The notes beneath the pieces were generated by a model. That model was not told the DNA's origin, searched no databases, and worked only from the letters and a program-made list of their open reading frames with translations. Shown in pieces: positions 1 through 64,000 of a DNA stretch of 64,000 nt. Position 1 is the first letter of the stretch; every line of letters begins with the position of its first letter. The translations under genes and the position numbers were made by a program. Source of the DNA: Kaistia dalseonensis (GTDB taxonomy: Bacteria > Pseudomonadota > Alphaproteobacteria > Rhizobiales > Kaistiaceae); NCBI RefSeq assembly GCF_030814715.1, contig NZ_JAUSVO010000002.1, forward strand, positions 806,001-870,000. The letters are read 5' to 3'.

Positions 1-413
1 CGTCCATCGGTCTGGAGTGGCGCGACGAGCGCCCGCAGCCCGTTATAGCCGGATTGGGAATCGCGGCTGTTGAATGCGACAGTCCGGCCCCGAAAATCCG
101 CGATACCGTCGAGCGCGAGGTCCTTCCGCGTGACGAGCCGGCTGCGATAATCGCTGCCAGTGCAGCCTTCGGCCGCGTAGCAGAAGGCGCCGACCACGCG
201 GACATGGTGCGACAGCCCTTGGACCAGAGGGTAGCCGCAAGCCTGGCTGATGAGGAGGTCCGGCGCGCGCCAATGGGCGGCGAGGTCATCCGGCCATGCC
301 AACTGGGCCGGTACATCGGCAAGGCCGCGCTCTGCCAGCTTGGCGGCTAGCACGCCCCAGAAGCGCTCGACTGCTGCTGGGTCGACGCCATACATGGGCA
401 GCGAAGCGATCAT
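1..413 (-). CDS. PhnD-type substrate-binding protein (partial)
   Basis: The reading frame begins with ATG at 413 (MIASLPMYGVD) and runs off the window edge, so only about 137 N-terminal residues are visible. The stretch includes DLLISQACGYPL, YRSRLVTRKD and FRGRTVAFNSRDSQSGYN, the pattern of periplasmic-binding proteins of the phosphate/phosphite/phosphonate (PhnD) type, which typically contain a GYP near residue 60 and a DSxSGYN motif. No signal peptide is seen at this start, so the protein may be cytoplasmic or use another start. Its ATG overlaps the TGA of the upstream desaturase gene by four bases (ATGA), so the two are probably translationally coupled. The ligand cannot be told. Family call is fairly secure; the role is not. 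Confidence 0.7.
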   Translation of the reverse strand, partial: MIASLPMYGVDPAAVERFWGVLAAKLAERGLADVPAQLAWPDDLAAHWRAPDLLISQACGYPLVQGLSHHVRVVGAFCYAAEGCTGSDYRSRLVTRKDLALDGIADFRGRTVAFNSRDSQSGYNGLRALVAPLQTDG

Positions 414-1408
414 GCCGCGTGGTTCGGTTCCGTCCCCTCACCCGCCGCCAATCGGCTGGGCGCGCGGCCGAAGGGGTGGCTCGGGCGATCATGCGGCGTG
501 AAAAGATAGCGCCGTGCGACGTCGAAATAGGTCCGGTAGACGAGGCCGTCATTCTCGGCGATCAGCCGCTCGCGATTGGCGCGATACCAGGCGGGCAGCT
601 CGTACCACGGCTTGGTCGGCAGTGCGTGATGGGCGGCGTGGAGATTGTTGAACAGGAACAGCGGCCCGAGCAGCCACGATCCCTCCACGATGGCCGTCCG
701 CTCGATCACATTGGCCTCGGCCCGGTGTTCGGCAAAGGAGCGGATGAGCAGGATGGCGGTGCCGGGATAGACGATCGCGAAGAGATAGAAAGCGAGGTTC
801 ATGTCGGCGACGAAGACGAGCCAGGCCAGAACTGGCGCGACATGCAGCAGATGCGCGCTCCAGATGCGGCGCGTGGTTCGATCGCCGGCCCAGATCTTCC
901 CCGCCTCGTCGCGCAGGAACCGTCCGATATTCCAGAATGGTCCGATCAGCATCCGCCCCGCGAGCGTCGATTGCGCCCAGACCAGCGCGCGGCCGATCGG
1001 GCCGAGCGAGCGCCAGCCTTGCTCCGACCAGTAATAGGATTCCGGATCGTCGAGCGGATCGGTCAGGCGGTCGTCGACATGATGGATGAGATGGGAGATC
1101 CGGTAGCTCTCATAGGGAAGCCAGAGCGACAGTGGGATCGAGGCGAGCTGGCGGTTCAATCCGCGCCAGCGGGTCGGGTGGCCGTGCAGCATTTCGTGCT
1201 GCAGCGAAGAATGCGCCGTGATCAGCACGGCGCCGACGAGTGATACGAGCCAGAGCGGCATGGCGGCATGAAAATAGGTCACCGCTGCCCAGCCGAAATA
1301 GACGGCGAGGACCAATGTGAGCGTCGGCCATTCTATGGCATGGGCCGAAGCGCGCACCGCCTCGGCGATCCGGGCGTCACGCGCGCTTTCCTGGGTGATA
1401 TCGGACAT
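410..1408 (-). CDS. fatty acid desaturase family protein
   Basis: Membrane di-iron desaturase of about 332 residues. The three histidine boxes are visible: HEMLH (in LQHEMLHGH), HLIHH and HAAHH. They would bind the di-iron centre that introduces a double bond or hydroxyl into an acyl chain at the cytoplasmic membrane. Hydrophobic segments flank the boxes (for example TLVLAVYFGWAAVTYF and LHVAPVLAWLVFVADMN). I chose ATG 1408 (MSDITQESA) over an upstream ATG at 1483 because the extra 25 residues look like non-coding translation. The Shine-Dalgarno is weak. The stop overlaps the start of the partial binding-protein gene downstream. The substrate is unknown; the family also includes beta-carotene hydroxylase-like and sphingolipid enzymes. 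Confidence 0.88.
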   Translation of the reverse strand: MSDITQESARDARIAEAVRASAHAIEWPTLTLVLAVYFGWAAVTYFHAAMPLWLVSLVGAVLITAHSSLQHEMLHGHPTRWRGLNRQLASIPLSLWLPYESYRISHLIHHVDDRLTDPLDDPESYYWSEQGWRSLGPIGRALVWAQSTLAGRMLIGPFWNIGRFLRDEAGKIWAGDRTTRRIWSAHLLHVAPVLAWLVFVADMNLAFYLFAIVYPGTAILLIRSFAEHRAEANVIERTAIVEGSWLLGPLFLFNNLHAAHHALPTKPWYELPAWYRANRERLIAENDGLVYRTYFDVARRYLFTPHDRPSHPFGRAPSRLAAGEGTEPNHAA

Positions 1409-1840
1409 GGAGGCTTTCGAAAGGATCGGTGAAGGCAGGACTGACAATGCGTCGGCTAGACAGCCGGCCGGGCCAGACAACACGAATCCGCGGGGCGAAA
1501 GCCGGACGAAATCCCCGTAAAACCGCGCGACTCAGCGCATCGAGTGTGATATGTGCCGCGGCGTTTCGCAACGCCCGGCTGCGTTCGCGCGGCAGGTCGG
1601 TCCGTGCTTCGTGCAGTGACCGGATGCGCTCTCAGTAACGACATCATCAAAACGTCCGTCGATCGGGACATGGCGTGCGGTGAAGGCCCGCGCCTAGTTT
1701 CAGCCGGGATCCTACACGGGCGCGGCCAAGCCGGCGTTCCAATTTTCCGAGGCGCTGAGAACGGCTTGCTCCCATTGCGCGCAAGCCGGCAATGAATTCG
1801 CCCTGACGGCACGGCCTCGCCGATCACGAAGCCGTGAGGC
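1409..1840. other. non-coding stretch, no gene recognised
   Basis: Between the desaturase start and the promoter motif at 1841 I find no convincing gene on either strand. The short open frames have no recognisable protein pattern and no good ribosome-binding site. One frame on the + strand stays open from 1698 (after a TAG at 1695) straight into the Met-rich peptide gene at 2067, but it has no ATG before 1992. It may be chance in GC-rich DNA or a decayed gene. Confidence 0.5.
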
Positions 1841-1869
1841 TGTAACGAAACTGGCGGCGCGTCCGTATT
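1841..1869 (+). promoter_or_regulatory. putative ECF-sigma promoter for the Met-rich peptide/cytochrome b/MsrP/MsrA operon
   Basis: The sequence GGCTGTAACGAAAC (TGTAAC at 1841-1846) is followed after 17 bases by CGTATT at 1864-1869. The same 14-base block, with CGTAAC after the same 17-base spacer, lies upstream of msrB on the other strand. GTAAC-type -35 elements with CG-rich -10 elements are typical of ECF sigma factors, including SigF-like factors of alphaproteobacteria that control MsrP-type operons. If used, it gives a leader of about 190 nt before the ATG at 2067. No sigma or anti-sigma gene lies in the window. Confidence 0.6.
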
Positions 1870-2066
1870 GCCTATCGAGACCGAGCGCCAACGCCGCGAA
1901 GGCCGCTCCCGAATACATCGAGATCATAGCGCCGCGTCTTCGTCGCGACGTTCAGAAGATCGGAGACCGCAAGGTCACCGAACGCCTCGCCATGGCCCGA
2001 AGCCGGTGGCGATCCCAGAGGGCACACAAACCGTGTGCGAAACGACCATCAAGGATGTCTCAGATC

Positions 2067-2357
2067 ATGAACACGCTCTCCCGGACTTTCGCCCTTTCCC
2101 TGTTCGCGCTGACGCTCGGCGGCGGCATCGCCCAAGCCGAAGACGCGATGAAGCCCGATGCGATGGCCTCGGATTCCATGATGGCCGACTGCCTGAAGAA
2201 GGCCGACATGGAGACGGACGCGATGAAGAAGCAGGCGATGGCGGAGGCCTGCAACACGGATTCGATGGCCTCCGACGCCATGAAGCCGGATGCCATGGCA
2301 CCCGACGCGATGAAGCCCGATGCGATGGCGCCGGACGCCATGGCGCCCGCCAAGTAA
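2067..2357 (+). CDS. secreted Met-rich MxKDx-repeat peptide
   Basis: A 96-residue protein with a Sec signal peptide (about residues 1-24, cleavage after GGGIAQA) and a mature part of about 72 residues containing 13 methionines. The mature part is built from DAMKP, DAMAP and DSMAS pentapeptide-like repeats, matching the family named pentapeptide MXKDX repeat protein. It also has two cysteines (DCLKK, EACN). Met-rich periplasmic peptides of this kind (MrpX in Azospira) act as sacrificial oxidant sinks that are regenerated by a methionine sulfoxide reductase. Its position as first gene before a cytochrome b, an MsrP-like enzyme and MsrA fits that role. ATG 2067 is preferred because the signal peptide starts there; ATG 2055 is a possible alternative adding four residues. 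Function is inferred, not shown. Confidence 0.8.
   Translation: MNTLSRTFALSLFALTLGGGIAQAEDAMKPDAMASDSMMADCLKKADMETDAMKKQAMAEACNTDSMASDAMKPDAMAPDAMKPDAMAPDAMAPAK
2274..2348 (+). repeat. in-frame tandem repeats coding for DAMKP/DAMAP units
   Basis: Two 30-base units coding for DAMKPDAMAP followed by one 15-base unit DAMAP, at the 3' end of the Met-rich peptide gene. Third codon positions differ between copies (GAC GCC, GAC GCG, GAT GCG), so the amino-acid repeat is kept while the DNA has drifted, which suggests selection on the protein repeat. Confidence 0.85.
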
Positions 2358-2390
2358 CGGGCCACTCGATAACGAGTTGCGATCACGCTG

Positions 2391-2419
2391 GCGGACCGGG
2401 TGCATATCGCCTGGTCCGC
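2391..2419 (+). other. inverted repeat between the Met-rich peptide and cytochrome b genes
   Basis: GCGGACC (2391-2397) and GGTCCGC (2413-2419) form a perfect 7-bp stem with a 15-base loop. It lies in the 97-bp gap between two genes of a probable operon. There is no T-run, so it is not a classical terminator. It could stabilise the upstream mRNA or attenuate read-through, giving more peptide than enzyme. Confidence 0.4.
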
Positions 2420-2454
2420 TACGCATTGTTCAGGCGCACCAGGGAAGGCCCGAC

Positions 2455-3300
2455 ATGGTCACCATCGACGCCGACGCCAGACCGGCCACCAGGATCCTGG
2501 TGAAGCGGCATGCGCTGTCCGTGCGTATCACGCACTGGATCAATGTCCTCTGCCTGAGCTTCCTCATCCTGAGCGGCCTGCAGATCTTCAATGCGCACCC
2601 CGCGCTCTATTGGGGGCAATACGGCGCCGATGCCGACACGCCGTTCATTGCGATCGAAGCCGTCCGGGACGGGGATGGCCTGCGCGGGGTCACGACGATC
2701 GGTCCGGTCTCGCTGACGACGACCGGCGTGCTCGGCGTATCGAGCTATAATGGCCAGGAGCGCGCCCGTGCCTTTCCCTCATGGCTGACGATACCGAGCT
2801 ATCGCGATCTCGGCATGGGGCGGTACTGGCATTTCTTCTTTGCCTGGCTCTTTGCCATCAACGGTGCCGTCTATCTGGTCTACGGTTTCATATCGGGCCA
2901 TTTCCGCCGCGATCTGGCACCGAAGCTCGAGGAATTGAAGCCGGCCCATATCGGGCATGAGATCATCACCCACGCCCGGCTCGACTTCCCGAAGGGCGAG
3001 GCGGCGCGTCGCTACAACGCGTTGCAGAAGCTCGCTTATCTCGGCGTCGTGGTCCTGCTGGCGCTGATGGTCCTGACCGGCCTCACCATGTCGCCCGGTG
3101 TCAATGCGATCGTTCCCTGGCTCGTCGATGTCTTTGGCGGCCGGCAGTCGGCCCGCACCATCCATTTCATCTGTGCCACGCTGATCGTCGCCTTCATCAT
3201 CGTGCACCTCGTCATGGTCCTGCTATCGGGCGTCTGGAACAACCTGCGCTCCATGGTGACCGGCCGCTATGCGATCAGGCTCGAAGGACCGCGGACATGA
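2455..3300 (+). CDS. cytochrome b/b561-type membrane protein (redox partner of the MsrP-like enzyme)
   Basis: About 281 residues with four hydrophobic helices: near residues 22-45 (ITHWINVLCLSFLILSGLQ), near 130-150 (YWHFFFAWLFAINGAVYLVY), near 190-212 (GVVVLLALMVLTGLTM) and near 235-262 (ATLIVAFIIVHLVMVLL). Histidines in THW, YWHF, TIHF and IVHL are likely ligands of two b haems, as in the Ni-hydrogenase/cytochrome b561 family. The family carries electrons from the quinone pool to a periplasmic partner. The next gene, a molybdopterin enzyme, overlaps by four bases (ATGA), so the pair likely works together as MsrQ and MsrP do, although this protein is not the MsrQ fold. The ATG at 2455 has AGGGAAGG just upstream. 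Confidence 0.85.
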   Translation: MVTIDADARPATRILVKRHALSVRITHWINVLCLSFLILSGLQIFNAHPALYWGQYGADADTPFIAIEAVRDGDGLRGVTTIGPVSLTTTGVLGVSSYNGQERARAFPSWLTIPSYRDLGMGRYWHFFFAWLFAINGAVYLVYGFISGHFRRDLAPKLEELKPAHIGHEIITHARLDFPKGEAARRYNALQKLAYLGVVVLLALMVLTGLTMSPGVNAIVPWLVDVFGGRQSARTIHFICATLIVAFIIVHLVMVLLSGVWNNLRSMVTGRYAIRLEGPRT

Positions 3301-4070
3301 AAAAGCTCCTGACCCGCCGCAGCTTCATCGTCGGCTCGACGATCGGCGCCGGCCTGTCGCTTTCCGGCTGCGACGTGCTGACCGGCAGCGACAGCTTCAG
3401 CCGCGTGCTGAAACTCGGCGAAACGATCACCATGGGTGCTCAGCGCCTCTTTCTCTCCGACAAGGCACTCGCGCGCGAGTTCACCGAGGCCGACATGTCG
3501 CCGGTCTTCAAGTCGAACGGCACCCACAGGCCGGACAGCGCCGAATATGCGGCGCTTGCCGAAAACAACTTCGTCGATTGGCGCCTCGTCATCGATGGAC
3601 TTGTCGACCAGCCGCTCAGTCTTTCGCTGGCCGAACTGAAACGATTGCCCTCCCGCACCCAGATCACCCGGCATGACTGCGTCGAGGGCTGGAGCGCTAT
3701 CGGCAAATGGACCGGCGTGCCGCTCGGCCTGCTGCTGCAGGCGGCCCGCCTCAAGCCGAACGCGCGCTATCTCGTGTTCCACTGCGCGGATGAATATGAA
3801 AAGACGCTCGACGGCACCGGCCAGTATTATGAGAGCATCGATCTGGTCGATGCCTTCCATCCGCAGACCATCCTCGCCTATGGCATGAATGGTACCGATC
3901 TGCCGATCCCGAACGGGGCGCCATTGCGCCTGCGGGTCGAGCGCCAGCTCGGCTACAAGCACGCCAAATATCTGATGCGGATTGAAGCGGTCGAGAGCTT
4001 CGCCGCGTTCGGGCGCGGCAATGGCGGCTTCTGGGAAGATCGCGGCTACGAATGGTACGCCGGGATTTGA
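3297..4070 (+). CDS. MsrP/YedY-like molybdopterin-dependent oxidoreductase, Tat-exported, likely lipoprotein
   Basis: 257 residues of the sulfite-oxidase-fold molybdopterin family. The N-terminus has a twin-arginine motif (LTRRSFIVG) and a hydrophobic stretch ending LSLSGC, a good lipobox with Cys25 followed by Asp. It is therefore probably a Tat lipoprotein held on the periplasmic face of the inner membrane. Cys128 (TRHDCVEGW) is the likely molybdenum ligand. The C-terminal part has the family's typical RVERQLGYKHAKYLMRIE. The closest described role is reduction of methionine sulfoxide in periplasmic proteins (MsrP) with electrons from a membrane haem protein. It overlaps the cytochrome b gene by ATGA and sits between a Met-rich peptide and MsrA, which supports this role. 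Nitrate- or sulfite-related activity cannot be excluded by sequence. Confidence 0.85.
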   Translation: MKKLLTRRSFIVGSTIGAGLSLSGCDVLTGSDSFSRVLKLGETITMGAQRLFLSDKALAREFTEADMSPVFKSNGTHRPDSAEYAALAENNFVDWRLVIDGLVDQPLSLSLAELKRLPSRTQITRHDCVEGWSAIGKWTGVPLGLLLQAARLKPNARYLVFHCADEYEKTLDGTGQYYESIDLVDAFHPQTILAYGMNGTDLPIPNGAPLRLRVERQLGYKHAKYLMRIEAVESFAAFGRGNGGFWEDRGYEWYAGI

Positions 4071-4145
4071 ATGCGCGTGCCGGGTGAACCGGCACGCCGC
4101 CGACACCACATGAAGGTCCACACCCAGTTTTCGAGGAGATCGGAC

Positions 4146-4919
4146 ATGATGTTTCAATCCAGTCGCACGGGGTCGATGAGCGCGGAAGCCGTAAGCAGGG
4201 CGATGGCCTTGCCGGCCCGCAATGTTCGTCGCGGCCTGCTGGCCGGTCTGGTCGCGTTGCCCATTCTCATCCTGTTCGGTCATGGGCTCGGCCATGCGGC
4301 CGAGGACGCGGTCGTGATCCCCGCACCGATCGTGGACGAGGCGGCGAGCGGCACGTCCGAGGTGGCGGTCCTGGCCGGTGGCTGCTTCTGGGGCGTGCAG
4401 GGCGTGTTCCAGCACGTCAAGGGCGTCAAGAATGCCGTATCCGGTTATGCCGGCGGCGCGGCCGACACGGCTCAATACGAGACGGTCAGCCGCGGCGATA
4501 CCGGCCATGCGGAATCGGTCCAGATCACCTTCGATCCGCGCGAGGTCAGCTATGGCCGTCTGCTGCAGATCTATTTCTCGGTCGCCCACAATCCGACCGA
4601 GCTGAACCGCCAGGGGCCCGACACCGGCACGCAATATCGCTCGGCGCTGTTCCCGATGAACGCGGAGCAGGCGAAAGTCGCCGCAAGCTATATCGCGCAG
4701 CTCGACAAGGCGAAGCTGTTCCCGGCGCCGATCGTCACCCGGATCGAGCCGTTCAAGGGCTTCTATCCGGCCGAGGCCTATCATCAGGACTTCCTGACCT
4801 TGAACCCGAGCTATCCCTATATCGTCTATAATGATCTGCCGAAGGTCGAGAACCTGTCGCAGGTCTTCCCGAACGAGTATCGCAAGGATCCCGTTCTCGT
4901 CGGCGCGACGAAATCCTGA
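4146..4919 (+). CDS. msrA: peptide-methionine (S)-S-oxide reductase MsrA, exported form
   Basis: 257 residues. The catalytic motif GCFWG has its cysteine at residue 80, and the conserved GYAGG, YETVSRGDTGHAE and HNPTELNRQGPDTGTQYRS blocks are present. The enzyme reduces the S epimer of methionine sulfoxide in proteins. It carries a 50-residue N-terminal extension with RRGLLAGLVALPILILF and an AxA-like end (LGHAAED), so it is probably exported or membrane-anchored in the periplasm; usual MsrA is cytoplasmic. ATG 4146 is chosen because AGGAG lies seven bases upstream; an in-frame ATG at 4071 has no such site. It follows the MsrP-like gene by 75 bp, likely the same operon, and ends at a strong hairpin. 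Confidence 0.95.
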   Translation: MMFQSSRTGSMSAEAVSRAMALPARNVRRGLLAGLVALPILILFGHGLGHAAEDAVVIPAPIVDEAASGTSEVAVLAGGCFWGVQGVFQHVKGVKNAVSGYAGGAADTAQYETVSRGDTGHAESVQITFDPREVSYGRLLQIYFSVAHNPTELNRQGPDTGTQYRSALFPMNAEQAKVAASYIAQLDKAKLFPAPIVTRIEPFKGFYPAEAYHQDFLTLNPSYPYIVYNDLPKVENLSQVFPNEYRKDPVLVGATKS

Positions 4920-4933
4920 GCGCCTGGTACAAA

Positions 4934-4960
4934 GGAAGCGGCCGATCAGAGGCCGCTTCC
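4934..4960. terminator. bidirectional terminator between msrA and msrB
   Basis: GGAAGCGGCC (4934-4943) and GGCCGCTTCC (4951-4960) form a perfect 10-bp stem with a 7-base loop in the 61-bp gap between convergent msrA and msrB. Short T-runs follow on both strands (GTTT on +, TTTG on -), so it can serve both genes. Confidence 0.8.
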
Positions 4961-4980
4961 CGCGTTTCAAATGGAGTGAT

Positions 4981-5481
4981 TCAGGCGGCGCCGGCGGGCA
5001 CGAAGGTCATGGCGACGCCGTTCATGCAATAGCGCAGGCCCGTCGGCTCCGGTCCGTCATTGAAGACATGGCCGAGATGGCCACCGCAGCGGCGGCAATG
5101 CACCTCGGTGCGCGTCATGAAGAGTGAGGTGTCCTTCCGCGTGCCGACCGCATTGTCGAGTGGCGCCCAGAAGCTCGGCCAGCCCGTGCCGCTGTCATAT
5201 TTCGTCGTGGACGAGAACAGCGGCAGCGCGCAGCCCGCGCAATCGAAGGTTCCCGCGCGCTTTTCATGATTGAGCGGGCTGGTGAACGGTGTCTCGGTCC
5301 CTTCCCGGCGCAGCACGTCGAACTGATCGGCGGTGAGGATCTTGCGCCATTCGGCCTCCGTCTTGGTGATCTCGAAGGTTTCGGCGGCCTCGGCCGGCGT
5401 GGTCCGGCCGATCCGACCCGCCAGGACGAGAGCGAGGCTCGAGCCACCCAGCGCGAGCAGGGCATTGCGGCGTGTGATCAT
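4981..5481 (-). CDS. msrB: peptide-methionine (R)-S-oxide reductase MsrB, Tat-exported
   Basis: 166 residues. Zinc-binding pairs CAGC (Cys81, Cys84) and CRRC (Cys129, Cys132) and the catalytic Cys152 in RYCMNG are in place, with the family's WPSFW and GGHLGHVF. The enzyme reduces the R epimer of methionine sulfoxide. The N-terminus MITRRNALLALGG with a following hydrophobic run and AEAAE is a twin-arginine signal, so the protein should act in the periplasm. It converges on msrA, and its own upstream region carries the same ECF-type motif as the Met-rich peptide operon. MsrA and MsrB together would repair both epimers outside the cytoplasm. Confidence 0.95.
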   Translation of the reverse strand: MITRRNALLALGGSSLALVLAGRIGRTTPAEAAETFEITKTEAEWRKILTADQFDVLRREGTETPFTSPLNHEKRAGTFDCAGCALPLFSSTTKYDSGTGWPSFWAPLDNAVGTRKDTSLFMTRTEVHCRRCGGHLGHVFNDGPEPTGLRYCMNGVAMTFVPAGAA

Positions 5482-5531
5482 GACGATACTCCCGGTGCTT
5501 CGCGATCATGCGAAGAGGTTGGTTCGTCGGA

Positions 5532-5560
5532 GTTACGTTAGCGAAGCCCGTTTCGTTACA
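5532..5560 (-). promoter_or_regulatory. putative ECF-sigma promoter of msrB
   Basis: On the minus strand TGTAAC (5560-5555), preceded by GGC, is followed by GAAAC and, 17 bases after the hexamer, by CGTAAC (5537-5532). The 14-base block GGCTGTAACGAAAC is identical to the one at 1838-1851 and the spacer length is the same. It lies 51 bp upstream of the msrB ATG, a normal promoter distance. Confidence 0.7.
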
Positions 5561-5605
5561 GCCACATCGGTCACGACACGGTGAACCGAGCGCTCGCCCC
5601 GCCGA

Positions 5606-6247
5606 TCAGCGCGGCCGGTAGACATGCGCGACGGCCCCGGAGGGGAAGGGTGTCTGGCTCACCAGGGTCAGTTCCAGCGGCTTTTCGAGCTTGGAGAACA
5701 GCGGCAGACCCCGGCCGATCGCGACCGGGTGGATAATCAGCTGATATTCGTCGATCAGGCCGGTCGCGACCAGGCTCTGCGCGAAGCTCGCGCCGCCATG
5801 GGCAATGATGTCCTTGCCGGGTTCGGCCTTCAGCTTGGTGATTTCCTCGGCGATATCGCCGCTCGCCACGCGTGAACTGGTCCACTCGGCCAGAATCGCC
5901 GGGTCCGGAGGCGCGCCGTCCGTCCGTTCATGCAGCCTCGCGGCATCGTCGAGCGCATGCACTGTCGGCTCGGCGCCGGGGGGCGCAAGCGTGCCGCGCC
6001 GGGAGAAGATGACCTTGGGGATCGCATTCATCGGCGGCGCATAGGGTTCGGTCGAGGACGGCCAGTAGGCGACCATGTCCTGATAGGTCCGGCTCCCCAT
6101 GATGTGGAGGCCTCCTCGCCAGAGCCCCTCGATGATCCAGGCGCTCGCCGCGTCGTCGAAGCCCTTCATCAGCCAATCGACCTCGCCGTTCGGCCCGCCG
6201 ACGAAGCCATCGAGTGACATCGACATCTTCAGGATCAATCTGCGCAT
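5606..6247 (-). CDS. dihydrofolate-reductase-family (RibD C-terminal domain) protein
   Basis: 213 residues beginning MRRLILKMSMSLDGFVGGPNG, the usual start of stand-alone RibD_C/DHFR-fold reductases, followed by a GSRTYQDM segment and IIAHGGASFAQSL near residue 150. Members bind NADPH and reduce unknown pterin- or flavin-like substrates; most are uncharacterised. It is a single gene, upstream of the msrB promoter but pointing away from it, so no clear partner is visible. The fold assignment is secure and the substrate unknown. Confidence 0.85.
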   Translation of the reverse strand: MRRLILKMSMSLDGFVGGPNGEVDWLMKGFDDAASAWIIEGLWRGGLHIMGSRTYQDMVAYWPSSTEPYAPPMNAIPKVIFSRRGTLAPPGAEPTVHALDDAARLHERTDGAPPDPAILAEWTSSRVASGDIAEEITKLKAEPGKDIIAHGGASFAQSLVATGLIDEYQLIIHPVAIGRGLPLFSKLEKPLELTLVSQTPFPSGAVAHVYRPR

Positions 6248-6363
6248 GGAGTGCCCTTTTCAGTTAGCGGCGATATGGCTCACCGTTCCAGGCCAAGGAC
6301 GAATGGAGGCGACGGGCACCGACATTCGATCGCGTCTTTCGGGAGCGAAAGGCGGCCCGCCCG

Positions 6364-7029
6364 TCAGAGAACCTGCAGGCCGAAATTCGAGAGCAGGTCG
6401 GTCGCCTGGCTCCGCGATATGATGGCGCCTTTCAGCGTCGCGGCGGCGGCGAGATCGAGGGCGCCGAGATCGCAGCTCCTGAGATCGGCCCGTTCGAAGC
6501 GGCAATTGCGCAAGATCGTACCGCGCAGGCTGCAATCCTCAAAGGTCGCGTCGCGAAAATCGCACTCGCGCAATTCGGCGTCGCTGAAGTCCATCCGCAG
6601 CAGCGTCTTGTTGCGGAACGACACCTTGGGCAGGAAGGTGCTGACGAGCAGGCATTCCGCAAACTCGGTCCCGATCAGGCCGCTCTCGGCGAAATTGGCG
6701 CCGGTGAGCTTGCACTGGGTGAAGCGCGTCCGGGCGAGCCGCGATCGCGACCAGTCGGTATTGGCGAGGTCCGAGGCCTCGAACTGCGAGTCGAGTGCCT
6801 CGACCGACCGGAAGGTCGCGCCGCCGAGCCGGCAGCCGGTCCACCGCGTCTCGTTCAGCGTGGCGGCCGTGAAATCGCAGCCGGCGAACTGGCAGCGCTG
6901 GAACGAGATGCCCGTCAGGTCAAGCCTGGAGAAATCGAGCCCGCTGGCGTCGATGCCCTCGAAGGTGCGGATACCCTGCTCGATCGCGTCCAGCATGGTG
7001 GTCCGCTGCTCGCTTCCCCCGCTCGCCAT
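6364..7029 (-). CDS. pentapeptide-repeat protein
   Basis: 221 residues made largely of A(D/N)Lxx-type five-residue repeats, for example LDFSRLDLTGISF, CDFTAATL, SDLANTDW, LTGANFAESG and CDFRDATFEDCSL. Such repeats fold into a right-handed quadrilateral beta-helix. Some family members mimic DNA and protect gyrase, but most have no known role. No signal peptide or extra domain is seen. ATG 6996 (MLDAIEQ) is an alternative start. Confidence 0.88.
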   Translation of the reverse strand: MASGGSEQRTTMLDAIEQGIRTFEGIDASGLDFSRLDLTGISFQRCQFAGCDFTAATLNETRWTGCRLGGATFRSVEALDSQFEASDLANTDWSRSRLARTRFTQCKLTGANFAESGLIGTEFAECLLVSTFLPKVSFRNKTLLRMDFSDAELRECDFRDATFEDCSLRGTILRNCRFERADLRSCDLGALDLAAAATLKGAIISRSQATDLLSNFGLQVL

Positions 7030-7154
7030 TCGCCTGATTCTCCCGCTCCGGCCGCTCTATTCATACGGCCTTATCATGCGGGCCGGGGAAACGGCGCGTC
7101 AGGGAACAGGCTTCGACACGGATTGACGTGCGCCCCTCAGATTCCGAGTTCCCC

Positions 7155-7180
7155 CCTCTTTGGCTTTGGCCTAAAAGAGG
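7155..7180. promoter_or_regulatory. inverted repeat upstream of the SDR gene
   Basis: CCTCTTT (7155-7161) and AAAGAGG (7174-7180) are perfect complements, with GGC and GCC as an inner near-symmetric pair. The dyad ends 56 bp before the SDR start. It may be an operator for a sugar-responsive regulator, but no regulator gene is near. Confidence 0.3.
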
Positions 7181-7236
7181 CACGCGCGGCCTGCGGGCCG
7201 TAGATCAGATGCGAGAAATCGACGGAGGAATCGATC

Positions 7237-8001
7237 ATGACGACGGGCGCCATCTATCCGAGCCTGAAGGGCCGGACTGTTCTCGTCACGGGCGGCGGCA
7301 GCGGCATCGGCGAGGCGATCGTTCGCCACTTCGTCGCGCAGGGGTCGAAGGTCGGCTTCCTCGACATTGCGAAGGAGCCCTCGGAGAAGCTGGTCGAGGA
7401 ATTGACCGCAGCCGGCGGCTCCGTGCATTTCGAACCCTGCGATCTGCGCGACATCGCAGCGCTTCGCACCGCGATCGGCAATGTGCGCGCGAAGTTCGGC
7501 CCCATCACCATCCTGGTCAACAATGCCGCTCATGACCAGCGCCACAAGATCGAGGATGTGACGCCCGAATATTGGGACGAGCGCATGAACGTCAACCTGC
7601 GCCATCAGTTCTTCGCGGTGCAGGCCGTCATGGACGACATGAAGGCGGCCGGCGGCGGTTCGATCATCAATATGGGCTCGGTCACCTGGCTGGTTGGCCA
7701 GGGCGGCATGCCGGGCTATTCGGCGGCGAAGTCGGCGGTGCTCGGCCTGACGCGCAGCCTCGCGCGCGATCTCGGCCCGTTCAACATCCGCGTCTGCTCG
7801 GTCGTTCCCGGCTGGATCATGACGCAGCGCCAGATCGACCTCTGGCTGACGCCCGAGGCGGAGGCCGACCTGATGCAGAAGCAGTGCCTGAAGCGCAAGC
7901 TCTACCCGGACGATATCGCCAAGCCGGTGCTGTTCTTCGCCTCTGATGAAGCGTCTGGCTGCACCAACCAGGCCTATATCGTCGATGGCGGCTGGGTCTG
8001 A
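7237..8001 (+). CDS. SDR-family sugar dehydrogenase (D-xylose 1-dehydrogenase-like)
   Basis: 254 residues with the classical SDR layout: TGGGSGIG cofactor motif near residue 19, NNAA near 89, catalytic Ser in NMGSVTW, and Tyr/Lys in GYSAAKSAV. An Asp at the end of strand 2 (FLDIAKE) points to NAD. The start AIYPSLKG and the segment DVTPEYWDERMNVNLRH closely resemble Caulobacter XylB, which oxidises D-xylose to xylonolactone. A related aldose substrate (arabinose, galactose) is equally possible. GGAGGAA precedes the ATG. No lactonase or dehydratase gene of the Weimberg pathway lies next to it. Confidence 0.85.
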   Translation: MTTGAIYPSLKGRTVLVTGGGSGIGEAIVRHFVAQGSKVGFLDIAKEPSEKLVEELTAAGGSVHFEPCDLRDIAALRTAIGNVRAKFGPITILVNNAAHDQRHKIEDVTPEYWDERMNVNLRHQFFAVQAVMDDMKAAGGGSIINMGSVTWLVGQGGMPGYSAAKSAVLGLTRSLARDLGPFNIRVCSVVPGWIMTQRQIDLWLTPEAEADLMQKQCLKRKLYPDDIAKPVLFFASDEASGCTNQAYIVDGGWV

Positions 8002-8012
8002 GACGCGATCGG

Positions 8013-8046
8013 GGCCGTCATTCCGCTCGCGGCGGCAATGACGGCC
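8013..8046. terminator. bidirectional hairpin between SDR gene and cdd
   Basis: GGCCGTCATT (8013-8022) pairs perfectly with AATGACGGCC (8037-8046); the loop contains a second small stem (CCGC/GCGG). TTCT follows. It sits between convergent genes and is a likely terminator for both. Confidence 0.65.
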
Positions 8047-8056
8047 TTCTGGCGCC

Positions 8057-8473
8057 TCAGGGCGCGTAGGTCTCGACGAAGAAACTCGCCGGCAGCAGGT
8101 CTGAGATCGAGAAGGTCTGGCCCTTGCCGGTCGGGTCGACGCATTCGATCACGGTGCTCGCCGTCGAGAATTCCTTCAGCCGCTGGCGGCAGCCCCCGCA
8201 CGGCGTGCAGACGATACCGCCATCGACCCGGTCTGCGACGACGGTGATCGCCGCCACGCGGCGGCCGCTGGCCGTCGAGGCCTGCGAGATCATCTGCCCG
8301 AGCGCGGAGGTCTCGGCGCACCATCCCTCCGGAAAAGACGCATTCTCGACATTGGCGCCGGCGAAGATGGCGCCATCTTCCGTGCGAAGCGCGGCGCCGA
8401 CGAGAAAGTGCGAATAAGGTGCGTGCGCATTCTGGCGCACGGCGCTGGCGCGTTCGAAGAGTTCTGCGTCCAA
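8057..8473 (-). CDS. cdd: cytidine deaminase
   Basis: About 138 residues of the small tetrameric cytidine deaminase type. The zinc site is NVENASFPEGWCAET (Cys-Ala-Glu with the catalytic Glu) plus PCGGCRQ. It deaminates cytidine and deoxycytidine to uridine forms for pyrimidine salvage. There is no ATG in a sensible place. TTG at 8473 (reading LDAELFERA after Met) has AAAGGAG eight bases upstream and gives the family's usual length, so I take TTG as the start. Confidence 0.9.
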   Translation of the reverse strand: MDAELFERASAVRQNAHAPYSHFLVGAALRTEDGAIFAGANVENASFPEGWCAETSALGQMISQASTASGRRVAAITVVADRVDGGIVCTPCGGCRQRLKEFSTASTVIECVDPTGKGQTFSISDLLPASFFVETYAP

Positions 8474-8764
8474 GTCGGGGGCTCCTTTGGGCAAATGATG
8501 CCGCGCAGTCCGGCCCTCGGGCACGCCGATCGGGCCAGCGGATGCGCTGACAACCGAGAATAGTCGCCGCAGCAGGATTTGAAACGGAAATCGCATGCAG
8601 GCCGCAGTGCCGCATGACGTCGCGGGATGATGGTCGGCCGGGTCGCGATCTCGATGATCGGACGTCGGCAATGGTCTTTGTTGACCCTTTTCTGCACTTT
8701 CGGCTTTTCCTCGGACCCCGATCTTTCTATCACTGGCGCGGCGGGTGATCCTGAGGAGGGGCGC

Positions 8765-9187
8765 ATGAGCATCACGATGGTGACGACGACGGTGCCGCTT
8801 CGGCCCGCCTTGGCACTCGTCGCGCATGACCAGAAGAAGGACGACATGGTCCGTTTCGCGGTTGCGCATGCCGATCGTCTCTCCGCCTACGACCTCTTCG
8901 CGACCGGAACGACAGGCGCGCGAATCGCTGAGGCGCTGCCCAATCTGCCAATCACGCGCCTGAAGAGCGGCCCGCTCGGCGGCGACCAGCAGATCGGCGC
9001 ACTGATTGCGGAAGAGCGCGTTTCGGGCCTGATCTTCTTCGTCGATCCGCTGACGCCCATGCCGCACGACGTCGACGTCAAGGCGCTGACGCGCCTCGCG
9101 GAGCTCTACAACATCCCGATGGCGCTCAACCGGGCGACCGCGGAACTCGTTCTCGCCAATCACGGCGCGCTGAAGCGCCCGATCTGA
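8765..9187 (+). CDS. mgsA: methylglyoxal synthase
   Basis: 140 residues. The family blocks [29 protein letters not shown] (with the catalytic Asp) and FFVDPL are all present. The enzyme turns dihydroxyacetone phosphate into methylglyoxal, a relief route for phosphate-starved glycolysis. GAGGAGG lies five bases before ATG 8765. The gene for glucokinase follows 20 bp downstream, so the two are probably one transcript controlling entry to and overflow from glycolysis. Confidence 0.95.
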
Positions 9188-9207
9188 CCCCCTACGCACA
9201 AGGCATC

Positions 9208-10242
9208 ATGATCCAAGAAACCGCCGACCGCGCCTTCGTTCCCTTCCCGACGCTGATCGGCGATATCGGTGGGACCAATGCCCGTTTCGCACTGGTGCCC
9301 GATGCGACCGGCGAGGTCGTGCGTTTTCCCAACGCGCAGACGGCCGATTTTCCGGCGATTGACGACGCCATCGAGGCGACCGTCCTGCCGCATGCCAAGC
9401 CGCGCTCGGCCGTGCTGGCGCTCGCGGGCCCCGTCCAGGGCGATCAGGTGCCGCTCACCAATTGCCCCTGGGTGGTCGAGCCGAAGAAGATGATCGCGCG
9501 GCTCGGCCTCGACGAAGTCATCCTGCTCAATGATTTCGAGGCGCTGTCTCTCTCCCTTCCGGCGCTCGGCGAGGAGGACCTCGTGCGCGTCGGCGGCGGA
9601 GAGCCTGTCGCCAATGCGGCCCAGGTCGTGGTCGGGCCGGGCACGGGCCTCGGCGCGGCGGCTCTCATTCATGCGCGCGGCACGTGGTTTCCCGTGCCGG
9701 GCGAGGGCGGCCATGTCGATCTCGCGCCGGTCACGGCCCGCGATTTCGCGATCTGGCCGCATATCGAGGAACCCTTCGGCACGGGTCCCTACCGTCGCAT
9801 AGCGGGCGAAACGCTGCTCTGCGGCGCGGGCCTCGTCCGCCTCTACCGCGCGATCATTGCGGCCGACGGCGCACGGGCGCGCTTCGATGATCCCTCCGAG
9901 ATCACGGCGGCGGCGCTCGGCGGGTCCGACGGCGCGGCGGAGGAGGCCTTGTCGCTCTTCTGCATTCATCTCGGCCGCCTCGCCGGGAATCTGGCGCTCG
10001 CCTTCATGGCGCGTGGCGGCGTGTTCCTCGCTGGCGGCATCGCCGCCAAGATCGCGCCCTTCATCAAGGAGAGCGGTTTCCGCGAGGCCTTCATCGACAA
10101 GGCGCCGCACCAGGCGCTGATGGACAAGATGCCGACCTCGGTCATCGTTCATCCGGCGCCGGCCCTTGCGGGGATCGCAGCCTATGCCCGCACGCCCGAA
10201 CTCTTCGGCGTGGTGACGGAAGGGCGCCACTGGCGCAGATAG
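9208..10242 (+). CDS. glk: glucokinase
   Basis: 344 residues of the bacterial Glk (ROK-independent) family. The ATP-binding GDIGGTNARFAL is near residue 18, the catalytic region is LLNDFEAL, and a second phosphate motif is GPGTGLGAA. It phosphorylates glucose to glucose 6-phosphate in the cytoplasm. It follows mgsA closely, an arrangement common in rhizobia. The stop is only 5 bp from the convergent DUF2442 gene. Confidence 0.95.
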   Translation: MIQETADRAFVPFPTLIGDIGGTNARFALVPDATGEVVRFPNAQTADFPAIDDAIEATVLPHAKPRSAVLALAGPVQGDQVPLTNCPWVVEPKKMIARLGLDEVILLNDFEALSLSLPALGEEDLVRVGGGEPVANAAQVVVGPGTGLGAAALIHARGTWFPVPGEGGHVDLAPVTARDFAIWPHIEEPFGTGPYRRIAGETLLCGAGLVRLYRAIIAADGARARFDDPSEITAAALGGSDGAAEEALSLFCIHLGRLAGNLALAFMARGGVFLAGGIAAKIAPFIKESGFREAFIDKAPHQALMDKMPTSVIVHPAPALAGIAAYARTPELFGVVTEGRHWRR

Positions 10243-10247
10243 TTGCC

Positions 10248-10490
10248 TCAGGCGACCCGCATCAGGCTGACGACGGCGATTTCCTCGTCGACATCGGGCC
10301 AGCGCAACGCTTCGCCGGTGCCGACGAGCTGCCAGTTGGCGCGTTCGGCCTCGCTGCTGGCGAGGAGCTTTTCCGACCAGGCGAGCGGTACGGAGAGTTC
10401 GCGGCCATCGGCGAGGCTGACCAGGATCATATCCTCGGTCACGAAGGCGTCGATTGCGCGCGGATCGGGCTTGATCGCCGGAGGGGTCAT
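10248..10490 (-). CDS. DUF2442 domain protein
   Basis: 80 residues, matching the DUF2442 pattern: VSLADGRELSVPLAWSEKLL, then ERANWQLVGTGEALRWPDVDEEI. Members are often encoded near toxin-antitoxin-like DUF4160 genes, but no such partner is present here. ATG 10490 has GGAGG upstream. Function unknown. Confidence 0.85.
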   Translation of the reverse strand: MTPPAIKPDPRAIDAFVTEDMILVSLADGRELSVPLAWSEKLLASSEAERANWQLVGTGEALRWPDVDEEIAVVSLMRVA

Positions 10491-10563
10491 GCCCTGCCTC
10501 CCTGGACTCGGTTGGTTCGAGCGCCGCGCAGCACGCGGGCCGTGTGATATCCGCTTGATTCTA

Positions 10564-13017
10564 TCACGTGCCGCGCGGCTTTGCCCGGTTGGTCGCCTGC
10601 GCCGAGACGGGGTCGTCGGGCCAGACATGCTTGGGATAGCGTCCGCGCATGTCGGAGCGCACGTCCTTCCATGACCCGCGCCAGAAGCCCGGCAGATCCT
10701 TGGTGATCTGGATCGGCCGATGCGCCGGCGAAAGCAGCGTCACGGTCAAGGGCACCGCTCCGTCACCGACGGCTGGGTGCCGATCGAGGCCGAACAGTTC
10801 CTGGACGCGGATTTCCAGCACCGGGCCATTCGGGTCGGAATAATCGATCGGCAGGCGCGAGCCGGATGGTGCGTCGAAATGGGTCGGGGCCAGCCGGTCG
10901 AGCGCGGCCCGTCGATCCCACGGCACCAGCGCCGAGAGCGCGTCATGGAGCAATCCGGCATCGATCGCGTCGAGCCTGCGCTTGCCGATGAGATGGGGCG
11001 CCAGCCAGTCGTCCAGCGTGTCGGTCAAGGCCTCGTCCGAGACATCCGGCCATGCGTCGCCGAATCGGGCATGCAGAAAGGCGAGGCGCGCGCGGAGCGC
11101 TCCGGCGCTGCCGGCGAAGGCGAGCGAGCCGATCCCGCGCCGCTTGATCTCCTGCAGCAGCGCGACGGCAATCGCCGCGTCGGACACTTTCTGGATCGCG
11201 GTATCGCCGAGGATCAGCCGACCCAGCCGACGGATCTTGCGGCCACGGACCGAGCCGGTCGCAGGGTCGAACGCGATGCTCTCCTCCTCGACGATGTCAG
11301 CGCGAAACGCAGCCTCTATCTCGGCGCGTGATAGCGGCGCCGCCGTCAGGATGCGGGCATTCTCGGCCGCGCCCTGGAGGCTCGCGACGGCAAGGAAAGG
11401 CTCGCGCGCGAGCGCATCGGCCGCATCGAGCTGGCCACCGCGCCCATTCGCCATGACGAAGGCGCCGGGTGCACCGCGCGCCATGGCGACGCGATCGGGA
11501 AAGGCGAAGGCGAGCACGGCGCCGGCTTGTTCGGCGGCGTCCCGGCCGGCCTCCGGATTGGCGCCGACTTCGCGCGTCCAGCGCGCGGCGAGGCCGAGTG
11601 ATTCGCGGCTGCGCGGATCGCGCGCGGAGAGGACGCGGCGAACCCGCTCGCGCAGATCGACATCATTGCCGCCGAGGCCGGTCTCGCTCAGCACGGCTGC
11701 GATCACGCCGGCCAGTCCGCCGAGATCGAGTGCCGCGGCGCGGCGCAGCATGTGGCCGAGACGGGGATGAAGCGAGAGGCGCGCGAGCCCGCGTCCTTCA
11801 TCGGTCAGCCTGCGGCCAGCATCGAGCGCGTCGAGCCGCTGCAGCAGGGCGACGGCCTCCTCCCAAGCGGGTTTCGGCGGGGGATCGAGAAAGGCGAGCC
11901 CGGAAGGATCAGAAACGCCCCAGCTCGCAAGGTCGAGCGCCAGCGGCGCGAGGTCGGCTTCCAGCATTTCCGGGCGGTCGAAGGGCTGCAGCGCGGCCGT
12001 CTGGCCTTCATCCCAGAGCCGGTAGCAAACCCCTGGCTCGGTGCGCCCCGCGCGTCCACGCCGCTGGTCGGCGGCGGCGCGGGAGACGCGGCGGGTTTCC
12101 AGGCGCGTCAGCCCGGTGGCCGGCTCATAGATCGGCGCCCGGGCAAGGCCGCTGTCGATCACGACCCGCACGCCCTCGATGGTGAGCGACGTCTCCGCGA
12201 TCGAGGTCGCCAGCACGACCTTGCGCTTTCCCGTCGCGGCCGGCTTGATCGCGCGGTCCTGCGCGGCGAAATCGAGCGCGCCATAGAGCGGCGCGATTTC
12301 GACATCGGCGCCGACACGGCCTTCGAGCCGCTCCGCGACGCGGCGAATCTCGGCCTGACCCGGCAGGAAGACCAGAATGCTGCCGCTCTCGGCGCCGAGC
12401 GCGCGGCGCACGGCGTCGGCGACATCATCCTCGATGCGGCGCGCGGAATCGCGTCCGATATGGCGCGTCTCGACCGGGAACATCCGGCCGAGGCTCTCGA
12501 TCACCGGCGCGTCGTTCAGCAGCCGCGCGACGCGGGCGCCGTCGATCGTGGCCGACATGACGAGAATGCGGAGATCGTCGCGCAGCGCCCCTTGGCTGTC
12601 GAGCGCGAGCGCGAGGCCGAGATCGCCGTCGAGGCTGCGTTCGTGGAATTCGTCGAAGATCACGGCGGCGACGCCGTCGAGCGCGGGATCATCGAGGATC
12701 ATGCGCGTGAACACGCCCTCGGTGACCACTTCAATCCGCGTTTTCGCCGAGATCCTGCGCTCGAGGCGGACGCGGTAGCCGACCGTGCCGCCGACATCCT
12801 CGCCCAGCGTCTGCGCCATGCGTCGGGCTGCCGCGCGCGCGGCGAGCCGGCGCGGCTCCAGCATGATGATGCGGCGATCGTCCCGCCAGGATGCATCCAG
12901 CAGCGCGAGCGGCACCCGCGTGGTCTTGCCGGCGCCCGGTGGGGCGACGAGCACGGCAGCGGGCTTATCGTCGAGCGCGCGCTTCAGGTCCGGGATGACA
13001 TCGTCGACGGGAAGCAT
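10564..13017 (-). CDS. hrpB: ATP-dependent helicase HrpB
   Basis: 817 residues of the DEAH/DExH helicase family HrpB. Visible are Walker A APPGAGKTT (about residue 25), the DEFHER box, VMSATIDG (motif III), RRGRAGRTEPGVCYRLW (motif VI) and the long HrpB-specific C-terminal part ending near the QITKDLPGFWRGSW signature. The cellular job is poorly known; it is thought to act on RNA. It is a single gene at full family length with an ATG start (MLPVDD). Confidence 0.95.
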   Translation of the reverse strand: MLPVDDVIPDLKRALDDKPAAVLVAPPGAGKTTRVPLALLDASWRDDRRIIMLEPRRLAARAAARRMAQTLGEDVGGTVGYRVRLERRISAKTRIEVVTEGVFTRMILDDPALDGVAAVIFDEFHERSLDGDLGLALALDSQGALRDDLRILVMSATIDGARVARLLNDAPVIESLGRMFPVETRHIGRDSARRIEDDVADAVRRALGAESGSILVFLPGQAEIRRVAERLEGRVGADVEIAPLYGALDFAAQDRAIKPAATGKRKVVLATSIAETSLTIEGVRVVIDSGLARAPIYEPATGLTRLETRRVSRAAADQRRGRAGRTEPGVCYRLWDEGQTAALQPFDRPEMLEADLAPLALDLASWGVSDPSGLAFLDPPPKPAWEEAVALLQRLDALDAGRRLTDEGRGLARLSLHPRLGHMLRRAAALDLGGLAGVIAAVLSETGLGGNDVDLRERVRRVLSARDPRSRESLGLAARWTREVGANPEAGRDAAEQAGAVLAFAFPDRVAMARGAPGAFVMANGRGGQLDAADALAREPFLAVASLQGAAENARILTAAPLSRAEIEAAFRADIVEEESIAFDPATGSVRGRKIRRLGRLILGDTAIQKVSDAAIAVALLQEIKRRGIGSLAFAGSAGALRARLAFLHARFGDAWPDVSDEALTDTLDDWLAPHLIGKRRLDAIDAGLLHDALSALVPWDRRAALDRLAPTHFDAPSGSRLPIDYSDPNGPVLEIRVQELFGLDRHPAVGDGAVPLTVTLLSPAHRPIQITKDLPGFWRGSWKDVRSDMRGRYPKHVWPDDPVSAQATNRAKPRGT

Positions 13018-13082
13018 GGTGCGTTAGCCAGGATCCCGCCGCGCGTGGCGGAGGGCGAAGAGGAAAAATCGCACCGAAGGGA

Positions 13083-13928
13083 TTATTCCGCGGCTTCCGG
13101 GCTCACTTCGGCGTGGGCTTCTTGAACCTTGAGCTCGTCGAGACGCGGCATGGAGATGATGTTGTAGCCGGAATCGACGAAATGGATCTCGCCGGTCACG
13201 CCGGCGCCGAGATCCGACAGCAGATAGGTCGCGGTGCCGCCGATCTCCTCGATCGATACGGTCCGGCGCAGCGGTGAATTGCGCTTCTGGAAATTGTACA
13301 TGAGCCGCGCATCCGAAACGCCCGAGCCGGCGAGCGTGCGAACCGGGCCGGCCGAGATCGCATTGACGCGCACGCCATCGCAGCCAAAGTCCATGGCGAG
13401 ATAGCGCACCGAGGATTCGAGCGCCGCCTTGGCGACACCCATGACGTTGTAGTTCGGCATGACGCGCGTGGACCCGCCATAGGTCAGCGTCACGATCGAG
13501 CCGCCCTTGGTCATCAGCGCCGCGGCGCGCTTGGCGATCTCCGTGAAGGAGAAGCACGAGATGACCATCGTCTTCACGAAGTTCTCGCGCGTCGTCTCCG
13601 CGTAGCGGCCCTTGAGCTCGTTCTTGTCGGAGAAGGCAATGGCGTGGACGAGGAAATCGATCGAGCCCCATTCGGCTTTCAGCGCATCGAAGACGCTGTC
13701 GACCGAGCCGACGTCCTCGACATCGCAGGGAAGCAGCAGCTTGGCGCCGACCGAATCGGCCAGCGGCTTGACCCGGCGGCCAAAGGCGTCACCCTGATAG
13801 GTGAAGGCAAGCTCGGCACCATGGGAGGCGAGGGTCTTGGCGATGCCCCAGGCGATCGAATGATCATTGGCGACGCCCATGACGAGGCCGCGCTTGCCGC
13901 TCATCAGGCTGCTGATAGATCCCGTCAT
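13083..13928 (-). CDS. fabI: enoyl-ACP reductase (NADH), FabI
   Basis: 281 residues, FabI-type SDR: GLVMGVANDHSIAWGIAK binds NADH, VHAIAFSDKNELKG, and the Tyr-x6-Lys catalytic pair is in NYNVMGVAKAAL. It makes the last reduction in each cycle of fatty acid elongation. With fabB and fabA upstream on the same strand it forms the rhizobial fabA-fabB-fabI group for unsaturated fatty acid synthesis. A 13-bp hairpin sits in the 121-bp gap from fabB, so it may have its own promoter. Its product is the target of diazaborine and triclosan in other species. Confidence 0.95.
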   Translation of the reverse strand: MTGSISSLMSGKRGLVMGVANDHSIAWGIAKTLASHGAELAFTYQGDAFGRRVKPLADSVGAKLLLPCDVEDVGSVDSVFDALKAEWGSIDFLVHAIAFSDKNELKGRYAETTRENFVKTMVISCFSFTEIAKRAAALMTKGGSIVTLTYGGSTRVMPNYNVMGVAKAALESSVRYLAMDFGCDGVRVNAISAGPVRTLAGSGVSDARLMYNFQKRNSPLRRTVSIEEIGGTATYLLSDLGAGVTGEIHFVDSGYNIISMPRLDELKVQEAHAEVSPEAAE

Positions 13929-14014
13929 AATCCTCGTCTACTTTTTTGCTCGAGCCAACCGCTTCCCCCGAAACGATCACGCAGCCTAACTGATTGTTTC
14001 AACACGTGAACTGG

Positions 14015-14042
14015 ACCTGAAGCAGTGTGCACTGTTTCAGGT
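14015..14042. terminator. strong hairpin between fabB and fabI
   Basis: ACCTGAAGCAGTG (14015-14027) pairs with CACTGTTTCAGGT (14030-14042), 13 bp with one mismatch and a 2-base centre. It starts 8 bp upstream of the fabB stop side end, in the fabB-fabI gap. There is no T-run after it on the coding (minus) strand, so it could be a mRNA-processing/partial termination hairpin or a protein-binding palindrome. Confidence 0.45.
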
Positions 14043-14049
14043 TCGGGCG

Positions 14050-15276
14050 CTAGCTCACATAGCGCTGGAAGACGAGCGAGGCATTCGTGCCGCCAAAGCC
14101 GAACGAGTTGGACAGCACGGTGTCGATCTTCGCATCGTCGATGCGCTTGCGCACGATCGGCATGTCGGCGAAGGCCGGGTCGAGCTCTTCGATATTGGCC
14201 GATTCCGCGATGAAGCGGTTGTTGAGCATCAGCAGCGAATAGATCGATTCGTGCACGCCGGTCGCGCCCTGCGAATGGCCCGTCAGCGACTTGGTCGCCG
14301 AAATGGCCGGGCAATCGTCGCCGGCGCCGAACACTTCACGGATCGCTTCCATTTCCTTCAGATCGCCGATCGGCGTCGAAGTGGCGTGCGGGTTGATGTA
14401 GTCGATCTTCTCGCCGACCGTGGAGATGGCCTGGCGCATGCAGCGCGCCGCACCTTCGCCCGACGGCGCAACCATGTCGGCGCCATCGGAGGTGACGCCA
14501 TAACCGACGATCTCGCCATAGATCCGCGCACCGCGCGCCTTGGCGACTTCGAGTTCTTCGAGCACCAGCACGCCGGCACCGCCCGAGATCACGAAGCCAT
14601 CGCGGTTGACGTCATAGGCGCGCGAGGCGACGGCCGGGCGGTCGTTGAACTTGGAGGAGAGGGCGCCCATCGCGTCGAAGAGGACCGACAGCGTCCAGTC
14701 GAGCTCTTCGCAGCCGCCGGCGAACATCCGGTCCTGCTTGCCGTACTGGATCATCTCATAGGCATTGCCGACGCAGTGATTGGAGGTCGCGCAGGCCGAC
14801 GAGATGGAATAGTTCACGCCCTTGATCTTGAACCAGGTCGAGAGCGTTGCGGAGGGCGAGGACGACATCGCTTTCGGCACGGCGAGCGGGCCGACCTTCT
14901 TGGACGAGCCGGAGGCGAGCGCCTTCTGCGCCGCCTCTACGATGGTGCGCGTCGACGGACCGCCGGAGCCCATGATGATGCCGGTGCGCTCATTGGAGAT
15001 TTCACGCTCCTCGAGGCCCGCGTCGCGAATCGCCTGGTCCATTGCGACATGGTTCCAGGCGGTGCCGCCGCCGTGGAAGCGCATGGCGCGGCGATCGACG
15101 ATCTCGGCCGGATCCAGCGTCGGCGCACCGGCGACATGGCTGCGGAAGCCGTGATCGGCATAGTCCTTTACGAAGGAAATGCCGCTCTTCGCCTCGTGCA
15201 GGCTCGCCAGCACTTCCTGGGTGTTGTTGCCGATGGAAGAGACGATCCCCATCCCCGTCACGACGACCCGCTTCAT
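14050..15276 (-). CDS. fabB: 3-oxoacyl-ACP synthase I, FabB
   Basis: 408 residues. The catalytic Cys is in [10 protein letters not shown], and the two His are in [11 protein letters not shown] and [12 protein letters not shown], a complete Cys-His-His triad. FabB elongates cis-3-decenoyl-ACP made by FabA and so feeds unsaturated fatty acids. It lies 79 bp downstream of fabA. The length and order are those of the alphaproteobacterial fabAB pair. Confidence 0.95.
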
Positions 15277-15355
15277 CGTTTTCTCGTCCTTAAATAGAAA
15301 GAGCGTACCGCTCGGTTAGCGACCGTTCCGACCCCTTGCGGGCCGGACCTGCCGA

Positions 15356-15883
15356 TCAACCGACGGCAGGCTGCGCCTCGCCCTGGAACAGGCCGACGCG
15401 AAGGTCCTTGGCGCGATAGATGGTGACGCCATCGGCTTTCAGCCAGCCATCGCCGATGCCGAGCACCAGCTTCGAGCGCAGGACACGCTTCAGGTCGACG
15501 CCATATTCGACCAGTTTCACGCTCGGCAGCACCATTCCGGAGAACTTCAGTTCGCCGGTGGAAAGCGCGCGGCCACGGCCGGGAGAGCCGCTCCAGCCAA
15601 GGAAGAAGCCCAGCATCTGCCAGAGCGCATCGAGGCCGAGACAACCCGGCATGACAGGATCGCCCTTGAAGTGGCACTGGAAGAACCAGAGGTCCGGCTT
15701 CACGTCGAGCTCGGCGCGGATATGGCCCTTGCCATATTCGCCGCCTTCTTCGCTGATCGATGTGATGCGGTCGAACATCAGCATGGGCGGCAGCGGGAGC
15801 TGCGCGTTGCCTTCACCGAACAATTCGCCTCGCCCGCAGGCGAGCAGAGCTTCATAATCAAAGCTCGACGGGCGGTCTGCCAT
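15356..15883 (-). CDS. fabA: 3-hydroxydecanoyl-ACP dehydratase/isomerase FabA
   Basis: 175 residues. The hot-dog-fold active site is [15 protein letters not shown] (His) with Asp in LGLDALWQ. FabA dehydrates 3-hydroxydecanoyl-ACP and isomerises the product to the cis-3 form, the branch point to unsaturated fatty acids. In many rhizobia the iron regulator irr lies next to fabA; here the upstream neighbour is instead a small secreted protein on the other strand. Confidence 0.95.
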
Positions 15884-16103
15884 GCCGTCGGTCTACCTCT
15901 TCTTCGGTCGCGGCATGGTCATGTCGACCGGCCGGCACCATATTTGGTGGAGCGGGAACCGTTGCGGCCCCGCTTGGATCGTGGCCTTCCTAACATAGCC
16001 TCCCCCTGTTCGAAAGCCCGTGCGGCAGGCAGGACAAGGCCTCTTTGAGCGATATGTTCAGGGATACGGGGCGCGGATATCCTTCGACGCCGAAAGGAAT
16101 GAC

Positions 16104-16415
16104 ATGAGCTTTCGCAGCCGGCCGCTGATGCTGGCGATCCTGATGGTGCTCACGGCCGGGACGGCTTCGGCGCAAAACCTTTTCACCGGCAGTGGCGGCG
16201 CGCCGCTCGGGCTCACCCCTGTGACCCCGCCGCGCGTCACACCCCCGCCCAACGCCGGCACGTCGCCCTATACCGGCAATCAGTGCAAGCTGATCGCCGG
16301 CACATGCCCGACTGGCCGGCTCGTTCGCTCCGGCACGCTTTGCTTCTGCGCAACCAAGGATGGCGGCGCGACGCAGGGTACGTCGCGCAAGCGTCCGCAG
16401 GGCAGCGGCGGCTGA
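16104..16415 (+). CDS. small secreted protein of unknown function
   Basis: 103 residues with a clear Sec signal peptide (RPLMLAILMVLTAGTASAQ, cleavage after SAQ or ASA). The mature part is Pro/Thr/Gly-rich (TPVTPPRVTPPP) followed by four cysteines (NQCKLIAGTC and LCFC) and a basic tail (SRKRPQG). I do not recognise a named family. AAAGGAA lies just before ATG 16104. The four cysteines could form two disulfides in the periplasm. Confidence 0.7.
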   Translation: MSFRSRPLMLAILMVLTAGTASAQNLFTGSGGAPLGLTPVTPPRVTPPPNAGTSPYTGNQCKLIAGTCPTGRLVRSGTLCFCATKDGGATQGTSRKRPQGSGG

Positions 16416-16431
16416 GCCGCGCCGGGGCCGG

Positions 16432-17526
16432 CTAACGGCGCTCGGGATAGAGCGCGAGCAGGCCGTCGCGGCTTGCCTTGGCGACGCCGCGCTCGGTGAC
16501 GAGACCGGTGAGCAACCGCGCCGGCGTCACGTCGAAAGCCGGATTGCCGGCCTTGGTGCCCTTCGGCGCGAGGCGGACCTTCACGATCGTGCCGTCGCCG
16601 GCAATGCCCGAAATATGCGTGACCTCGTCGCCGGCACGTTCCTCGATCTCGATTTCCTTGACGCCGTCGCCGATGCGCCAGTCGATCGTGGAACTCGGCA
16701 TCACGACATAGAAGGGCACGTGATTGTCGTGCGCGGCGAGCGCCTTCAGATAGGTGCCGATCTTGTTGCAGGCATCGCCCTCGGCGGTGACGCGATCGGC
16801 GCCGACGAGGCAGATATCGACCTTGCCGTGCTGCATCAGATGGCCGCCGGCATTGTCGGCGATCAGCGTGTGCGGCACGCCGTGCGAGCCCAGTTCCCAC
16901 GTCGTCAGGCTGGCGCCCTGGTTGCGCGGGCGGGTCTCGTCGACCCAGACATGGACCGGAATGCCGTCATCATGGGCGCTGTAGACGACGCCGAGCGCCG
17001 TGCCCCAGTCAACGCAGGCGATCCAGCCCGTATTGCAGTGCGTCAGGATATTGACCGGGCCGGAGCGGCCCTTCGCTTCCCAGATCTCGCGGATCAGTCG
17101 GGCGCCATGCGCCGCCATCGTGCCGTTGGTCTCGATATCCTCGGCATGGAGACGATCGGCCGTCGCATAGGCCGCAATGGCGCGCTCGGCCGGGGGGAGC
17201 GGTGCCACGGCGTCGCGCACGATCTCCAGCGCCCAGCGCAGGTTGACGGCGGTCGGCCGGGCGGCGTTCAGCGCATCGAAGGCGTTGGCGAGGTTGGCGT
17301 CGGACGGGTCGTCGTGCAGGGCCATGGCGAGGCCATAGGCGCCGGTGACGCCGATCAGCGGCGCGCCGCGCACCACCATCCGCTTGATGGCGTCGATCGC
17401 GTCGGCGACATCGTGCAGCGTCAGCGTATCGAAGCGATGCGGCAGCAGGGTCTGATCGACGACGACCACGGAGGCCGCGCCGTCTTCGCGCCAGATCGAA
17501 CGATAGGCGACGCCGTTGACTTTCAT
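16432..17526 (-). CDS. mtnA: S-methyl-5-thioribose-1-phosphate isomerase
   Basis: 364 residues of the eIF2B-like MtnA family: MVVRGAPLIGVTGAYG near residue 60, NILTHCNTGW (catalytic Cys), and GADRVTAEGDACNKIGTY (catalytic Asp). It isomerises methylthioribose 1-phosphate to methylthioribulose 1-phosphate in methionine salvage. It is divergent from mtnC, with a 116-bp gap holding both promoters. MtnB, MtnD and MtnK are not in the window. Confidence 0.95.
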   Translation of the reverse strand: MKVNGVAYRSIWREDGAASVVVVDQTLLPHRFDTLTLHDVADAIDAIKRMVVRGAPLIGVTGAYGLAMALHDDPSDANLANAFDALNAARPTAVNLRWALEIVRDAVAPLPPAERAIAAYATADRLHAEDIETNGTMAAHGARLIREIWEAKGRSGPVNILTHCNTGWIACVDWGTALGVVYSAHDDGIPVHVWVDETRPRNQGASLTTWELGSHGVPHTLIADNAGGHLMQHGKVDICLVGADRVTAEGDACNKIGTYLKALAAHDNHVPFYVVMPSSTIDWRIGDGVKEIEIEERAGDEVTHISGIAGDGTIVKVRLAPKGTKAGNPAFDVTPARLLTGLVTERGVAKASRDGLLALYPERR

Positions 17527-17642
17527 CGAATGCTCCCGCGGACAGACGAAAAGGGATGACCGCCCTCACCTAATGGAGTAGAGGCGGAACCGCCAGCCCG
17601 GCCTCTTGCGCAATGAAGGCGGGCCGCGAAAAATCGAGAGCC

Positions 17643-18374
17643 ATGGGAACGACGATGTCGAGCCAGACCATCCGCGCCATCCTGACCGATATCGAAGGCA
17701 CCACCTCCTCCATCTCCTTCGTCAAGGATGTGCTCTTTCCCTTTGCCCGCGCCCGTCTCGGCGATTTCGTCGCAGCACATGGTGATGAACCGGAGGTGCA
17801 ATCGGCCCTCACCGAGGCCCGTGCGCTCGCCAGCGAGCCGGATCTCGACCAGCCCGCGACAATCGCGCTGCTCACGCGCTGGATCGAAGAGGACAAGAAG
17901 GCGGGACCGCTCAAGGCTCTCCAGGGCATGATCTGGGAGGATGGCTATCGCTCCGGCGCCTTGAAGGGCGATATCTATCCCGATGCGGCGGAAAATCTCG
18001 CCGCATGGAAGGCGGCGGGCCTGCCGCTCTATGTCTACTCGTCGGGCTCGGTACTGGCCCAGAAGCTGATCTTCGGCCATACGACGCGCGGCGACATGAC
18101 CGGGCTCTTCTCCGGCTTCTTCGATACGGCGGTCGGCTCCAAGCTCGATCACGCATCCTATGCGGCGATCGCGGCCGTGATCGGCATCAGCCCGCTCGAG
18201 ATCCTGTTTCTCTCCGATAATACGCGCGAGCTCGACGCCGCCGCCGAGATCGGCATGAAGACGATCGCTCTCGATCGTGGCGAGGTGGTGATTCCCGTGG
18301 GGCAGCCCCACCCGGTCGCGAAGAGCTTCGACGACATCGATGCCCTGCATGGCCTGCTGAAGAGCGCCGTCTGA
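17643..18374 (+). CDS. mtnC: enolase-phosphatase E1
   Basis: About 243 residues of the HAD superfamily. ILTDIEGTTSSISFVKD contains the nucleophile Asp and the MtnC-specific extension; YSSGSVLAQKL gives motif II and FLSDNTRELDAA motif IV. It converts 2,3-diketo-5-methylthiopentyl-1-phosphate to the acireductone in methionine salvage, without needing MtnW/MtnX. ATG 17643 and ATG 17655 (MSSQTIRA) are both possible starts; the latter fits family length slightly better. Its stop overlaps the start of the exporter gene by one base. Confidence 0.93.
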   Translation: MGTTMSSQTIRAILTDIEGTTSSISFVKDVLFPFARARLGDFVAAHGDEPEVQSALTEARALASEPDLDQPATIALLTRWIEEDKKAGPLKALQGMIWEDGYRSGALKGDIYPDAAENLAAWKAAGLPLYVYSSGSVLAQKLIFGHTTRGDMTGLFSGFFDTAVGSKLDHASYAAIAAVIGISPLEILFLSDNTRELDAAAEIGMKTIALDRGEVVIPVGQPHPVAKSFDDIDALHGLLKSAV

Positions 18375-19288
18375 TGGCCAGCGCGACCCGTACCGCCACG
18401 GCGATCGGCGCTCTCGCGATCCTGCTCTGGTCGACGCTGGCGTTGGTCACGACGCTGAGCCGCGCGATCCCGACCTTCGAGGCGCTGGCGATCACCTTCG
18501 GCATCGGTGCGGTGACGGTCGGAATCGGCTTCCTGCTGACCAGAGGCCCGGCCGGCATCGTTTCGGGCCTCAAGGCCTGGCCGGCCAAGGCATGGCTGCT
18601 CTCGGTCGGCGGCATCTTCGTCTATCACGCGCTCTATTTCGTCTCGTTCCGTCTCGCGCCGGCCGGACCGGTGACGATCATCAACTATCTCTGGCCGCTG
18701 CTGATCGTCATCTTCGCCGGCCTGATCCCGGGCGGTACGTCGCGGCTCGGCTGGCCGCAGATCGTCGGCGGGCTGATCGGCTTCGGCGCCACCGCCATGC
18801 TGATCGGCGGCGGCGATGCGCTCGCATGGGGCGGTACGGCGGTGCTCGGCTATGGCGCCGCCTTTGCCTGCGCCTTCGTCTGGAGCCTCTATTCCGTCCT
18901 GAACAATCGCCTCGGCGCGCCGGGCAGCGAGCCGATGATCGGTGTCTGCGCGATCGTGGCGGTGCTCGGCGCGATCGGCCATGTCGTCGTCGGCGAAACC
19001 TTCGTCATGCCGGACCTGTCGACCGCGATCGCGCTGCTCGTGCTCGGCGTCGGCCCGGTCGGCGCGGCCTTCGTCGCCTGGGATCACGCGACGAAGAAGG
19101 GCGATGTCGCGATCCTCGGCGCCATGTCCTATGCGACGCCGCCGCTCTCGATGATCCTGCTGGTCCTCGCCGGCCAGGCGCCGCTGAGCTGGCGCCTCGC
19201 GCTCGCGACGGCGTTGGTGGTTGTCGGCGCCATCATGGCCGCAATGCCCGGTCGGGCAGCCCGGCGGCATGGTCGCATGGCGGCCTGA
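18374..19288 (+). CDS. EamA-family transporter (YddG-like aromatic amino acid exporter)
   Basis: 304 residues with about ten hydrophobic helices in two EamA repeats. Segments such as ILLWSTLALVTTLSR, INYLWPLLIVIFAGL and FVWSLYSVLNNR resemble the YddG branch of drug/metabolite exporters, which move aromatic amino acids across the inner membrane. It begins one base inside the mtnC stop (TGATG), so it is co-translated. A link with methionine salvage is only suggested by position. Confidence 0.85.
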   Translation: MASATRTATAIGALAILLWSTLALVTTLSRAIPTFEALAITFGIGAVTVGIGFLLTRGPAGIVSGLKAWPAKAWLLSVGGIFVYHALYFVSFRLAPAGPVTIINYLWPLLIVIFAGLIPGGTSRLGWPQIVGGLIGFGATAMLIGGGDALAWGGTAVLGYGAAFACAFVWSLYSVLNNRLGAPGSEPMIGVCAIVAVLGAIGHVVVGETFVMPDLSTAIALLVLGVGPVGAAFVAWDHATKKGDVAILGAMSYATPPLSMILLVLAGQAPLSWRLALATALVVVGAIMAAMPGRAARRHGRMAA

Positions 19289-19305
19289 AGACCGGCGACA
19301 GCGCC

Positions 19306-20037
19306 TCAGCCCAACGTCTCCTCGAAGAACTCCAGCAGCCGCTTCCAATGCCGTGCGGCGCCGGTGGCGTCATAGACGCCGTGGTCTGGAATGGTCCAGC
19401 CATGGGCCATGCCGATATAGTTCTCGATGATATGGTCGATTTCGGCTGTGCGCAGCGCTTCGGCCAGCCTGGCCGATTGGGCGGGCGGGAAGCTGCCATC
19501 GACGCCGGCGACGCCGACATAGACCCGGCCGTTGATCGATCCCGCCTTGTGGTGCGGGCTGTCGGGTGCGTCGCTTGCGAGATTGCCGCCATGGAAGCTC
19601 GCGGCGGCGGCAATCCGGTCCGGATAGGTGGCTGCGGCTGTGAGCGCTCGCCCGCCGCCGAGGCAGTAGCCGACCGTGCCGATCCTGCCGGTGGCGCCGG
19701 CCCTGGTCAGCACCTCGATGAAGGCGCCGGTATCGCTCGCCGTCATCGCCTGCGAGGTGCCGTGGATCAGCGCCATGATCTGGGCGCGGGTGGTCTCATT
19801 GCCGAAGGCGGATGTGTCGAAGGGGCCATAGTCGCCTGCGCGGTAGAAGAGATCCGGCACCAGCACGTGATAGCCGGCGTCGGCAAGGCGCTCCGCCATG
19901 CCGTAGAGCGCCGGGCGCGGTCCGAAGGCGTCCATATAGAGAATGACGCCGGAGGATGTGGCGCGACCGGATGCGGGTGCGAAAAGGCCGGCCTTCGCGC
20001 TGCCATCGGCGGTCGCGATCTCGATGTCCTGTTTCAT
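19306..20037 (-). CDS. dienelactone hydrolase family protein
   Basis: 243 residues with the alpha/beta hydrolase fold. The nucleophile is Cys in GTVGYCLGGG; Asp (GVAGVDGSFP) and His (GMAHGWT) complete the triad typical of carboxymethylenebutenolidase. Real dienelactone hydrolases open a lactone in chlorocatechol breakdown, but many homologues in this family act on other esters. ATG 20037 (MKQDIEI) is chosen by family start; a longer frame to 20088 is less likely. It lies next to the sugar ABC genes but 81 bp away. Confidence 0.85.
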   Translation of the reverse strand: MKQDIEIATADGSAKAGLFAPASGRATSSGVILYMDAFGPRPALYGMAERLADAGYHVLVPDLFYRAGDYGPFDTSAFGNETTRAQIMALIHGTSQAMTASDTGAFIEVLTRAGATGRIGTVGYCLGGGRALTAAATYPDRIAAAASFHGGNLASDAPDSPHHKAGSINGRVYVGVAGVDGSFPPAQSARLAEALRTAEIDHIIENYIGMAHGWTIPDHGVYDATGAARHWKRLLEFFEETLG

Positions 20038-20118
20038 GGCGAGGGCTTTCGGGAATGAGCGTGGGGAGGTGAGAGCCGGACGGCCCACGCAGGAGAGATA
20101 TGAACGCCGACGCGTTCC

Positions 20119-21044
20119 TCAATCCCCGTCGCGGCCGAAATGACGGATCAGGACGGCGGCTAGGATGATCGCGCCGGTCATGACATCCTGCAGGAAGCTC
20201 GGTACGCCGAGAATGGTGAGGCCATTGGAAATGACGGCGATGATCGCGGCGCCCACCAGCGTGCCGGGGATGCTCGGTTCGCCCTCGCGAAAGGCCGTCA
20301 TGCCGAGGAAGACGGCCGCATAGGCCTGCAGCAGGTAGCCGCCGCCGCCGGTCGGGTGAGCGCTGCCGAGTCGTGCGGTGAGCAGCAGGCCGGCAAGGCC
20401 CGAGAGCCCGGCGCAGAGCGCGAAGGCGACAACCATGTCGCGGCGAACAGGGAGGCCGACGAGCCGCGCCGCCTCGCGGTTTCCCCCGATGGCATAGAGC
20501 CTCCGCCCGAATTCGGTCTGGTCGAGCAGCAGCCAGAAGATCACCGCCACGCCCGCGAGCCAGAGCGTCGGCACTGGGATGCCCAGGATCATGCCGCGAC
20601 CGAGATCGCGAAAGGCGGGCGGAATGCCGGAAAAGAGCGTGGCGCCGTTCGAGACCCAGAAGGTGAAGCCGCCAATAACCGTGCCGAAGGCGAGCGTCGC
20701 GATGAAGCTCGGCACCGAAAAGCGGGCGACGAGGAAGCCGGAAATCGATCCCATCAGAAGCGATGAAACCAGCACCAGCGCGATGACGGCGGGAAGGCCG
20801 AGGCCAGTGCCGAACAAGGCCACGGAGGCGATGCCGGCCCAGGAGACGACGCTGGAAACGGACAAGTCGAACTCGCCGAGCACCATGACCAGCGTGGCGC
20901 CGATCGCGACGATGGCGAGCAGGGCCATCTGCTGCGTGATGTTGACGAGGTTCGCCACCGTGCCGAAGGCGTGCGGCGAGGCGATCGCGAAGATGACGAT
21001 GATGAGTGCGAGCGCGAGGAGCGTGCCGTAGCGGCGAAGCAGGA

Positions 21045-21048
<4 letters not shown>
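20119..21048 (-). CDS. ribose-type ABC transporter permease
   Basis: 309 residues, nearly all hydrophobic helices, of the RbsC/XylH family. The family's substrate-gate and coupling region is seen in YAIGGNREAARLVGLPVRRD, and GEFDLSVSSVV near residue 60 is also typical. It forms the channel for a pentose/hexose or related polar substrate. It overlaps the upstream ATPase gene by four bases. One permease gene serves presumably as a homodimer. Confidence 0.93.
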
Positions 21049-22627
<1,579 letters not shown>

Positions 22628-22631
<4 letters not shown>

Positions 22632-23542
22632 GGGCAGGTGACGCCGAGGCTTTCCGGCGTGATCAGCTTGGCCGGGGCGTAGAGTTCCGGCTTCTCCGGC
22701 TTGGTGCCGGCGAGGATCTTGGTGAGGCCGTCGGCCGCGAGGCCCGCCATGGCGTCGAAATCCTGGCTGACCGTGCCCTTGATGTGGCTGCAGGCCTTGA
22801 TCAGCTCGATCGCCTGCGGATTGCCGTCGATGCCGGCGATGATGATCTTCGAATCGGGCTTGTCGGCTTCGATCGCGAGCTGAGCGCCGATGGCCGGCTC
22901 GTCCCAGGCGGCCCAGATCGCATCGATCTCGTCGCCCTTGCTCTTGAGCAGGTCTTCCGTGGTCTTGCGCGCATCGTCGATCGGGCCGGGCACGACCATA
23001 TAGTGGTCGGCGATGACCTTGATGTCGGGGTTCTTCTTCAGGGCCTCGTCGAGCGCCAGCTCGCGCTGATGCACGCCGGGATGGGCCGAGTAGTAATATT
23101 TGACGATGTTGCCCTTGTGGCCGAGCTTCTCGAACAGGAAGTCGGAGAGCTTGGTGCCGAGCTCGAAATTATCCGAGGTGACATTAAGCACCACGCCCGG
23201 CGCCGTCGCGCCATCGATCGCGATGACGGGGATGCCGGCGGCCGCAGCCGCGTTGACCTGATCCTGAATCAGCTTCGGATCGACCGAGACGAGCACGATC
23301 GCGCCCGTCTTGGCGGCGACCACGTCCTCGATGCGGCTCGCGAGCTGGCCCATATCGCCGCGCGTATCGACAACCGTCGTATTCCAGCCGGCTTCCTTGG
23401 CCTTGGCTTCGAACACGTTGATCATCTGGTTGGTCGTCACGGAGCTCTGGAAGGCCGTGAGAACGGCGATGTCGGTGGCGCTCGCCGCCGTCGCCGACGC
23501 GGCCAGTCCGGCCAAGGCCAATGCGAAGATTCCAGCCCGCAT
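22628..23542 (-). CDS. sugar ABC transporter substrate-binding protein (periplasmic)
   Basis: 304 residues, type-1 periplasmic-binding fold of the ribose/inositol group. Signal peptide MRAGIFALALAGLAASATAASA precedes DIAVLTAFQSSVTTNQMINVFEAKAKE-type N-terminal strand; the hinge part is SVDPKLIQDQVNAAAAAGIPV and the ligand loop AIDGNPQAIELIKAC. Start ATG 23542 has GGGGAG nine bases upstream. The ligand is unknown. First gene of a binding protein-ATPase-permease operon; a sugar kinase lies upstream on the same strand. Confidence 0.93.
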
Positions 23543-23629
23543 GCTTTTTACTCCCCGTGAAGATGGTCGTGATTGATATCGCTTGAGCGGGGAGGCATGC
23601 AAGCCGCGAAGCAGCGCGATTCCGGGCCG

Positions 23630-25189
23630 TCAGCCTCGATCCGGCGCGGCCTTGGCCTTGTTGCGGGAGCCTTTCGGGCGGCCGCGCTTCGCCGGCACCT
23701 TGGCGGGCGCCTCGGGCTGGCCGGGCTCCACGAAGGGCTCGCCGGCAAGGTAGGTCGCCAGACTGCGGGCCTGGGCGGTGGAAAGTCGGTAGGCGGCGAA
23801 GCGGCGCGCGGCACGCTCGGCGCGCTCCGGGCGCGGCGCGACCAATGTCTCCGCCTCGCCATCATTGGTGGTCAATCCCAGCACCGGCGCCACCAGGCGG
23901 AAGGCGCCATAGGCCGTCACGATCCGGCTGGCGGATGGAACGGTCACGGTCGCCCCGGTCACATCGGCGATCAGCCGCGCCACGGTCAAGCTGCCTGCGA
24001 CGCCGCCTGCAAGTGCAATCGTGCTCGGACGGATCGGCAAGGCGTCGAGATTGTCGCGGATCGCATGGGCGAGACCTTCGAGCACGGCATAGGCGAGCGC
24101 TTCGGCACCATGTTGCCGGTCGAGGCCGAGAAACGAGCCGCGTACGGCGCGGTCGAAGAAGGGGGCCCGCTCGCCGATGAGGTATGGCAGGAACAGGACT
24201 TCCGGCGGCTCGGCGTCGATCGTCTCCGCCGCCGCATAGAGCTCGGCGACCGGTCGTCCGGCGATGCCGGCAAACCAGTCGATCGCGAGTCCCGCCGCGA
24301 GGAAGGGCGAGATGACGATGACATCCGTCTTGACCGGCGCTGCCAAAGTGTAGGCGTCGCGCGGCGGCCGGGCGACGTTGAGCGGCATGGTCGCAGCGAT
24401 CCAGCCCGTCGTGCCGAGATAGGCATGGGGCCGGTCATGCGCCTCGCTGGCCGTGCCCCAGGCGGTGGCGCCGCCATCACCGGCGCCGACATAGACGGGA
24501 ATGCCCTCTTCGAGGCCAAGCGCCGCCGCCGGTCCGGGCAGAAGCGGGCCGACCAGCGCATCGGCATCGAGGATATCGGGCAGAACGGCCGGGGAAAGGC
24601 CGAGCGCGCCCAGGATTTCGGCGTCCCAGCTCCGCGCGGCGAGGTTCATGAGCCCTGTCGTGGTGGCGCAGGTCGGGTCGACCACGGCGCGACCGGTCAT
24701 CCGGTGAATGACCGCATCCTTGGCGCCGAAGAGCAGGCGCTCGACCGAGGCCATCATGCCGGGCTCGTGGCGAAGCAGCCAGTCGAGCGCAAACAGGCAC
24801 AGGGCCGGCTCGCTGCGATTGCCGATCCGCCGCTCGAAATCGACGGGGAGATAGGTCTTGAGCGCCGCAATCTCGTCCGGGCCGACGCGGGCATCGCTAT
24901 AGAGGATTGCGGGCCGCAGGCTCGCGCCCTCGCTGTCGAGCGCGATCACGTTCTGCATCGAGCCGGTCAGCGTGACGGCGAGCGGCATTGCAGTGATTTC
25001 GAGCGCGCGCACGGCCTCGATGGTGGCCTGCCACCATCCACGGGGATCCTGCTCGGCCCAGCCCGGATGCGGCGCAAGCGTCTCGACCGGATGGTCGCTC
25101 GCGCGCAGCAACCGGCCGCCGCCGTCGAACAGCACCGCCTTGACGGACGACGTGCCGACGTCGATGACCAGAACCGATTCCCCTGCCAT
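23630..25189 (-). CDS. FGGY-family carbohydrate kinase with AT-hook-like C-terminal tail
   Basis: 519 residues. The two-domain ASKHA kinase fold is seen in VLVIDVGTSSVKAVLFD (phosphate 1), YVGAGDGGATAWGTA (catalytic Asp and FGGY-type loop) and IALAGGVAGS (adenosine motif). It resembles xylulokinases and phosphorylates a pentose, polyol or similar, probably the substrate of the ABC importer just downstream. Odd point: the last 19 residues (501-519) are basic, KRGRPKGSRNK, matching the AT-hook DNA-binding core GRP flanked by basic residues. This is not normal for a sugar kinase. ATG 25189 (MAGESVLV) fits the family start. Confidence 0.9.
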   Translation of the reverse strand: MAGESVLVIDVGTSSVKAVLFDGGGRLLRASDHPVETLAPHPGWAEQDPRGWWQATIEAVRALEITAMPLAVTLTGSMQNVIALDSEGASLRPAILYSDARVGPDEIAALKTYLPVDFERRIGNRSEPALCLFALDWLLRHEPGMMASVERLLFGAKDAVIHRMTGRAVVDPTCATTTGLMNLAARSWDAEILGALGLSPAVLPDILDADALVGPLLPGPAAALGLEEGIPVYVGAGDGGATAWGTASEAHDRPHAYLGTTGWIAATMPLNVARPPRDAYTLAAPVKTDVIVISPFLAAGLAIDWFAGIAGRPVAELYAAAETIDAEPPEVLFLPYLIGERAPFFDRAVRGSFLGLDRQHGAEALAYAVLEGLAHAIRDNLDALPIRPSTIALAGGVAGSLTVARLIADVTGATVTVPSASRIVTAYGAFRLVAPVLGLTTNDGEAETLVAPRPERAERAARRFAAYRLSTAQARSLATYLAGEPFVEPGQPEAPAKVPAKRGRPKGSRNKAKAAPDRG

Positions 25190-25267
25190 GAACCCTATCC
25201 GTACTGCCGAATCCGAGCGTCGCAATCTAGCGACCCGACCGGTGGATCGCCATGCGCGTTTTCGACG

Positions 25268-26053
25268 TCAGGCCGCGAAAACCGAATGGGGCAGGATGAA
25301 GGGCTGGTCGGCCGGTGCCTGTCCGACGCGGATCGAGACGCCGAATACCGCCTGCAGCATGGCGTCGGTGAGGACGGCGCGCGGCGGTCCTTCGGCGGCA
25401 ATGCGCCCCTTGTCGACGACGATGATGTGGTCGGCATAGAGGGCGGCGAGGTTCATGTCGTGCAGGATCGCCACCACGCCGCCGCCCCGTCGAGCGAAAT
25501 CGCGCGCCGTGTCGAGGGTGAGGAGCTGGTGGCGCAGATCCAGGCTCGCCGTCGGCTCGTCGAGGAAGAGGTAATTGGGCTTGCCGTGCGGGCACGGTTC
25601 CCAGACCTGGCAGAGGACCCGCGCGAGGTGCACGCGTTGCTGCTCGCCGCCGGACAGCTCCTGGAAGAAGCGGCCGCCATAATCCTTCAGGTCGACACGC
25701 GCCAGCGCCGCGGTGACGCGCTCGCGCACAGCTTCCATGCTGCGTGGGCCGCTGACGCCGAGGCGCACGACCTCGTGGACCGTGAAGGGGAAGGCCAGCG
25801 ACGAGGATTGCGGCAGCACCGCGCGGCGCGTCGCGACATGGCGCGCCTTCATGCGGGTCATGTCGGCGCCATCGAGGCGGATGGTGCCGCCCGCAAGCGC
25901 GATCTCGCCGGAGATCGCCTTCAATATCGTCGATTTGCCGGCGCCGTTCGGTCCGATGATACCGGTGACACGGCCGGGCTGGATCGCCAGCGATACGCTC
26001 GAGAGGATCTCGCGCTTGCCGGCGCGAATGGTGATGCGATCGGCTTCGATCAT
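25268..26053 (-). CDS. hmuV: haem ABC transporter ATP-binding protein
   Basis: 261 residues. Walker A GPNGAGKST, Q-loop LPQSS, signature LSGGEQQRVHLARVL and Walker B YLFLDEPTAS are complete. It is the FecE/HmuV type that energises haem import through the inner membrane. It is the last of hemP-hmuT-hmuU-hmuV, 9 bp after hmuU. The stop is 78 bp from the sugar kinase start. Confidence 0.93.
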   Translation of the reverse strand: MIEADRITIRAGKREILSSVSLAIQPGRVTGIIGPNGAGKSTILKAISGEIALAGGTIRLDGADMTRMKARHVATRRAVLPQSSSLAFPFTVHEVVRLGVSGPRSMEAVRERVTAALARVDLKDYGGRFFQELSGGEQQRVHLARVLCQVWEPCPHGKPNYLFLDEPTASLDLRHQLLTLDTARDFARRGGGVVAILHDMNLAALYADHIIVVDKGRIAAEGPPRAVLTDAMLQAVFGVSIRVGQAPADQPFILPHSVFAA

Positions 26054-26062
26054 CCCGGCCCC

Positions 26063-27145
26063 CTAGAGATCGACCACGCCGCGTTTGCGCAGCAGGATGG
26101 AGAGGAAGAAAGGCGCGCCGATCGTGGCGGTGACGATGCCGATCGGCAGTTCGGCCGGGGCGACGATGACACGACAGACCATGTCCGCGGCGATCAGCAG
26201 GGCTGCGCCGAGCAGCGCGCTGGCCGGCAGCAGGGTCCGGTGTTCCGGCCCGATGGCAAGCCGCAGCACATGCGGCACGACGATGCCGACAAAGCCGATC
26301 ACGCCGGCGAAGGCGACCGCCACGCCGACCGCGAGTGCGGTCGCGAATATCACGATGCTTTTCAGGCGCTGGGTGTCGATGCCGAGATGGCGCGCTTCCG
26401 ATTCGCCGAGCACCAGCGCATCCAGCCCGCGCGCGCAGAACGGCATCAGTGCCAGCACCGCGATGATGGGCGGCGTGGCGATCAGGATCTTGGGCCAGGT
26501 TGCGCCGCCAAGGCTGCCCATCGACCAGAAGGTCAGCTCGCGCAGCTGCAGATCGTCCGAGCGGAAGACGAGATAGGAGGTGAGAGCGGCCGCCAGCGCG
26601 CCGAGCGCGATGCCGGCGAGCAGCATGGTGCCCACCGATGTGCGGCCTTCGCGCGTCGCAATGCCATAGAGGGTCAGTGTCGTGGCGAATCCACCGACAA
26701 AGGCCGCGATGGGCAGCGCGCCGATCCGCACGATGCCGGTGATCGGCGCAATCAGGGCCGAGCCGAGGACGATGACGAGCACGGCTCCGAGTGCGGCACC
26801 GGACGAGACGCCAACGAGGCCCGGATCGGCGAGCGGGTTGCGGAAGAGGCCCTGCATCATGGCTCCGGCGACGGCGAGCGATGCGCCGACGAGCGCACCG
26901 AGCAGGGTGCGCGGGATACGGATATCGAACAGGATGACGTGGCTCGTGCTGCCGACCGCGTCGAAGCGACCCGCGAGCGCATCCGCGATCAGCTGGCCGA
27001 CCTCGCCCGTCGAAAGCCCCGACGGGCCGACGCAGAGCGAGCCGATCATCGTCGCGAGGAGAAGCACGCCGAGGACGACGATCGCCAGCTGTGCCCGGCT
27101 CCGGCGATCGCCGGCGACCGGCATCGACAAGGACATCGTCATCAC
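26063..27145 (-). CDS. hmuU: haem ABC transporter permease
   Basis: 360 residues of the FecCD/BtuC permease family with about ten helices. Family blocks are RIPRTLLGALVGASLAVAGAMMQ-like (RIPRTL, GAMMQGLFRNPLADPGLVG), the coupling-region GESEARHLGID and the VPHVLRLAIGPEHR segment. It moves haem from HmuT into the cytoplasm. Its start overlaps hmuT by ATGA. Confidence 0.93.
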   Translation of the reverse strand: MMTMSLSMPVAGDRRSRAQLAIVVLGVLLLATMIGSLCVGPSGLSTGEVGQLIADALAGRFDAVGSTSHVILFDIRIPRTLLGALVGASLAVAGAMMQGLFRNPLADPGLVGVSSGAALGAVLVIVLGSALIAPITGIVRIGALPIAAFVGGFATTLTLYGIATREGRTSVGTMLLAGIALGALAAALTSYLVFRSDDLQLRELTFWSMGSLGGATWPKILIATPPIIAVLALMPFCARGLDALVLGESEARHLGIDTQRLKSIVIFATALAVGVAVAFAGVIGFVGIVVPHVLRLAIGPEHRTLLPASALLGAALLIAADMVCRVIVAPAELPIGIVTATIGAPFFLSILLRKRGVVDL

Positions 27146-28137
27146 TTGGCCGCCGAGGACTCGGGCAGTGTCAGCGACGGATAGATCTGATGGGCGAGGT
27201 CGCGGGCGGCGTCGGCGGTGCGCGGTCCGAAGCCGAGCAGATAGAGCCCGTCCATGACGATCAGCGCCTTGCTGGCGGCAGCCGGCGTCGCGGCCAGCGC
27301 GGGAACGGCGAATATCTTGTCGGCATCGGGAGCGTCGGCACCCGGGCGGTTCATCATGATGATCGAAGCCGGCTGTGCGGCCGCGAGCGCTTCGTCGGAG
27401 GCCGGCTTGTAGCCGGGAATGCCGGCCATCGGATTGATTGCACCGGCCAGGCCGATGATCGCATTGCCGGCCGTGCCCGATCCGGCCGCGAGCGGCTTGT
27501 CGGAAGCGAGGCTCATCAGGAAGACGGCCTTCTTGCGTTGATCGGCCGGAATCTTGGCAAGCGCCGCGTCGAGGGTCGCGAACTGGCTCTCGATCCGCGT
27601 GGCGAGCGCCTTGCCCTTCTCCTGCTCGCCCAGCACATCGGCGACCAGAGTCACCTTTTCGACGATGCCGGCGGCAGAATAGTGTTCTGGAACCACGACC
27701 ATCGGCACGGCGGCTGCCTCGAGCAGCTCGATCGCCTCCTTCGGCCCGGCGCCGTCGACGGCGATGATCAGGTCCGGCTTGACGGAAAGCACGCCCTCGG
27801 CCGAGAGCGCGCGCATATAGCCGACATCCGGCTTCTGCGTGACCTCGGCGGGATAGAAGCTCGTCGAGTCGCGCGCGATCACGCGGTCACCGGCGCCGAG
27901 CGCATAGATGATCTCCGTCACCGCGCCGCCGATCGACACGATCCGCTTGGCATCTCCCACGGTCACTTCGCGGCCGGCTCCGTCGCGAATGGTCCGTTCG
28001 GCTGCGCTCGACTGGGCGATGGCACCCAGTGTGATCGCGACGGCAAAGGCGAGGCCGAGGGCGATCTGCGAACGGCGGCGCATGAGAAGCTCGAAGGGGT
28101 AGGGCATGCCGAAATGGAGGTGCTGCTGCGCGAGCAT
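27142..28137 (-). CDS. hmuT: haem ABC transporter substrate-binding protein
   Basis: 331 residues, type-3 (helical backbone) binding protein of the HmuT family: KRIVSIGGAVTEIIYALGAGDRVIARDSTS, then PDVGYMRALSAEGVLSVKPDLII-type block. Mature start after AIAQSSAAERT gives a periplasmic protein. ATG 28137 has GGGA eight bases upstream; ATG 28083 (MRRRSQIAL) would give a more standard signal peptide, so the true start may be there. It follows hemP by 14 bp. Confidence 0.9.
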   Translation of the reverse strand: MLAQQHLHFGMPYPFELLMRRRSQIALGLAFAVAITLGAIAQSSAAERTIRDGAGREVTVGDAKRIVSIGGAVTEIIYALGAGDRVIARDSTSFYPAEVTQKPDVGYMRALSAEGVLSVKPDLIIAVDGAGPKEAIELLEAAAVPMVVVPEHYSAAGIVEKVTLVADVLGEQEKGKALATRIESQFATLDAALAKIPADQRKKAVFLMSLASDKPLAAGSGTAGNAIIGLAGAINPMAGIPGYKPASDEALAAAQPASIIMMNRPGADAPDADKIFAVPALAATPAAASKALIVMDGLYLLGFGPRTADAARDLAHQIYPSLTLPESSAAK

Positions 28138-28151
28138 GGTGTTGATCCCGT

Positions 28152-28334
28152 CTACTTGTTCAGGATGAGCTTGCCGGCCCGGGTGACCCGCAGCCTGTAG
28201 TTCTCGCCGGCATGGCGAATGACGATTTCACGGGCGCCGCCGAAGAGATCGGCACTGGAAACAACCTTCAGTTCGGATGCGGCAGCCGGATCGATCGGCT
28301 CCGTCTTTTCGTCGGCGGGGGAGGGTGTGTGCAT
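28152..28334 (-). CDS. hemP: hemin uptake protein HemP
   Basis: 60 residues. The C-terminal half SSADLFGGAREIVIRHAGENY followed by RLRVTRAGKLILNK is the HemP/HmuP pattern. In Bradyrhizobium HmuP is a co-activator of the haem receptor gene together with Irr; in other species HemP is an unexplained first gene of haem operons. Here it opens the hmuTUV operon and faces the receptor across a shared regulatory region. ATG 28334 is assumed; a GTG 18 bases upstream is also in frame. Confidence 0.85.
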   Translation of the reverse strand: MHTPSPADEKTEPIDPAAASELKVVSSADLFGGAREIVIRHAGENYRLRVTRAGKLILNK

Positions 28335-28384
28335 GGCTGCGGAGGCCTTCACGACCGCCGGGACGGTCGCTTTCTTGAGTTGTT

Positions 28385-28415
28385 CTAAAGTTGCGAACCA
28401 TTCGCAACAATTTAG
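28385..28415. promoter_or_regulatory. Fur-family-type operator in the hemP/receptor divergent region
   Basis: GTTGCGAA (28390-28397), CCA, TTCGCAAC (28401-28408) is a perfect 8-3-8 palindrome. CTAAA (28385-28389) and TTTAG (28411-28415) extend the symmetry with a two-base offset. TGCGAA-type half-sites are used by alphaproteobacterial Fur/Mur/Irr proteins. The dyad lies 50 bp from the hemP start and 183 bp from the receptor start, so it can control both directions in response to iron. Confidence 0.65.
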
Positions 28416-28598
28416 TTGACTGGCGTACTCATCTTTTCCTATCACCGCAAGTGAAACATCGCTTCCGTCGATGCGTTCGGCCGAAAAGCCGAGCCGCTGC
28501 TTCGGTTGCGTCCTGCCAAGCACGCGAGATCGTCGGCCCGGATTCGGCCGCTCGAGCAGCCAGCCAGGCGCTTCCTTCAAACGCCTACGGGGGTCTCG

Positions 28599-30890
28599 AT
28601 GCGTGTCGTTCGACACAAGACTTGGTTGATGGCTGGAACCACTGCCGCGCTCTTTCTCGGCATGTCGGCAATGTCGGCTTCGGCGCAGCAGGCTACGGCC
28701 ACGAAGACTGCGAGCACGGAGAAAGGGACGACGACGACCGCTGGCGCGACCGAATTGCAGGCCGTCGAGGTGACGGCGACCAGCGGGACTGCCGGCAGCA
28801 GTTCCCCCGCCGTCACGGCCAAGGAAGGCACGGCGATGGTCACGACGACGACCTCGTCGGAGATCACCGAGAAGATGATCCAGAGCTGGGACGATTTCGG
28901 CAAGCGCGCCGAACCCGGCGTGAACTACAACGACCAGAACAAGAGCATCAATGTCCGCGGTCTCGACGAGAACAACGTCGTGACCACCATTGACGGCATC
29001 CGCATTCCCTATCTCGGCGTCGGCAGTGCGCGCACGGGTGACGGCGGCGGCCTCTCGACCTTCGATTTCAGCGGCCTGAGTGCGATCGACGTGGTCCGTG
29101 GCGCCGATTCCAGCATCGCCGGCTCGGGCGCGATGGGCGGCCTCGTGGCGCTGACGACGCTGAGCGCCGATGACCTGCTGACCGAAGGCAGGAATTTCGG
29201 CTTCCTGACCAAGAACACCTATAACAGCGCCAATCAGAGCATCACCACCTCGAACGCGATCGCGGGCCGGGTCAGCGATACGGCGCTCCTGATCCAGGGC
29301 TCCTATTCGAACGGTCACGAGACGGAGACGCAGGGCACGGTCGGCGGCTACGGCTCGACGCGCACCGAAGCCAATCCGATGGACTACGACCAGTACAGCC
29401 TGCTCGGCAAACTGTCGCAGAGCTTCGACGGCGGCCACGAACTGACGCTGACCGGTGAAACGTTCAAGTATGATTCGACCACGGATGCGATGACCAGCCA
29501 GTCGAAGACCGGCAATTATCGCCCCGGCAACTATTATACGGGCGAGGTCGCCGAGCGGCAGCGCGTCTCGCTGACCTATGACTACGCGGCGCCCGAAAAG
29601 GGCATGTGGGTCGATAAGGCCCAGGCGATCCTCTACTGGCAGAGCGTGCAGACCGAAGCCGACGTCAACGGCTATCGCTACACCAGCGTCATCGGCCCCT
29701 ATGTCCGCGAAAACTCGAACCAGATCGATGAGTTCGGCGGCAAGGGATTCGTGCAGAAGGACGTCCAGATCGCCGGCTACAGCAACAACTTCACCGTTGG
29801 CGGCGAACTCTTCCTGACCGACACCACGCAATATTCGTTCGGCATCGACAATTGCCCGGCCAATGCCAAGACCTCGCCCTGCTCGATGCTGCATAGCGAT
29901 CAGGCCGACAGTCCCGAAGCCAAGGGCACCACGCTTGCCATCTATGCCCGGGACGACATCGCGCTCACCGACCAGGTGACACTGACGCCGGGGCTTCGTT
30001 TCGACTGGTATGAGCAGAAGCCGCAGGAGACGGACGGCTACGATTCGAGCAATCCGGCCTATAAGGGGTTGCCGGCGGATTCGAGCGGCTCGAAGCTGTC
30101 GCCGAGCCTGCTCGGTACATGGAAGGCGACCGAGGACCTGAGCTTCTACGCGCAATGGGCGCAGGCCTTCACGGCGCCGACACCGGGCCAGCTCTACCTG
30201 ACCTATGGCGGTCCCGGCGCCTATGTCTCACTCGGCAATCCTGATCTCCAGGCGCAGGAGGGTTCGGGCTATGAGGCGGGCCTGAAGTATGGCGATCAGG
30301 CGCTCGGTGGCGGCCTGTCGATCTTCAACAATTACTACAAGAACTTCATCGACGCGAAGTCGCTGACGGCCGCCGAGGCCGCCGCTGCCGGATACCCGCT
30401 TTCGCAATATCCGCTCGGCGTCACGCGCTATGAGAACATCGACAGCGTCCGGATCTACGGTATCGAGGCGCGCGGCAATTGGGAGTTCGCCCCGCACTGG
30501 AAGACATGGGGTTCGCTTGCCTGGATGGTCGGCCAGAACCAGACCGACAATAGCTGGCTCGATTCCGTTCCGCCGCTGAAGGGCATTGTGGGCGTGGGCT
30601 ATTCGACCGAGGAATGGGGTTCGGATGTCCTCGTTACGGCCGCTGCCGTGAATGCACAGACGTCGAGCTCGTTCAACGCGCCGGCCTATGCGGTCGCGGA
30701 CTGGACGGTCTGGTGGACGCCCAAGCAGTTCAAGGGGCTGCGCCTGCAGGGTGGTGTCTTCAACATCTTCGACGCGACTTACTTCAACGCGCTCGACGTG
30801 CCCACCACGGTCACCAATACGAGCTCCAATCTCGACTTCTATTCCGAGCCGGGTCGCAACTACCGGGTCAACCTGACCTATCAGTTCTGA
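28599..30890 (+). CDS. hmuR: TonB-dependent haem/haemoglobin receptor
   Basis: 763 residues. Signal peptide (GTTAALFLGMSAMSASAQ), plug domain with NKSINVRGLDENNVVTTIDG and VVRGADSSIAGSGAMGG, then a 22-strand barrel ending in aromatic Phe (VNLTYQF). The plug pattern is that of the haemoglobin/transferrin/lactoferrin receptor family. An N-terminal Ser/Thr/Ala-rich segment of about 60 residues precedes the plug; a TonB box may be ELQAVEVTA. It imports haem across the outer membrane for HmuTUV. ATG 28599 is preferred over the in-frame ATG at 28506 because the signal peptide begins there. The name hmuR follows the context. Confidence 0.9.
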   Translation: MRVVRHKTWLMAGTTAALFLGMSAMSASAQQATATKTASTEKGTTTTAGATELQAVEVTATSGTAGSSSPAVTAKEGTAMVTTTTSSEITEKMIQSWDDFGKRAEPGVNYNDQNKSINVRGLDENNVVTTIDGIRIPYLGVGSARTGDGGGLSTFDFSGLSAIDVVRGADSSIAGSGAMGGLVALTTLSADDLLTEGRNFGFLTKNTYNSANQSITTSNAIAGRVSDTALLIQGSYSNGHETETQGTVGGYGSTRTEANPMDYDQYSLLGKLSQSFDGGHELTLTGETFKYDSTTDAMTSQSKTGNYRPGNYYTGEVAERQRVSLTYDYAAPEKGMWVDKAQAILYWQSVQTEADVNGYRYTSVIGPYVRENSNQIDEFGGKGFVQKDVQIAGYSNNFTVGGELFLTDTTQYSFGIDNCPANAKTSPCSMLHSDQADSPEAKGTTLAIYARDDIALTDQVTLTPGLRFDWYEQKPQETDGYDSSNPAYKGLPADSSGSKLSPSLLGTWKATEDLSFYAQWAQAFTAPTPGQLYLTYGGPGAYVSLGNPDLQAQEGSGYEAGLKYGDQALGGGLSIFNNYYKNFIDAKSLTAAEAAAAGYPLSQYPLGVTRYENIDSVRIYGIEARGNWEFAPHWKTWGSLAWMVGQNQTDNSWLDSVPPLKGIVGVGYSTEEWGSDVLVTAAAVNAQTSSSFNAPAYAVADWTVWWTPKQFKGLRLQGGVFNIFDATYFNALDVPTTVTNTSSNLDFYSEPGRNYRVNLTYQF

Positions 30891-31046
30891 TCCGCTCAAT
30901 GAGAAACGTCGGGTGGGCGGTGTGGTGACACCTGCTCGACGCGAGGGGGGAGGCCGGTTTCCGGTCGTCCCTCCTCACTTATTCCGCTATTGCGGCCGAT
31001 ACCGCTTTCACCACGATCGATGCTCACACCACGACGGGATTTCACC

Positions 31047-31355
31047 ATGTATATCGCCATGAACCGCTTCAAGGTCATCAAGGGCTCGGAGGCCGATTTC
31101 GAGGAGGTCTGGCGCTCGCGCGACCGCCATCTCGATGAACTGGAAGGCTTCGTCGATTTCCACCTCCTGAAGGGTCCGGAAGCCGAGGATCACACGCTCT
31201 ATTCCTCGCACACCGTCTGGAAGACCCATGACGACTTCGTCGCCTGGACGAAATCGGAACAGTTCCGCAAGGCCCACCGCAATGCGGGCGATCGCAAGCC
31301 GATGTTCCTGGGTCATCCGCAGTTCGAGGGCTTCGAGGCCGTCGAAGGCATCTAG
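31047..31355 (+). CDS. IsdG-type haem-degrading monooxygenase (HmuQ/HmuD-like)
   Basis: 102 residues of the antibiotic biosynthesis monooxygenase (ABM) fold. The Asn-Trp-His triad of IsdG enzymes is found at Asn6 (MNRFKV), Trp67 (FVAWTKS) and His77 (FRKAH), almost the exact positions in IsdG/IsdI. The LEGFVDFHLLKG segment is also typical. It would open imported haem in the cytoplasm and release iron. It follows the receptor gene by 156 bp on the same strand, so uptake and degradation are together. GGGA precedes ATG 31047. Confidence 0.88.
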   Translation: MYIAMNRFKVIKGSEADFEEVWRSRDRHLDELEGFVDFHLLKGPEAEDHTLYSSHTVWKTHDDFVAWTKSEQFRKAHRNAGDRKPMFLGHPQFEGFEAVEGI

Positions 31356-31402
31356 CGCCGAAAGCGTTCCCGATCTTGTGAACAGGTCAGCGCACCTGCC
31401 CT

Positions 31403-31449
31403 AATTGCTATTGAATCACCTTGCAGATAGTAAGGTTCATATAGCAATT
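31403..31449. promoter_or_regulatory. 47-bp nested dyad upstream of the MFS gene
   Basis: Outer arms AATTGCTAT (31403-31411) and ATAGCAATT (31441-31449) are perfect complements, with TGAA and TTCA next to them. Inner arms ACCTT (31418-31422) and AAGGT (31432-31436) share the same centre (about 31427). The inner part, ACCTT-N9-AAGGT, looks like a TetR-family operator. AT-rich sequence here contrasts with the GC-rich surroundings. No tetR gene is in the window. Confidence 0.55.
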
Positions 31450-31523
31450 TGTGGCCGTCAGGTGCCTGCGTCTTGCCTTTCGGAGGCGACGCCCACGTGC
31501 GGACGGCCCTCGGGAATGTCCTC

Positions 31524-33239
31524 ATGGTCCACAAGCACCACGCGCCGCGCGATCCACATTACAAGTGGGTCGCGCTCTCCAATACGACGCTGGGCATGCT
31601 CGCCGCGTCGATCAACGGCTCGATCCTGTTGATCAGCCTGCCGGCGATTTTTCGCGGCATCGGGCTCAAGCCGCTCGAGCCCTCCAACGTCAACATCCTG
31701 CTCTGGTCGATCATGGGCTACATGGTTGCGACATCGGTGCTGGTCGTGACGTTCGGACGGCTCGGCGACAGCCTCGGCCGGGCGCGGATCTATAATCTGG
31801 GCTTCCTGATCTTCACGGTCTGCGCCGTCGCCTTGAGCCTGATCCCCGGGTCAGGGCCGTTCGCGGCCTGGTACCTGATCGCGGTGCGCGTCGTGCAGGG
31901 CGTCGGTGGTGCCATGCTGATGGCGAATTCGACCGCGATCCTGACCGATGCATTCCCGAAGGATCAGCGCGGCCTGGCGCTGGGCATCAATACCGTGGCG
32001 GCGATCGGCGGTTCGTTCATCGGGCTTCTGATCGGGGGATTGCTTGCCGACATCAACTGGCAGCTGGTCTTCTGGATCAATGTGCCCTTCGGCGTGATCG
32101 GCACGGCCTGGGCCTATTGGAAGCTGAAGGATCGCACGGCGCCGAAGCATCGTCCGGTCGACTGGATCGGCAATTTCACTTTCGGCATCGGCCTGATCCT
32201 GATCCTGATCGGCATAACGGAGGGCATCCAGCCCTATGGCGCCCATGCCATGGCCTGGACCAGTCCGGAGGTTCTCGGCCTGCTGATCGTCGGATTGGCC
32301 CTGATCCTGGTCTTCCTCTTCGTCGAGCAACGCGTCGCCTTCCCGATGTTCGATCTGAAGCTCTTCCGCATCCGGCCCTTCTCGCTCGGCAATCTCGCGA
32401 GCCTCGGCGCCTCGATCGGCCGCGGCGGGCTGCAGTTCATGCTGATCATCTGGCTGCAGGGCATCTGGCTGCCGCTGCACGGCTATTCCTTCGAGGAGAC
32501 GCCGCTCTGGGCCGGCATCTTCATGTTGCCGCTGACGCTCGGCTTCCTCGTCGCGACGCCGGTCTCCGGCTATCTTTCCGATCATCACGGCGCGCGCCCC
32601 TTCGCGGTCGGCGGCATGCTGCTCGGCGCCGCGAGCTTCGCCGCGCTGATGACGCTGCCGCCGGATTTCAGCTATCCGTTGTTCGCGCTCCTCCTCTTCG
32701 TCAACGGGCTCGGTTCCGGCCTGTTCGTGGCGCCGAATTCGACCGCGATCATGAATTCCGTCCCGGCCGCCGAGCGCGGCCAGGCCGCCGGCATGCGCGC
32801 GACCACGCTCAATGCCGGACAGGTGCTGTCGATCGGCATCTTCTTCAGCCTGATGATCGTCGGCCTGACGGAGCAATTGCCGGCCGCGATGGAGGCGGCG
32901 CTGGTACAGCAATCCGTGCCCGAGGCGATTGCCCATCATGCGGCGTCGGCACCGGCCGTGGCGAGCCTCTTCGCTGCCTTCCTCGGCTATAATCCGATGG
33001 GCGAACTGCTCTCGCCCGACGTGCTGGCGAGCCTGCCGGCCGCCAATGCGGCCGAGATCACGGGCAAGACGTTCTTCCCGCATCTGATGGCCGGCCCTTT
33101 CATGCACGGCCTCGTCTTCGCCTTCACCTTCTCGATGACCCTGAACCTGCTCGCGGCTGCGGCCTCGTGGGGCGCGGGCGGAAAATTCGTTCACGCCGAG
33201 GCGGAGCCGTCCAAGGAAGCGGTGCCCGCCGCCGAATAG
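31524..33239 (+). CDS. DHA2-family MFS transporter (EmrB-like, 14 helices)
   Basis: About 571 residues with 14 predicted helices. DHA2 motifs are seen: GRLGDSLGRARIYNLGF (motif A), RVVQGVGGAMLMANSTAIL (motif B) and AIGGSFIGLLIGGLLADINWQLVFWINVP-type motif C region. Such pumps export drugs, siderophores or lipophilic toxins by proton antiport. ATG 31524 (MVHKHHAPRD) is chosen; a TTG at 31449 would overlap the operator dyad. Its place between haem genes and a siderophore-interacting protein hints at a siderophore or tetrapyrrole export role, but that is inference. Confidence 0.88.
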   Translation: MVHKHHAPRDPHYKWVALSNTTLGMLAASINGSILLISLPAIFRGIGLKPLEPSNVNILLWSIMGYMVATSVLVVTFGRLGDSLGRARIYNLGFLIFTVCAVALSLIPGSGPFAAWYLIAVRVVQGVGGAMLMANSTAILTDAFPKDQRGLALGINTVAAIGGSFIGLLIGGLLADINWQLVFWINVPFGVIGTAWAYWKLKDRTAPKHRPVDWIGNFTFGIGLILILIGITEGIQPYGAHAMAWTSPEVLGLLIVGLALILVFLFVEQRVAFPMFDLKLFRIRPFSLGNLASLGASIGRGGLQFMLIIWLQGIWLPLHGYSFEETPLWAGIFMLPLTLGFLVATPVSGYLSDHHGARPFAVGGMLLGAASFAALMTLPPDFSYPLFALLLFVNGLGSGLFVAPNSTAIMNSVPAAERGQAAGMRATTLNAGQVLSIGIFFSLMIVGLTEQLPAAMEAALVQQSVPEAIAHHAASAPAVASLFAAFLGYNPMGELLSPDVLASLPAANAAEITGKTFFPHLMAGPFMHGLVFAFTFSMTLNLLAAAASWGAGGKFVHAEAEPSKEAVPAAE

Positions 33240-33277
33240 GCGGCGGCATCCGGGCATCTTGTCAGGTCACACGATAA

Positions 33278-33300
33278 AAGATATATCTTACGTTATAACG
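33278..33300. promoter_or_regulatory. PadR-type operator upstream of the siderophore-interacting protein
   Basis: Two perfect palindromes sit side by side: AAGATATATCTT (33278-33289) and CGTTATAACG (33291-33300). A second half-site GAAGATAGATCGT follows to 33312, and ACGAT (33271) mirrors ATCGT (33308). GATATATCTTACG-like elements are common before PadR-controlled genes; E. coli NfeR/YqjI is a PadR repressor of a siderophore-interacting protein. No padR gene is seen nearby. Confidence 0.5.
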
Positions 33301-33351
33301 AAGATAGATCGTACCGATGCGCGTCGATCGCGGCGCGCGACGAGGATTGTG

Positions 33352-34131
33352 ATGACCGAGACCACGACGGAACCCCATGCCATTCGCCGTATGCGCCATG
33401 AGACGCGCCGCCGCCTTCTGACGGTGATGGCCGTCGATCGGCTGACGCCCCGCATGCTGCGCATCCATTTCGCGTCGGACGATTTCGCCGATTTCGTGAG
33501 CGCTGCGCCCGATGACCACATCAAGCTGTTCTTCCCGGACGTCGATCCGGCTGTGGAGGGTGGCAAGCCGGTGATGCGCGATTTCACGCCGCGCGCCTTC
33601 GATGTCGCGAAGGGAACGCTGACGATCGACTTTGCGCTGCACGAGGCGGGCCCGGCGACGCAATGGGCGGCTGGCGCAACCGTGGGCCAGACGCTCGAAA
33701 TCGGCGGCCCGCGCGGCTCCATGGTCGTGCCGGATGATTTCGACTGGTACTGGCTGATCGGCGACGAGACGGCACTGCCTGCCATCGGGCGCTGGGTCGA
33801 GCAGCTTCCGGCCGGCAAGCCGGTGCTCACGGCGGCGGTCATTGCCGATGCCGGGGAGATCCAGTCCTTCGACGCCAGGGCGGATTGGGATTCCCTCTGG
33901 AGCCTGCGCAGCGAAGCGGGCGCGGATGATGCCGCAGCACTGAAGGCGGCGCTCGATCGCAAGGCTCTCCCGGCCGGCGACGGCTTTGTCTGGATCGCCG
34001 CGGAATCATCGGTCGCGCGAGCCCTGCGCGCCTATGTCGTGGAAGAGCGTGGCCATCCAAAAGTCTGGATGAAGGCTTCCGGCTATTGGAAGCGCGGCGA
34101 GGCCGACGCGCACGAGCGGATCGACGACTGA
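33352..34131 (+). CDS. siderophore-interacting protein (ferric-siderophore reductase, FAD/NAD(P)H)
   Basis: 259 residues of the SIP/ViuB family. The FAD-binding N-terminal barrel includes MLRIHFASDDF, VMRDFTPRAFD (RxYTxR-like flavin motif) and GPATQWAAGATVGQ; the NADPH domain has WYWLIGDETALPAIGRWVEQ. These enzymes reduce ferric siderophores in the cytoplasm and free the iron. The C-terminal MKASGYWKRGEADAHE is the family end. GAGG lies before ATG 33352. It follows the MFS gene by 112 bp, with its own operator. Confidence 0.92.
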   Translation: MTETTTEPHAIRRMRHETRRRLLTVMAVDRLTPRMLRIHFASDDFADFVSAAPDDHIKLFFPDVDPAVEGGKPVMRDFTPRAFDVAKGTLTIDFALHEAGPATQWAAGATVGQTLEIGGPRGSMVVPDDFDWYWLIGDETALPAIGRWVEQLPAGKPVLTAAVIADAGEIQSFDARADWDSLWSLRSEAGADDAAALKAALDRKALPAGDGFVWIAAESSVARALRAYVVEERGHPKVWMKASGYWKRGEADAHERIDD

Positions 34132-34141
34132 ACCGGCGCAG

Positions 34142-34172
34142 GAGGGGAGGCGGGCCCCGCATAGGCCCGCCC
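34142..34172. terminator. bidirectional terminator between SIP and lyxose isomerase genes
   Basis: GGCGGGCC (34147-34154) pairs with GGCCCGCC (34162-34169), extended by GGGGA/CCT flanks, with a loop CCGCATA. It lies in the 47-bp gap between convergent genes. Confidence 0.65.
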
Positions 34173-34178
34173 CTCAGC

Positions 34179-34865
34179 CTATTTCAGCCAGGTGTCGTAA
34201 TCCGATACCAGCAGGTGCCAGGGCGCGACGTCTTCCTCGATATTGGAGAAGCGGCCGATCGGCTCGCGGAAGACGTTGTCGGTCAGGTCGTCATTGACGG
34301 TCGAGACTTCGCCGATCAGCACGTCCTTGCCCTCGCCCCAGAAGGCGTGCCAGACGCCGGGGAGCAGCGTGACGCTCTCGCCGGGATCGAGCTTCAGGAT
34401 GCCGCCGGCCGGCATCCTCCGGATGATGCCGTCGGTCGGAACCTCGACTTCGGCCTTCGGGTCGGGATTGCCGTCCGCATCGCTCATGAAGAGCTCGAGC
34501 GTCAGCGTGCCACCGCCGCGATTGATGATGTCTTCCGCCTTCACGACATGGCGGTGCATCGGCGAAAGCTGGTCCTTGCGCGAGATCATGATCTTCTCGG
34601 CATAGAGCATGCCCCGGCCGGTCGACAGATCGGCCTGGTTTCCGTTCCGGACCGTGAAGAGGAAGAGGCCGAGTTCGTCGAACTTCTCCTTGCCGTAATC
34701 CGTGATGTCCCAGCCGAGCCGGGCATCGATGATGCCCTTGGCGTTCGCGGCACGGCTCTTGAATTCCTCCGGCGTCCAATAGGCGAAGGGCGGCAGGATA
34801 AAGCCGAAGGAACGGATGAAATCGTCCGCTTCCTTCATGATCTCGTTGATGCGCGAACGCTTCAT
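34179..34865 (-). CDS. D-lyxose/D-mannose-type ketol isomerase (cupin)
   Basis: 228 residues matching the D-lyxose isomerase family (B. subtilis YdaE type). The metal-binding cupin residues are in MHRHVVKAEDIINRG (His, His, Glu) and LLPGVWHAFWGEG (His). It interconverts D-lyxose and D-xylulose, and often D-mannose and D-fructose. ATG 34865 is nine bases after GAGGAG; a TTG two codons earlier is less likely. It stands alone; the FGGY kinase at 23630 could in principle take its xylulose product. Confidence 0.88.
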   Translation of the reverse strand: MKRSRINEIMKEADDFIRSFGFILPPFAYWTPEEFKSRAANAKGIIDARLGWDITDYGKEKFDELGLFLFTVRNGNQADLSTGRGMLYAEKIMISRKDQLSPMHRHVVKAEDIINRGGGTLTLELFMSDADGNPDPKAEVEVPTDGIIRRMPAGGILKLDPGESVTLLPGVWHAFWGEGKDVLIGEVSTVNDDLTDNVFREPIGRFSNIEEDVAPWHLLVSDYDTWLK

Positions 34866-34978
34866 TTGCAATGTCTCCTCGGCACATGGCCGGCCCTCTT
34901 CCGCCGGCCGCGGGAGACTAAGCGCTCGTCGCCGCGTCGAAAAGACGAAATCGCTTTTCGTCCAGCCGGATTCGCGGC

Positions 34979-36073
34979 TCAGGCGGGGAAGATGCGCCAG
35001 TGATTGGGCCGGAAGGCAACCTGGCTGCCGATCTGACGCCCCTGGTCTGCCGGCACGTCGATCTCGGCGCGATGGGCCTCCGCGCCGACGTGGAGCTCTA
35101 GCCGGCGGCGCGCACCATGCCGCCGCTCCGCGATGATCTGGCCCGAGATCGCGGGGCCGCCATCCTGCACGATCGCAATGTCGTGCGGCCGGAAGCCGAG
35201 CGTGGCCGTGCCGGACTGGCCCTGCGGGGCGGCCAGGCCGACGGGCCGGCCATCGAGCTGGATCTGCCCGTCGACGAGCGTGACCGGCAGCAGAGAGGAT
35301 TCGCCGATGAAGGAGAAGACGAACGGGCTCGCCGGCTGGTCATAGATCTCGTCCGCGGTGCCGACCTGCTCGATGCGCCCCTTCGACATCACGACCACGC
35401 GGTCGGCGAGTTCCAGCGCCTCTTCCTGGTCATGCGTGACGAAGAAGGTCGTATGGCCGGTGCGGTCGTGGATCTCGCGCAGCCAGCGGCGGAGATCCTT
35501 GCGCACCTGCGCATCGAGCGCGCCGAACGGCTCGTCGAGCAGCAGGACACGCGGCTCGATGGCGAGCGCGCGGGCGAGCGCCACGCGCTGGCGCTGGCCG
35601 CCGGAAAGCTGTGCCGGATAGCGCTTCTCCAGGCCGCCGAGCTGGACGAGGTCGAGCAGGTGCAGCACGCGCTTGCGGATCTCCGCCTTTGGCGGGCGCG
35701 ATGCGCGCGGGCGAACCGTCAGGCCGAAGGCGATGTTGTCGAACACCGTCATATGGCGAAACAGCGCATAGTGCTGGAACACGAAGCCGATATTGCGATC
35801 CTGCACCGGCAGGCCGAGCGCGTCCGAGCCGTCGAAGAGCACGCGTCCCGATGTCGGCGCGTCGAGGCCGGCCAGGATGCGCAGCAGGGTCGTCTTGCCC
35901 GAGCCGGAAGGGCCCAGCAGGGCGACGAGCTCGCCGGCCTTCACATCGAGCGACACGCCATGCAGAGCGGGCGTGTCGTCGAATGCCTTCACGACATTCT
36001 CGATCGATACGTCGATCGGCAGGCCGAGCGCGATGGAGTCCTCAGTGACGACCGGGGTGATCGCGTTCATCAT
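34979..36073 (-). CDS. cysA: sulfate/thiosulfate ABC transporter ATP-binding protein
   Basis: 364 residues. Walker [10 protein letters not shown], signature [15 protein letters not shown] and Walker [21 protein letters not shown] are complete; the C-terminal TOBE-like part has [12 protein letters not shown]. It drives sulfate import with CysT and CysW. AGGTGA precedes ATG 36073, which lies 7 bp after the cysW stop. A longer frame to 36229 runs through cysW and is discarded. Confidence 0.95.
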
Positions 36074-36080
36074 GTTCACC

Positions 36081-36974
36081 TCAGTGGCGGCGGGTCGCGG
36101 CGATCTCGTCGGCATAACGCCATTCCAAGACCGACTTGACGATGAGTGTAAAGAGGGCAAGCAGCGCAAGAAGCGATGCGACCGCGAAAGCTGCTGCGAA
36201 ATTATACTCGTTGTAGAGGATCTCGACATGCAGCGGCATGGTGTTGGTCAGGCCGCGTATATGGCCGGAAACCACGGAAACCGCGCCGAATTCGCCCATG
36301 GCGCGGGCGTTGCAGAGCAGGACGCCATAGAGCAGCGCCCATTTCACGTTTGGCAGCGTCACGCGGAAGAAGACCTGCCAGCCGGATGCACCGAGCGATA
36401 GCGCCGCCTCCTCGTCGCCCTGTCCCTGTTCTTCCATCAGCGGGATGAGTTCCCGCGCGACGAAGGGGAAGGTGACGAAGATCGTGGCGAGCACGATGCC
36501 CGGCACGGCGAAGATCACCTGGATGCCGTAGCTCTTCAGGATCGGCCCGAGCAGGCTGTGCGAACCGAACATCAGGATGTAGATCAGGCCCGAAATGACC
36601 GGCGAGACAGAAAAGGGCAGGTCGATCAGCGTGTTGAGCAGGCTCTTGCCCCTGAAGTCAAACTTGGCGATAGCCCAGGAGGCGGCGAGGCCGAAGACGA
36701 GATTGCAGGGCACGGCGATCGCGGCGACCAGCAGCGTCAGGCGGATGGCGGCGGCCGCATCCGGCTCGAAGATCGCATCCATGAAGGCCTTTGGTCCGCC
36801 GCGTAGCGCCTCGACGAAGACGGCGACGACCGGAAGCAGCAGGAAGACCGCCAGGAAGACCAGCGACACGACGATGAGGCCGACGCGGACTCGCCGTCGC
36901 TCGATCGTGACCGGCCGGAAATGAACCGCCGCGGCGCCGGGCAGGCGCTCGCGGGTGAAGGCTGCATCAGACAT
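36081..36974 (-). CDS. cysW: sulfate ABC transporter permease CysW
   Basis: About 297 residues with six helices. The inner-membrane permease EAA-type loop is [21 protein letters not shown], and [17 protein letters not shown]-like sequence ([16 protein letters not shown]) is typical of CysW. It starts inside the 3' end of cysT (8-base overlap), showing translational coupling. It pairs with CysT as the heterodimeric channel. Confidence 0.94.
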
Positions 36975-37815
36975 CGCCATAGCGTCGACGGCTCCAGCTT
37001 TGGACGAGGTTGATGGCAAGCAGGATCAGGAACGAAGCAATCAGCATCAGCACGGCAATGGTCGTCGCGCCCGAATAGGAGAATTCCTCGAGCTTGATGA
37101 CGATCAGGAGCGGGGCGATCTCGGTCCTGTACGGGCTGTTGCCCGCGATGAAGATCACCGAGCCATATTCGCCGACGGCGCGCGCGAAGGCGAGCGCGAA
37201 TCCGGTCAGCAGCGCCGGCATCAGGGTCGGCATGACGACGCGCCGAACCGTCTGCGCGCGTGTTGCGCCGAGCGTCGCCGAGACCTCCTCGACCTCGCGG
37301 TCGAAATCCTCCAGCACCGGCTGGACGCTGCGAACGACGAAGGGCAGCCCGATGAAGACGAGCGCGATCACGATTCCGGTCGCGGAATAGGCGATGCGAA
37401 TCCCGAACGGTTCGAAGAGCGAGCCGATCCAGCCGTTCGGCGCATAGAGCGCGGTCAAGGCGATGCCTGCGACGGCTGTGGGAAGCGCAAAGGGGAGGTC
37501 GACGATCGCGTCAATGATGCGCCGGCCGGGGAAATCATAGCGCACGAGGATCCAGGCCAGGATCATGCCGAAGACGGCGTTGATCGCTGCGGCGATGAAG
37601 GCCGTGCCGAAGGAGAGGCGCAGCGCCGCGAGCGTTCGTGCATCGGTTGCGATGCGGATGAACTCGGCTGGGCCGCCCTGCGCCGAGCGCCAGAACAGGC
37701 CCGCCAGCGGGATCAGGACGATCAGGCCCAGATAGCTCAAAGTGACGCCGAGCGCCAACCCGAATCCCGGGATGACGCTCGGCCTCTTGATGCTGGCGAT
37801 GTGTAGGGCGGCCAA
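36967..37815 (-). CDS. cysT: sulfate ABC transporter permease CysT
   Basis: 282 residues with six helices. [23 protein letters not shown] is the usual first helix region, and [21 protein letters not shown] the EAA loop; [16 protein letters not shown] matches CysT. No ATG exists near the expected start; TTG at 37815 (reading as MAALHIAS) with GGAT upstream gives a full-length protein. It lies 42 bp after the binding-protein gene. Confidence 0.92.
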
Positions 37816-37857
37816 TCGCTGATCCGTCAGTTATGCCTTCCGATGCGGAAGTGCGCC

Positions 37858-38898
37858 TCAGTTGGTCGGCTTGTAGATCTGGTCGAAGATGCCGCCATCA
37901 CCGAAATGCTCCGGCTGCACCTTGGCCCAGCCGCCGAACTGCGGATCGTCGATCGTCACGAGCTCGATCTTCGGGAATCGGGCGAGATCGGCCGCGTCGA
38001 CGAGCTCGGGCTCGGTCGGGCGATAGAAGTTCTTGGCCGCGATCTGCTGGCCTTCCTTGGAATAGAGATACTTCAGATAGGCCTCGGCCTGCTTGCGGGT
38101 ACCCTTGGCGTCGACATTGGCGTCGACGACGGCGACGGGCGGCTCGGCCAGGATCGAGAGCGGCGGCACGACGATATCAAACTTGTCGGCGCCGAGTTCC
38201 TCCTGCGCCAGGAAGGCTTCGTTTTCCCAGGCGAGCAGAACGTCGCCGATGCCGCGCTGGGCGAAGGTGGTCGTCGAGCCGCGGGCGCCGGTGTCGAGCA
38301 CCGGGACGTGCTTGTAGAGATTGCCGACGAATTCCTTGATCTTGGCCTCGTCATTGCCGAAGGCCTTGTTGGCATAGGCCCAGGCGGCCAGATAGTTCCA
38401 GCGCGCGCCGCCCGAGGTCTTCGGGTTCGGCGTGATCACCTCGACGCCGTCCTTGACCAGGTCGCCCCAGTCCTTGATCCCCTTCGGATTGCCCTTGCGG
38501 ACGAGGAACACGATCGTCGAGGTATAGGGCGAGGCATTGTGCGGCAGCTTCGAGCGCCAGTCCGGCGCGATCTTGCCCGATTCCTTGACGATCGCATCGA
38601 TATCGGCCTGCAGGGCCAGCGTCACGACATCGGCCTCGATCCCATCGATGACGGAGCGCGCCTGCTTGCCGGAGCCGCCATGCGACTGCTGGATCGTGAC
38701 GGCCTCGCCCGTCTCCGCCTTCCAGTGCGCGGCGAAGGCCTCGTTATAGGCCTTGTAGAGTTCGCGCGTCGGATCGTAGCTGACATTCAGCAGGGTGACA
38801 TCGGCGAATGCCGGTGGAATGGCCGTTGCGAGGCCCAGCGCCAGCGCGGCGAGAAGGCGCCGGATATGCCGCGCCATGGACGGATTGGTTCGGGCCAT
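37858..38898 (-). CDS. sbp: sulfate-binding periplasmic protein
   Basis: 346 residues. Signal peptide [19 protein letters not shown], then [20 protein letters not shown] and [17 protein letters not shown], both hallmarks of Sbp/CysP; the anion site uses SHGGSGKQ and [11 protein letters not shown]. It delivers sulfate (or thiosulfate) to CysTWA. GGGAG lies before ATG 38898. It is the first gene of the sbp-cysT-cysW-cysA operon. Confidence 0.95.
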
Positions 38899-38930
38899 CG
38901 TGTGCTCCCTAGATCGATGATGCTGTTATC

Positions 38931-38947
38931 TCGACATAGGTAGTCGA
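38931..38947. promoter_or_regulatory. candidate Rrf2 regulator site upstream of sbp
   Basis: TCGAC (38931-38935) and GTCGA (38943-38947) form a 5-7-5 dyad, 33 bp upstream of the sbp start, in the gap shared with the Rrf2 regulator gene just upstream on the same strand. The position fits an operator for sulfur control. Confidence 0.35.
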
Positions 38948-39000
38948 CAAATTCAAACCACGGACACGCGCCGCCGCACAGCCATTCTAGAAAATCGTTC

Positions 39001-39474
39001 CTAGATGGGGCTGTTTGCGGAAAATGTCGCGCCATCCGCTTCAAACTCCAGCGTCTCGGCCTCCTCGCGCAGGGCATCGGCGAGCGTCGTGGCATCGAAG
39101 AGCAGCAATTGCGCGGCATAGGCGCCAGCGAACATCCTTCGGACGGCGCAATTGGCCTCGTCCGGGCAATCGCTGCAGGGTTGGTAGGCCGTGCGTGAGA
39201 TGCAGGAGAGCGGCGCGATCGGCCCGTCTATGGCGCGGAGCACCTGGCCGATCGTGACCTCCTCGGCCGGCTTGATCAGGATGTAGCCGCCCGTGCGCCC
39301 GCGCCGGCTGGCAATGATGCCGCGATGCTTCAGATCGAGCAGGATATGTTCGAGGAACTTGCGGGGGACGCCCGCCTGCCGGGCGATGTCGTCGATCTGG
39401 ATCGTTTCGCCCTTGGGCTGGCGCGCCAGATGGATGAGCGCCTTGAACGCGTATTTGGCCTTCTGCGAGATCAT
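39001..39474 (-). CDS. Rrf2-family transcriptional regulator with four-Cys cluster region
   Basis: 157 residues. The winged-helix DNA-binding part is MISQKAKYAFKALIHLA and PRKFLEHILLDLKHRG, with the wing RRGRTGGY. Cysteines at 91, 100, 103 and 109 fall where IscR and RirA bind an iron-sulfur cluster, with one extra Cys. Lying 102 bp upstream of the sulfate importer on the same strand, it probably controls sulfur uptake in answer to cysteine or Fe-S status, like CymR. ATG 39474 is used by family start. Confidence 0.85.
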   Translation of the reverse strand: MISQKAKYAFKALIHLARQPKGETIQIDDIARQAGVPRKFLEHILLDLKHRGIIASRRGRTGGYILIKPAEEVTIGQVLRAIDGPIAPLSCISRTAYQPCSDCPDEANCAVRRMFAGAYAAQLLLFDATTLADALREEAETLEFEADGATFSANSPI

Positions 39475-39618
39475 GCGACGTCCGGCGAGCCCTGCCCGCA
39501 TCCGAGGAATGCCCTTTCCTCATAGCGGATACGCGGCGCCGTGGGAATTGAAGCTTTTCGAGCTGCAACCGGCCTGCAAGCCTTTGTGACCCGCCGGGAA
39601 ATCGGCTAAGAGGCTGGC

Positions 39619-40590
39619 ATGAAGACGCTCGTCACCGGCGCGGCCGGCTTTATCGGATCAGAAGTCGCCCTCGCGCTGCTCGCGCGTGGCGACACCGTCA
39701 TTGGTCTCGACAATCTCAACAGCTACTACGATCCCGCGCTGAAGCGCGCGCGGCTCGACCGGCTCGCCGCGCATCGCCATTTCGAATTTGTCGAGGCGAG
39801 CGTTTCGGACATGGCGGCGATCGAGCGGCTGATATCGGTGCACGCCGATATCGAGGTCGTCGTCCATCTCGCCGCCCAGGCCGGCGTTGCCTATTCGATC
39901 GAGAATCCGCTCGCCTATGTCGATGCGAATGTCACGGGGCAGACGGTCATCTTCGAGGCGGTGCGCCATCTCGCGAAGCTGAGGCACATCGTCTACGCCT
40001 CGTCTTCCTCGGTCTATGGCCTGAACGAGGACATTCCCTTCCGCGAGACCGACCGGGTCGACCGGCCTGCCTCGCTCTATGCGGCGACCAAGCGGGCGGG
40101 CGAACTGATCGCGCACAGCTATGCCCATGTGCATGGCGTCGCCTCGACGGGCCTGCGCTTCTTCACCGTCTATGGACCGTGGGGCCGGCCCGACATGGCG
40201 CCCTGGCTCTTCACCGGCGCCATTCTCGAAGGCCGGCCGATCACCGTCTTCAACAATGGCGAGATGCGGCGCGATTTCACCTATATCGACGACATCGTCG
40301 CCGGCACGCTGGGGGCGATCGACCGCCAGCCCCAGCCGGCCGAGGCCAAGATCTTCAATCTCGGCAACAACAAGCCGGTGGCGCTGATGGATTTCATCGC
40401 GTCGATCGAGGCTGCGGCCGGCCGCAAGGCCGAGATCGTCTTCGCCCCGATGCGAAAGGCCGATGTCATCGAGACCTTCGCGGATATCGAAGCCGCCGAT
40501 GCCGCCTTCGGCTACAATCCGCAGGTTCGGATCGACGAGGGGATAGCCCGCTTCGTCGCGTGGTTCCGCGGGTACAACGCGCGCCCATAG
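39619..40590 (+). CDS. NAD-dependent sugar-nucleotide epimerase (UDP-glucuronate 4-epimerase-like)
   Basis: 323 residues of the extended SDR family. GAAGFIGSEVA binds NAD near residue 8; LDNLNSYYDPALKRARL is the signature of UDP-glucuronate 4-epimerases (LspL/GAE); catalytic Ser in YASSSSVYG and Tyr-x3-Lys in YAATKRAGE; PWGRPDMAPWLF is also typical. It makes UDP-galacturonate, which in rhizobia feeds lipid A and core of LPS. No LPS genes are next to it, but the lipid A cluster lies at 51370. Confidence 0.9.
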   Translation: MKTLVTGAAGFIGSEVALALLARGDTVIGLDNLNSYYDPALKRARLDRLAAHRHFEFVEASVSDMAAIERLISVHADIEVVVHLAAQAGVAYSIENPLAYVDANVTGQTVIFEAVRHLAKLRHIVYASSSSVYGLNEDIPFRETDRVDRPASLYAATKRAGELIAHSYAHVHGVASTGLRFFTVYGPWGRPDMAPWLFTGAILEGRPITVFNNGEMRRDFTYIDDIVAGTLGAIDRQPQPAEAKIFNLGNNKPVALMDFIASIEAAAGRKAEIVFAPMRKADVIETFADIEAADAAFGYNPQVRIDEGIARFVAWFRGYNARP

Positions 40591-40688
40591 GGCGTTGACG
40601 CGGCCGGTGTGGCCGGCCCATCATTTGGCTGGCCCGGCTTGGGCCGATTCAACGAGAAAGCGGCCCTCGCGCCGCCAGGGGGACGCTC

Positions 40689-41120
40689 ATGCTGCGTGGC
40701 ATCGATCCGATCATCGGGCCCGATCTTCTCTACACGCTCCGGGCCATGGGCCATGGCGACGAGATCGCCATCGTCGATGCCAATTTTCCCGCGCTCGCCA
40801 TGGCGAAGCGGCTGATCCGCATGGATGGCCACGATGCCGTGACGGTGGCCGACGCGATCCTGAGCCTGATGCCGCTCGACCGTTTCGCGGCCGACGAGAC
40901 CGCGATCCGCATGGAAGTCGTGGGCGACCCCGAAGCGGTGCCGCCGGTCTGCACGCTGTTTCAGGATGTCGTCGACCGCCGCGATCCGGGCTACAAGGTG
41001 GTCAAGCTGGAGCGCTTCGCCTTCTATGAGCGGGCGAAGCAGTCCTTCGCGATCGTCGCGACCGGCGAGCGCCGGCTTTATGGCAACATCATCCTGAAGA
41101 TGGGCGTGATCGATCCCTGA
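40689..41120 (+). CDS. RbsD/FucU family sugar mutarotase
   Basis: 143 residues, FucU type: MLRGIDPIIGPDLLYTLRAMGHGDEI start with the catalytic His in GHGDEIAIVDANFPA, and ERFAFYERAKQSFAIVATGE near the end. It speeds exchange of alpha and beta forms of fucose or a similar sugar. AGGGGGA is placed before the ATG. It converges with the dehydrogenase gene with a 4-bp gap. Confidence 0.9.
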   Translation: MLRGIDPIIGPDLLYTLRAMGHGDEIAIVDANFPALAMAKRLIRMDGHDAVTVADAILSLMPLDRFAADETAIRMEVVGDPEAVPPVCTLFQDVVDRRDPGYKVVKLERFAFYERAKQSFAIVATGERRLYGNIILKMGVIDP

Positions 41121-41124
41121 TCGC

Positions 41125-42249
41125 TCAGGCGCCGATCGGAGAGGCGAGCAGTGCGTCGAGCCGTGGCGTCGGCAGGTCCGGTGCCACGATCGCCTTCCAG
41201 GCGAGCAGCCCGCCGATCCGGCGCTTCTTCTTCTCGACATGGTTGCCGAAGATCTCCGCCAGGCGATGCGCCAGGAAGGGATTCTCGAATCGCTCGATGA
41301 CTGAAAGCCGGTAGGCGGGTGCCTCGTCCACGCCGCCGGCGCGGAAGATGGGCAGGACCTCGTCGTCATAGAGGGTGTCGAGAATGGACCGCATCGCGCG
41401 GTCCGCCATGATCTCGCGCACCAGTTCGCCCTCGGGCCGGCCGGTCGCCTTCCAGTGCTCGGCGAGCACCGTATGGCCGAGGTTGAGGATGAAGAGCTTC
41501 AACCGCTCCACCACCGCCAGATCGTCCACCATGCGCACCGAGGGATGCTCGCAGGGCGGAACGAGACCGGGCTGCTTTTCGATTGCCCAGAGCGCATAGG
41601 GTTCCGCCACGGCACCGGCCGGCTCGATCGGCTCGGAAACGATGCGGTCGACGAGCGAGCTTGCGAAGATGCAGGCGGCGAGGAAATCGTGGAACTCCGG
41701 CGGCAGTCCGTTGGCCGTCGCCTGTCCGGAGAGGATGCCGCGCAGCACATCGCCGTTCCTCGGGATCAACTCGCAGGGAAAGAGAGTGAGCGGCGGCCGC
41801 CCGGCGCGCCAGCGTGCGACGAGCAGCTTCAGGAGCTTCAACGGGAAGGATTGCGGCACGCCGTCGCCGAGCTTTTCGCCCGGCACGAGTGCAAATCCGG
41901 CATCCGACGTGTTGGAGATCAGCGTCTCAGCTTCCTCGACGACGATCCGCTCGACCTCGTCCCACTGGCTGGCCGCCGATAGCCCCCGCACGATGATGGT
42001 GAGGTGGTCTGTCCGTTCGATCGGCCGCCCGTTCTCGAGGCCGCGCACGACGATCGGGATCGGCGTGCCGTTGAAGGCGCCGAGCCGGCCTGACCGCGCG
42101 CCGGAGCCCGTGGTCTGCACGATCGTTACCGGTCCGACATCCTGCCCGGCGTCGCGCGCCTGCGACAGGAACAGATCGGCATGCGCCTGCAGGAAGCGGC
42201 TGGTGCCGAATTGCACGATCGGCGTCACGGTCTTGTCGCTCACCCTCAT
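41125..42249 (-). CDS. mannitol dehydrogenase family protein (tagaturonate/fructuronate reductase-like)
   Basis: 374 residues of the polyol-specific long-chain dehydrogenases. The N-terminal FGTSRFLQAHADLF is like UxaB; LTLFPCELIPRNG and the catalytic K-x4-N-x2-H set KLFILNLGH are clear. It probably reduces a keto-uronate or oxidises a sugar alcohol with NAD. The protein is shorter than UxaB of E. coli (about 480). The DUF1624 gene ends 6 bp upstream, so they may be co-transcribed. Confidence 0.85.
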   Translation of the reverse strand: MRVSDKTVTPIVQFGTSRFLQAHADLFLSQARDAGQDVGPVTIVQTTGSGARSGRLGAFNGTPIPIVVRGLENGRPIERTDHLTIIVRGLSAASQWDEVERIVVEEAETLISNTSDAGFALVPGEKLGDGVPQSFPLKLLKLLVARWRAGRPPLTLFPCELIPRNGDVLRGILSGQATANGLPPEFHDFLAACIFASSLVDRIVSEPIEPAGAVAEPYALWAIEKQPGLVPPCEHPSVRMVDDLAVVERLKLFILNLGHTVLAEHWKATGRPEGELVREIMADRAMRSILDTLYDDEVLPIFRAGGVDEAPAYRLSVIERFENPFLAHRLAEIFGNHVEKKKRRIGGLLAWKAIVAPDLPTPRLDALLASPIGA

Positions 42250-42255
42250 CCTCCC

Positions 42256-43257
42256 TCAATTCGTCTCGGCCGGCTCGTCGCCATTGGTCCTGGCGGGCGG
42301 GACGGCTGGCAATGTCTTGGCCGTGCAGAGCCCGGCGGTCTCACGCAGTCGGTCGGTCTGTTCCGGCGTCATCGAACCGTCGAGCAGTGGTGCCAGCAGC
42401 TTGCTCGCCTTCAGCCCATCGAAGACGCAGGCGCAGTAGGACTGGCACCCCTCCGCGCTGTTTCCAAGCACGACGCAGCGATCGGCGCAATCGGCGCGCG
42501 CCGCATCCTCCGCCGCGTTCGGCATGAAGAGGTGCGCGACCGCGAAGAAGAAGGCATAGAGCACCGGCTGGTGGATCAGATAGACGGCGAGGCTGTGCCG
42601 CCCGCCGAAATCCAGCAGCCGTCCGATCGCGAACCGCGGCGTCCAGCGTGCGAGGCGCCGATCCCAGCCCTGATCGACACCGAAGCGGCCCAGCGCGAGC
42701 CCTGCCAGCACCACCCCGAACCATGGGAAGACCGGGACATAATCGAAGGATGGCGGCGATTCCGGCGCCAGTCCGACCCACCAGAGAGCGGGAAACGCGA
42801 AGATTGGATGCCGGAAGGCGAAGGGCACGACGAAGATGAACGCAGCCGAGACCAATGTGACCAGGGGCGGCAGGCGCAGGAACGGCAGCGCCAGAACGCT
42901 GGCGATCAGGATCTGGTGCAGGATGCCGAAGAAGACCCAGCCCTGCGGCAGGACGAAATAGGTGGCGATCGAAACCAGAGCGGCGGCGCCGGCCACCATG
43001 GCGAGGCGGCGAAGATAGGCGTGGAGCTTGAACCCGTTCCGCGTCGAAAGAACGAGGCTGACCCCGACCAGCGCCAGGAACGTGCCGGCGATCGCGCGCG
43101 CAAAGATGATCCAGCCGATCGAAGCGCCGGGATCGAAGCGAATGATGCGGAAATAGGAGACGTCCCAGGCGCCATGAAAGATCATCATGGCGATAAGCGC
43201 ACCGCCGCGAATGACGTCGATCAGGGCAATCCGTCGCGGCGCCGATGCCTCAATCAT
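42256..43257 (-). CDS. DUF1624 (heparan-alpha-glucosaminide acetyltransferase-like) membrane protein with Cys-rich tail
   Basis: About 333 residues. DUF1624 pattern: ALIDVIRGGALIAMMIFHGAWDVSYF at the start, seven or eight helices, and SLAVYLIHQPVLYAFFF as the last one. The fold is that of membrane acyltransferases; the acceptor is unknown. After the last helix comes a soluble tail of about 75 residues with a Cys cluster (DCADRC, EGCQSYCAC). ATG 43257 is placed seven bases after GGGG; ATG 43263 is also possible. Divergent from the oxygenase gene. Confidence 0.83.
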   Translation of the reverse strand: MIEASAPRRIALIDVIRGGALIAMMIFHGAWDVSYFRIIRFDPGASIGWIIFARAIAGTFLALVGVSLVLSTRNGFKLHAYLRRLAMVAGAAALVSIATYFVLPQGWVFFGILHQILIASVLALPFLRLPPLVTLVSAAFIFVVPFAFRHPIFAFPALWWVGLAPESPPSFDYVPVFPWFGVVLAGLALGRFGVDQGWDRRLARWTPRFAIGRLLDFGGRHSLAVYLIHQPVLYAFFFAVAHLFMPNAAEDAARADCADRCVVLGNSAEGCQSYCACVFDGLKASKLLAPLLDGSMTPEQTDRLRETAGLCTAKTLPAVPPARTNGDEPAETN

Positions 43258-43343
43258 GTGCATGCCCCGCCGAATGGCAGTTCCCAACACGCTCGCGCAG
43301 CCATAGTCTGCAAGCTGGTTGTGTTGCGCGTCTGAGGAATTTC

Positions 43344-44318
43344 ATGACTGTCGTCCCGCTCATTGATCTTTCCGATCCTCGCGGTCCCGGTGCGGTCGCT
43401 GATGCGATCGGCCGGACCTGCCGCGAGACAGGGTTTTTTATGGTGACGGGCCACGGCGCGGATGACGCCGTTGTCGCGAGGGGCTGGCAGGCGACGCGCG
43501 CCTTTTTCGACCGGCCCGTCGACGAGAAGCTGACGGCGGGCATGCCCTATCCGGGCTATCCCTATGGCTATAGTCCGGTCAAGGGCGAGACGCTCGCCGC
43601 CTCGCTCGGCGATGCGACGCCGGCCGATCTCAAGGAGACGTTTTCGTTCGGGCCTTCCGCCTTCAACCGGCTCGACCACAAGCCCGCCGACGATGCCGAG
43701 GCGTTTGTCTTCTCAGCCAATCCCTGGCCTGTCGGCGGTGATGATTTCCGCGCCGCCGTGATGGCCTATTACCGCGAAATGTCGGCGCTCGCCGGCCGAA
43801 TCATGCGCTTCTTCGCGCTCGCGCTCGATCTGCCGGAGACCCATTTCGACCGCTTCATCGACCATGAGGCGAGCGCACTCCGCCTGCTGAACTATCCCGA
43901 TCTGGTCGAGGACCCGGTTCCCGGCCAATTGCGCGCCGGCGTCCATTCCGACTATGGCTCGCTCACGATTCTGATGCAGGAGGACGCGCCGGGCGGGCTC
44001 GAGGTCAAGGGGCTCGATGGCGCCTGGCACAAGGTGCCGGCCACGCCGGGAAGCTTCGTCATCAATATCGGCGATCTGATGCAGCGGTGGACGAACGACC
44101 TCTGGAAGTCGACATTGCACCGCGTGACGATCCCGCCGCGCGACATTGGTCGTTCGGCGCGCCGACAGTCCATGGCCTTTTTCCATCAGCCCAATTGGGA
44201 TGCCGAAATAGCCTGCATAGAAACCTGCCTGGCGCCGGGCGAAAGCGCCAAATATCCACCGGTCGGGTCGGGAGAATATCTTGCGTCGAAGTTTCGCTCG
44301 ACTGTCTCGAAAGCCTGA
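43344..44318 (+). CDS. 2-oxoglutarate/Fe(II)-dependent oxygenase (isopenicillin N synthase family)
   Basis: 324 residues. N-terminal DIOX_N part has IGRTCRETGFFMVTGHG; the iron ligands are His and Asp in VHSDYGSLTI and His in STLHRVT; Arg and Ser of 2OG binding are in RRQSMAFF. It oxidises an unknown small substrate. GAGGAA precedes ATG 43344. Plant-like members of this family act on hormones and flavonoids, while the bacterial ones are mostly unassigned. Confidence 0.9.
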   Translation: MTVVPLIDLSDPRGPGAVADAIGRTCRETGFFMVTGHGADDAVVARGWQATRAFFDRPVDEKLTAGMPYPGYPYGYSPVKGETLAASLGDATPADLKETFSFGPSAFNRLDHKPADDAEAFVFSANPWPVGGDDFRAAVMAYYREMSALAGRIMRFFALALDLPETHFDRFIDHEASALRLLNYPDLVEDPVPGQLRAGVHSDYGSLTILMQEDAPGGLEVKGLDGAWHKVPATPGSFVINIGDLMQRWTNDLWKSTLHRVTIPPRDIGRSARRQSMAFFHQPNWDAEIACIETCLAPGESAKYPPVGSGEYLASKFRSTVSKA

Positions 44319-44433
44319 TCGTCGTGTCCTGCCGCGCCGGGCTGCGGCTCTGGCGCGAATGTTGCGTCATCCAGAACCGATCTACCGTCGCTAAAGTCAT
44401 CTGAAGTCCGTCGCCGGAGAAATAGAACAGACG

Positions 44434-47400
44434 ATGTCGATTCTCGCCGCGCTTCGCCATGTTACCCGCTACCGCTACGACAAGCCCGTCCAACTCGGTC
44501 CACAGGTCATCCGCCTGCGGACGGCGCCGCATTGCCGCACCAAGGTGCCGAGCTATTCGCTCAAGGTGACGCCGGCCAATCATTTCGTGAATTGGCAGCA
44601 GGATCCACACGGCAACTGGCAGGCGCGATTCGTCTTTCCGGAAAAGACCAAGGAATTTGCGATCGAGGTCGACCTTCTGGCCGAGCTCGAGGTGTATAAT
44701 CCGTTCGATTTCTTCGTCGAGCCTTATGCCGACCAGTTTCCCTTCGTCTATGAGCCGTCGCTCGCCGAGGAACTCGCCGCCTATCTCGTGCCGGAGCCGG
44801 CCGGTCCGCTGCTGACGTCCTTCATGGAGACGATCCCGCGCGGCCCGATGCAGATCGTCGACTTCCTGGTCTCGATCAACCAGCGCCTGCAGAGCGACAT
44901 ACGCTATCTGATCCGCATGGAGCCCGGCGTGCAGACGCCGGAAGAGACGCTTTCGACGGCCGCTGGCTCCTGCCGCGATTCGGGCTGGCTGCTGGTGCAG
45001 ACCTTGCGCCATCTCGGCCTCGCCGCACGCTTCGTGTCGGGCTATCTCATTCAGCTGAAGCCGGACGTGAAGGCGCTCGACGGACCCTCGGGCACCGAGG
45101 TGGATTTCACCGATCTGCACGCATGGGCCGAGGTGTATGTTCCAGGCGCCGGCTGGATCGGCATGGACCCGACCTCCGGGCTCTTCACGGGTGAAGGCCA
45201 CCTGCCGCTCTGCGCGACGCCTCATTACCGGTCGGCCGCGCCGATCACCGGCGCGTTCTCGGCCGAGCCCGACACCAAGACGGAATTCGAGTTCGAGATG
45301 CGGGTCGACCGCGTGGCCGAGAAGCCGCGCGTGACGCTGCCTTTCTCCGATGAGAGTTGGGCGGCGCTCGACGCGCTCGGCCACCAGGTCGATGCCGACC
45401 TGAGGGCGCATGATGTGCGCCTGACCATGGGCGGCGAGCCGACCTTCGTCTCGATCGACGATTACCAGGCGGCGGAATGGAATACCGCCGCCGTCGGGCC
45501 GACCAAGCGGATCCGTGCCGACGAGTTGATCCGCCGCCTGCGCGAACGCTTCGCGCCCGGCGGGTTCCTGCATTATGGCCAGGGCAAGTGGTATCCGGGC
45601 GAAAGCCTGCCGCGCTGGACCTTCGCGCTCTACTGGCGCAAGGACGGCAAGCCGATCTGGAACGATCCGAGCCTGATTGCCGCCGAGCACCAGCCGCAGA
45701 AGGCGACGGCCGAACAGGCCGGCGCGCTGCTCGAGGATCTCGCTGACCGGCTCGGCATCGGCGCCAGCTACGTCATTCCCGCCTATGAGGATCCGGCCCA
45801 TTGGATTCTCAAGGAGGCCGAACTTCCTGAAAACGTCACGACGTCCGATTCGAAGCTCGATGATCCTGAGGCTCGGGCGCGCATCGCCCGCGTCTTCGAG
45901 CGCGGCCTCGGCAATCCCTCGGGCTATGTGCTGCCCGTGCAACGCTGGCAGGCCAAGGCGCAGCCGCGGCGGCGCTGGGCATCGGAGAAATGGCCGCTCC
46001 GCCGTGGCAAGATGTTCCTTGTGCCCGGCGACAGCCCGGTCGGCTTCCGCCTGCCGCTATCGTCACTGCCTTACGTTCCGGCCTCGTCCTATCCATTCAT
46101 CATCCAGGCCGATCCGGGCTCGATCAACGCGCCGCTGCCTGATCCGGAAGAGCTCGCCGCACAGGTTTCGCGCCGTGGCGCGGACGGCGCCGATGCGGAT
46201 CGCGCCGAGCAGATCGAGCAGTACTTCACCGGGACGGGCGCCGTCCGAACGGCACTGTCGATCGAGCCGCGCGATGGCCGCCTTTGCGTCTTCATGCCGC
46301 CGACCGAACGGCTGGAGGATTATCTGGAGCTGCTCGCCTCCGTCGAGGCTTCGGCGCGCGATCTCGGCCTGCCGGTTCATGTCGAGGGCTATCCGCCGCC
46401 GATCGACCCGCGCATCGACGTCATCAAGGTGACGCCGGACCCGGGCGTCATCGAGGTCAACATCCATCCCGCCGCCGACTGGACCCAGTGCGTCGCGACG
46501 ACACGCGATCTCTATGAGGAGGCGCGTCTTTCGCGCCTCGGCACCGAGAAGTTCATGACCGATGGCCGCCACACGGGAACGGGCGGCGGCAATCACGTCG
46601 TGGTCGGTGGTGCCCATCCCGCCGACAGTCCCTTCCTGCGCCGGCCGGACCTCTTGAAGAGCCTTGTGCTCTACTGGCAGCGCCATCCTTCGCTCTCCTA
46701 CATGTTCTCGGGCTTGTTCATCGGCCCGACCAGCCAGGCCCCGCGCATCGACGAGGCGCGGCACGACAGCCTCTACGAGCTGGAAATCGCGATGTCGAAA
46801 GTGCCCTCGCCGAACTGGGGGGCTCCGCCGCCCTGGCTCGTCGACCGGCTCTTCCGCAATTTGCTGGTGGATGTCACCGGCAATACGCACCGCGCCGAGA
46901 TCTGCATCGACAAGCTCTATTCGCCCGATGGGCCGACGGGCCGGCTCGGGCTGGTCGAGTTCCGCTCGTTCGAAATGCCGCCGGATTACCGCATGAGCCT
47001 CGCTCAGCAGCTCCTGCTGCGCGCGCTCATCGCCTGGTTCTGGAAGCAGCCGCAGCAGGGATCGCTGATCCGCTGGGGCACGCAGTTGCATGACCGCTTC
47101 ATGCTGGAGCATTTCGTCTGGTCGGATTTCCGCGACGTGCTGACCGATCTCGAACGGGCTGGCTATCCGTTCGATCCGACATGGTTCGAGGCGCAGCGCG
47201 AGTTCCGCTTCCCCTTCTTCGGCGCTATCGAGCAGCAGGGCGTAAAGCTCGAATTGCGGCAGGCGCTCGAGCCCTGGCATGTGATGGGCGAGGAGGGGGC
47301 GATCGGCGGCACGGTGCGCTATGTCGACAGCTCGGTCGAGCGCATCCAGGTCAAGGCCGACGGCTTCGACCCCGGCCGCCATGTCATCGCCTGCAATGGA

Positions 47401-47757
47401 CGCCGCATCCCGATGCATTCGACGGGCATTGCCGGCAGCTATGTGGCGGGCGTCCGCTACAAGGCGTGGCAACCCGCATCGGGCCTGCATCCGACGATTC
47501 CCGTCCATGCGCCACTCACCTTCGACATCGTCGATACCTGGTCGGGCCGTTCGCTGGGCGGCTGCGTCTATCATGTCGCCCATCCCGGTGGCCGCAACTA
47601 CGACACCTTCCCGGTCAACTCCTACGAGGCCGAGGCACGACGGCTCGCCCGCTTCGAGTCGATTGGTCATACCGGTGGCGCCTTCCTGCCGCCGATCGAG
47701 ATGCCATCGGGCGAATTCCCGCTGACGCTCGATCTTCGCCGTCCGGCCGGTCTCTAG
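44434..47757 (+). CDS. transglutaminase-like protein with DUF2126 domain
   Basis: 1107 residues. Residues 1-80 are the bacterial transglutaminase N-terminal domain ([20 protein letters not shown]); the transglutaminase core has Cys180 ([12 protein letters not shown]), His229 ([10 protein letters not shown]) and Asp245 (GMDPTSG). From about residue 300 onward DUF2126 follows ([27 protein letters not shown]). The family is predicted to modify or cross-link peptides with the neighbouring ATP-grasp protein. The next gene starts 3 bp after the stop, so the three genes are one operon. Biochemistry unknown. Confidence 0.92.
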
Positions 47758-47760
47758 GAC

Positions 47761-50274
47761 ATGGTGGCACGCACGGAAACGCCGCGCAGGGGCCGGGCCG
47801 CAGCCGACAGGGCGCTGCGTCTCGTCGCGCATTATCGGCCCTTGCCGGGCGTTGCCGACGAGTTCATCGACAAGAATGGCCGTATCCGCCCGCACTGGAT
47901 GCGCTTCGTCGAGACCATGGCGGCGCTGGGCCCGGGCGAGGTCGAGCATCGTTTCGAACTCGCCGACCGGCACCTGGCTGATTCGGGCGTCGTCTTCCGC
48001 GTCTATGGCGCGGAGAATGGCGACGAGCGGCCGTGGCCGCTGTCGCATGTTCCGTTCCTGATCGAGCCGAATGAATGGCGTCACCTCGAGGCGGGCCTCA
48101 TCCAGCGGGCCAAGCTGCTCGATACGATCCTCGGCGATGTCTATGACGAGGGAAAGCTCGCCGCCGACGGTGCCCTGCCTGCGGCGATCATTGCCGGCAG
48201 CCCCGAATTCCTGCGGCCGCTCGTCGGCTCGAAGCCGGTCGGCGGCCATCATCTGAGGATCTACGCGGTCGATGTCGGCCGTGGTCCGGACGGGCGCTGG
48301 TGGGTCATCTCCGACCGCACGCAGGCGCCGTCCGGCGCGGGCTATGCGCTGGAAAACCGCATCGCGCTTTCGCGCGCGCTGCCCGATGTCTACCGCTCGT
48401 TCAATGTCGAGCGTCTCGCCGGCTTCTTCCAGGATTTTCGCAGCGGCCTGAACGCGCTCAATCGGCATGAGGAGACGCGCGTCGCACTGCTCACGCCCGG
48501 TCCCTTGAACGAGACCTATTTCGAACACGCCTATCTCGCGCGCTATCTCGGTTTTGTGCTGGTGGAGGGCGAGGACCTGACCGTGCGCGACGACACGGTC
48601 TATATGCGCACGATTTCCGGCTTGAAGCGCGCGGACGTGCTGCTCCGCCGTCTCGACGCCGATTTCGCCGACCCGCTCGAATTGAACCCGGCCTCGCGGC
48701 TCGGCGTCCCCGGCCTTGCCGGTGCGATCCGCCAGCGCAATGTGGCGATCGCCAATGCGCTCGGATCGGGGATCATCGAGGCGCGCGCCATGATGGGGTT
48801 CATCCCCGGTCTCGCCGAGCGCATTCTGGGCGAGAAGCTGATCCTGCCGAATGTCGCCACCTGGTGGTGTGGACAGACGCTGGAGCGCGACCATGTGCTG
48901 GCGGAATTCGACCGCATGGTGATCGCGCCGGCGCTCGGCGCAACGGTCCCTGGCATTCTCGAACGCGGCCCCGTGCTCGGCGGCGATCTGGAGCCGGAGG
49001 AAAAGGAAAAGCTGATCGCGGCGATCGCCCGGCGTGGCAGCGATTTCGTCGGCCAGGAAGTGGTCAAGCTCTCGACCACGCCGGTCTGGCGCGGCACGGG
49101 CGACAGCGCTCATCTGGAGCCACGGCCTTCGATCCTGCGCCTCTATGTCGCCCGCTCCGCCGATGGCTGGACGGTGATGCCGGGCGGCTTCTGCCGTATC
49201 TCCGATCGGCCGGATGCGCGCGCCATGACGCTGCAGCAGGGCGGCGCGTCGGCCGATGTCTGGGTCATGTCCGATCGACCGGTTGCCGAGACGACATTGC
49301 TCGCCTCGCCCGACAAGGTCGCGCTCCGCCGCGTCACCTCGACCTTGCCGAGCCGGGCCGCGGAAAATCTCTTCTGGCTCGGTCGCTATGTCGAGAGAAC
49401 CGAGGCGGCGCTCAGGATCATCCGCGCCATTGCCGGCCGTCTGGTCGATGAAGGCGGCGATGGCGCCGCGGTCACGGCCAGGCTTGTCGCCATACTGATC
49501 GCATCGGGCGCGGCGAGCACCAATGACGGGCCGATGCAGCCGGCGCCGCTCGCGCTCTCGGCGCTCACCGACCGCAAGGCCTTCAACACCGTACCCCGCC
49601 TCGCCGAGGCCTCGCGCCGGGCGGCATCGGTCATTCGCGACCGTCTGTCGCCGGATGCCTGGCGCGCCGTTGCGGATCTGGAAATCCTGATGCAGGCGCC
49701 GCTCGAATCGCGCACCGGCAGCGACATGCTGGAGCGGGCGAACGAGGCACTCCGCCTGATCGCCGCATTCTCCGGCCTCGCCCAGGAAAACATGGTGCGC
49801 CACAATGGCTGGCGCTTCCTCGAACTCGGCCGCCGCATCGATCGCGGCCTCGCAGTGGCGCGGGCGACGCGCTATTGCGGGCTGAGCGGCCAGCCTGCCG
49901 AACTCGACGCCCTGCTCGAACTCGCCGACAGCCAGATCACCTATCGCATCCGCTATGTGATGGAAGCTGCCCGCATGCCCGTGGTCGATCTCGTGCTGCT
50001 CGATGCGGGCAATCCCCGCGCACTCGCCTTTCAGGCGGACCGGATTCGCCAGTCTCTGGCCGATCTTCCCGCCCATGCCCCGGCCGGCATTCTCGGCGCG
50101 GCCGATCGCCTCGCGACCCGTCTTTCCACCGAACTCGGCACGGCGGATGTCGCCGATCTCGATCACGACACGATCTTCGGCTACGAGACCGCCCTGATGC
50201 GGATTTCCGATGAGATCGCGCTCGCCTATTTCACCCATCGGCGAGCGACCGATCCGACCGAGGCCGGGGACTGA
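47761..50274 (+). CDS. circularly permuted ATP-grasp protein fused to alpha-E domain
   Basis: 837 residues. The first 480 or so are the circularly permuted type 2 ATP-grasp domain (HVPFLIEPNEWRHLEAGL, GLVEGEDL-like VLVEGEDLTVRDD, VATWWCGQ). From about residue 529 the alpha-E (DUF403) helical domain begins, PSRAAENLFWLGRYVERTEA. In many species these are two separate genes; here they are fused, which supports a joint function. ATP-grasp enzymes form amide bonds between acid and amine, so an amidoligase role on a peptide is likely. It is tightly packed between two transglutaminase genes. Confidence 0.92.
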   Translation: MVARTETPRRGRAAADRALRLVAHYRPLPGVADEFIDKNGRIRPHWMRFVETMAALGPGEVEHRFELADRHLADSGVVFRVYGAENGDERPWPLSHVPFLIEPNEWRHLEAGLIQRAKLLDTILGDVYDEGKLAADGALPAAIIAGSPEFLRPLVGSKPVGGHHLRIYAVDVGRGPDGRWWVISDRTQAPSGAGYALENRIALSRALPDVYRSFNVERLAGFFQDFRSGLNALNRHEETRVALLTPGPLNETYFEHAYLARYLGFVLVEGEDLTVRDDTVYMRTISGLKRADVLLRRLDADFADPLELNPASRLGVPGLAGAIRQRNVAIANALGSGIIEARAMMGFIPGLAERILGEKLILPNVATWWCGQTLERDHVLAEFDRMVIAPALGATVPGILERGPVLGGDLEPEEKEKLIAAIARRGSDFVGQEVVKLSTTPVWRGTGDSAHLEPRPSILRLYVARSADGWTVMPGGFCRISDRPDARAMTLQQGGASADVWVMSDRPVAETTLLASPDKVALRRVTSTLPSRAAENLFWLGRYVERTEAALRIIRAIAGRLVDEGGDGAAVTARLVAILIASGAASTNDGPMQPAPLALSALTDRKAFNTVPRLAEASRRAASVIRDRLSPDAWRAVADLEILMQAPLESRTGSDMLERANEALRLIAAFSGLAQENMVRHNGWRFLELGRRIDRGLAVARATRYCGLSGQPAELDALLELADSQITYRIRYVMEAARMPVVDLVLLDAGNPRALAFQADRIRQSLADLPAHAPAGILGAADRLATRLSTELGTADVADLDHDTIFGYETALMRISDEIALAYFTHRRATDPTEAGD

Positions 50275-50276
50275 GC

Positions 50277-51158
50277 GTGCTCTACGACATTCGTCAGGTG
50301 ACGCAATATAGCTATGCGAGCCCGGTTCCGTTTGCCCGTCAGGTGCTGCGGCTGCTTCCGGTCGAGCGCGCCGGCCAGCGTGTCATCGCGGCCGACCTTT
50401 CCATCACGCCGTCGCCGACCGAGCGTCATGACGGCTTTGATTTCTTCGGCAACAGGATCACCACGGTCGCCTTTGCCTTTCCGCATGAGGAATTGAAGCT
50501 GGAAACCCGTGCGCGGGTTCTCGTCGAGAAGGCGACCCGGCCTGATCCGGCGGCGACCCCGCCCTGGGAGCACATTCGCCGCATCGCCGTATCCGAAACC
50601 GATCTTGGCCCGCGCTCGCCGGTGCACTTCCTGTTCGCGAGCCGCCTGATCGCGATCGACAATGCGATCGGCGCCTATGTCGCCAAGAGCTTCCCGGCCG
50701 GCCGGCCGATCTTCGAGGCGGCGTTCGATCTCACCAAGCGCATCAAGGCCGATTTCAACTACGACCCCGAGGCGACCGATGTGAAGACGCTGCCGGCCGA
50801 TGCTTTCGCCAAGCGCGCCGGCGTCTGCCAGGATTTCGCTCATGTCATGATCGCCGGCCTCAGGACGCTGGGCCTGCCGGCGGCCTATGTCAGCGGCTTC
50901 CTCCGGACCGAGCCGCCGCCGGGGAGGCCGCGGCTCGAAGGCGCGGATGCAACGCATGCGTGGGTGGCGGTCTGGTGCGGGCGCGGCGCGGGCTGGATCG
51001 GCCTCGACCCCACCAATGGGGTCGTCGCGGACGAGGATCACGTCGTGTTGGCGCTCGGGCGCGACTATGTCGATGCAGCACCAGCCGACGGCGTCATCGT
51101 CACCTCAGGCGACCACACGCTCGATGTCGCCGTCGATGTCATTCCGGTCGAGGGATGA
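50277..51158 (+). CDS. transglutaminase-like protein (short form)
   Basis: 293 residues. N-terminal domain starts LYDIRQVTQYSYASPVPFA; the core triad is Cys184 (AGVCQDFAHVM), His228 (ATHAWVAVW) and Asp244 (GLDPTNG). It may act as protease, amidase or cross-linker on the product of the ATP-grasp ligase. The start is GTG 50277, two bases after the stop of the ligase gene, with GGGGA upstream. No signal peptide, so cytoplasmic. Confidence 0.92.
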   Translation: MLYDIRQVTQYSYASPVPFARQVLRLLPVERAGQRVIAADLSITPSPTERHDGFDFFGNRITTVAFAFPHEELKLETRARVLVEKATRPDPAATPPWEHIRRIAVSETDLGPRSPVHFLFASRLIAIDNAIGAYVAKSFPAGRPIFEAAFDLTKRIKADFNYDPEATDVKTLPADAFAKRAGVCQDFAHVMIAGLRTLGLPAAYVSGFLRTEPPPGRPRLEGADATHAWVAVWCGRGAGWIGLDPTNGVVADEDHVVLALGRDYVDAAPADGVIVTSGDHTLDVAVDVIPVEG

Positions 51159-51369
51159 GGCAGTCTTGCCGCATTTTGTCCGTCCAATCGGTAAGCCGGC
51201 TGGACAGGCTGGTATTTCGCCCCGGCACACGGTATCAGGACGGCAGCAATTCCTCGCTGCCTCGGCCGACGGAAGGTCGGCACGCGGTCTCGATCCGAGC
51301 TGTGGTGCCCGTCCCAAGCGGCCCGGCCCGGAATTCGGGATCCATTCAAGATAGGACTACGTGACCGTC

Positions 51370-51651
51370 ATGTCTTCAACGTTCGACGTCGTTGCCGATG
51401 TTATCGCCCAGACCAGTGAAATTCCGCGCGAGAAGATCACGCCCGAATCCCATGCTATCGACGATCTGGGCATTGATAGCCTCGATTTTCTCGACATCGT
51501 CTTCGCGCTCGACAAGAAGTTCGGGATCAAGATCCCGCTTGAGCAGTGGACGCAGGAAGTGAACGCCGGCAAGGCCTCGGTCGAAGAGTACTTCCTCCTG
51601 AAAAACCTCGCGGCGCATATCGACGAACTCGTCGCCAAGAAGAACGCCTGA
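51370..51651 (+). CDS. acpXL: acyl carrier protein AcpXL for very-long-chain fatty acid of lipid A
   Basis: 93 residues. The phosphopantetheine Ser37 is in [12 protein letters not shown], and [16 protein letters not shown] is the hallmark of AcpXL, not of the housekeeping ACP. It carries the 27-hydroxyoctacosanoyl-type chain made by the following genes. ATG 51370 aligns with rhizobial AcpXL; GTG 51361 with AGGA four bases before it is another option. First gene of the six-gene cluster. Confidence 0.95.
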
Positions 51652-51673
51652 TCTCGGGCGGTACTCAAGCGCC

Positions 51674-52129
51674 ATGCGCCTCGAATATTTCCAGATGATC
51701 GACACCGTCGTATCCTTCGATGCGGCGACGGGTGAGATTCACGCGAAAGCCTTTGTTCCGGAGAAGAGCCCGATCTTTGAAGGGCACTTTCCGGGATATC
51801 CGATCCTGCCTGGCGTTCTCCTGATCGAGACGATGGCGCAGGCGTCAGGCTATCTGATCCTCGGCATGAACGGTCTCACGCGGATGCCCTTCTTCGCGGG
51901 CGTCAAGAAAGCCAAGTTCCGCAAGTTCATCGAGCCGGGCACGACGCTCGATGTCTATGCCAAGATGGTGCATGAGGGCTCGGGCTATTCAGTCACGGAA
52001 GGCCGCATCGAGCAGGACGGCCCCGTCTGCGACGCGGAACTGACGCTGCGGGTGCTCGATTTCCCCGCGCCGGAACTGAAGGCGGAGATCGAGGCGCGTG
52101 CTGCCGTGATCGGCCTCGGCCAGAAATAG
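51674..52129 (+). CDS. fabZXL: 3-hydroxyacyl-ACP dehydratase of the VLCFA cluster
   Basis: 151 residues of the hot-dog FabZ family: FEGHFPGYPILPGVLLIETMAQ holds the His and Glu of the active site. It dehydrates 3-hydroxyacyl-AcpXL during chain elongation. It lies between acpXL and the ketosynthase pair, in the order known from Rhizobium. Confidence 0.93.
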   Translation: MRLEYFQMIDTVVSFDAATGEIHAKAFVPEKSPIFEGHFPGYPILPGVLLIETMAQASGYLILGMNGLTRMPFFAGVKKAKFRKFIEPGTTLDVYAKMVHEGSGYSVTEGRIEQDGPVCDAELTLRVLDFPAPELKAEIEARAAVIGLGQK

Positions 52130-52137
52130 GACACCGA

Positions 52138-53361
52138 ATGACCAACGCCTCGCAGGATGTCTGGATCACCGGCATCGGCCTCGTTTCCTCGCTCGGCGAG
52201 GGGACGGAAGCGCATTGGCAGGCCATGGCGACGGGTGACGTACATCCGGCCAAGGCCGAGATGGAGCGGTTCAAGCCGTTCCCGGTCCTGCCGATGGTGC
52301 CCCTCGAGCTCGACCGCCAGATCCCCCGTCGCGCCGACCAGCGCCAGATGGAGACCTGGCAGCGGCTCGGCACCTATGCCGCCGGCCTGGCGCTGGAAGA
52401 TGCGGGCCTTGCCGGCGATCTCGATCGGCTGGCGCATATGGACATGATTGTCGCCGCAGGCGGCGGCGAGCGTGATCTCGAGGTCGATGGGCAGATCCTC
52501 GCCGGGCTCGAAAGCGCACCGGCACCCGAGGCGTTCCTGAACGAACACCTCGCCAATGATCTGCGCCCGACCCTGTTCCTGGCGCAGCTGTCCAACCTTC
52601 TGGCCGGCAACATCTCGATCGTGCACAAGGTGACCGGTTCGTCGCGCACCTTCATGGGCGAGGAACTGGCCGGCATCAGCGCCGTGGAAGTCGCCGCGCG
52701 CCGGATTCGCGCGGGCCAGGGCAACCTGTTCATCGTCGGCGCCGCCTATAATGCCGAGCGCAAGGATATGCTGCTCAGCCTGGCGCTCGGCCACACGCTC
52801 TGGAAGGGCGAGCTCGAGCCCGTCTGGGCGCGCGCTGCCGCCAGTCCCGAGGGCGGCATGATCACGGGTTCCGTCGGGGCCTTTCTGGTCCTCGAATCCC
52901 GGGCTCATGCCGAGGCACGTGGTCGCACCGCCTATGCCAAGCTTGGTCCCGTGCTATCGGGCCGCAGCCGCCGCAAGCCGGGTGATGCCGCCGCCGTTGC
53001 GCGCGGGCAGATCGAGGCGATCCGTCCTTCGATCGGCAAGGCGCCGGTTGCCGTTCTCTCCGGTGCTAACGGCATGACGGCCGCGACGCTGGAAGAGCGG
53101 GCGCTGCTCGAGCAATTGGGCGCCGAGGGCATTATCGGCCCCGTGCGCGCGTCGCAGAGCCTGATCGGCAGCAGCATCGAGGCCGTGTTTCCGGCGCAGA
53201 TCGCTCTGGCCGGACTGGCGATCGCGAAGAAGGGTTTCTATCTTCCCTTTGATCCGACCGGGTTCGAGCAGGCCGCCACCGAGGCGCCGTCGCAGATCCT
53301 GGCGACAAGCTGGGGATTCTGGCGTGGCGAGGGCATGGCGCTCGTCGAAGCCATCGACTGA
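52138..53361 (+). CDS. fabF2XL: beta-ketoacyl-ACP synthase homologue lacking the catalytic triad (FabF2XL)
   Basis: 407 residues of the thiolase-fold ketosynthases, but the active Cys is missing: the nucleophile loop reads KVTGSSRTFMGEE near residue 168. The two His also seem lost (GANGMTAATLEE in place of HGTGT; SLIGSSIEAVF in place of the GH motif). It is therefore probably a chain-length-factor-like partner of FabF1XL. It overlaps none of its neighbours; the gap to fabF1XL is 14 bp. Confidence 0.9.
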   Translation: MTNASQDVWITGIGLVSSLGEGTEAHWQAMATGDVHPAKAEMERFKPFPVLPMVPLELDRQIPRRADQRQMETWQRLGTYAAGLALEDAGLAGDLDRLAHMDMIVAAGGGERDLEVDGQILAGLESAPAPEAFLNEHLANDLRPTLFLAQLSNLLAGNISIVHKVTGSSRTFMGEELAGISAVEVAARRIRAGQGNLFIVGAAYNAERKDMLLSLALGHTLWKGELEPVWARAAASPEGGMITGSVGAFLVLESRAHAEARGRTAYAKLGPVLSGRSRRKPGDAAAVARGQIEAIRPSIGKAPVAVLSGANGMTAATLEERALLEQLGAEGIIGPVRASQSLIGSSIEAVFPAQIALAGLAIAKKGFYLPFDPTGFEQAATEAPSQILATSWGFWRGEGMALVEAID

Positions 53362-53375
53362 GAAAGGCTGCCGCG

Positions 53376-54671
53376 ATGAGCGCTACCGCAACTGGCAAGA
53401 CTCGTGATCATCTCGGACGCCCGGTCGTGGCGGTCACGGGCATGGGCGTCGTGACCTCGCTCGGCCAAGGCGTTCAGGACAACTGGTCGGCGCTGACTTC
53501 GGGCCGCTCGGGCATCCATCGGATCACACGCTTCCCGACGGATCATCTGCGCACCACCATTGCCGGCACGGTCGATTTTCTGTTCGACGAGCCGGTTCGT
53601 TCGCCGGTCCTGACGGAGCGCCTCGCGCATCTCGCCGCCGAAGAGGCGATCGCACAGTCCAAGCTCGGCACGCCGGGCGATTTTCCGGGCATGCTCTTCA
53701 TGGCCGTGCCGCCGGTCGAGCTCGAATGGCCGGCCAAGCGCGCGCTCTATGCCGGCACCAATCCGGACTCGGGCGATGCCTATGATCGCATGATCGACGG
53801 CGCCTGGGCCCTGAACGATACCGACACCTATGAATTCGCGCTCTATGGCTGCGTCGCCGAGCGCACGGCCGACCAGTTCGGCACGCGCGGCGCGCCGATC
53901 TCCCTGTCGACCGCCTGCGCCTCGGGCGCCTCGGCGATCCAGCTCGGCGTCGAGGCCATTCGTCGAGGCGATACGGATGCCGCGCTCTGCATCGGCACGG
54001 ATGGATCGGTGCAGGTCGAGGCGGTCGTCCGCTTTTCACTGCTTTCGGCGCTCTCCACTTCCAACGAAGATCCGACTGCGGCCTCGCGGCCGTTCTCGAA
54101 GAGCCGCGACGGCTTCGTGATTGCCGAAGGGGCCGGCGCGCTGGTGCTGGAAGACTATGATGCCGCCAAGGCACGTGGTGCCGAGATCCTGGCGGTCATT
54201 CGCGGCGTGGCCGAGCAGGCCGACGATTTCCACCGCACGCGCTCCAAGCCGGACGGATCGCCGGTCATCGGCGCGATCCGGCAGGCTCTTGCCGATGGCG
54301 GTGTCGCGATCGAAGAGGTCGACCACATCAACGCGCACGGCACCGGCACGCCCGAGAACGACAAGATGGAGGCGATGTCGCTCGAAGCCGTGTTCGGCGA
54401 GCACATCCGCAATATCCCGATCAGCTCCAACAAGTCGATGATCGGCCATACGCTGACGGCGGCCGGCGCGGTCGAGGCGGTGATCTCGATCAAGACCATC
54501 CGCGACGGCGTCATCCCTCCGACGATCAATTACGAGAATCCGGACCCGAGCTTTCCGCTCGATATCGTCGGCAATGTCGCGCGCCGTGCGCCGGTCTCCA
54601 TGGTGCTCTCCAATTCCTTCGGCTTCGGCGGCCAGAATGCGTGCCTGCTGATTGCGGCCGAGCCGGGCTGA
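53376..54671 (+). CDS. fabF1XL: beta-ketoacyl-ACP synthase II-like, FabF1XL
   Basis: 431 residues with an intact triad: Cys181 in STACASGASAIQ, His in INAHGTGTPEND and His in NKSMIGHTLTAAGA. It elongates acyl-AcpXL with malonyl units, probably as heterodimer with FabF2XL. AAAGG precedes the ATG at 53376. Confidence 0.94.
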   Translation: MSATATGKTRDHLGRPVVAVTGMGVVTSLGQGVQDNWSALTSGRSGIHRITRFPTDHLRTTIAGTVDFLFDEPVRSPVLTERLAHLAAEEAIAQSKLGTPGDFPGMLFMAVPPVELEWPAKRALYAGTNPDSGDAYDRMIDGAWALNDTDTYEFALYGCVAERTADQFGTRGAPISLSTACASGASAIQLGVEAIRRGDTDAALCIGTDGSVQVEAVVRFSLLSALSTSNEDPTAASRPFSKSRDGFVIAEGAGALVLEDYDAAKARGAEILAVIRGVAEQADDFHRTRSKPDGSPVIGAIRQALADGGVAIEEVDHINAHGTGTPENDKMEAMSLEAVFGEHIRNIPISSNKSMIGHTLTAAGAVEAVISIKTIRDGVIPPTINYENPDPSFPLDIVGNVARRAPVSMVLSNSFGFGGQNACLLIAAEPG

Positions 54672-54757
54672 AGCGGCGCATGGGTCTCTGCTCTGGCGTC
54701 TTCTGGCGCGAGGCGCTAAGCAGAGCCGCGACTTCTGACTGACGGACCCTGATATTC

Positions 54758-55783
54758 ATGCGCGCTCTGCAACTGCTCTCCGACCGCAAGCTCTCGATCG
54801 TCGACGTGCCGATGGCGCATCCGCCGGGAGAGGGCGAGGTCCGCGTCAAGATCGGAGCGGTGGCGCTCAACCATATCGACGTCTGGGGCTGGCGCGGCAT
54901 GGCCTTCGCCAAGCGCAAGCTGCCGCTGACGATCGGCGCCGAAGCCGCTGGCACGATCGAGTCGATCGGACCGGGCGTCGAGGGGTTGAGCATCGGCCAG
55001 CGCGTCGCTCTCTATGGCGCCGAGACGTGCGGCCAGTGCCCCGCCTGCCATGCGGGCCGCGACAATCTCTGCGAGAACGTCGCCGGCGTGCGCGGCTTCC
55101 ACATTGATGGCTTTGCCTGCGATTATGTGACGATGAAGGCGCGTCTGGTCGTGCCGGCGCCGGAAGGTGTCTCGGTGCGTGACGCGGCCTGCACGCCCGT
55201 CACCTATGGCACGGTCGAGCACATGCTGTTCGACAATGCCAAGCTCGAGGCAGGCCAGACGATCCTGGTCCAGGCGGGCGGCAGCGGCATCGGCACGGCG
55301 GCGATCCAGCTTTCCAAGGCGGCGGGCGCCACGATCATCACCACGGTCGGCAGCCCTGAAAAGGCCGAGAAGGCGCTCGCGCTCGGCGCGCATCACGTCA
55401 TCAACTATCGCGAGGAGCGCTTCGAGGGCGTTGTCCGCAAGATTACGAAGAAGCGCGGCGTCGATGTCGTCTTCGAGCATGTCGGCGTCGATACCTGGGC
55501 CGGCAGCATGTTCTCGCTGCGCCGTGGTGGTACGCTCGTCACCTGCGGCTCCACGACGGGCATTTCGACCGAGATCAACCTGTTCCAGCTCTATCAGCAG
55601 CAATTGCGCCTGATCGGCTCGTTCGGCTGCCGGATCGAGAATATCGCCCATGCGCTCGCCAAGATCGGCGCTGGCGTCGTTTCGCCGGTGATCGACAGCG
55701 TGATCGCCCTGGAGGATATCGACCTGGCGCTGGCCAAGATCGAGGGACGACAGGTCTTCGGCAAAGTCATCGTGACGCTCTGA
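54758..55783 (+). CDS. zinc-binding MDR dehydrogenase of the VLCFA cluster
   Basis: 341 residues, medium-chain dehydrogenase/reductase. GAEAAGTIESIGPGVEG, structural zinc Cys set (CGQCPACHAGRDNLC), and the NADPH-binding GGSGIGTAAIQLS. In the Rhizobium cluster the equivalent gene (adh2XL) lies between fabF1XL and lpxXL and probably does the enoyl or keto reduction on AcpXL. The gap of 86 bp to fabF1XL is the largest in the cluster after the first. Confidence 0.9.
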   Translation: MRALQLLSDRKLSIVDVPMAHPPGEGEVRVKIGAVALNHIDVWGWRGMAFAKRKLPLTIGAEAAGTIESIGPGVEGLSIGQRVALYGAETCGQCPACHAGRDNLCENVAGVRGFHIDGFACDYVTMKARLVVPAPEGVSVRDAACTPVTYGTVEHMLFDNAKLEAGQTILVQAGGSGIGTAAIQLSKAAGATIITTVGSPEKAEKALALGAHHVINYREERFEGVVRKITKKRGVDVVFEHVGVDTWAGSMFSLRRGGTLVTCGSTTGISTEINLFQLYQQQLRLIGSFGCRIENIAHALAKIGAGVVSPVIDSVIALEDIDLALAKIEGRQVFGKVIVTL

Positions 55784-55788
55784 TCCGC

Positions 55789-56733
55789 ATGGCGACGGGC
55801 ATTCCCAGCGGTCGCAAGCGGCCCTTCAAGAATTTCGTCCGCAGCCTATCGCGCAGCCGCGCCACCCAGGTGACGGTGGCCGCGGCCGTACGAGGTCTGA
55901 TCGGGCTGATCCGCGCGCTCGGGCCCGAGCGGGCAGGGCGTGTCTCGGAAGCCGTCACGGTGTTCGTCGGCCGCTTTGTCCCGGAATCGAAGCTCGCCCT
56001 GCGCAACCTCGCCGCCGCCTTTCCAGAGAAGACCGAGGCCGAGCGCGAGGCGATCCTCGAAGGCGTCTGGCGCAATCTCGGCCGCACCGTCGCCGAATAT
56101 GTTCACCTGGACCAACTCGTCGATATCGATCCCGAACATCTCGATCGATGCCGGACGGAGGTGGTCGGGCTCGAATACTTCCTGTCGCTTCGTGACGATG
56201 GCAAGCCGGGCATCGTATTCTCGGCACATCTCGCCAATTGGGAAATCCTGGCTGTCGTCGCGGCCAGGTTCGGCCTGCCCGTCGTGGCGCTCTTTCGTGC
56301 CCCGACCAACAATGTCATCGCGCAGGACCTGATCCGCCGCCGCGAGGAACTGATGGGCAAGCTCATCGCCTCGGGACGCGGCGCCACCTTCGAGGTCGCT
56401 GCGGCGCTCGATCGCGGCGAGCATCTCGGCATATTGACCGACCAGCATCATGGCTCCGGCCCGCGCGTCCCCTTCTTCGGCCGTATGGTCGCCGCCAATC
56501 CTCTCGTTGCGCGCCTCGCGCGGCAATATGATTGCCCGGTCCATGGCGCCCGCACGATCCGCCTGCCCGATGGGCGCTTCCGTGTCGAGCTGACGCCACC
56601 GCTTGATATGCCCCGCGACGCGGAGGGCCTGGTCGATGTCACGGCCGGGACGGCCGCCGTCATGGCCGTCGTCGAGGGTTGGGTGCGGGAGCATCCCGAG
56701 CAATGGCTCTGGCTGCATAATCGCTGGCGCTGA
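55789..56733 (+). CDS. lpxXL: lipid A VLCFA acyltransferase LpxXL
   Basis: 314 residues of the LpxL/HtrB family. The HX4(D/E) catalytic motif is SAHLANWEI, with GRGATFEVAAALDRGEHLGILTDQ-type downstream block (GILTDQHHGSG, VPFFGR). It transfers the very long chain from AcpXL to the lipid A precursor in the inner membrane. It begins 5 bp after the dehydrogenase stop. Loss in rhizobia makes the outer membrane less stable. Confidence 0.94.
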   Translation: MATGIPSGRKRPFKNFVRSLSRSRATQVTVAAAVRGLIGLIRALGPERAGRVSEAVTVFVGRFVPESKLALRNLAAAFPEKTEAEREAILEGVWRNLGRTVAEYVHLDQLVDIDPEHLDRCRTEVVGLEYFLSLRDDGKPGIVFSAHLANWEILAVVAARFGLPVVALFRAPTNNVIAQDLIRRREELMGKLIASGRGATFEVAAALDRGEHLGILTDQHHGSGPRVPFFGRMVAANPLVARLARQYDCPVHGARTIRLPDGRFRVELTPPLDMPRDAEGLVDVTAGTAAVMAVVEGWVREHPEQWLWLHNRWR

Positions 56734-56788
56734 GCGCCGATCGCACGAACCGCTTTTCCTGCGGCGCGCGCCATGGCAAAATCTGTTC

Positions 56789-57268
56789 ATGCTTTATTCT
56801 CAATCGATCACCCCGCCGCGCGACGGCCGGCAATCGGACAGGGCCCTGGCGATCCAGCGCGGCGTCGGCCGGCTTTTTCGCGCGCGTGGCCATGCCGTCA
56901 TCTCCGAACTGGTGCTGACCACGGGACGGCGCGCCGATATCATTGCTCTGGGGCCGAATGGCGAGATCACCATCGTCGAGATCAAATCCTCGATCGAGGA
57001 CTTCCGCGCCGACAATAAGTGGTTCGACTATGCGCCGTTCTGCGACCGGCTCTATTTCGCCAGCCATGCCGGCGTGCCGGCCTCGATCTTCCCGGAGACG
57101 ACCGGGCTGATCATGGCCGATGCCTATGGCGCCGAGATCCTGCGCGAGGCGCCGGTGGCCACGCTCGCCGGCGCACGGCGCAAGGCGATGACGATACGCT
57201 TCGCCCAGGCAGCAGCGCACCGGCTGCATGGCCTGTTCGATCCGGAGGCGGGCTTTGCCGATGTGTGA
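56789..57268 (+). CDS. mmcB: MmcB-family DNA repair protein
   Basis: 159 residues. The PD-(D/E)xK-like nuclease motif is ADIIALGPNGEITIVEIKSS, followed by DFRADNKWFDYAPFCDRLYFA, typical of MmcB. In Caulobacter MmcB belongs to the LexA regulon and is linked to mitomycin C resistance. I see no clear GTTC-N7-GTTC LexA box in the 55 bp before ATG 56789, though the gene may be read from the lpxXL side. Confidence 0.9.
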   Translation: MLYSQSITPPRDGRQSDRALAIQRGVGRLFRARGHAVISELVLTTGRRADIIALGPNGEITIVEIKSSIEDFRADNKWFDYAPFCDRLYFASHAGVPASIFPETTGLIMADAYGAEILREAPVATLAGARRKAMTIRFAQAAAHRLHGLFDPEAGFADV

Positions 57269-57271
57269 GGA

Positions 57272-57829
57272 TCAGCGCGGCGCGCGCTTGGCCAGGATGC
57301 GCTGCAGGGTGCGGCGATGCATGTTGAGGCGCCGGGCCGTTTCCGACACGTTGCGTTCGCAGAGCTCGTAGACGCGCTGGATGTGTTCCCAGCGGACGCG
57401 ATCGGCCGACATGGGGTTGTCCGGCGGGGTCGCTTTTTCGTCCGGGTCGCGCGTCAGCGCCAGGAAGACTTCGTCCGCGTCGGCGGGCTTGGCCAGATAG
57501 TCCACCGCGCCGAGCTTCACCGCCGTGACGGCCGTCGCGATATTGCCGTAGCCGGTCAGCACCACCATGCGCGATTCCGGGCGCCGCTTGCGGATCGCCT
57601 CGATCACGTCGAGGCCGTTGCCATCCTCGAGCCGCATGTCGACCACCGCATAGGCCGGCGGCCGCTGCTCGACCTTGCGAATGCCGTCCGCGACGGTGTC
57701 GGCGGTATCGACGCTGAACCCCCGCGTCTCCATCGCGCGGGCGAGGCGCTGCAGGAACGCCTTGTCGTCGTCGACGATGATGAGGGATGTGTCGGTACCG
57801 GCGAGGCCAGCGGTCTCTATGTCAGTCAT
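57272..57829 (-). CDS. actR: redox response regulator ActR/RegA
   Basis: 185 residues. Receiver domain with Asp20-Asp22 acidic pocket and phospho-acceptor Asp64 (YAVVDMRLEDGNG), Lys in YLAKPADADE, and a Fis-type helix-turn-helix at the end (VSETARRLNMHRRTLQRIL). It is the partner of ActS/RegB and controls respiration, CO2/N2 fixation and pH response in alphaproteobacteria. The stop is 3 bp from the convergent mmcB. Confidence 0.95.
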   Translation of the reverse strand: MTDIETAGLAGTDTSLIIVDDDKAFLQRLARAMETRGFSVDTADTVADGIRKVEQRPPAYAVVDMRLEDGNGLDVIEAIRKRRPESRMVVLTGYGNIATAVTAVKLGAVDYLAKPADADEVFLALTRDPDEKATPPDNPMSADRVRWEHIQRVYELCERNVSETARRLNMHRRTLQRILAKRAPR

Positions 57830-57972
57830 AGGATCTCGTCTCCGCCCCCCATGTCTTTCTTGTTCCCGTCAACGCGCGTTATAGGCGGACCCCACGCGCG
57901 CGCAAGCCCGATATGATGGAATGATGAATACAAGAGGCCACAAAGCCGCATCGCCCGACCGGGGAAGGCCGG

Positions 57973-59346
57973 TCAGTGGCCGGCCGCCATGCCGAGAGGA
58001 GCGCTTTCCTGGCTGTCGCGGCCGCGTCCCGCCTGGCGGAAGCGGTCCATGGCATCACGCGGCCAGTTGATGCGCACCACAGCGCCATGGGCCGGCAGCT
58101 CGCGATTGCTGAGTTCGATCTGCGCGCCGGTACGCTCCAGCAGCGTCTTGGCGATGAAGAAGCCGAGCCCCAATCCGCCGGCCTCGTGATCCTCGACCAT
58201 TTCGGCGTTGCGCGCCCGCGTCGTGACATAGGGTTCGCCGATATGGTCGATGACGTCCGAGGCAAAGCCCGGCCCGTCATCGGCGATGATCAGCGTGACC
58301 GCCTTGTCGGTCCATATCGCCGTGATCTCGACCGTCGTCTCTGCGAAATCGACCGCGTTTTCGACGAGATTGCCGATGCCGTAGAGAATGCCGGGATTGC
58401 GGCGCCCGACCGGCTCCGCGTCGGCTCGGCCGGCGACGTTGATCTTGATCTCGATGCCCGCGTCGCGGTGCGGCTCGGTGACCTCGGCCAGAAGATGGCT
58501 GATCGGCAGGCGGTCGAGATGCTGGTCGGTCTGCGTCGAGAGCGAAGTGAGCTTGCCGAGAATGTCGCGGCAGCGTTGCGACTGGCTCCTGAGCAGCGCC
58601 ACGTCTTCGGCGTAGGGGCTGTCCTTCGGCAGTTCGCGTTCGAGTTCCTTGGTGACGAGCACGATCGTGGCGAGCGGGGTGCCGAGTTCATGCGCGGCTG
58701 CCGCCGCGAGCCCGTCGAGCGCCGAGAGATGCTGCTCACGCGCCAGGACGAGTTCCGTCGCGGTCAGTGCGTCTGCCAGTTGGCGCGCCTCCTCCGCGAC
58801 ACGGAAGGCATAGACGCCCATGAAGACCACGGCGGAGACCAGTGCGACCCACACGCCGGCCACATAGGTGAGTGGCAGGGCGATCGGCTCGGCCGTGCCC
58901 CAGGGCAGCGGCAGGTGCCAGAGGGCCAGACCGCTCACGGCCACGATGACGAGGCCGCCCAGCGCCATGGTCAGCCGGGGCGCCATGGTGGTCGCCGAGA
59001 CGATGACCGGCACGAGCAGCAGGATCGCGAAGGGGTTCTGCAGGCCGCCCGTCAGATAGAGCAGCAGCGACAATTGCAGCAGGTCGTAGGCGAGCATGAG
59101 CGCCGCCGTCCGCGCACGGAGCCTGAGGCTCGACGGATAGCGGATCTTCAGGAACAGGTTGACCCAGGCCGACAGCGCGATGGCGGCGAGACAGATGCCG
59201 ATCGGCATCGGGAACTGGAGCCAGAACTGGACGAAGACCACCGTCACGGTCTGCCCGGCCACGGCGAGCCAGCGCAGCCAGACGAGCGTATCCAGCTTCA
59301 GGCGCCTGGCGTTGAAATTGTCCGTGGGGGGGATCGGACCTGTCAT
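57973..59346 (-). CDS. actS: redox-sensing histidine kinase ActS/RegB
   Basis: 457 residues. Six helices in residues 20-185; the quinone-binding GGLQNPF at 100-106; phospho-acceptor His219 in AAAAHELGTPLA; redox-active Cys259 in SQRCRDILGKL; ATP-binding N-box NLVENAVDFA and G-boxes DDGPGF, GGLGLGFFIA. It senses quinone and cysteine redox state and phosphorylates ActR. A gap of 143 bp separates it from actR, so actR may also have its own promoter. Confidence 0.95.
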   Translation of the reverse strand: MTGPIPPTDNFNARRLKLDTLVWLRWLAVAGQTVTVVFVQFWLQFPMPIGICLAAIALSAWVNLFLKIRYPSSLRLRARTAALMLAYDLLQLSLLLYLTGGLQNPFAILLLVPVIVSATTMAPRLTMALGGLVIVAVSGLALWHLPLPWGTAEPIALPLTYVAGVWVALVSAVVFMGVYAFRVAEEARQLADALTATELVLAREQHLSALDGLAAAAAHELGTPLATIVLVTKELERELPKDSPYAEDVALLRSQSQRCRDILGKLTSLSTQTDQHLDRLPISHLLAEVTEPHRDAGIEIKINVAGRADAEPVGRRNPGILYGIGNLVENAVDFAETTVEITAIWTDKAVTLIIADDGPGFASDVIDHIGEPYVTTRARNAEMVEDHEAGGLGLGFFIAKTLLERTGAQIELSNRELPAHGAVVRINWPRDAMDRFRQAGRGRDSQESAPLGMAAGH

Positions 59347-59446
59347 GTCTGGGGCATCCGGGGACGTCTTTGCCTTTATGAACCGGCTTATAGCACGATG
59401 GGCATGGGTTCGGCGGCAGCCTGACCATTCGGATCGCCAAACAACT

Positions 59447-59488
59447 TGCGTCGCAGGTGGAATCGTTCTTACATATTGCAGCGCAAAA
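59447..59488 (+). promoter_or_regulatory. pair of TGC-N3-GCA palindromes (PhaR-type sites) upstream of phaZ
   Basis: TGCGTCGCA (59447-59455) and TGCAGCGCA (59477-59485, followed by AAA) have centres 30 bp apart, about three DNA turns, 77-115 bp before the depolymerase start. PhaR, the repressor of PHA granule genes in Paracoccus and Bradyrhizobium, binds TGC-N3-GCA elements. The second copy fits best. Confidence 0.45.
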
Positions 59489-59561
59489 GGCCGGCCGCGG
59501 TCTTCCTCGCACGATCAGTTTGCGGCCGACCGCATCGTCTTTCGGGGCTGCGGGAGGTCGA

Positions 59562-61154
59562 ATGAGTCCCTTATCCTATTATCAGCTTTATGAACTGAAC
59601 CACGCTGCCCTGTCGCCCATGCGCGTCGCGGCGGACATCATGAAGCTCATGCTGCAGAACCCCTTCAATCCGTTGGGGCAGACGCCGCTCGGCAAGAATA
59701 TCTCCGCCGGGCTCGAGCTCTTCGAACGGACCACGCGCCGTTATGGCAAGCCGGCCTTCGGCCTGCCGACGACCCTCGTCGGCGGTGAACGCGTGCCGGT
59801 GGTCGAGGAGATCGTCTGGCAGGCACCGTTCTGCAACCTGATTCATTTCGACAGGGTCCTCGAGCGGCCACGGACCGATCCGAAGCTGCTGATCGTGGCG
59901 CCCATGTCGGGTCATTATGCGACGCTCCTGCGCGGTACGGTCGACGCCATGCTGCCCAAGCACGACGTCTACATCACCGACTGGATCGATGCCCGCATGG
60001 TGCCTTTGACGGAAGGCAGCTTCGATCTCGACGATTATGTCGACTACGTCATCGCGATGCTGCAGGCCCTCGGCGAGAATACGCATGTGATCGCCGTGTG
60101 CCAGCCGGCGGTTCCCGTGCTCGCGGCCGCCGCCGTGATGGAAGCCCGCAACGACCCGTTCGCCCCGCGCACCATGACGCTGATGGGGGGGCCGATCGAT
60201 ACGCGCATCAACCCGACAGCGGTCAACAAGCTCGCCGAAGGCAAGACGATCGACTGGTTCGAGCAGAATGTCGTCATGAAGGTGCCATTTCCCCATCCGG
60301 GCTTCATGCGCGACGTCTATCCGGGCTTCCTGCAGCTCTCCGGCTTCATGAGCATGAACCTCGACCGCCATGTGACGGCCCACAAGGAGTTCTTCCAGCA
60401 CCTGGTCGACGGCGACGGTGATTCCCAGACCAAGCACCGGGATTTCTACGACGAGTATCTCGCGGTGATGGATCTCTCGGCTGCGTTCTATCTGCAGACG
60501 GTCGACACGGTCTTCATCAAGCATTCTCTGCCCAAGGGCGAGATGCTGCATCGGGGCGAACGCGTCGACCTGACGGCGATTCGCAATGTCGCCCTGCTCA
60601 CGGTCGAAGGCGAGAACGACGATATTTCGGGCGTCGGCCAGACCGAGGCGGCCCAGCATCTCTGCGTCAACATCCCCGGCGACATGCGCGCCCATTATGT
60701 GCAGCCGAAGGTCGGCCATTATGGCGTCTTCAACGGTTCCCGCTTCCGGGCGGAGATCGCGCCGCGCATCAGCGATTTCATCCTGACCCATAATCGTCAT
60801 CGCGCGGTCGCCCCGGATGCCGTGCCGGTCGAGGCGGTTGCCCCGGCGGCGGAGCCGGTCGCGCCGGAGCCGAAACCGGCGCCGGGCCGGGCCACCCAGG
60901 CCGATACGTTGGCTGCACTGGTGCTCGCGCGGCCCGACGGGGTCGCCGATGATCTGAAGCTGATCTCCGGCGTCGGGCCGAAGCTCGAGGCGACGCTGAA
61001 CGGGCTCGGTATCTTCCATCTCTGGCAGCTCGCCGCGCTTACCGACAAGCAGATCAGCGAGCTCGACGAACGGCTCGCCTTCAAGGGGCGCGTGGCGCGC
61101 GACAAGTGGGTCGAGCAGGCCAAGACGCTCGCGCGAGAGACGACATCGTCCTGA
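59562..61154 (+). CDS. phaZ: intracellular PHA depolymerase PhaZ fused to a helix-hairpin-helix tail
   Basis: 530 residues. The first 415 or so are the intracellular polyhydroxybutyrate depolymerase: YQLYELNHAALSPMRVAAD, nucleophile Cys180 in VCQPAVPVL, and VEGENDDISGVGQT. It breaks down stored PHA. Then an Ala/Pro-rich linker (about 418-462) leads to residues 463-530, DDLKLISGVGPKLEATLNGL and FKGRVARDKWVEQAKTLA. This tail is the helix-hairpin-helix domain usually found at the end of rhizobial NuoE. GGGAGG precedes ATG 59562. Confidence 0.9.
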   Translation: MSPLSYYQLYELNHAALSPMRVAADIMKLMLQNPFNPLGQTPLGKNISAGLELFERTTRRYGKPAFGLPTTLVGGERVPVVEEIVWQAPFCNLIHFDRVLERPRTDPKLLIVAPMSGHYATLLRGTVDAMLPKHDVYITDWIDARMVPLTEGSFDLDDYVDYVIAMLQALGENTHVIAVCQPAVPVLAAAAVMEARNDPFAPRTMTLMGGPIDTRINPTAVNKLAEGKTIDWFEQNVVMKVPFPHPGFMRDVYPGFLQLSGFMSMNLDRHVTAHKEFFQHLVDGDGDSQTKHRDFYDEYLAVMDLSAAFYLQTVDTVFIKHSLPKGEMLHRGERVDLTAIRNVALLTVEGENDDISGVGQTEAAQHLCVNIPGDMRAHYVQPKVGHYGVFNGSRFRAEIAPRISDFILTHNRHRAVAPDAVPVEAVAPAAEPVAPEPKPAPGRATQADTLAALVLARPDGVADDLKLISGVGPKLEATLNGLGIFHLWQLAALTDKQISELDERLAFKGRVARDKWVEQAKTLARETTSS

Positions 61155-61267
61155 GTTCAGCCGGGCGGCGGTCCGATTTCCCGGGCCTGCCGTCCGATTT
61201 TGCTTGAATCAGCTTTTCCGCCTTCCCACTTCCCAATCGTTGGGGAGTTTCCAGGAAGGAAGGATCA

Positions 61268-61723
61268 ATGACCCATAGTCAGGCCCTGCGTCCGGCATGG
61301 ACGCCGCTCACCATCGCGCTGATGGTCCTCGGCTTCGTCGTGTTCTGGCCGCTCGGTCTCGCCATGCTGGCCTATATCATCTGGGGCGACCGGCTCCCGG
61401 AATTCCGCCGCAACGCGGAAGGCGTGCGCGATGACTTCAAGCGCTCGTTCCGGGGCTGCGGCTGGGGCGGATCGCGCGATCAGCGCTGGAACGCCTATCA
61501 GAGCGGCAATTCGGCGTTCGATGATTACCGCGCGGCCGAGCTCAAGCGCATCGAAGAGGAACGTCGCCGGCTCGATGAAGAGCGCGCGGAGTTCGAGACC
61601 TTCGTGCAGAACCTTCGCCGCGCGCGCGACCAGGAGGAGTTCGACCGCTTCAAGGCCGATCGCCGCCGTCAGCGCGATGTGAAGCCGACCGCTCAGTCGG
61701 ATGACGGTGTCATCGACCTCTGA
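61268..61723 (+). CDS. DUF2852 membrane protein
   Basis: 151 residues. A hydrophobic segment (ALMVLGFVVFWPLGLAMLAYIIWG) is followed by a charged coiled-coil region (AAELKRIEEERRRLDEERAEFETF). This is the DUF2852 pattern, common in alphaproteobacteria and of unknown role. GAAGGA lies before the ATG. It is followed by a good terminator. Confidence 0.9.
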   Translation: MTHSQALRPAWTPLTIALMVLGFVVFWPLGLAMLAYIIWGDRLPEFRRNAEGVRDDFKRSFRGCGWGGSRDQRWNAYQSGNSAFDDYRAAELKRIEEERRRLDEERAEFETFVQNLRRARDQEEFDRFKADRRRQRDVKPTAQSDDGVIDL

Positions 61724-61746
61724 TCGGGATCTGTGCCGATGAATTG

Positions 61747-61772
61747 GGCCGGGCCACAAAGCCCGGCCTTTT
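61747..61772 (+). terminator. rho-independent terminator of the DUF2852 gene
   Basis: GGCCGGGC (61747-61754) pairs with GCCCGGCC (61761-61768), loop of six bases, followed by TTTT. It starts 23 bp after the stop codon. Confidence 0.85.
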
Positions 61773-61904
61773 CGTGTTGGTATCAGGGCGGCCCACACGA
61801 GGGCGCTTTTTCCCGCCTCGACCTGCCCTGCCGCAGGGTGACGGCGTCGCCGCAGGCGCCTTCGTCCCGGCAGCGGCTGCGCCATCACTCGACACCGCGC
61901 GCAT

Positions 61905-62825
61905 TCAGGCCTTGTCGAATGTTCCTTCGATTTGCGCCAATGCGAGGCTCAATCTCGGCGCAATGAAATCCAGGAAGGCTCGGCGCTTCAGGGGCTGGAC
62001 CGGCTGCGGCGGGTGTATGAGGTTGACCGGCGTCGGACGATCATCCCAGCGGCGCAAGATCGGCACCAGCCGCCCGTCAGCGATCGCCGCAGCCGTCTGA
62101 TAGGACATCAGGCGCGCGATGCCGAGACCGGCCGCCGCCGCCTCCACCACTGTGTCGGCGGTGTTGACCGAAAAGCGCGGCCTGATTGGCACCGTGCGTT
62201 CGCTCGCACCACTGCCGAATGTCCAGTTTCGGTGCGCCTGCGGGACCTCGAAGGCAATGCAGTCATGGTCGCTCAGGGCATCGGGGTCGGCAGGCGTTCC
62301 ATGCCTGGCGAGATAGTCCGGGCTGGCGCAGGCAATCCAGCGCACATGGCCGACCTGACGGCCGATCAACCGGCTGTCGGGCAGGCTACCGATGCGGATC
62401 GCTACATCGACGCGTGCCTCGATGAGATCGACCACCTGATCCGACAGGATCAGCCGCGCGCTCACCAGCGGATAGGCGGCAAGGAAGGCGTGGACGATCG
62501 GGGCGACATGCAGCTTGCCGAACATGATCGGTGCCGTCACCACCAGTTCGCCGCGCGGTTCGCGATATTCGCCGCTGGCCGCGCGCTCGGCATCGGCCAG
62601 ATCGTCGAGCAGGCGCCGCGCTACCGCGGTGAAGGCTTCGCCAGCTTCGGTCAGGGTCAGCCTGCGGCTGGTTCGCACCATCAGCCGCGAGCCGAGATGC
62701 GTCTCCAGATCGGAGATGCGGCGGCTGATCGTCGGCAGCGGCACCGCGAGCGAACGGGACGCCGCCGAAAGGCTGCCGCTATCCACAGCCGCCACCAATG
62801 TCCGCATGGCTTCGAAACGATCCAT
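61905..62825 (-). CDS. LysR-family transcriptional regulator
   Basis: 306 residues. N-terminal helix-turn-helix MRTLVAAVDSGSLSAASRSL and PTISRRISDLETHLGSRL; effector-binding domain from about residue 90 (GELVVTAPIMFGKLHVAP). It is of the subgroup that controls a divergent metabolic or stress gene. ATG 62825 is chosen because GGAAG lies four bases upstream. It faces the AhpD-like gene across 113 bp, so it probably controls that pair. Confidence 0.92.
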   Translation of the reverse strand: MDRFEAMRTLVAAVDSGSLSAASRSLAVPLPTISRRISDLETHLGSRLMVRTSRRLTLTEAGEAFTAVARRLLDDLADAERAASGEYREPRGELVVTAPIMFGKLHVAPIVHAFLAAYPLVSARLILSDQVVDLIEARVDVAIRIGSLPDSRLIGRQVGHVRWIACASPDYLARHGTPADPDALSDHDCIAFEVPQAHRNWTFGSGASERTVPIRPRFSVNTADTVVEAAAAGLGIARLMSYQTAAAIADGRLVPILRRWDDRPTPVNLIHPPQPVQPLKRRAFLDFIAPRLSLALAQIEGTFDKA

Positions 62826-62830
62826 CATTC

Positions 62831-62845
62831 TTCCAAAAAATGGAA
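62831..62845. promoter_or_regulatory. short dyad at the lysR start
   Basis: TTCCA, five A residues and TGGAA form a 5-5-5 palindrome ending 6 bp before the lysR ATG. It may be an autoregulatory half of the LysR site. A second palindrome CCAGCC/GGCTGG (62905-62921) lies just before the ribosome-binding site of the divergent gene. Confidence 0.3.
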
Positions 62846-62938
62846 TATTGGATCTCAAAAGTAGCGTCTGATGTCCTGAAATGAAAGGTCATAGATAGGG
62901 GTCACCAGCCAATCCGGCTGGCGAGAAAGGACCTACCC

Positions 62939-63490
62939 ATGAGCCGCCTTCCCACACCCGCCACCGTCGCCGACGCCCCCGAAGCTTCGCGCCCCCTGCT
63001 CGAGGCCGTCGGACAGCAGCTTGGCAGCGTCCCCAACATGTTCCGCTCGATCGCGCTCAGCCCGAAGGCGCTCGAGGGCTATCTCGGCCTCTCCGGTGCG
63101 CTGGGCAAGGGCTCGTTGCCTGCCGCCACGCGCGAGCGGATCGCGCTCGCCGTCGCCGAAGTGAATGGCTGCAGCTATTGCCTGTCGGCGCACACCTTCA
63201 TCGGCCGCAACCTGCTCAAGCTGGATGATGCCGAGATTGCCGCCAATCGCAACGGCGCCTCGAACGACCCCAAGGCGGACGCGGCCGTCCGCTTTGCCGT
63301 CCGGGTCGCCACCGATCGCGGTCATGTCACCGATGCCGATTTCGCCGCCGTCAAGCTTGCTGGCTACTCCGACGCGCAGTTGATCGAGATCGTCCAGCAC
63401 GTCGCACTGAACAGCTGGACCAATTTCTTCAACGAGGTCTTCAAGACCGAGATCGACTTCCCGCTCGTGGAAGCCAGCAAGGCCGCCTGA
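62939..63490 (+). CDS. carboxymuconolactone decarboxylase/AhpD-like peroxidase-fold protein
   Basis: 183 residues. The CxxC redox motif is NGCSYCLSAHT, followed by the conserved His; VPNMFRSIALSPKALEGYLGL is the uncharacterised peroxidase-related (AhpD) subfamily. It likely reduces peroxides or acts as a redox adaptor. AAAGGA stands before the ATG. The partial PPOX-fold gene follows 68 bp later, likely co-expressed. Confidence 0.9.
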   Translation: MSRLPTPATVADAPEASRPLLEAVGQQLGSVPNMFRSIALSPKALEGYLGLSGALGKGSLPAATRERIALAVAEVNGCSYCLSAHTFIGRNLLKLDDAEIAANRNGASNDPKADAAVRFAVRVATDRGHVTDADFAAVKLAGYSDAQLIEIVQHVALNSWTNFFNEVFKTEIDFPLVEASKAA

Positions 63491-63558
63491 CGTCTCGAAC
63501 AGCCCGGGCCACCTGCGCCGCGCGCGCAGCGCAGGTGCTCGCAAAAGGAGCGACTGCA

Positions 63559-64000
63559 ATGCCTTCCAGCGACATCGCCTTTTCCCCGGCGGTCAAGGCC
63601 GTCCAGGCCGTGCGCGGCTCGCGCGAGATCTATGCGCGGATGGAAGCGCGCGACGGCTTCCCGACGGCCGCGACCGACGAACTGGCGGATTTCCTCGCCG
63701 AAGTCGATACCGCCTATCTCGCCACGGCCACCGCCGACGGCCAACCCTATGCCCAGCACCGGGGCGGCCGCCGCGGCTTCATCCGCCTGATCGACAGCAA
63801 GACGCTCGGTTTTGCCGATTACAGGGGCAACCGCCAATATGTGACCACTGGCAATCTGGCCGAGAACGACCGCGCCTTTCTGTTCCTGATGGACTATGCC
63901 CATCGTCGGCGCATCAAGATCTGGGGCCGCGCATGGGTCAGCCAGGATCCGGCCGTTATCGCGGAACTGATGCCGGAAGACTATCGTGCCAAGCCCGAGC
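63559..64000 (+). CDS. pyridoxamine 5'-phosphate oxidase-fold protein (partial)
   Basis: The frame starts at ATG 63559, with AGGAG eight bases before, and is cut by the window end after about 147 residues. FLAEVDTAYLATATADGQPYAQHRGG and GFADYRGNRQYVTTGNLAEN match the PNPOx-like FMN-binding barrel. Such proteins bind FMN or F420 and reduce or detoxify small molecules. Paired with an AhpD-like gene and a LysR regulator, it suggests a small oxidative-stress response unit. Confidence 0.85.
   Translation, partial: MPSSDIAFSPAVKAVQAVRGSREIYARMEARDGFPTAATDELADFLAEVDTAYLATATADGQPYAQHRGGRRGFIRLIDSKTLGFADYRGNRQYVTTGNLAENDRAFLFLMDYAHRRRIKIWGRAWVSQDPAVIAELMPEDYRAKPE

Follow-up and report, generated by a model that had tools for sequence, protein, structure and literature searches.

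A compact set of five genes in the window, the 64-kb stretch of DNA analysed here, quite probably protects the envelope against reactive chlorine or oxygen species under the control of an ECF16 (SigF/NrsF) system. Judged from its sequence, it is a real and coherent unit of oxidant defence, and probably a functional one. We establish its gene content, the form of its promoters, its conservation and the 1-Cys active sites of its MsrA and MsrB; oxidant induction, oxidant scavenging and the role of MrpX as proposed substrate of MsrP would be carried over from published relatives.

Layout of the locus

The sequence-only reading had listed a Met-rich peptide, a cytochrome b, an MsrP-like molybdoenzyme and two further exported reductases, MsrA and, convergent to it, MsrB. 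All five were confirmed by coordinates and family profiles, and both promoter motifs were found in place (1841-5560). On the plus strand, mrpX (2067..2357) is followed after 97 nt by the gene of a b-type cytochrome (2455..3300; PF01292, 85.2 bits), which overlaps by 4 nt that of the MsrP-like molybdoenzyme (3297..4070; PF00174, 123.6 bits); msrA (4146..4919; PF01625, 188.6 bits) begins 75 nt further on. The msrB gene on the minus strand (4981..5481; PF01641, 165.5 bits) converges on msrA with 61 nt between them. Export was assigned by eye from the N-termini, that of MsrA being a signal or anchor and that of MsrB Tat-like. The space between the convergent genes folds into a 10-bp inverted repeat (4934..4960) without a T-run, which the terminator scan did not call. 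Within the unit, the scan returned no sigma-70-like site and two terminator-like sites, both inside msrP, compared with 2.7 expected. A small gene in the mrpX leader was considered and dropped, as the best match of the leader peptide in other loci reached only E 2.1. The neighbouring genes are seemingly unrelated: upstream lies that of a fatty-acid desaturase (410-1483, minus), and downstream (5606-7029, minus) those of a RibD_C-domain and a pentapeptide-repeat protein.

Promoters and sigma factor

The sequence GGCTGTAACGAAAC occurs exactly twice in the 64 kb, at 1838-1851 on the plus strand and at 5550-5563 on the minus strand; shuffled sequence is expected to give 0.03 matches with up to two mismatches allowed. 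Both copies read as TGTAAC-N17-CGTA, the ECF16 promoter form, one lying before mrpX (1841..1867, plus) with a leader of about 200 nt and the other before msrB (5534..5560, minus), which bears out the matching motifs noted earlier at the two ends of the unit. Genome-wide (5.18 Mb), TGTAAC-N16-18-CGWA has four sites: at mrpX, at msrB, at an ECF sigma/NrsF pair and inside an ORF on contig C7. The sigma/NrsF pair sits on another contig (C5) and is preceded by its own ECF16-form promoter. Chance occurrence of the motifs was ruled out by the shuffles and by three of the four genomic sites preceding sigma, mrpX and msrB. The broader pattern YGTAAC-N16-18-CGWA is not enriched (19 sites, 12 + 7, versus 154, 65 + 89, for the reversed pattern), and the informative set is the TGTAAC subset in its context only. 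If TGTAAC-type sites alone count, the direct regulon would be very small, comprising sigma-NrsF, the mrpX unit and msrB. With sigma and NrsF on another contig, and with a CcdA that lacks an ECF16-form site, the locus is not the self-contained island it had been taken for.

The -10 element is CGTA here, versus CGAA in the Brucella consensus, given as (T/C)GTAAC-N17-CGAA (PMC8315932). The CGTA form lies within the known range because the Bradyrhizobium consensus, given as GTAAC(g,a)-N14-15-(c,t)CG(t,a), allows it (PMC3420878). Of 81 sequences, relatives and window together, 70 have an ECF16-form site in the 1.5 kb before the cytochrome; the reversed control matches in none of the 81. At msrB, GTAAC is absent from the approximately 400 nt upstream in the three relatives checked (L020, L021 and L133).

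The MrpX peptide

The mrpX product has 96 aa, an apparent signal sequence, 14 Met residues and cysteines at 42 and 62, and was recognized by its composition and by TIGR02953 (penta_MxKDx; 60.4 bits, cut-off 41). It had been called an MxKDx peptide; the family assignment stands, but the repeat in the window is mostly MxPDx. A search by composition across 81 sequences, the window among them, detected MrpX directly before the cytochrome in 58; the best candidate lay elsewhere in 14, and nine gave none. A cysteine pair is present in 54 of the 58 detected peptides (C-x(15-22)-C in 52, CPxGxTC in two) and lacking in four. Co-evolution of these cysteines with MsrA and MsrB is unsupported, the pair being common where no MsrA is linked; for the same reason, a structural disulfide or direct reaction with the oxidant is at least as likely a role for them as Msr recycling. 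Our literature search found nothing on MrpX cysteines, which is weak evidence as the original Azospira suillum report lay outside its coverage.

In nine loci (L043, L046, L070, L082, L089, L094, L095, L097 and L099), none with an MxKDx peptide detected upstream, a different small protein is encoded about 0.3 kb downstream of MsrP. It is Met-rich, looks secreted and has two cysteines, and is possibly an alternative sink.

Cytochrome b and the molybdoenzyme

The PF01292 b-type cytochrome probably supplies the MsrP-like enzyme with electrons from the quinol side. It had been described as a di-haem cytochrome b; the b type is confirmed by PF01292, and two haems are suggested by the family and by histidines H19, H27, H126, H237 and H251, which are conserved in 79 to 81 of the 81 sequences. 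It also matches DUF4405, below cut-off. MsrQ, the canonical partner, is a ferric-reductase-like membrane protein, and the profile search placed the cytochrome in no ferric-reductase family at E 0.001, which sets it apart from the MsrQ type.

For the molybdoenzyme, which carries a CVEG molybdenum cysteine, the best model is MsrP, with a score of 102 bits that falls short of the NF003767 equivalog cut-off of 207; we therefore call it MsrP-like rather than a canonical MsrP. Its Tat motif is followed by the lipobox LSGC (window 3297-3375), and by pattern the same succession, Tat motif then lipobox cysteine, recurs in 77 of 81 MsrP-like proteins. Since the lipobox is present, what had been called a Tat-exported enzyme is probably a Tat lipoprotein. 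E. coli MsrP is not known to be a lipoprotein.

MsrA and MsrB lack resolving cysteines

MsrA has a single cysteine in the whole protein (C80, in GGCFWG) and is a 1-Cys MsrA. A cysteine after the catalytic one is absent from 30 of 30 homologues read, window included, a count that describes this family, picked at E up to 1e-60, and not all exported MsrA. The second MsrA of the genome has further cysteines, two of them near the C-terminus (GYCGLGGTGVSCPIG). The MsrB of the window has five cysteines, two CxxC pairs and the catalytic one in RYCMN, and reads SGTGWPSF in place of SGCGWPSF, with Thr where 6sym has Cys; it too is a 1-Cys enzyme, and SGTGWPSF is found in the MsrB of all ten best loci. 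The second MsrB of the genome has the same Thr plus one extra cysteine (PGSC), which we take to be an alternative resolving position. Separately, in five loci (L138, L147-L150) MsrA of this type has beside it an MsrB that is 136 to 157 aa long and carries SGCGWPSF. These MsrB proteins may be cytoplasmic, going by their length, and they speak against a general 1-Cys rule.

A resolving cysteine is the normal route for thioredoxin-type donors, and in this group both exported enzymes, MsrA and MsrB, are without it. The two enzymes here, being of the 1-Cys type, are not expected to make the internal disulfide on which thioredoxin acts. How they receive electrons had been raised as a puzzle, and the question is real and sharper than first put, because neither thiol enzyme has a resolving cysteine; the 1-Cys sites turn the electron supply of periplasmic thiol Msrs into a concrete, testable question. 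PilB-type proteins fuse exported MsrA and MsrB with a thioredoxin/DsbD-like donor domain; here MsrA and MsrB are separate, and the profile search found no such domain in them. Our literature search found nothing on 1-Cys exported Msrs of this group, again weak evidence, as its coverage did not extend to the original Azospira suillum report.

The DsbD_TM family has a single member in the genome, a stand-alone CcdA, and no ECF16-form site lies near its gene. Several thioredoxin-like proteins were found by profile search with PF13098 and PF08534 only. Glutaredoxin would not be expected where exported MsrA and MsrB act. A redoxin-family protein on contig C2 was considered as a co-regulated electron carrier and rejected: the weak CGTAAC-type site about 2 kb upstream of it falls at what is presumably a short-chain dehydrogenase ORF, and an ORF that we take to be CcmC-like lies between that site and the redoxin, by the same assumption CcmG-like.

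Distribution among relatives

We compared the best 80 of 243 confirmed MsrP-like relatives, a sample that leans to close relatives and includes several loci cut by contig ends. The cytochrome lies directly upstream of the MsrP-like gene in 80 of these best 80, and NrsF falls within the stretch in 56. A linked MsrA follows MsrP in three of them, each with MsrB: L020 (Kaistia soli DSM 19436, of the window's genus), L021 (titled Mesorhizobium sp. BR1-1-16) and L023 (Microvirga tunisiensis), the last also with sigma/NrsF. MsrA matches upstream in L052 and L072 (41% and 37%) were left out of this count. All five genes are linked in five genomes, namely the window, L020, L021, L023 and G130 of the window's genus; G099, of the same genus, is identical to L020 by 30-mers over the sampled stretch.

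Among 199 genomes of the order, 30 have MsrA of this type, 37 have this MsrP and 19 have both, compared with 5.6 expected (Fisher tests, in which relatedness and shared ancestry are ignored). By the same tests, NrsF accompanies MsrA in 26 of 30 genomes (expected 10.1), four NrsF matches under the family cut-off having been dropped, and MsrA and MsrP still coincide in 12 genomes (expected 3.6) when the window's family is left out. Across 99 genera, MsrA counted singly is in 14, MsrP in 19 and both in 11. The co-occurrence in related genomes that the sequence-only reading had called for is thus present. Of the 19 genomes that share MsrA and MsrP, four have the two side by side by coordinates (G000, G099, G130 and G087). 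The functions therefore go together at the level of the genome, and their tight clustering is local. In 26 of the 30 stretches around MsrA of this type, some of them cut by contig ends, the gene is unlinked; four of the 30 genomes lack NrsF at cut-off, and 11 lack this MsrP. In one locus (L130; G087:C31), cytochrome, MsrP and MsrA are present without a detected MrpX, and a small His/Tyr-rich, secreted-looking ORF lies upstream instead.

Model and alternatives

In the model that we favour, oxidation of NrsF, a membrane anti-sigma factor encoded elsewhere, would free the sigma factor, which would start two transcripts, mrpX-cytB-msrP-msrA and msrB. MrpX would serve as a renewable methionine sink, and the cytochrome b would pass quinol electrons to the molybdoenzyme for reduction of Met sulfoxide in MrpX and in envelope proteins. 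The exported MsrA and MsrB would add S- and R-specific repair, presumably on the same substrates, and, because they have no resolving cysteine, their sulfenic acid might be reduced by an external thiol, be it a small thiol or a thioredoxin-like protein fed by CcdA. Caulobacter SigF answers chromate and cadmium but not peroxides or the other oxidants tried, with msrA expression unchanged, so the inducer may differ. We also count against the defence model the CGTA -10 element, the late-only effect of bcrS loss on Brucella survival (PMC8315932), the lack of an msrB site in three relatives and the MsrA genomes without NrsF or MsrP.

A first rival is a broader repair system, in which the three reductases would serve mainly envelope proteins and MrpX would be a minor co-regulated peptide, not a shared substrate. 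Exported MsrA without this MsrP (11 of 30 genomes), the unlinked MsrA genes (26 of 30 stretches, some cut by contig ends) and the L130 locus without MrpX all fit such a system, but mrpX is the first gene of the operon here and was detected directly before the cytochrome gene in 58 of the 81 sequences, and we regard general repair as rather unlikely. That the molybdoenzyme is instead a sulfite dehydrogenase is hardly credible: it does match SorA (72.7 bits) and SoxC (64.5 bits) besides missing the MsrP cut-off, and a Caulobacter YedY paralogue was described in 2012 as a sulfite oxidase subunit, but MsrP is its best model, 1xdq/1xdy its best solved relative, and its gene adjoins those of a Met-rich peptide, MsrA and MsrB.

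As to how MsrA and MsrB are recharged, we give slightly less than even chances to the route proposed for Bradyrhizobium, a CcdA/thioredoxin pair (PMC3420878), in which case the missing resolving cysteine would have no special consequence. The genome has one CcdA and several thioredoxin-like proteins, and an outside thiol protein can reduce 1-Cys enzymes (PMC4479559). The ccdA and thioredoxin-like genes, however, are not near an ECF16-form site, and the nearest candidate, the CcmG-like protein, is parted from a weak site by unrelated genes. More specific, and in our view very doubtful, is an envelope thiol-Msr pathway that would never form an intramolecular disulfide, a partner thiol resolving the enzymes instead; a candidate partner would be C42/C62 of MrpX, which would then be both sink and cysteine donor.

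Comparison with known systems

A secreted MxKDx-family peptide adjoins a cytochrome b and a YedY/MsrP-like enzyme here; the promoter has the ECF16 form, and a cognate sigma/NrsF pair is encoded elsewhere in the genome. The mrpX-cytochrome-MsrP trio is the published module known as mrpX-yedYZ in Azospira and bcrXQP in Brucella. With the SigF/NrsF-YedYZ-MrpX module of Azospira suillum (PMC5748585, PMC4623255) it has in common the Met-rich peptide, the YedY/MsrP-like molybdoenzyme, the cytochrome and the ECF sigma/anti-sigma pair. The unit had been read as an extended version of this module. Its ECF16-form promoters and its apparently exported or membrane-bound products agree with that, but the extension is not new in kind, nor is the five-gene combination, because msrA and msrB, whose products are predicted to be exported, are reported alongside sigF/nrsF, yedYZ and mrpX in two perchlorate-reduction islands (PMC4623255). 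In contrast to the published accounts of Azospira and these islands, the locus here is chromosomal with sigma/NrsF in trans; msrA lies in the operon and msrB is convergent with its own ECF16-form promoter.

The Brucella melitensis bcrXQP operon, with its bcrS-abcS pair, shares the gene order X-Q-P and the ECF16 promoter form; it is HOCl-induced and required for HOCl survival, while loss of bcrS lowered survival at the late time point only (PMC8315932). As described there, the operon has no MsrA or MsrB, and the sigma gene is adjacent. Bradyrhizobium japonicum EcfF/OsrA likewise belongs to ECF group 16, with three MetSO reductase genes, one product, an MsrA, being predicted to be periplasmic; in contrast to the present genome, where no such pair has an ECF16 promoter, a CcdA-like/thioredoxin pair, the proposed donor, belongs to the EcfF regulon (PMC3420878). 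The 1-Cys MsrA of Clostridium oremlandii also lacks a resolving cysteine and is regenerated from outside by glutaredoxin; it is a selenoprotein, whereas the enzymes here appear to be exported (PMC4479559). Set beside these systems, the new points are that both exported Msrs are 1-Cys enzymes, that MrpX has a conserved cysteine pair, and that the sole DsbD_TM protein is a CcdA without an ECF16 site. The locus gathers in one place outputs that are under ECF16 sigma control in several bacteria.
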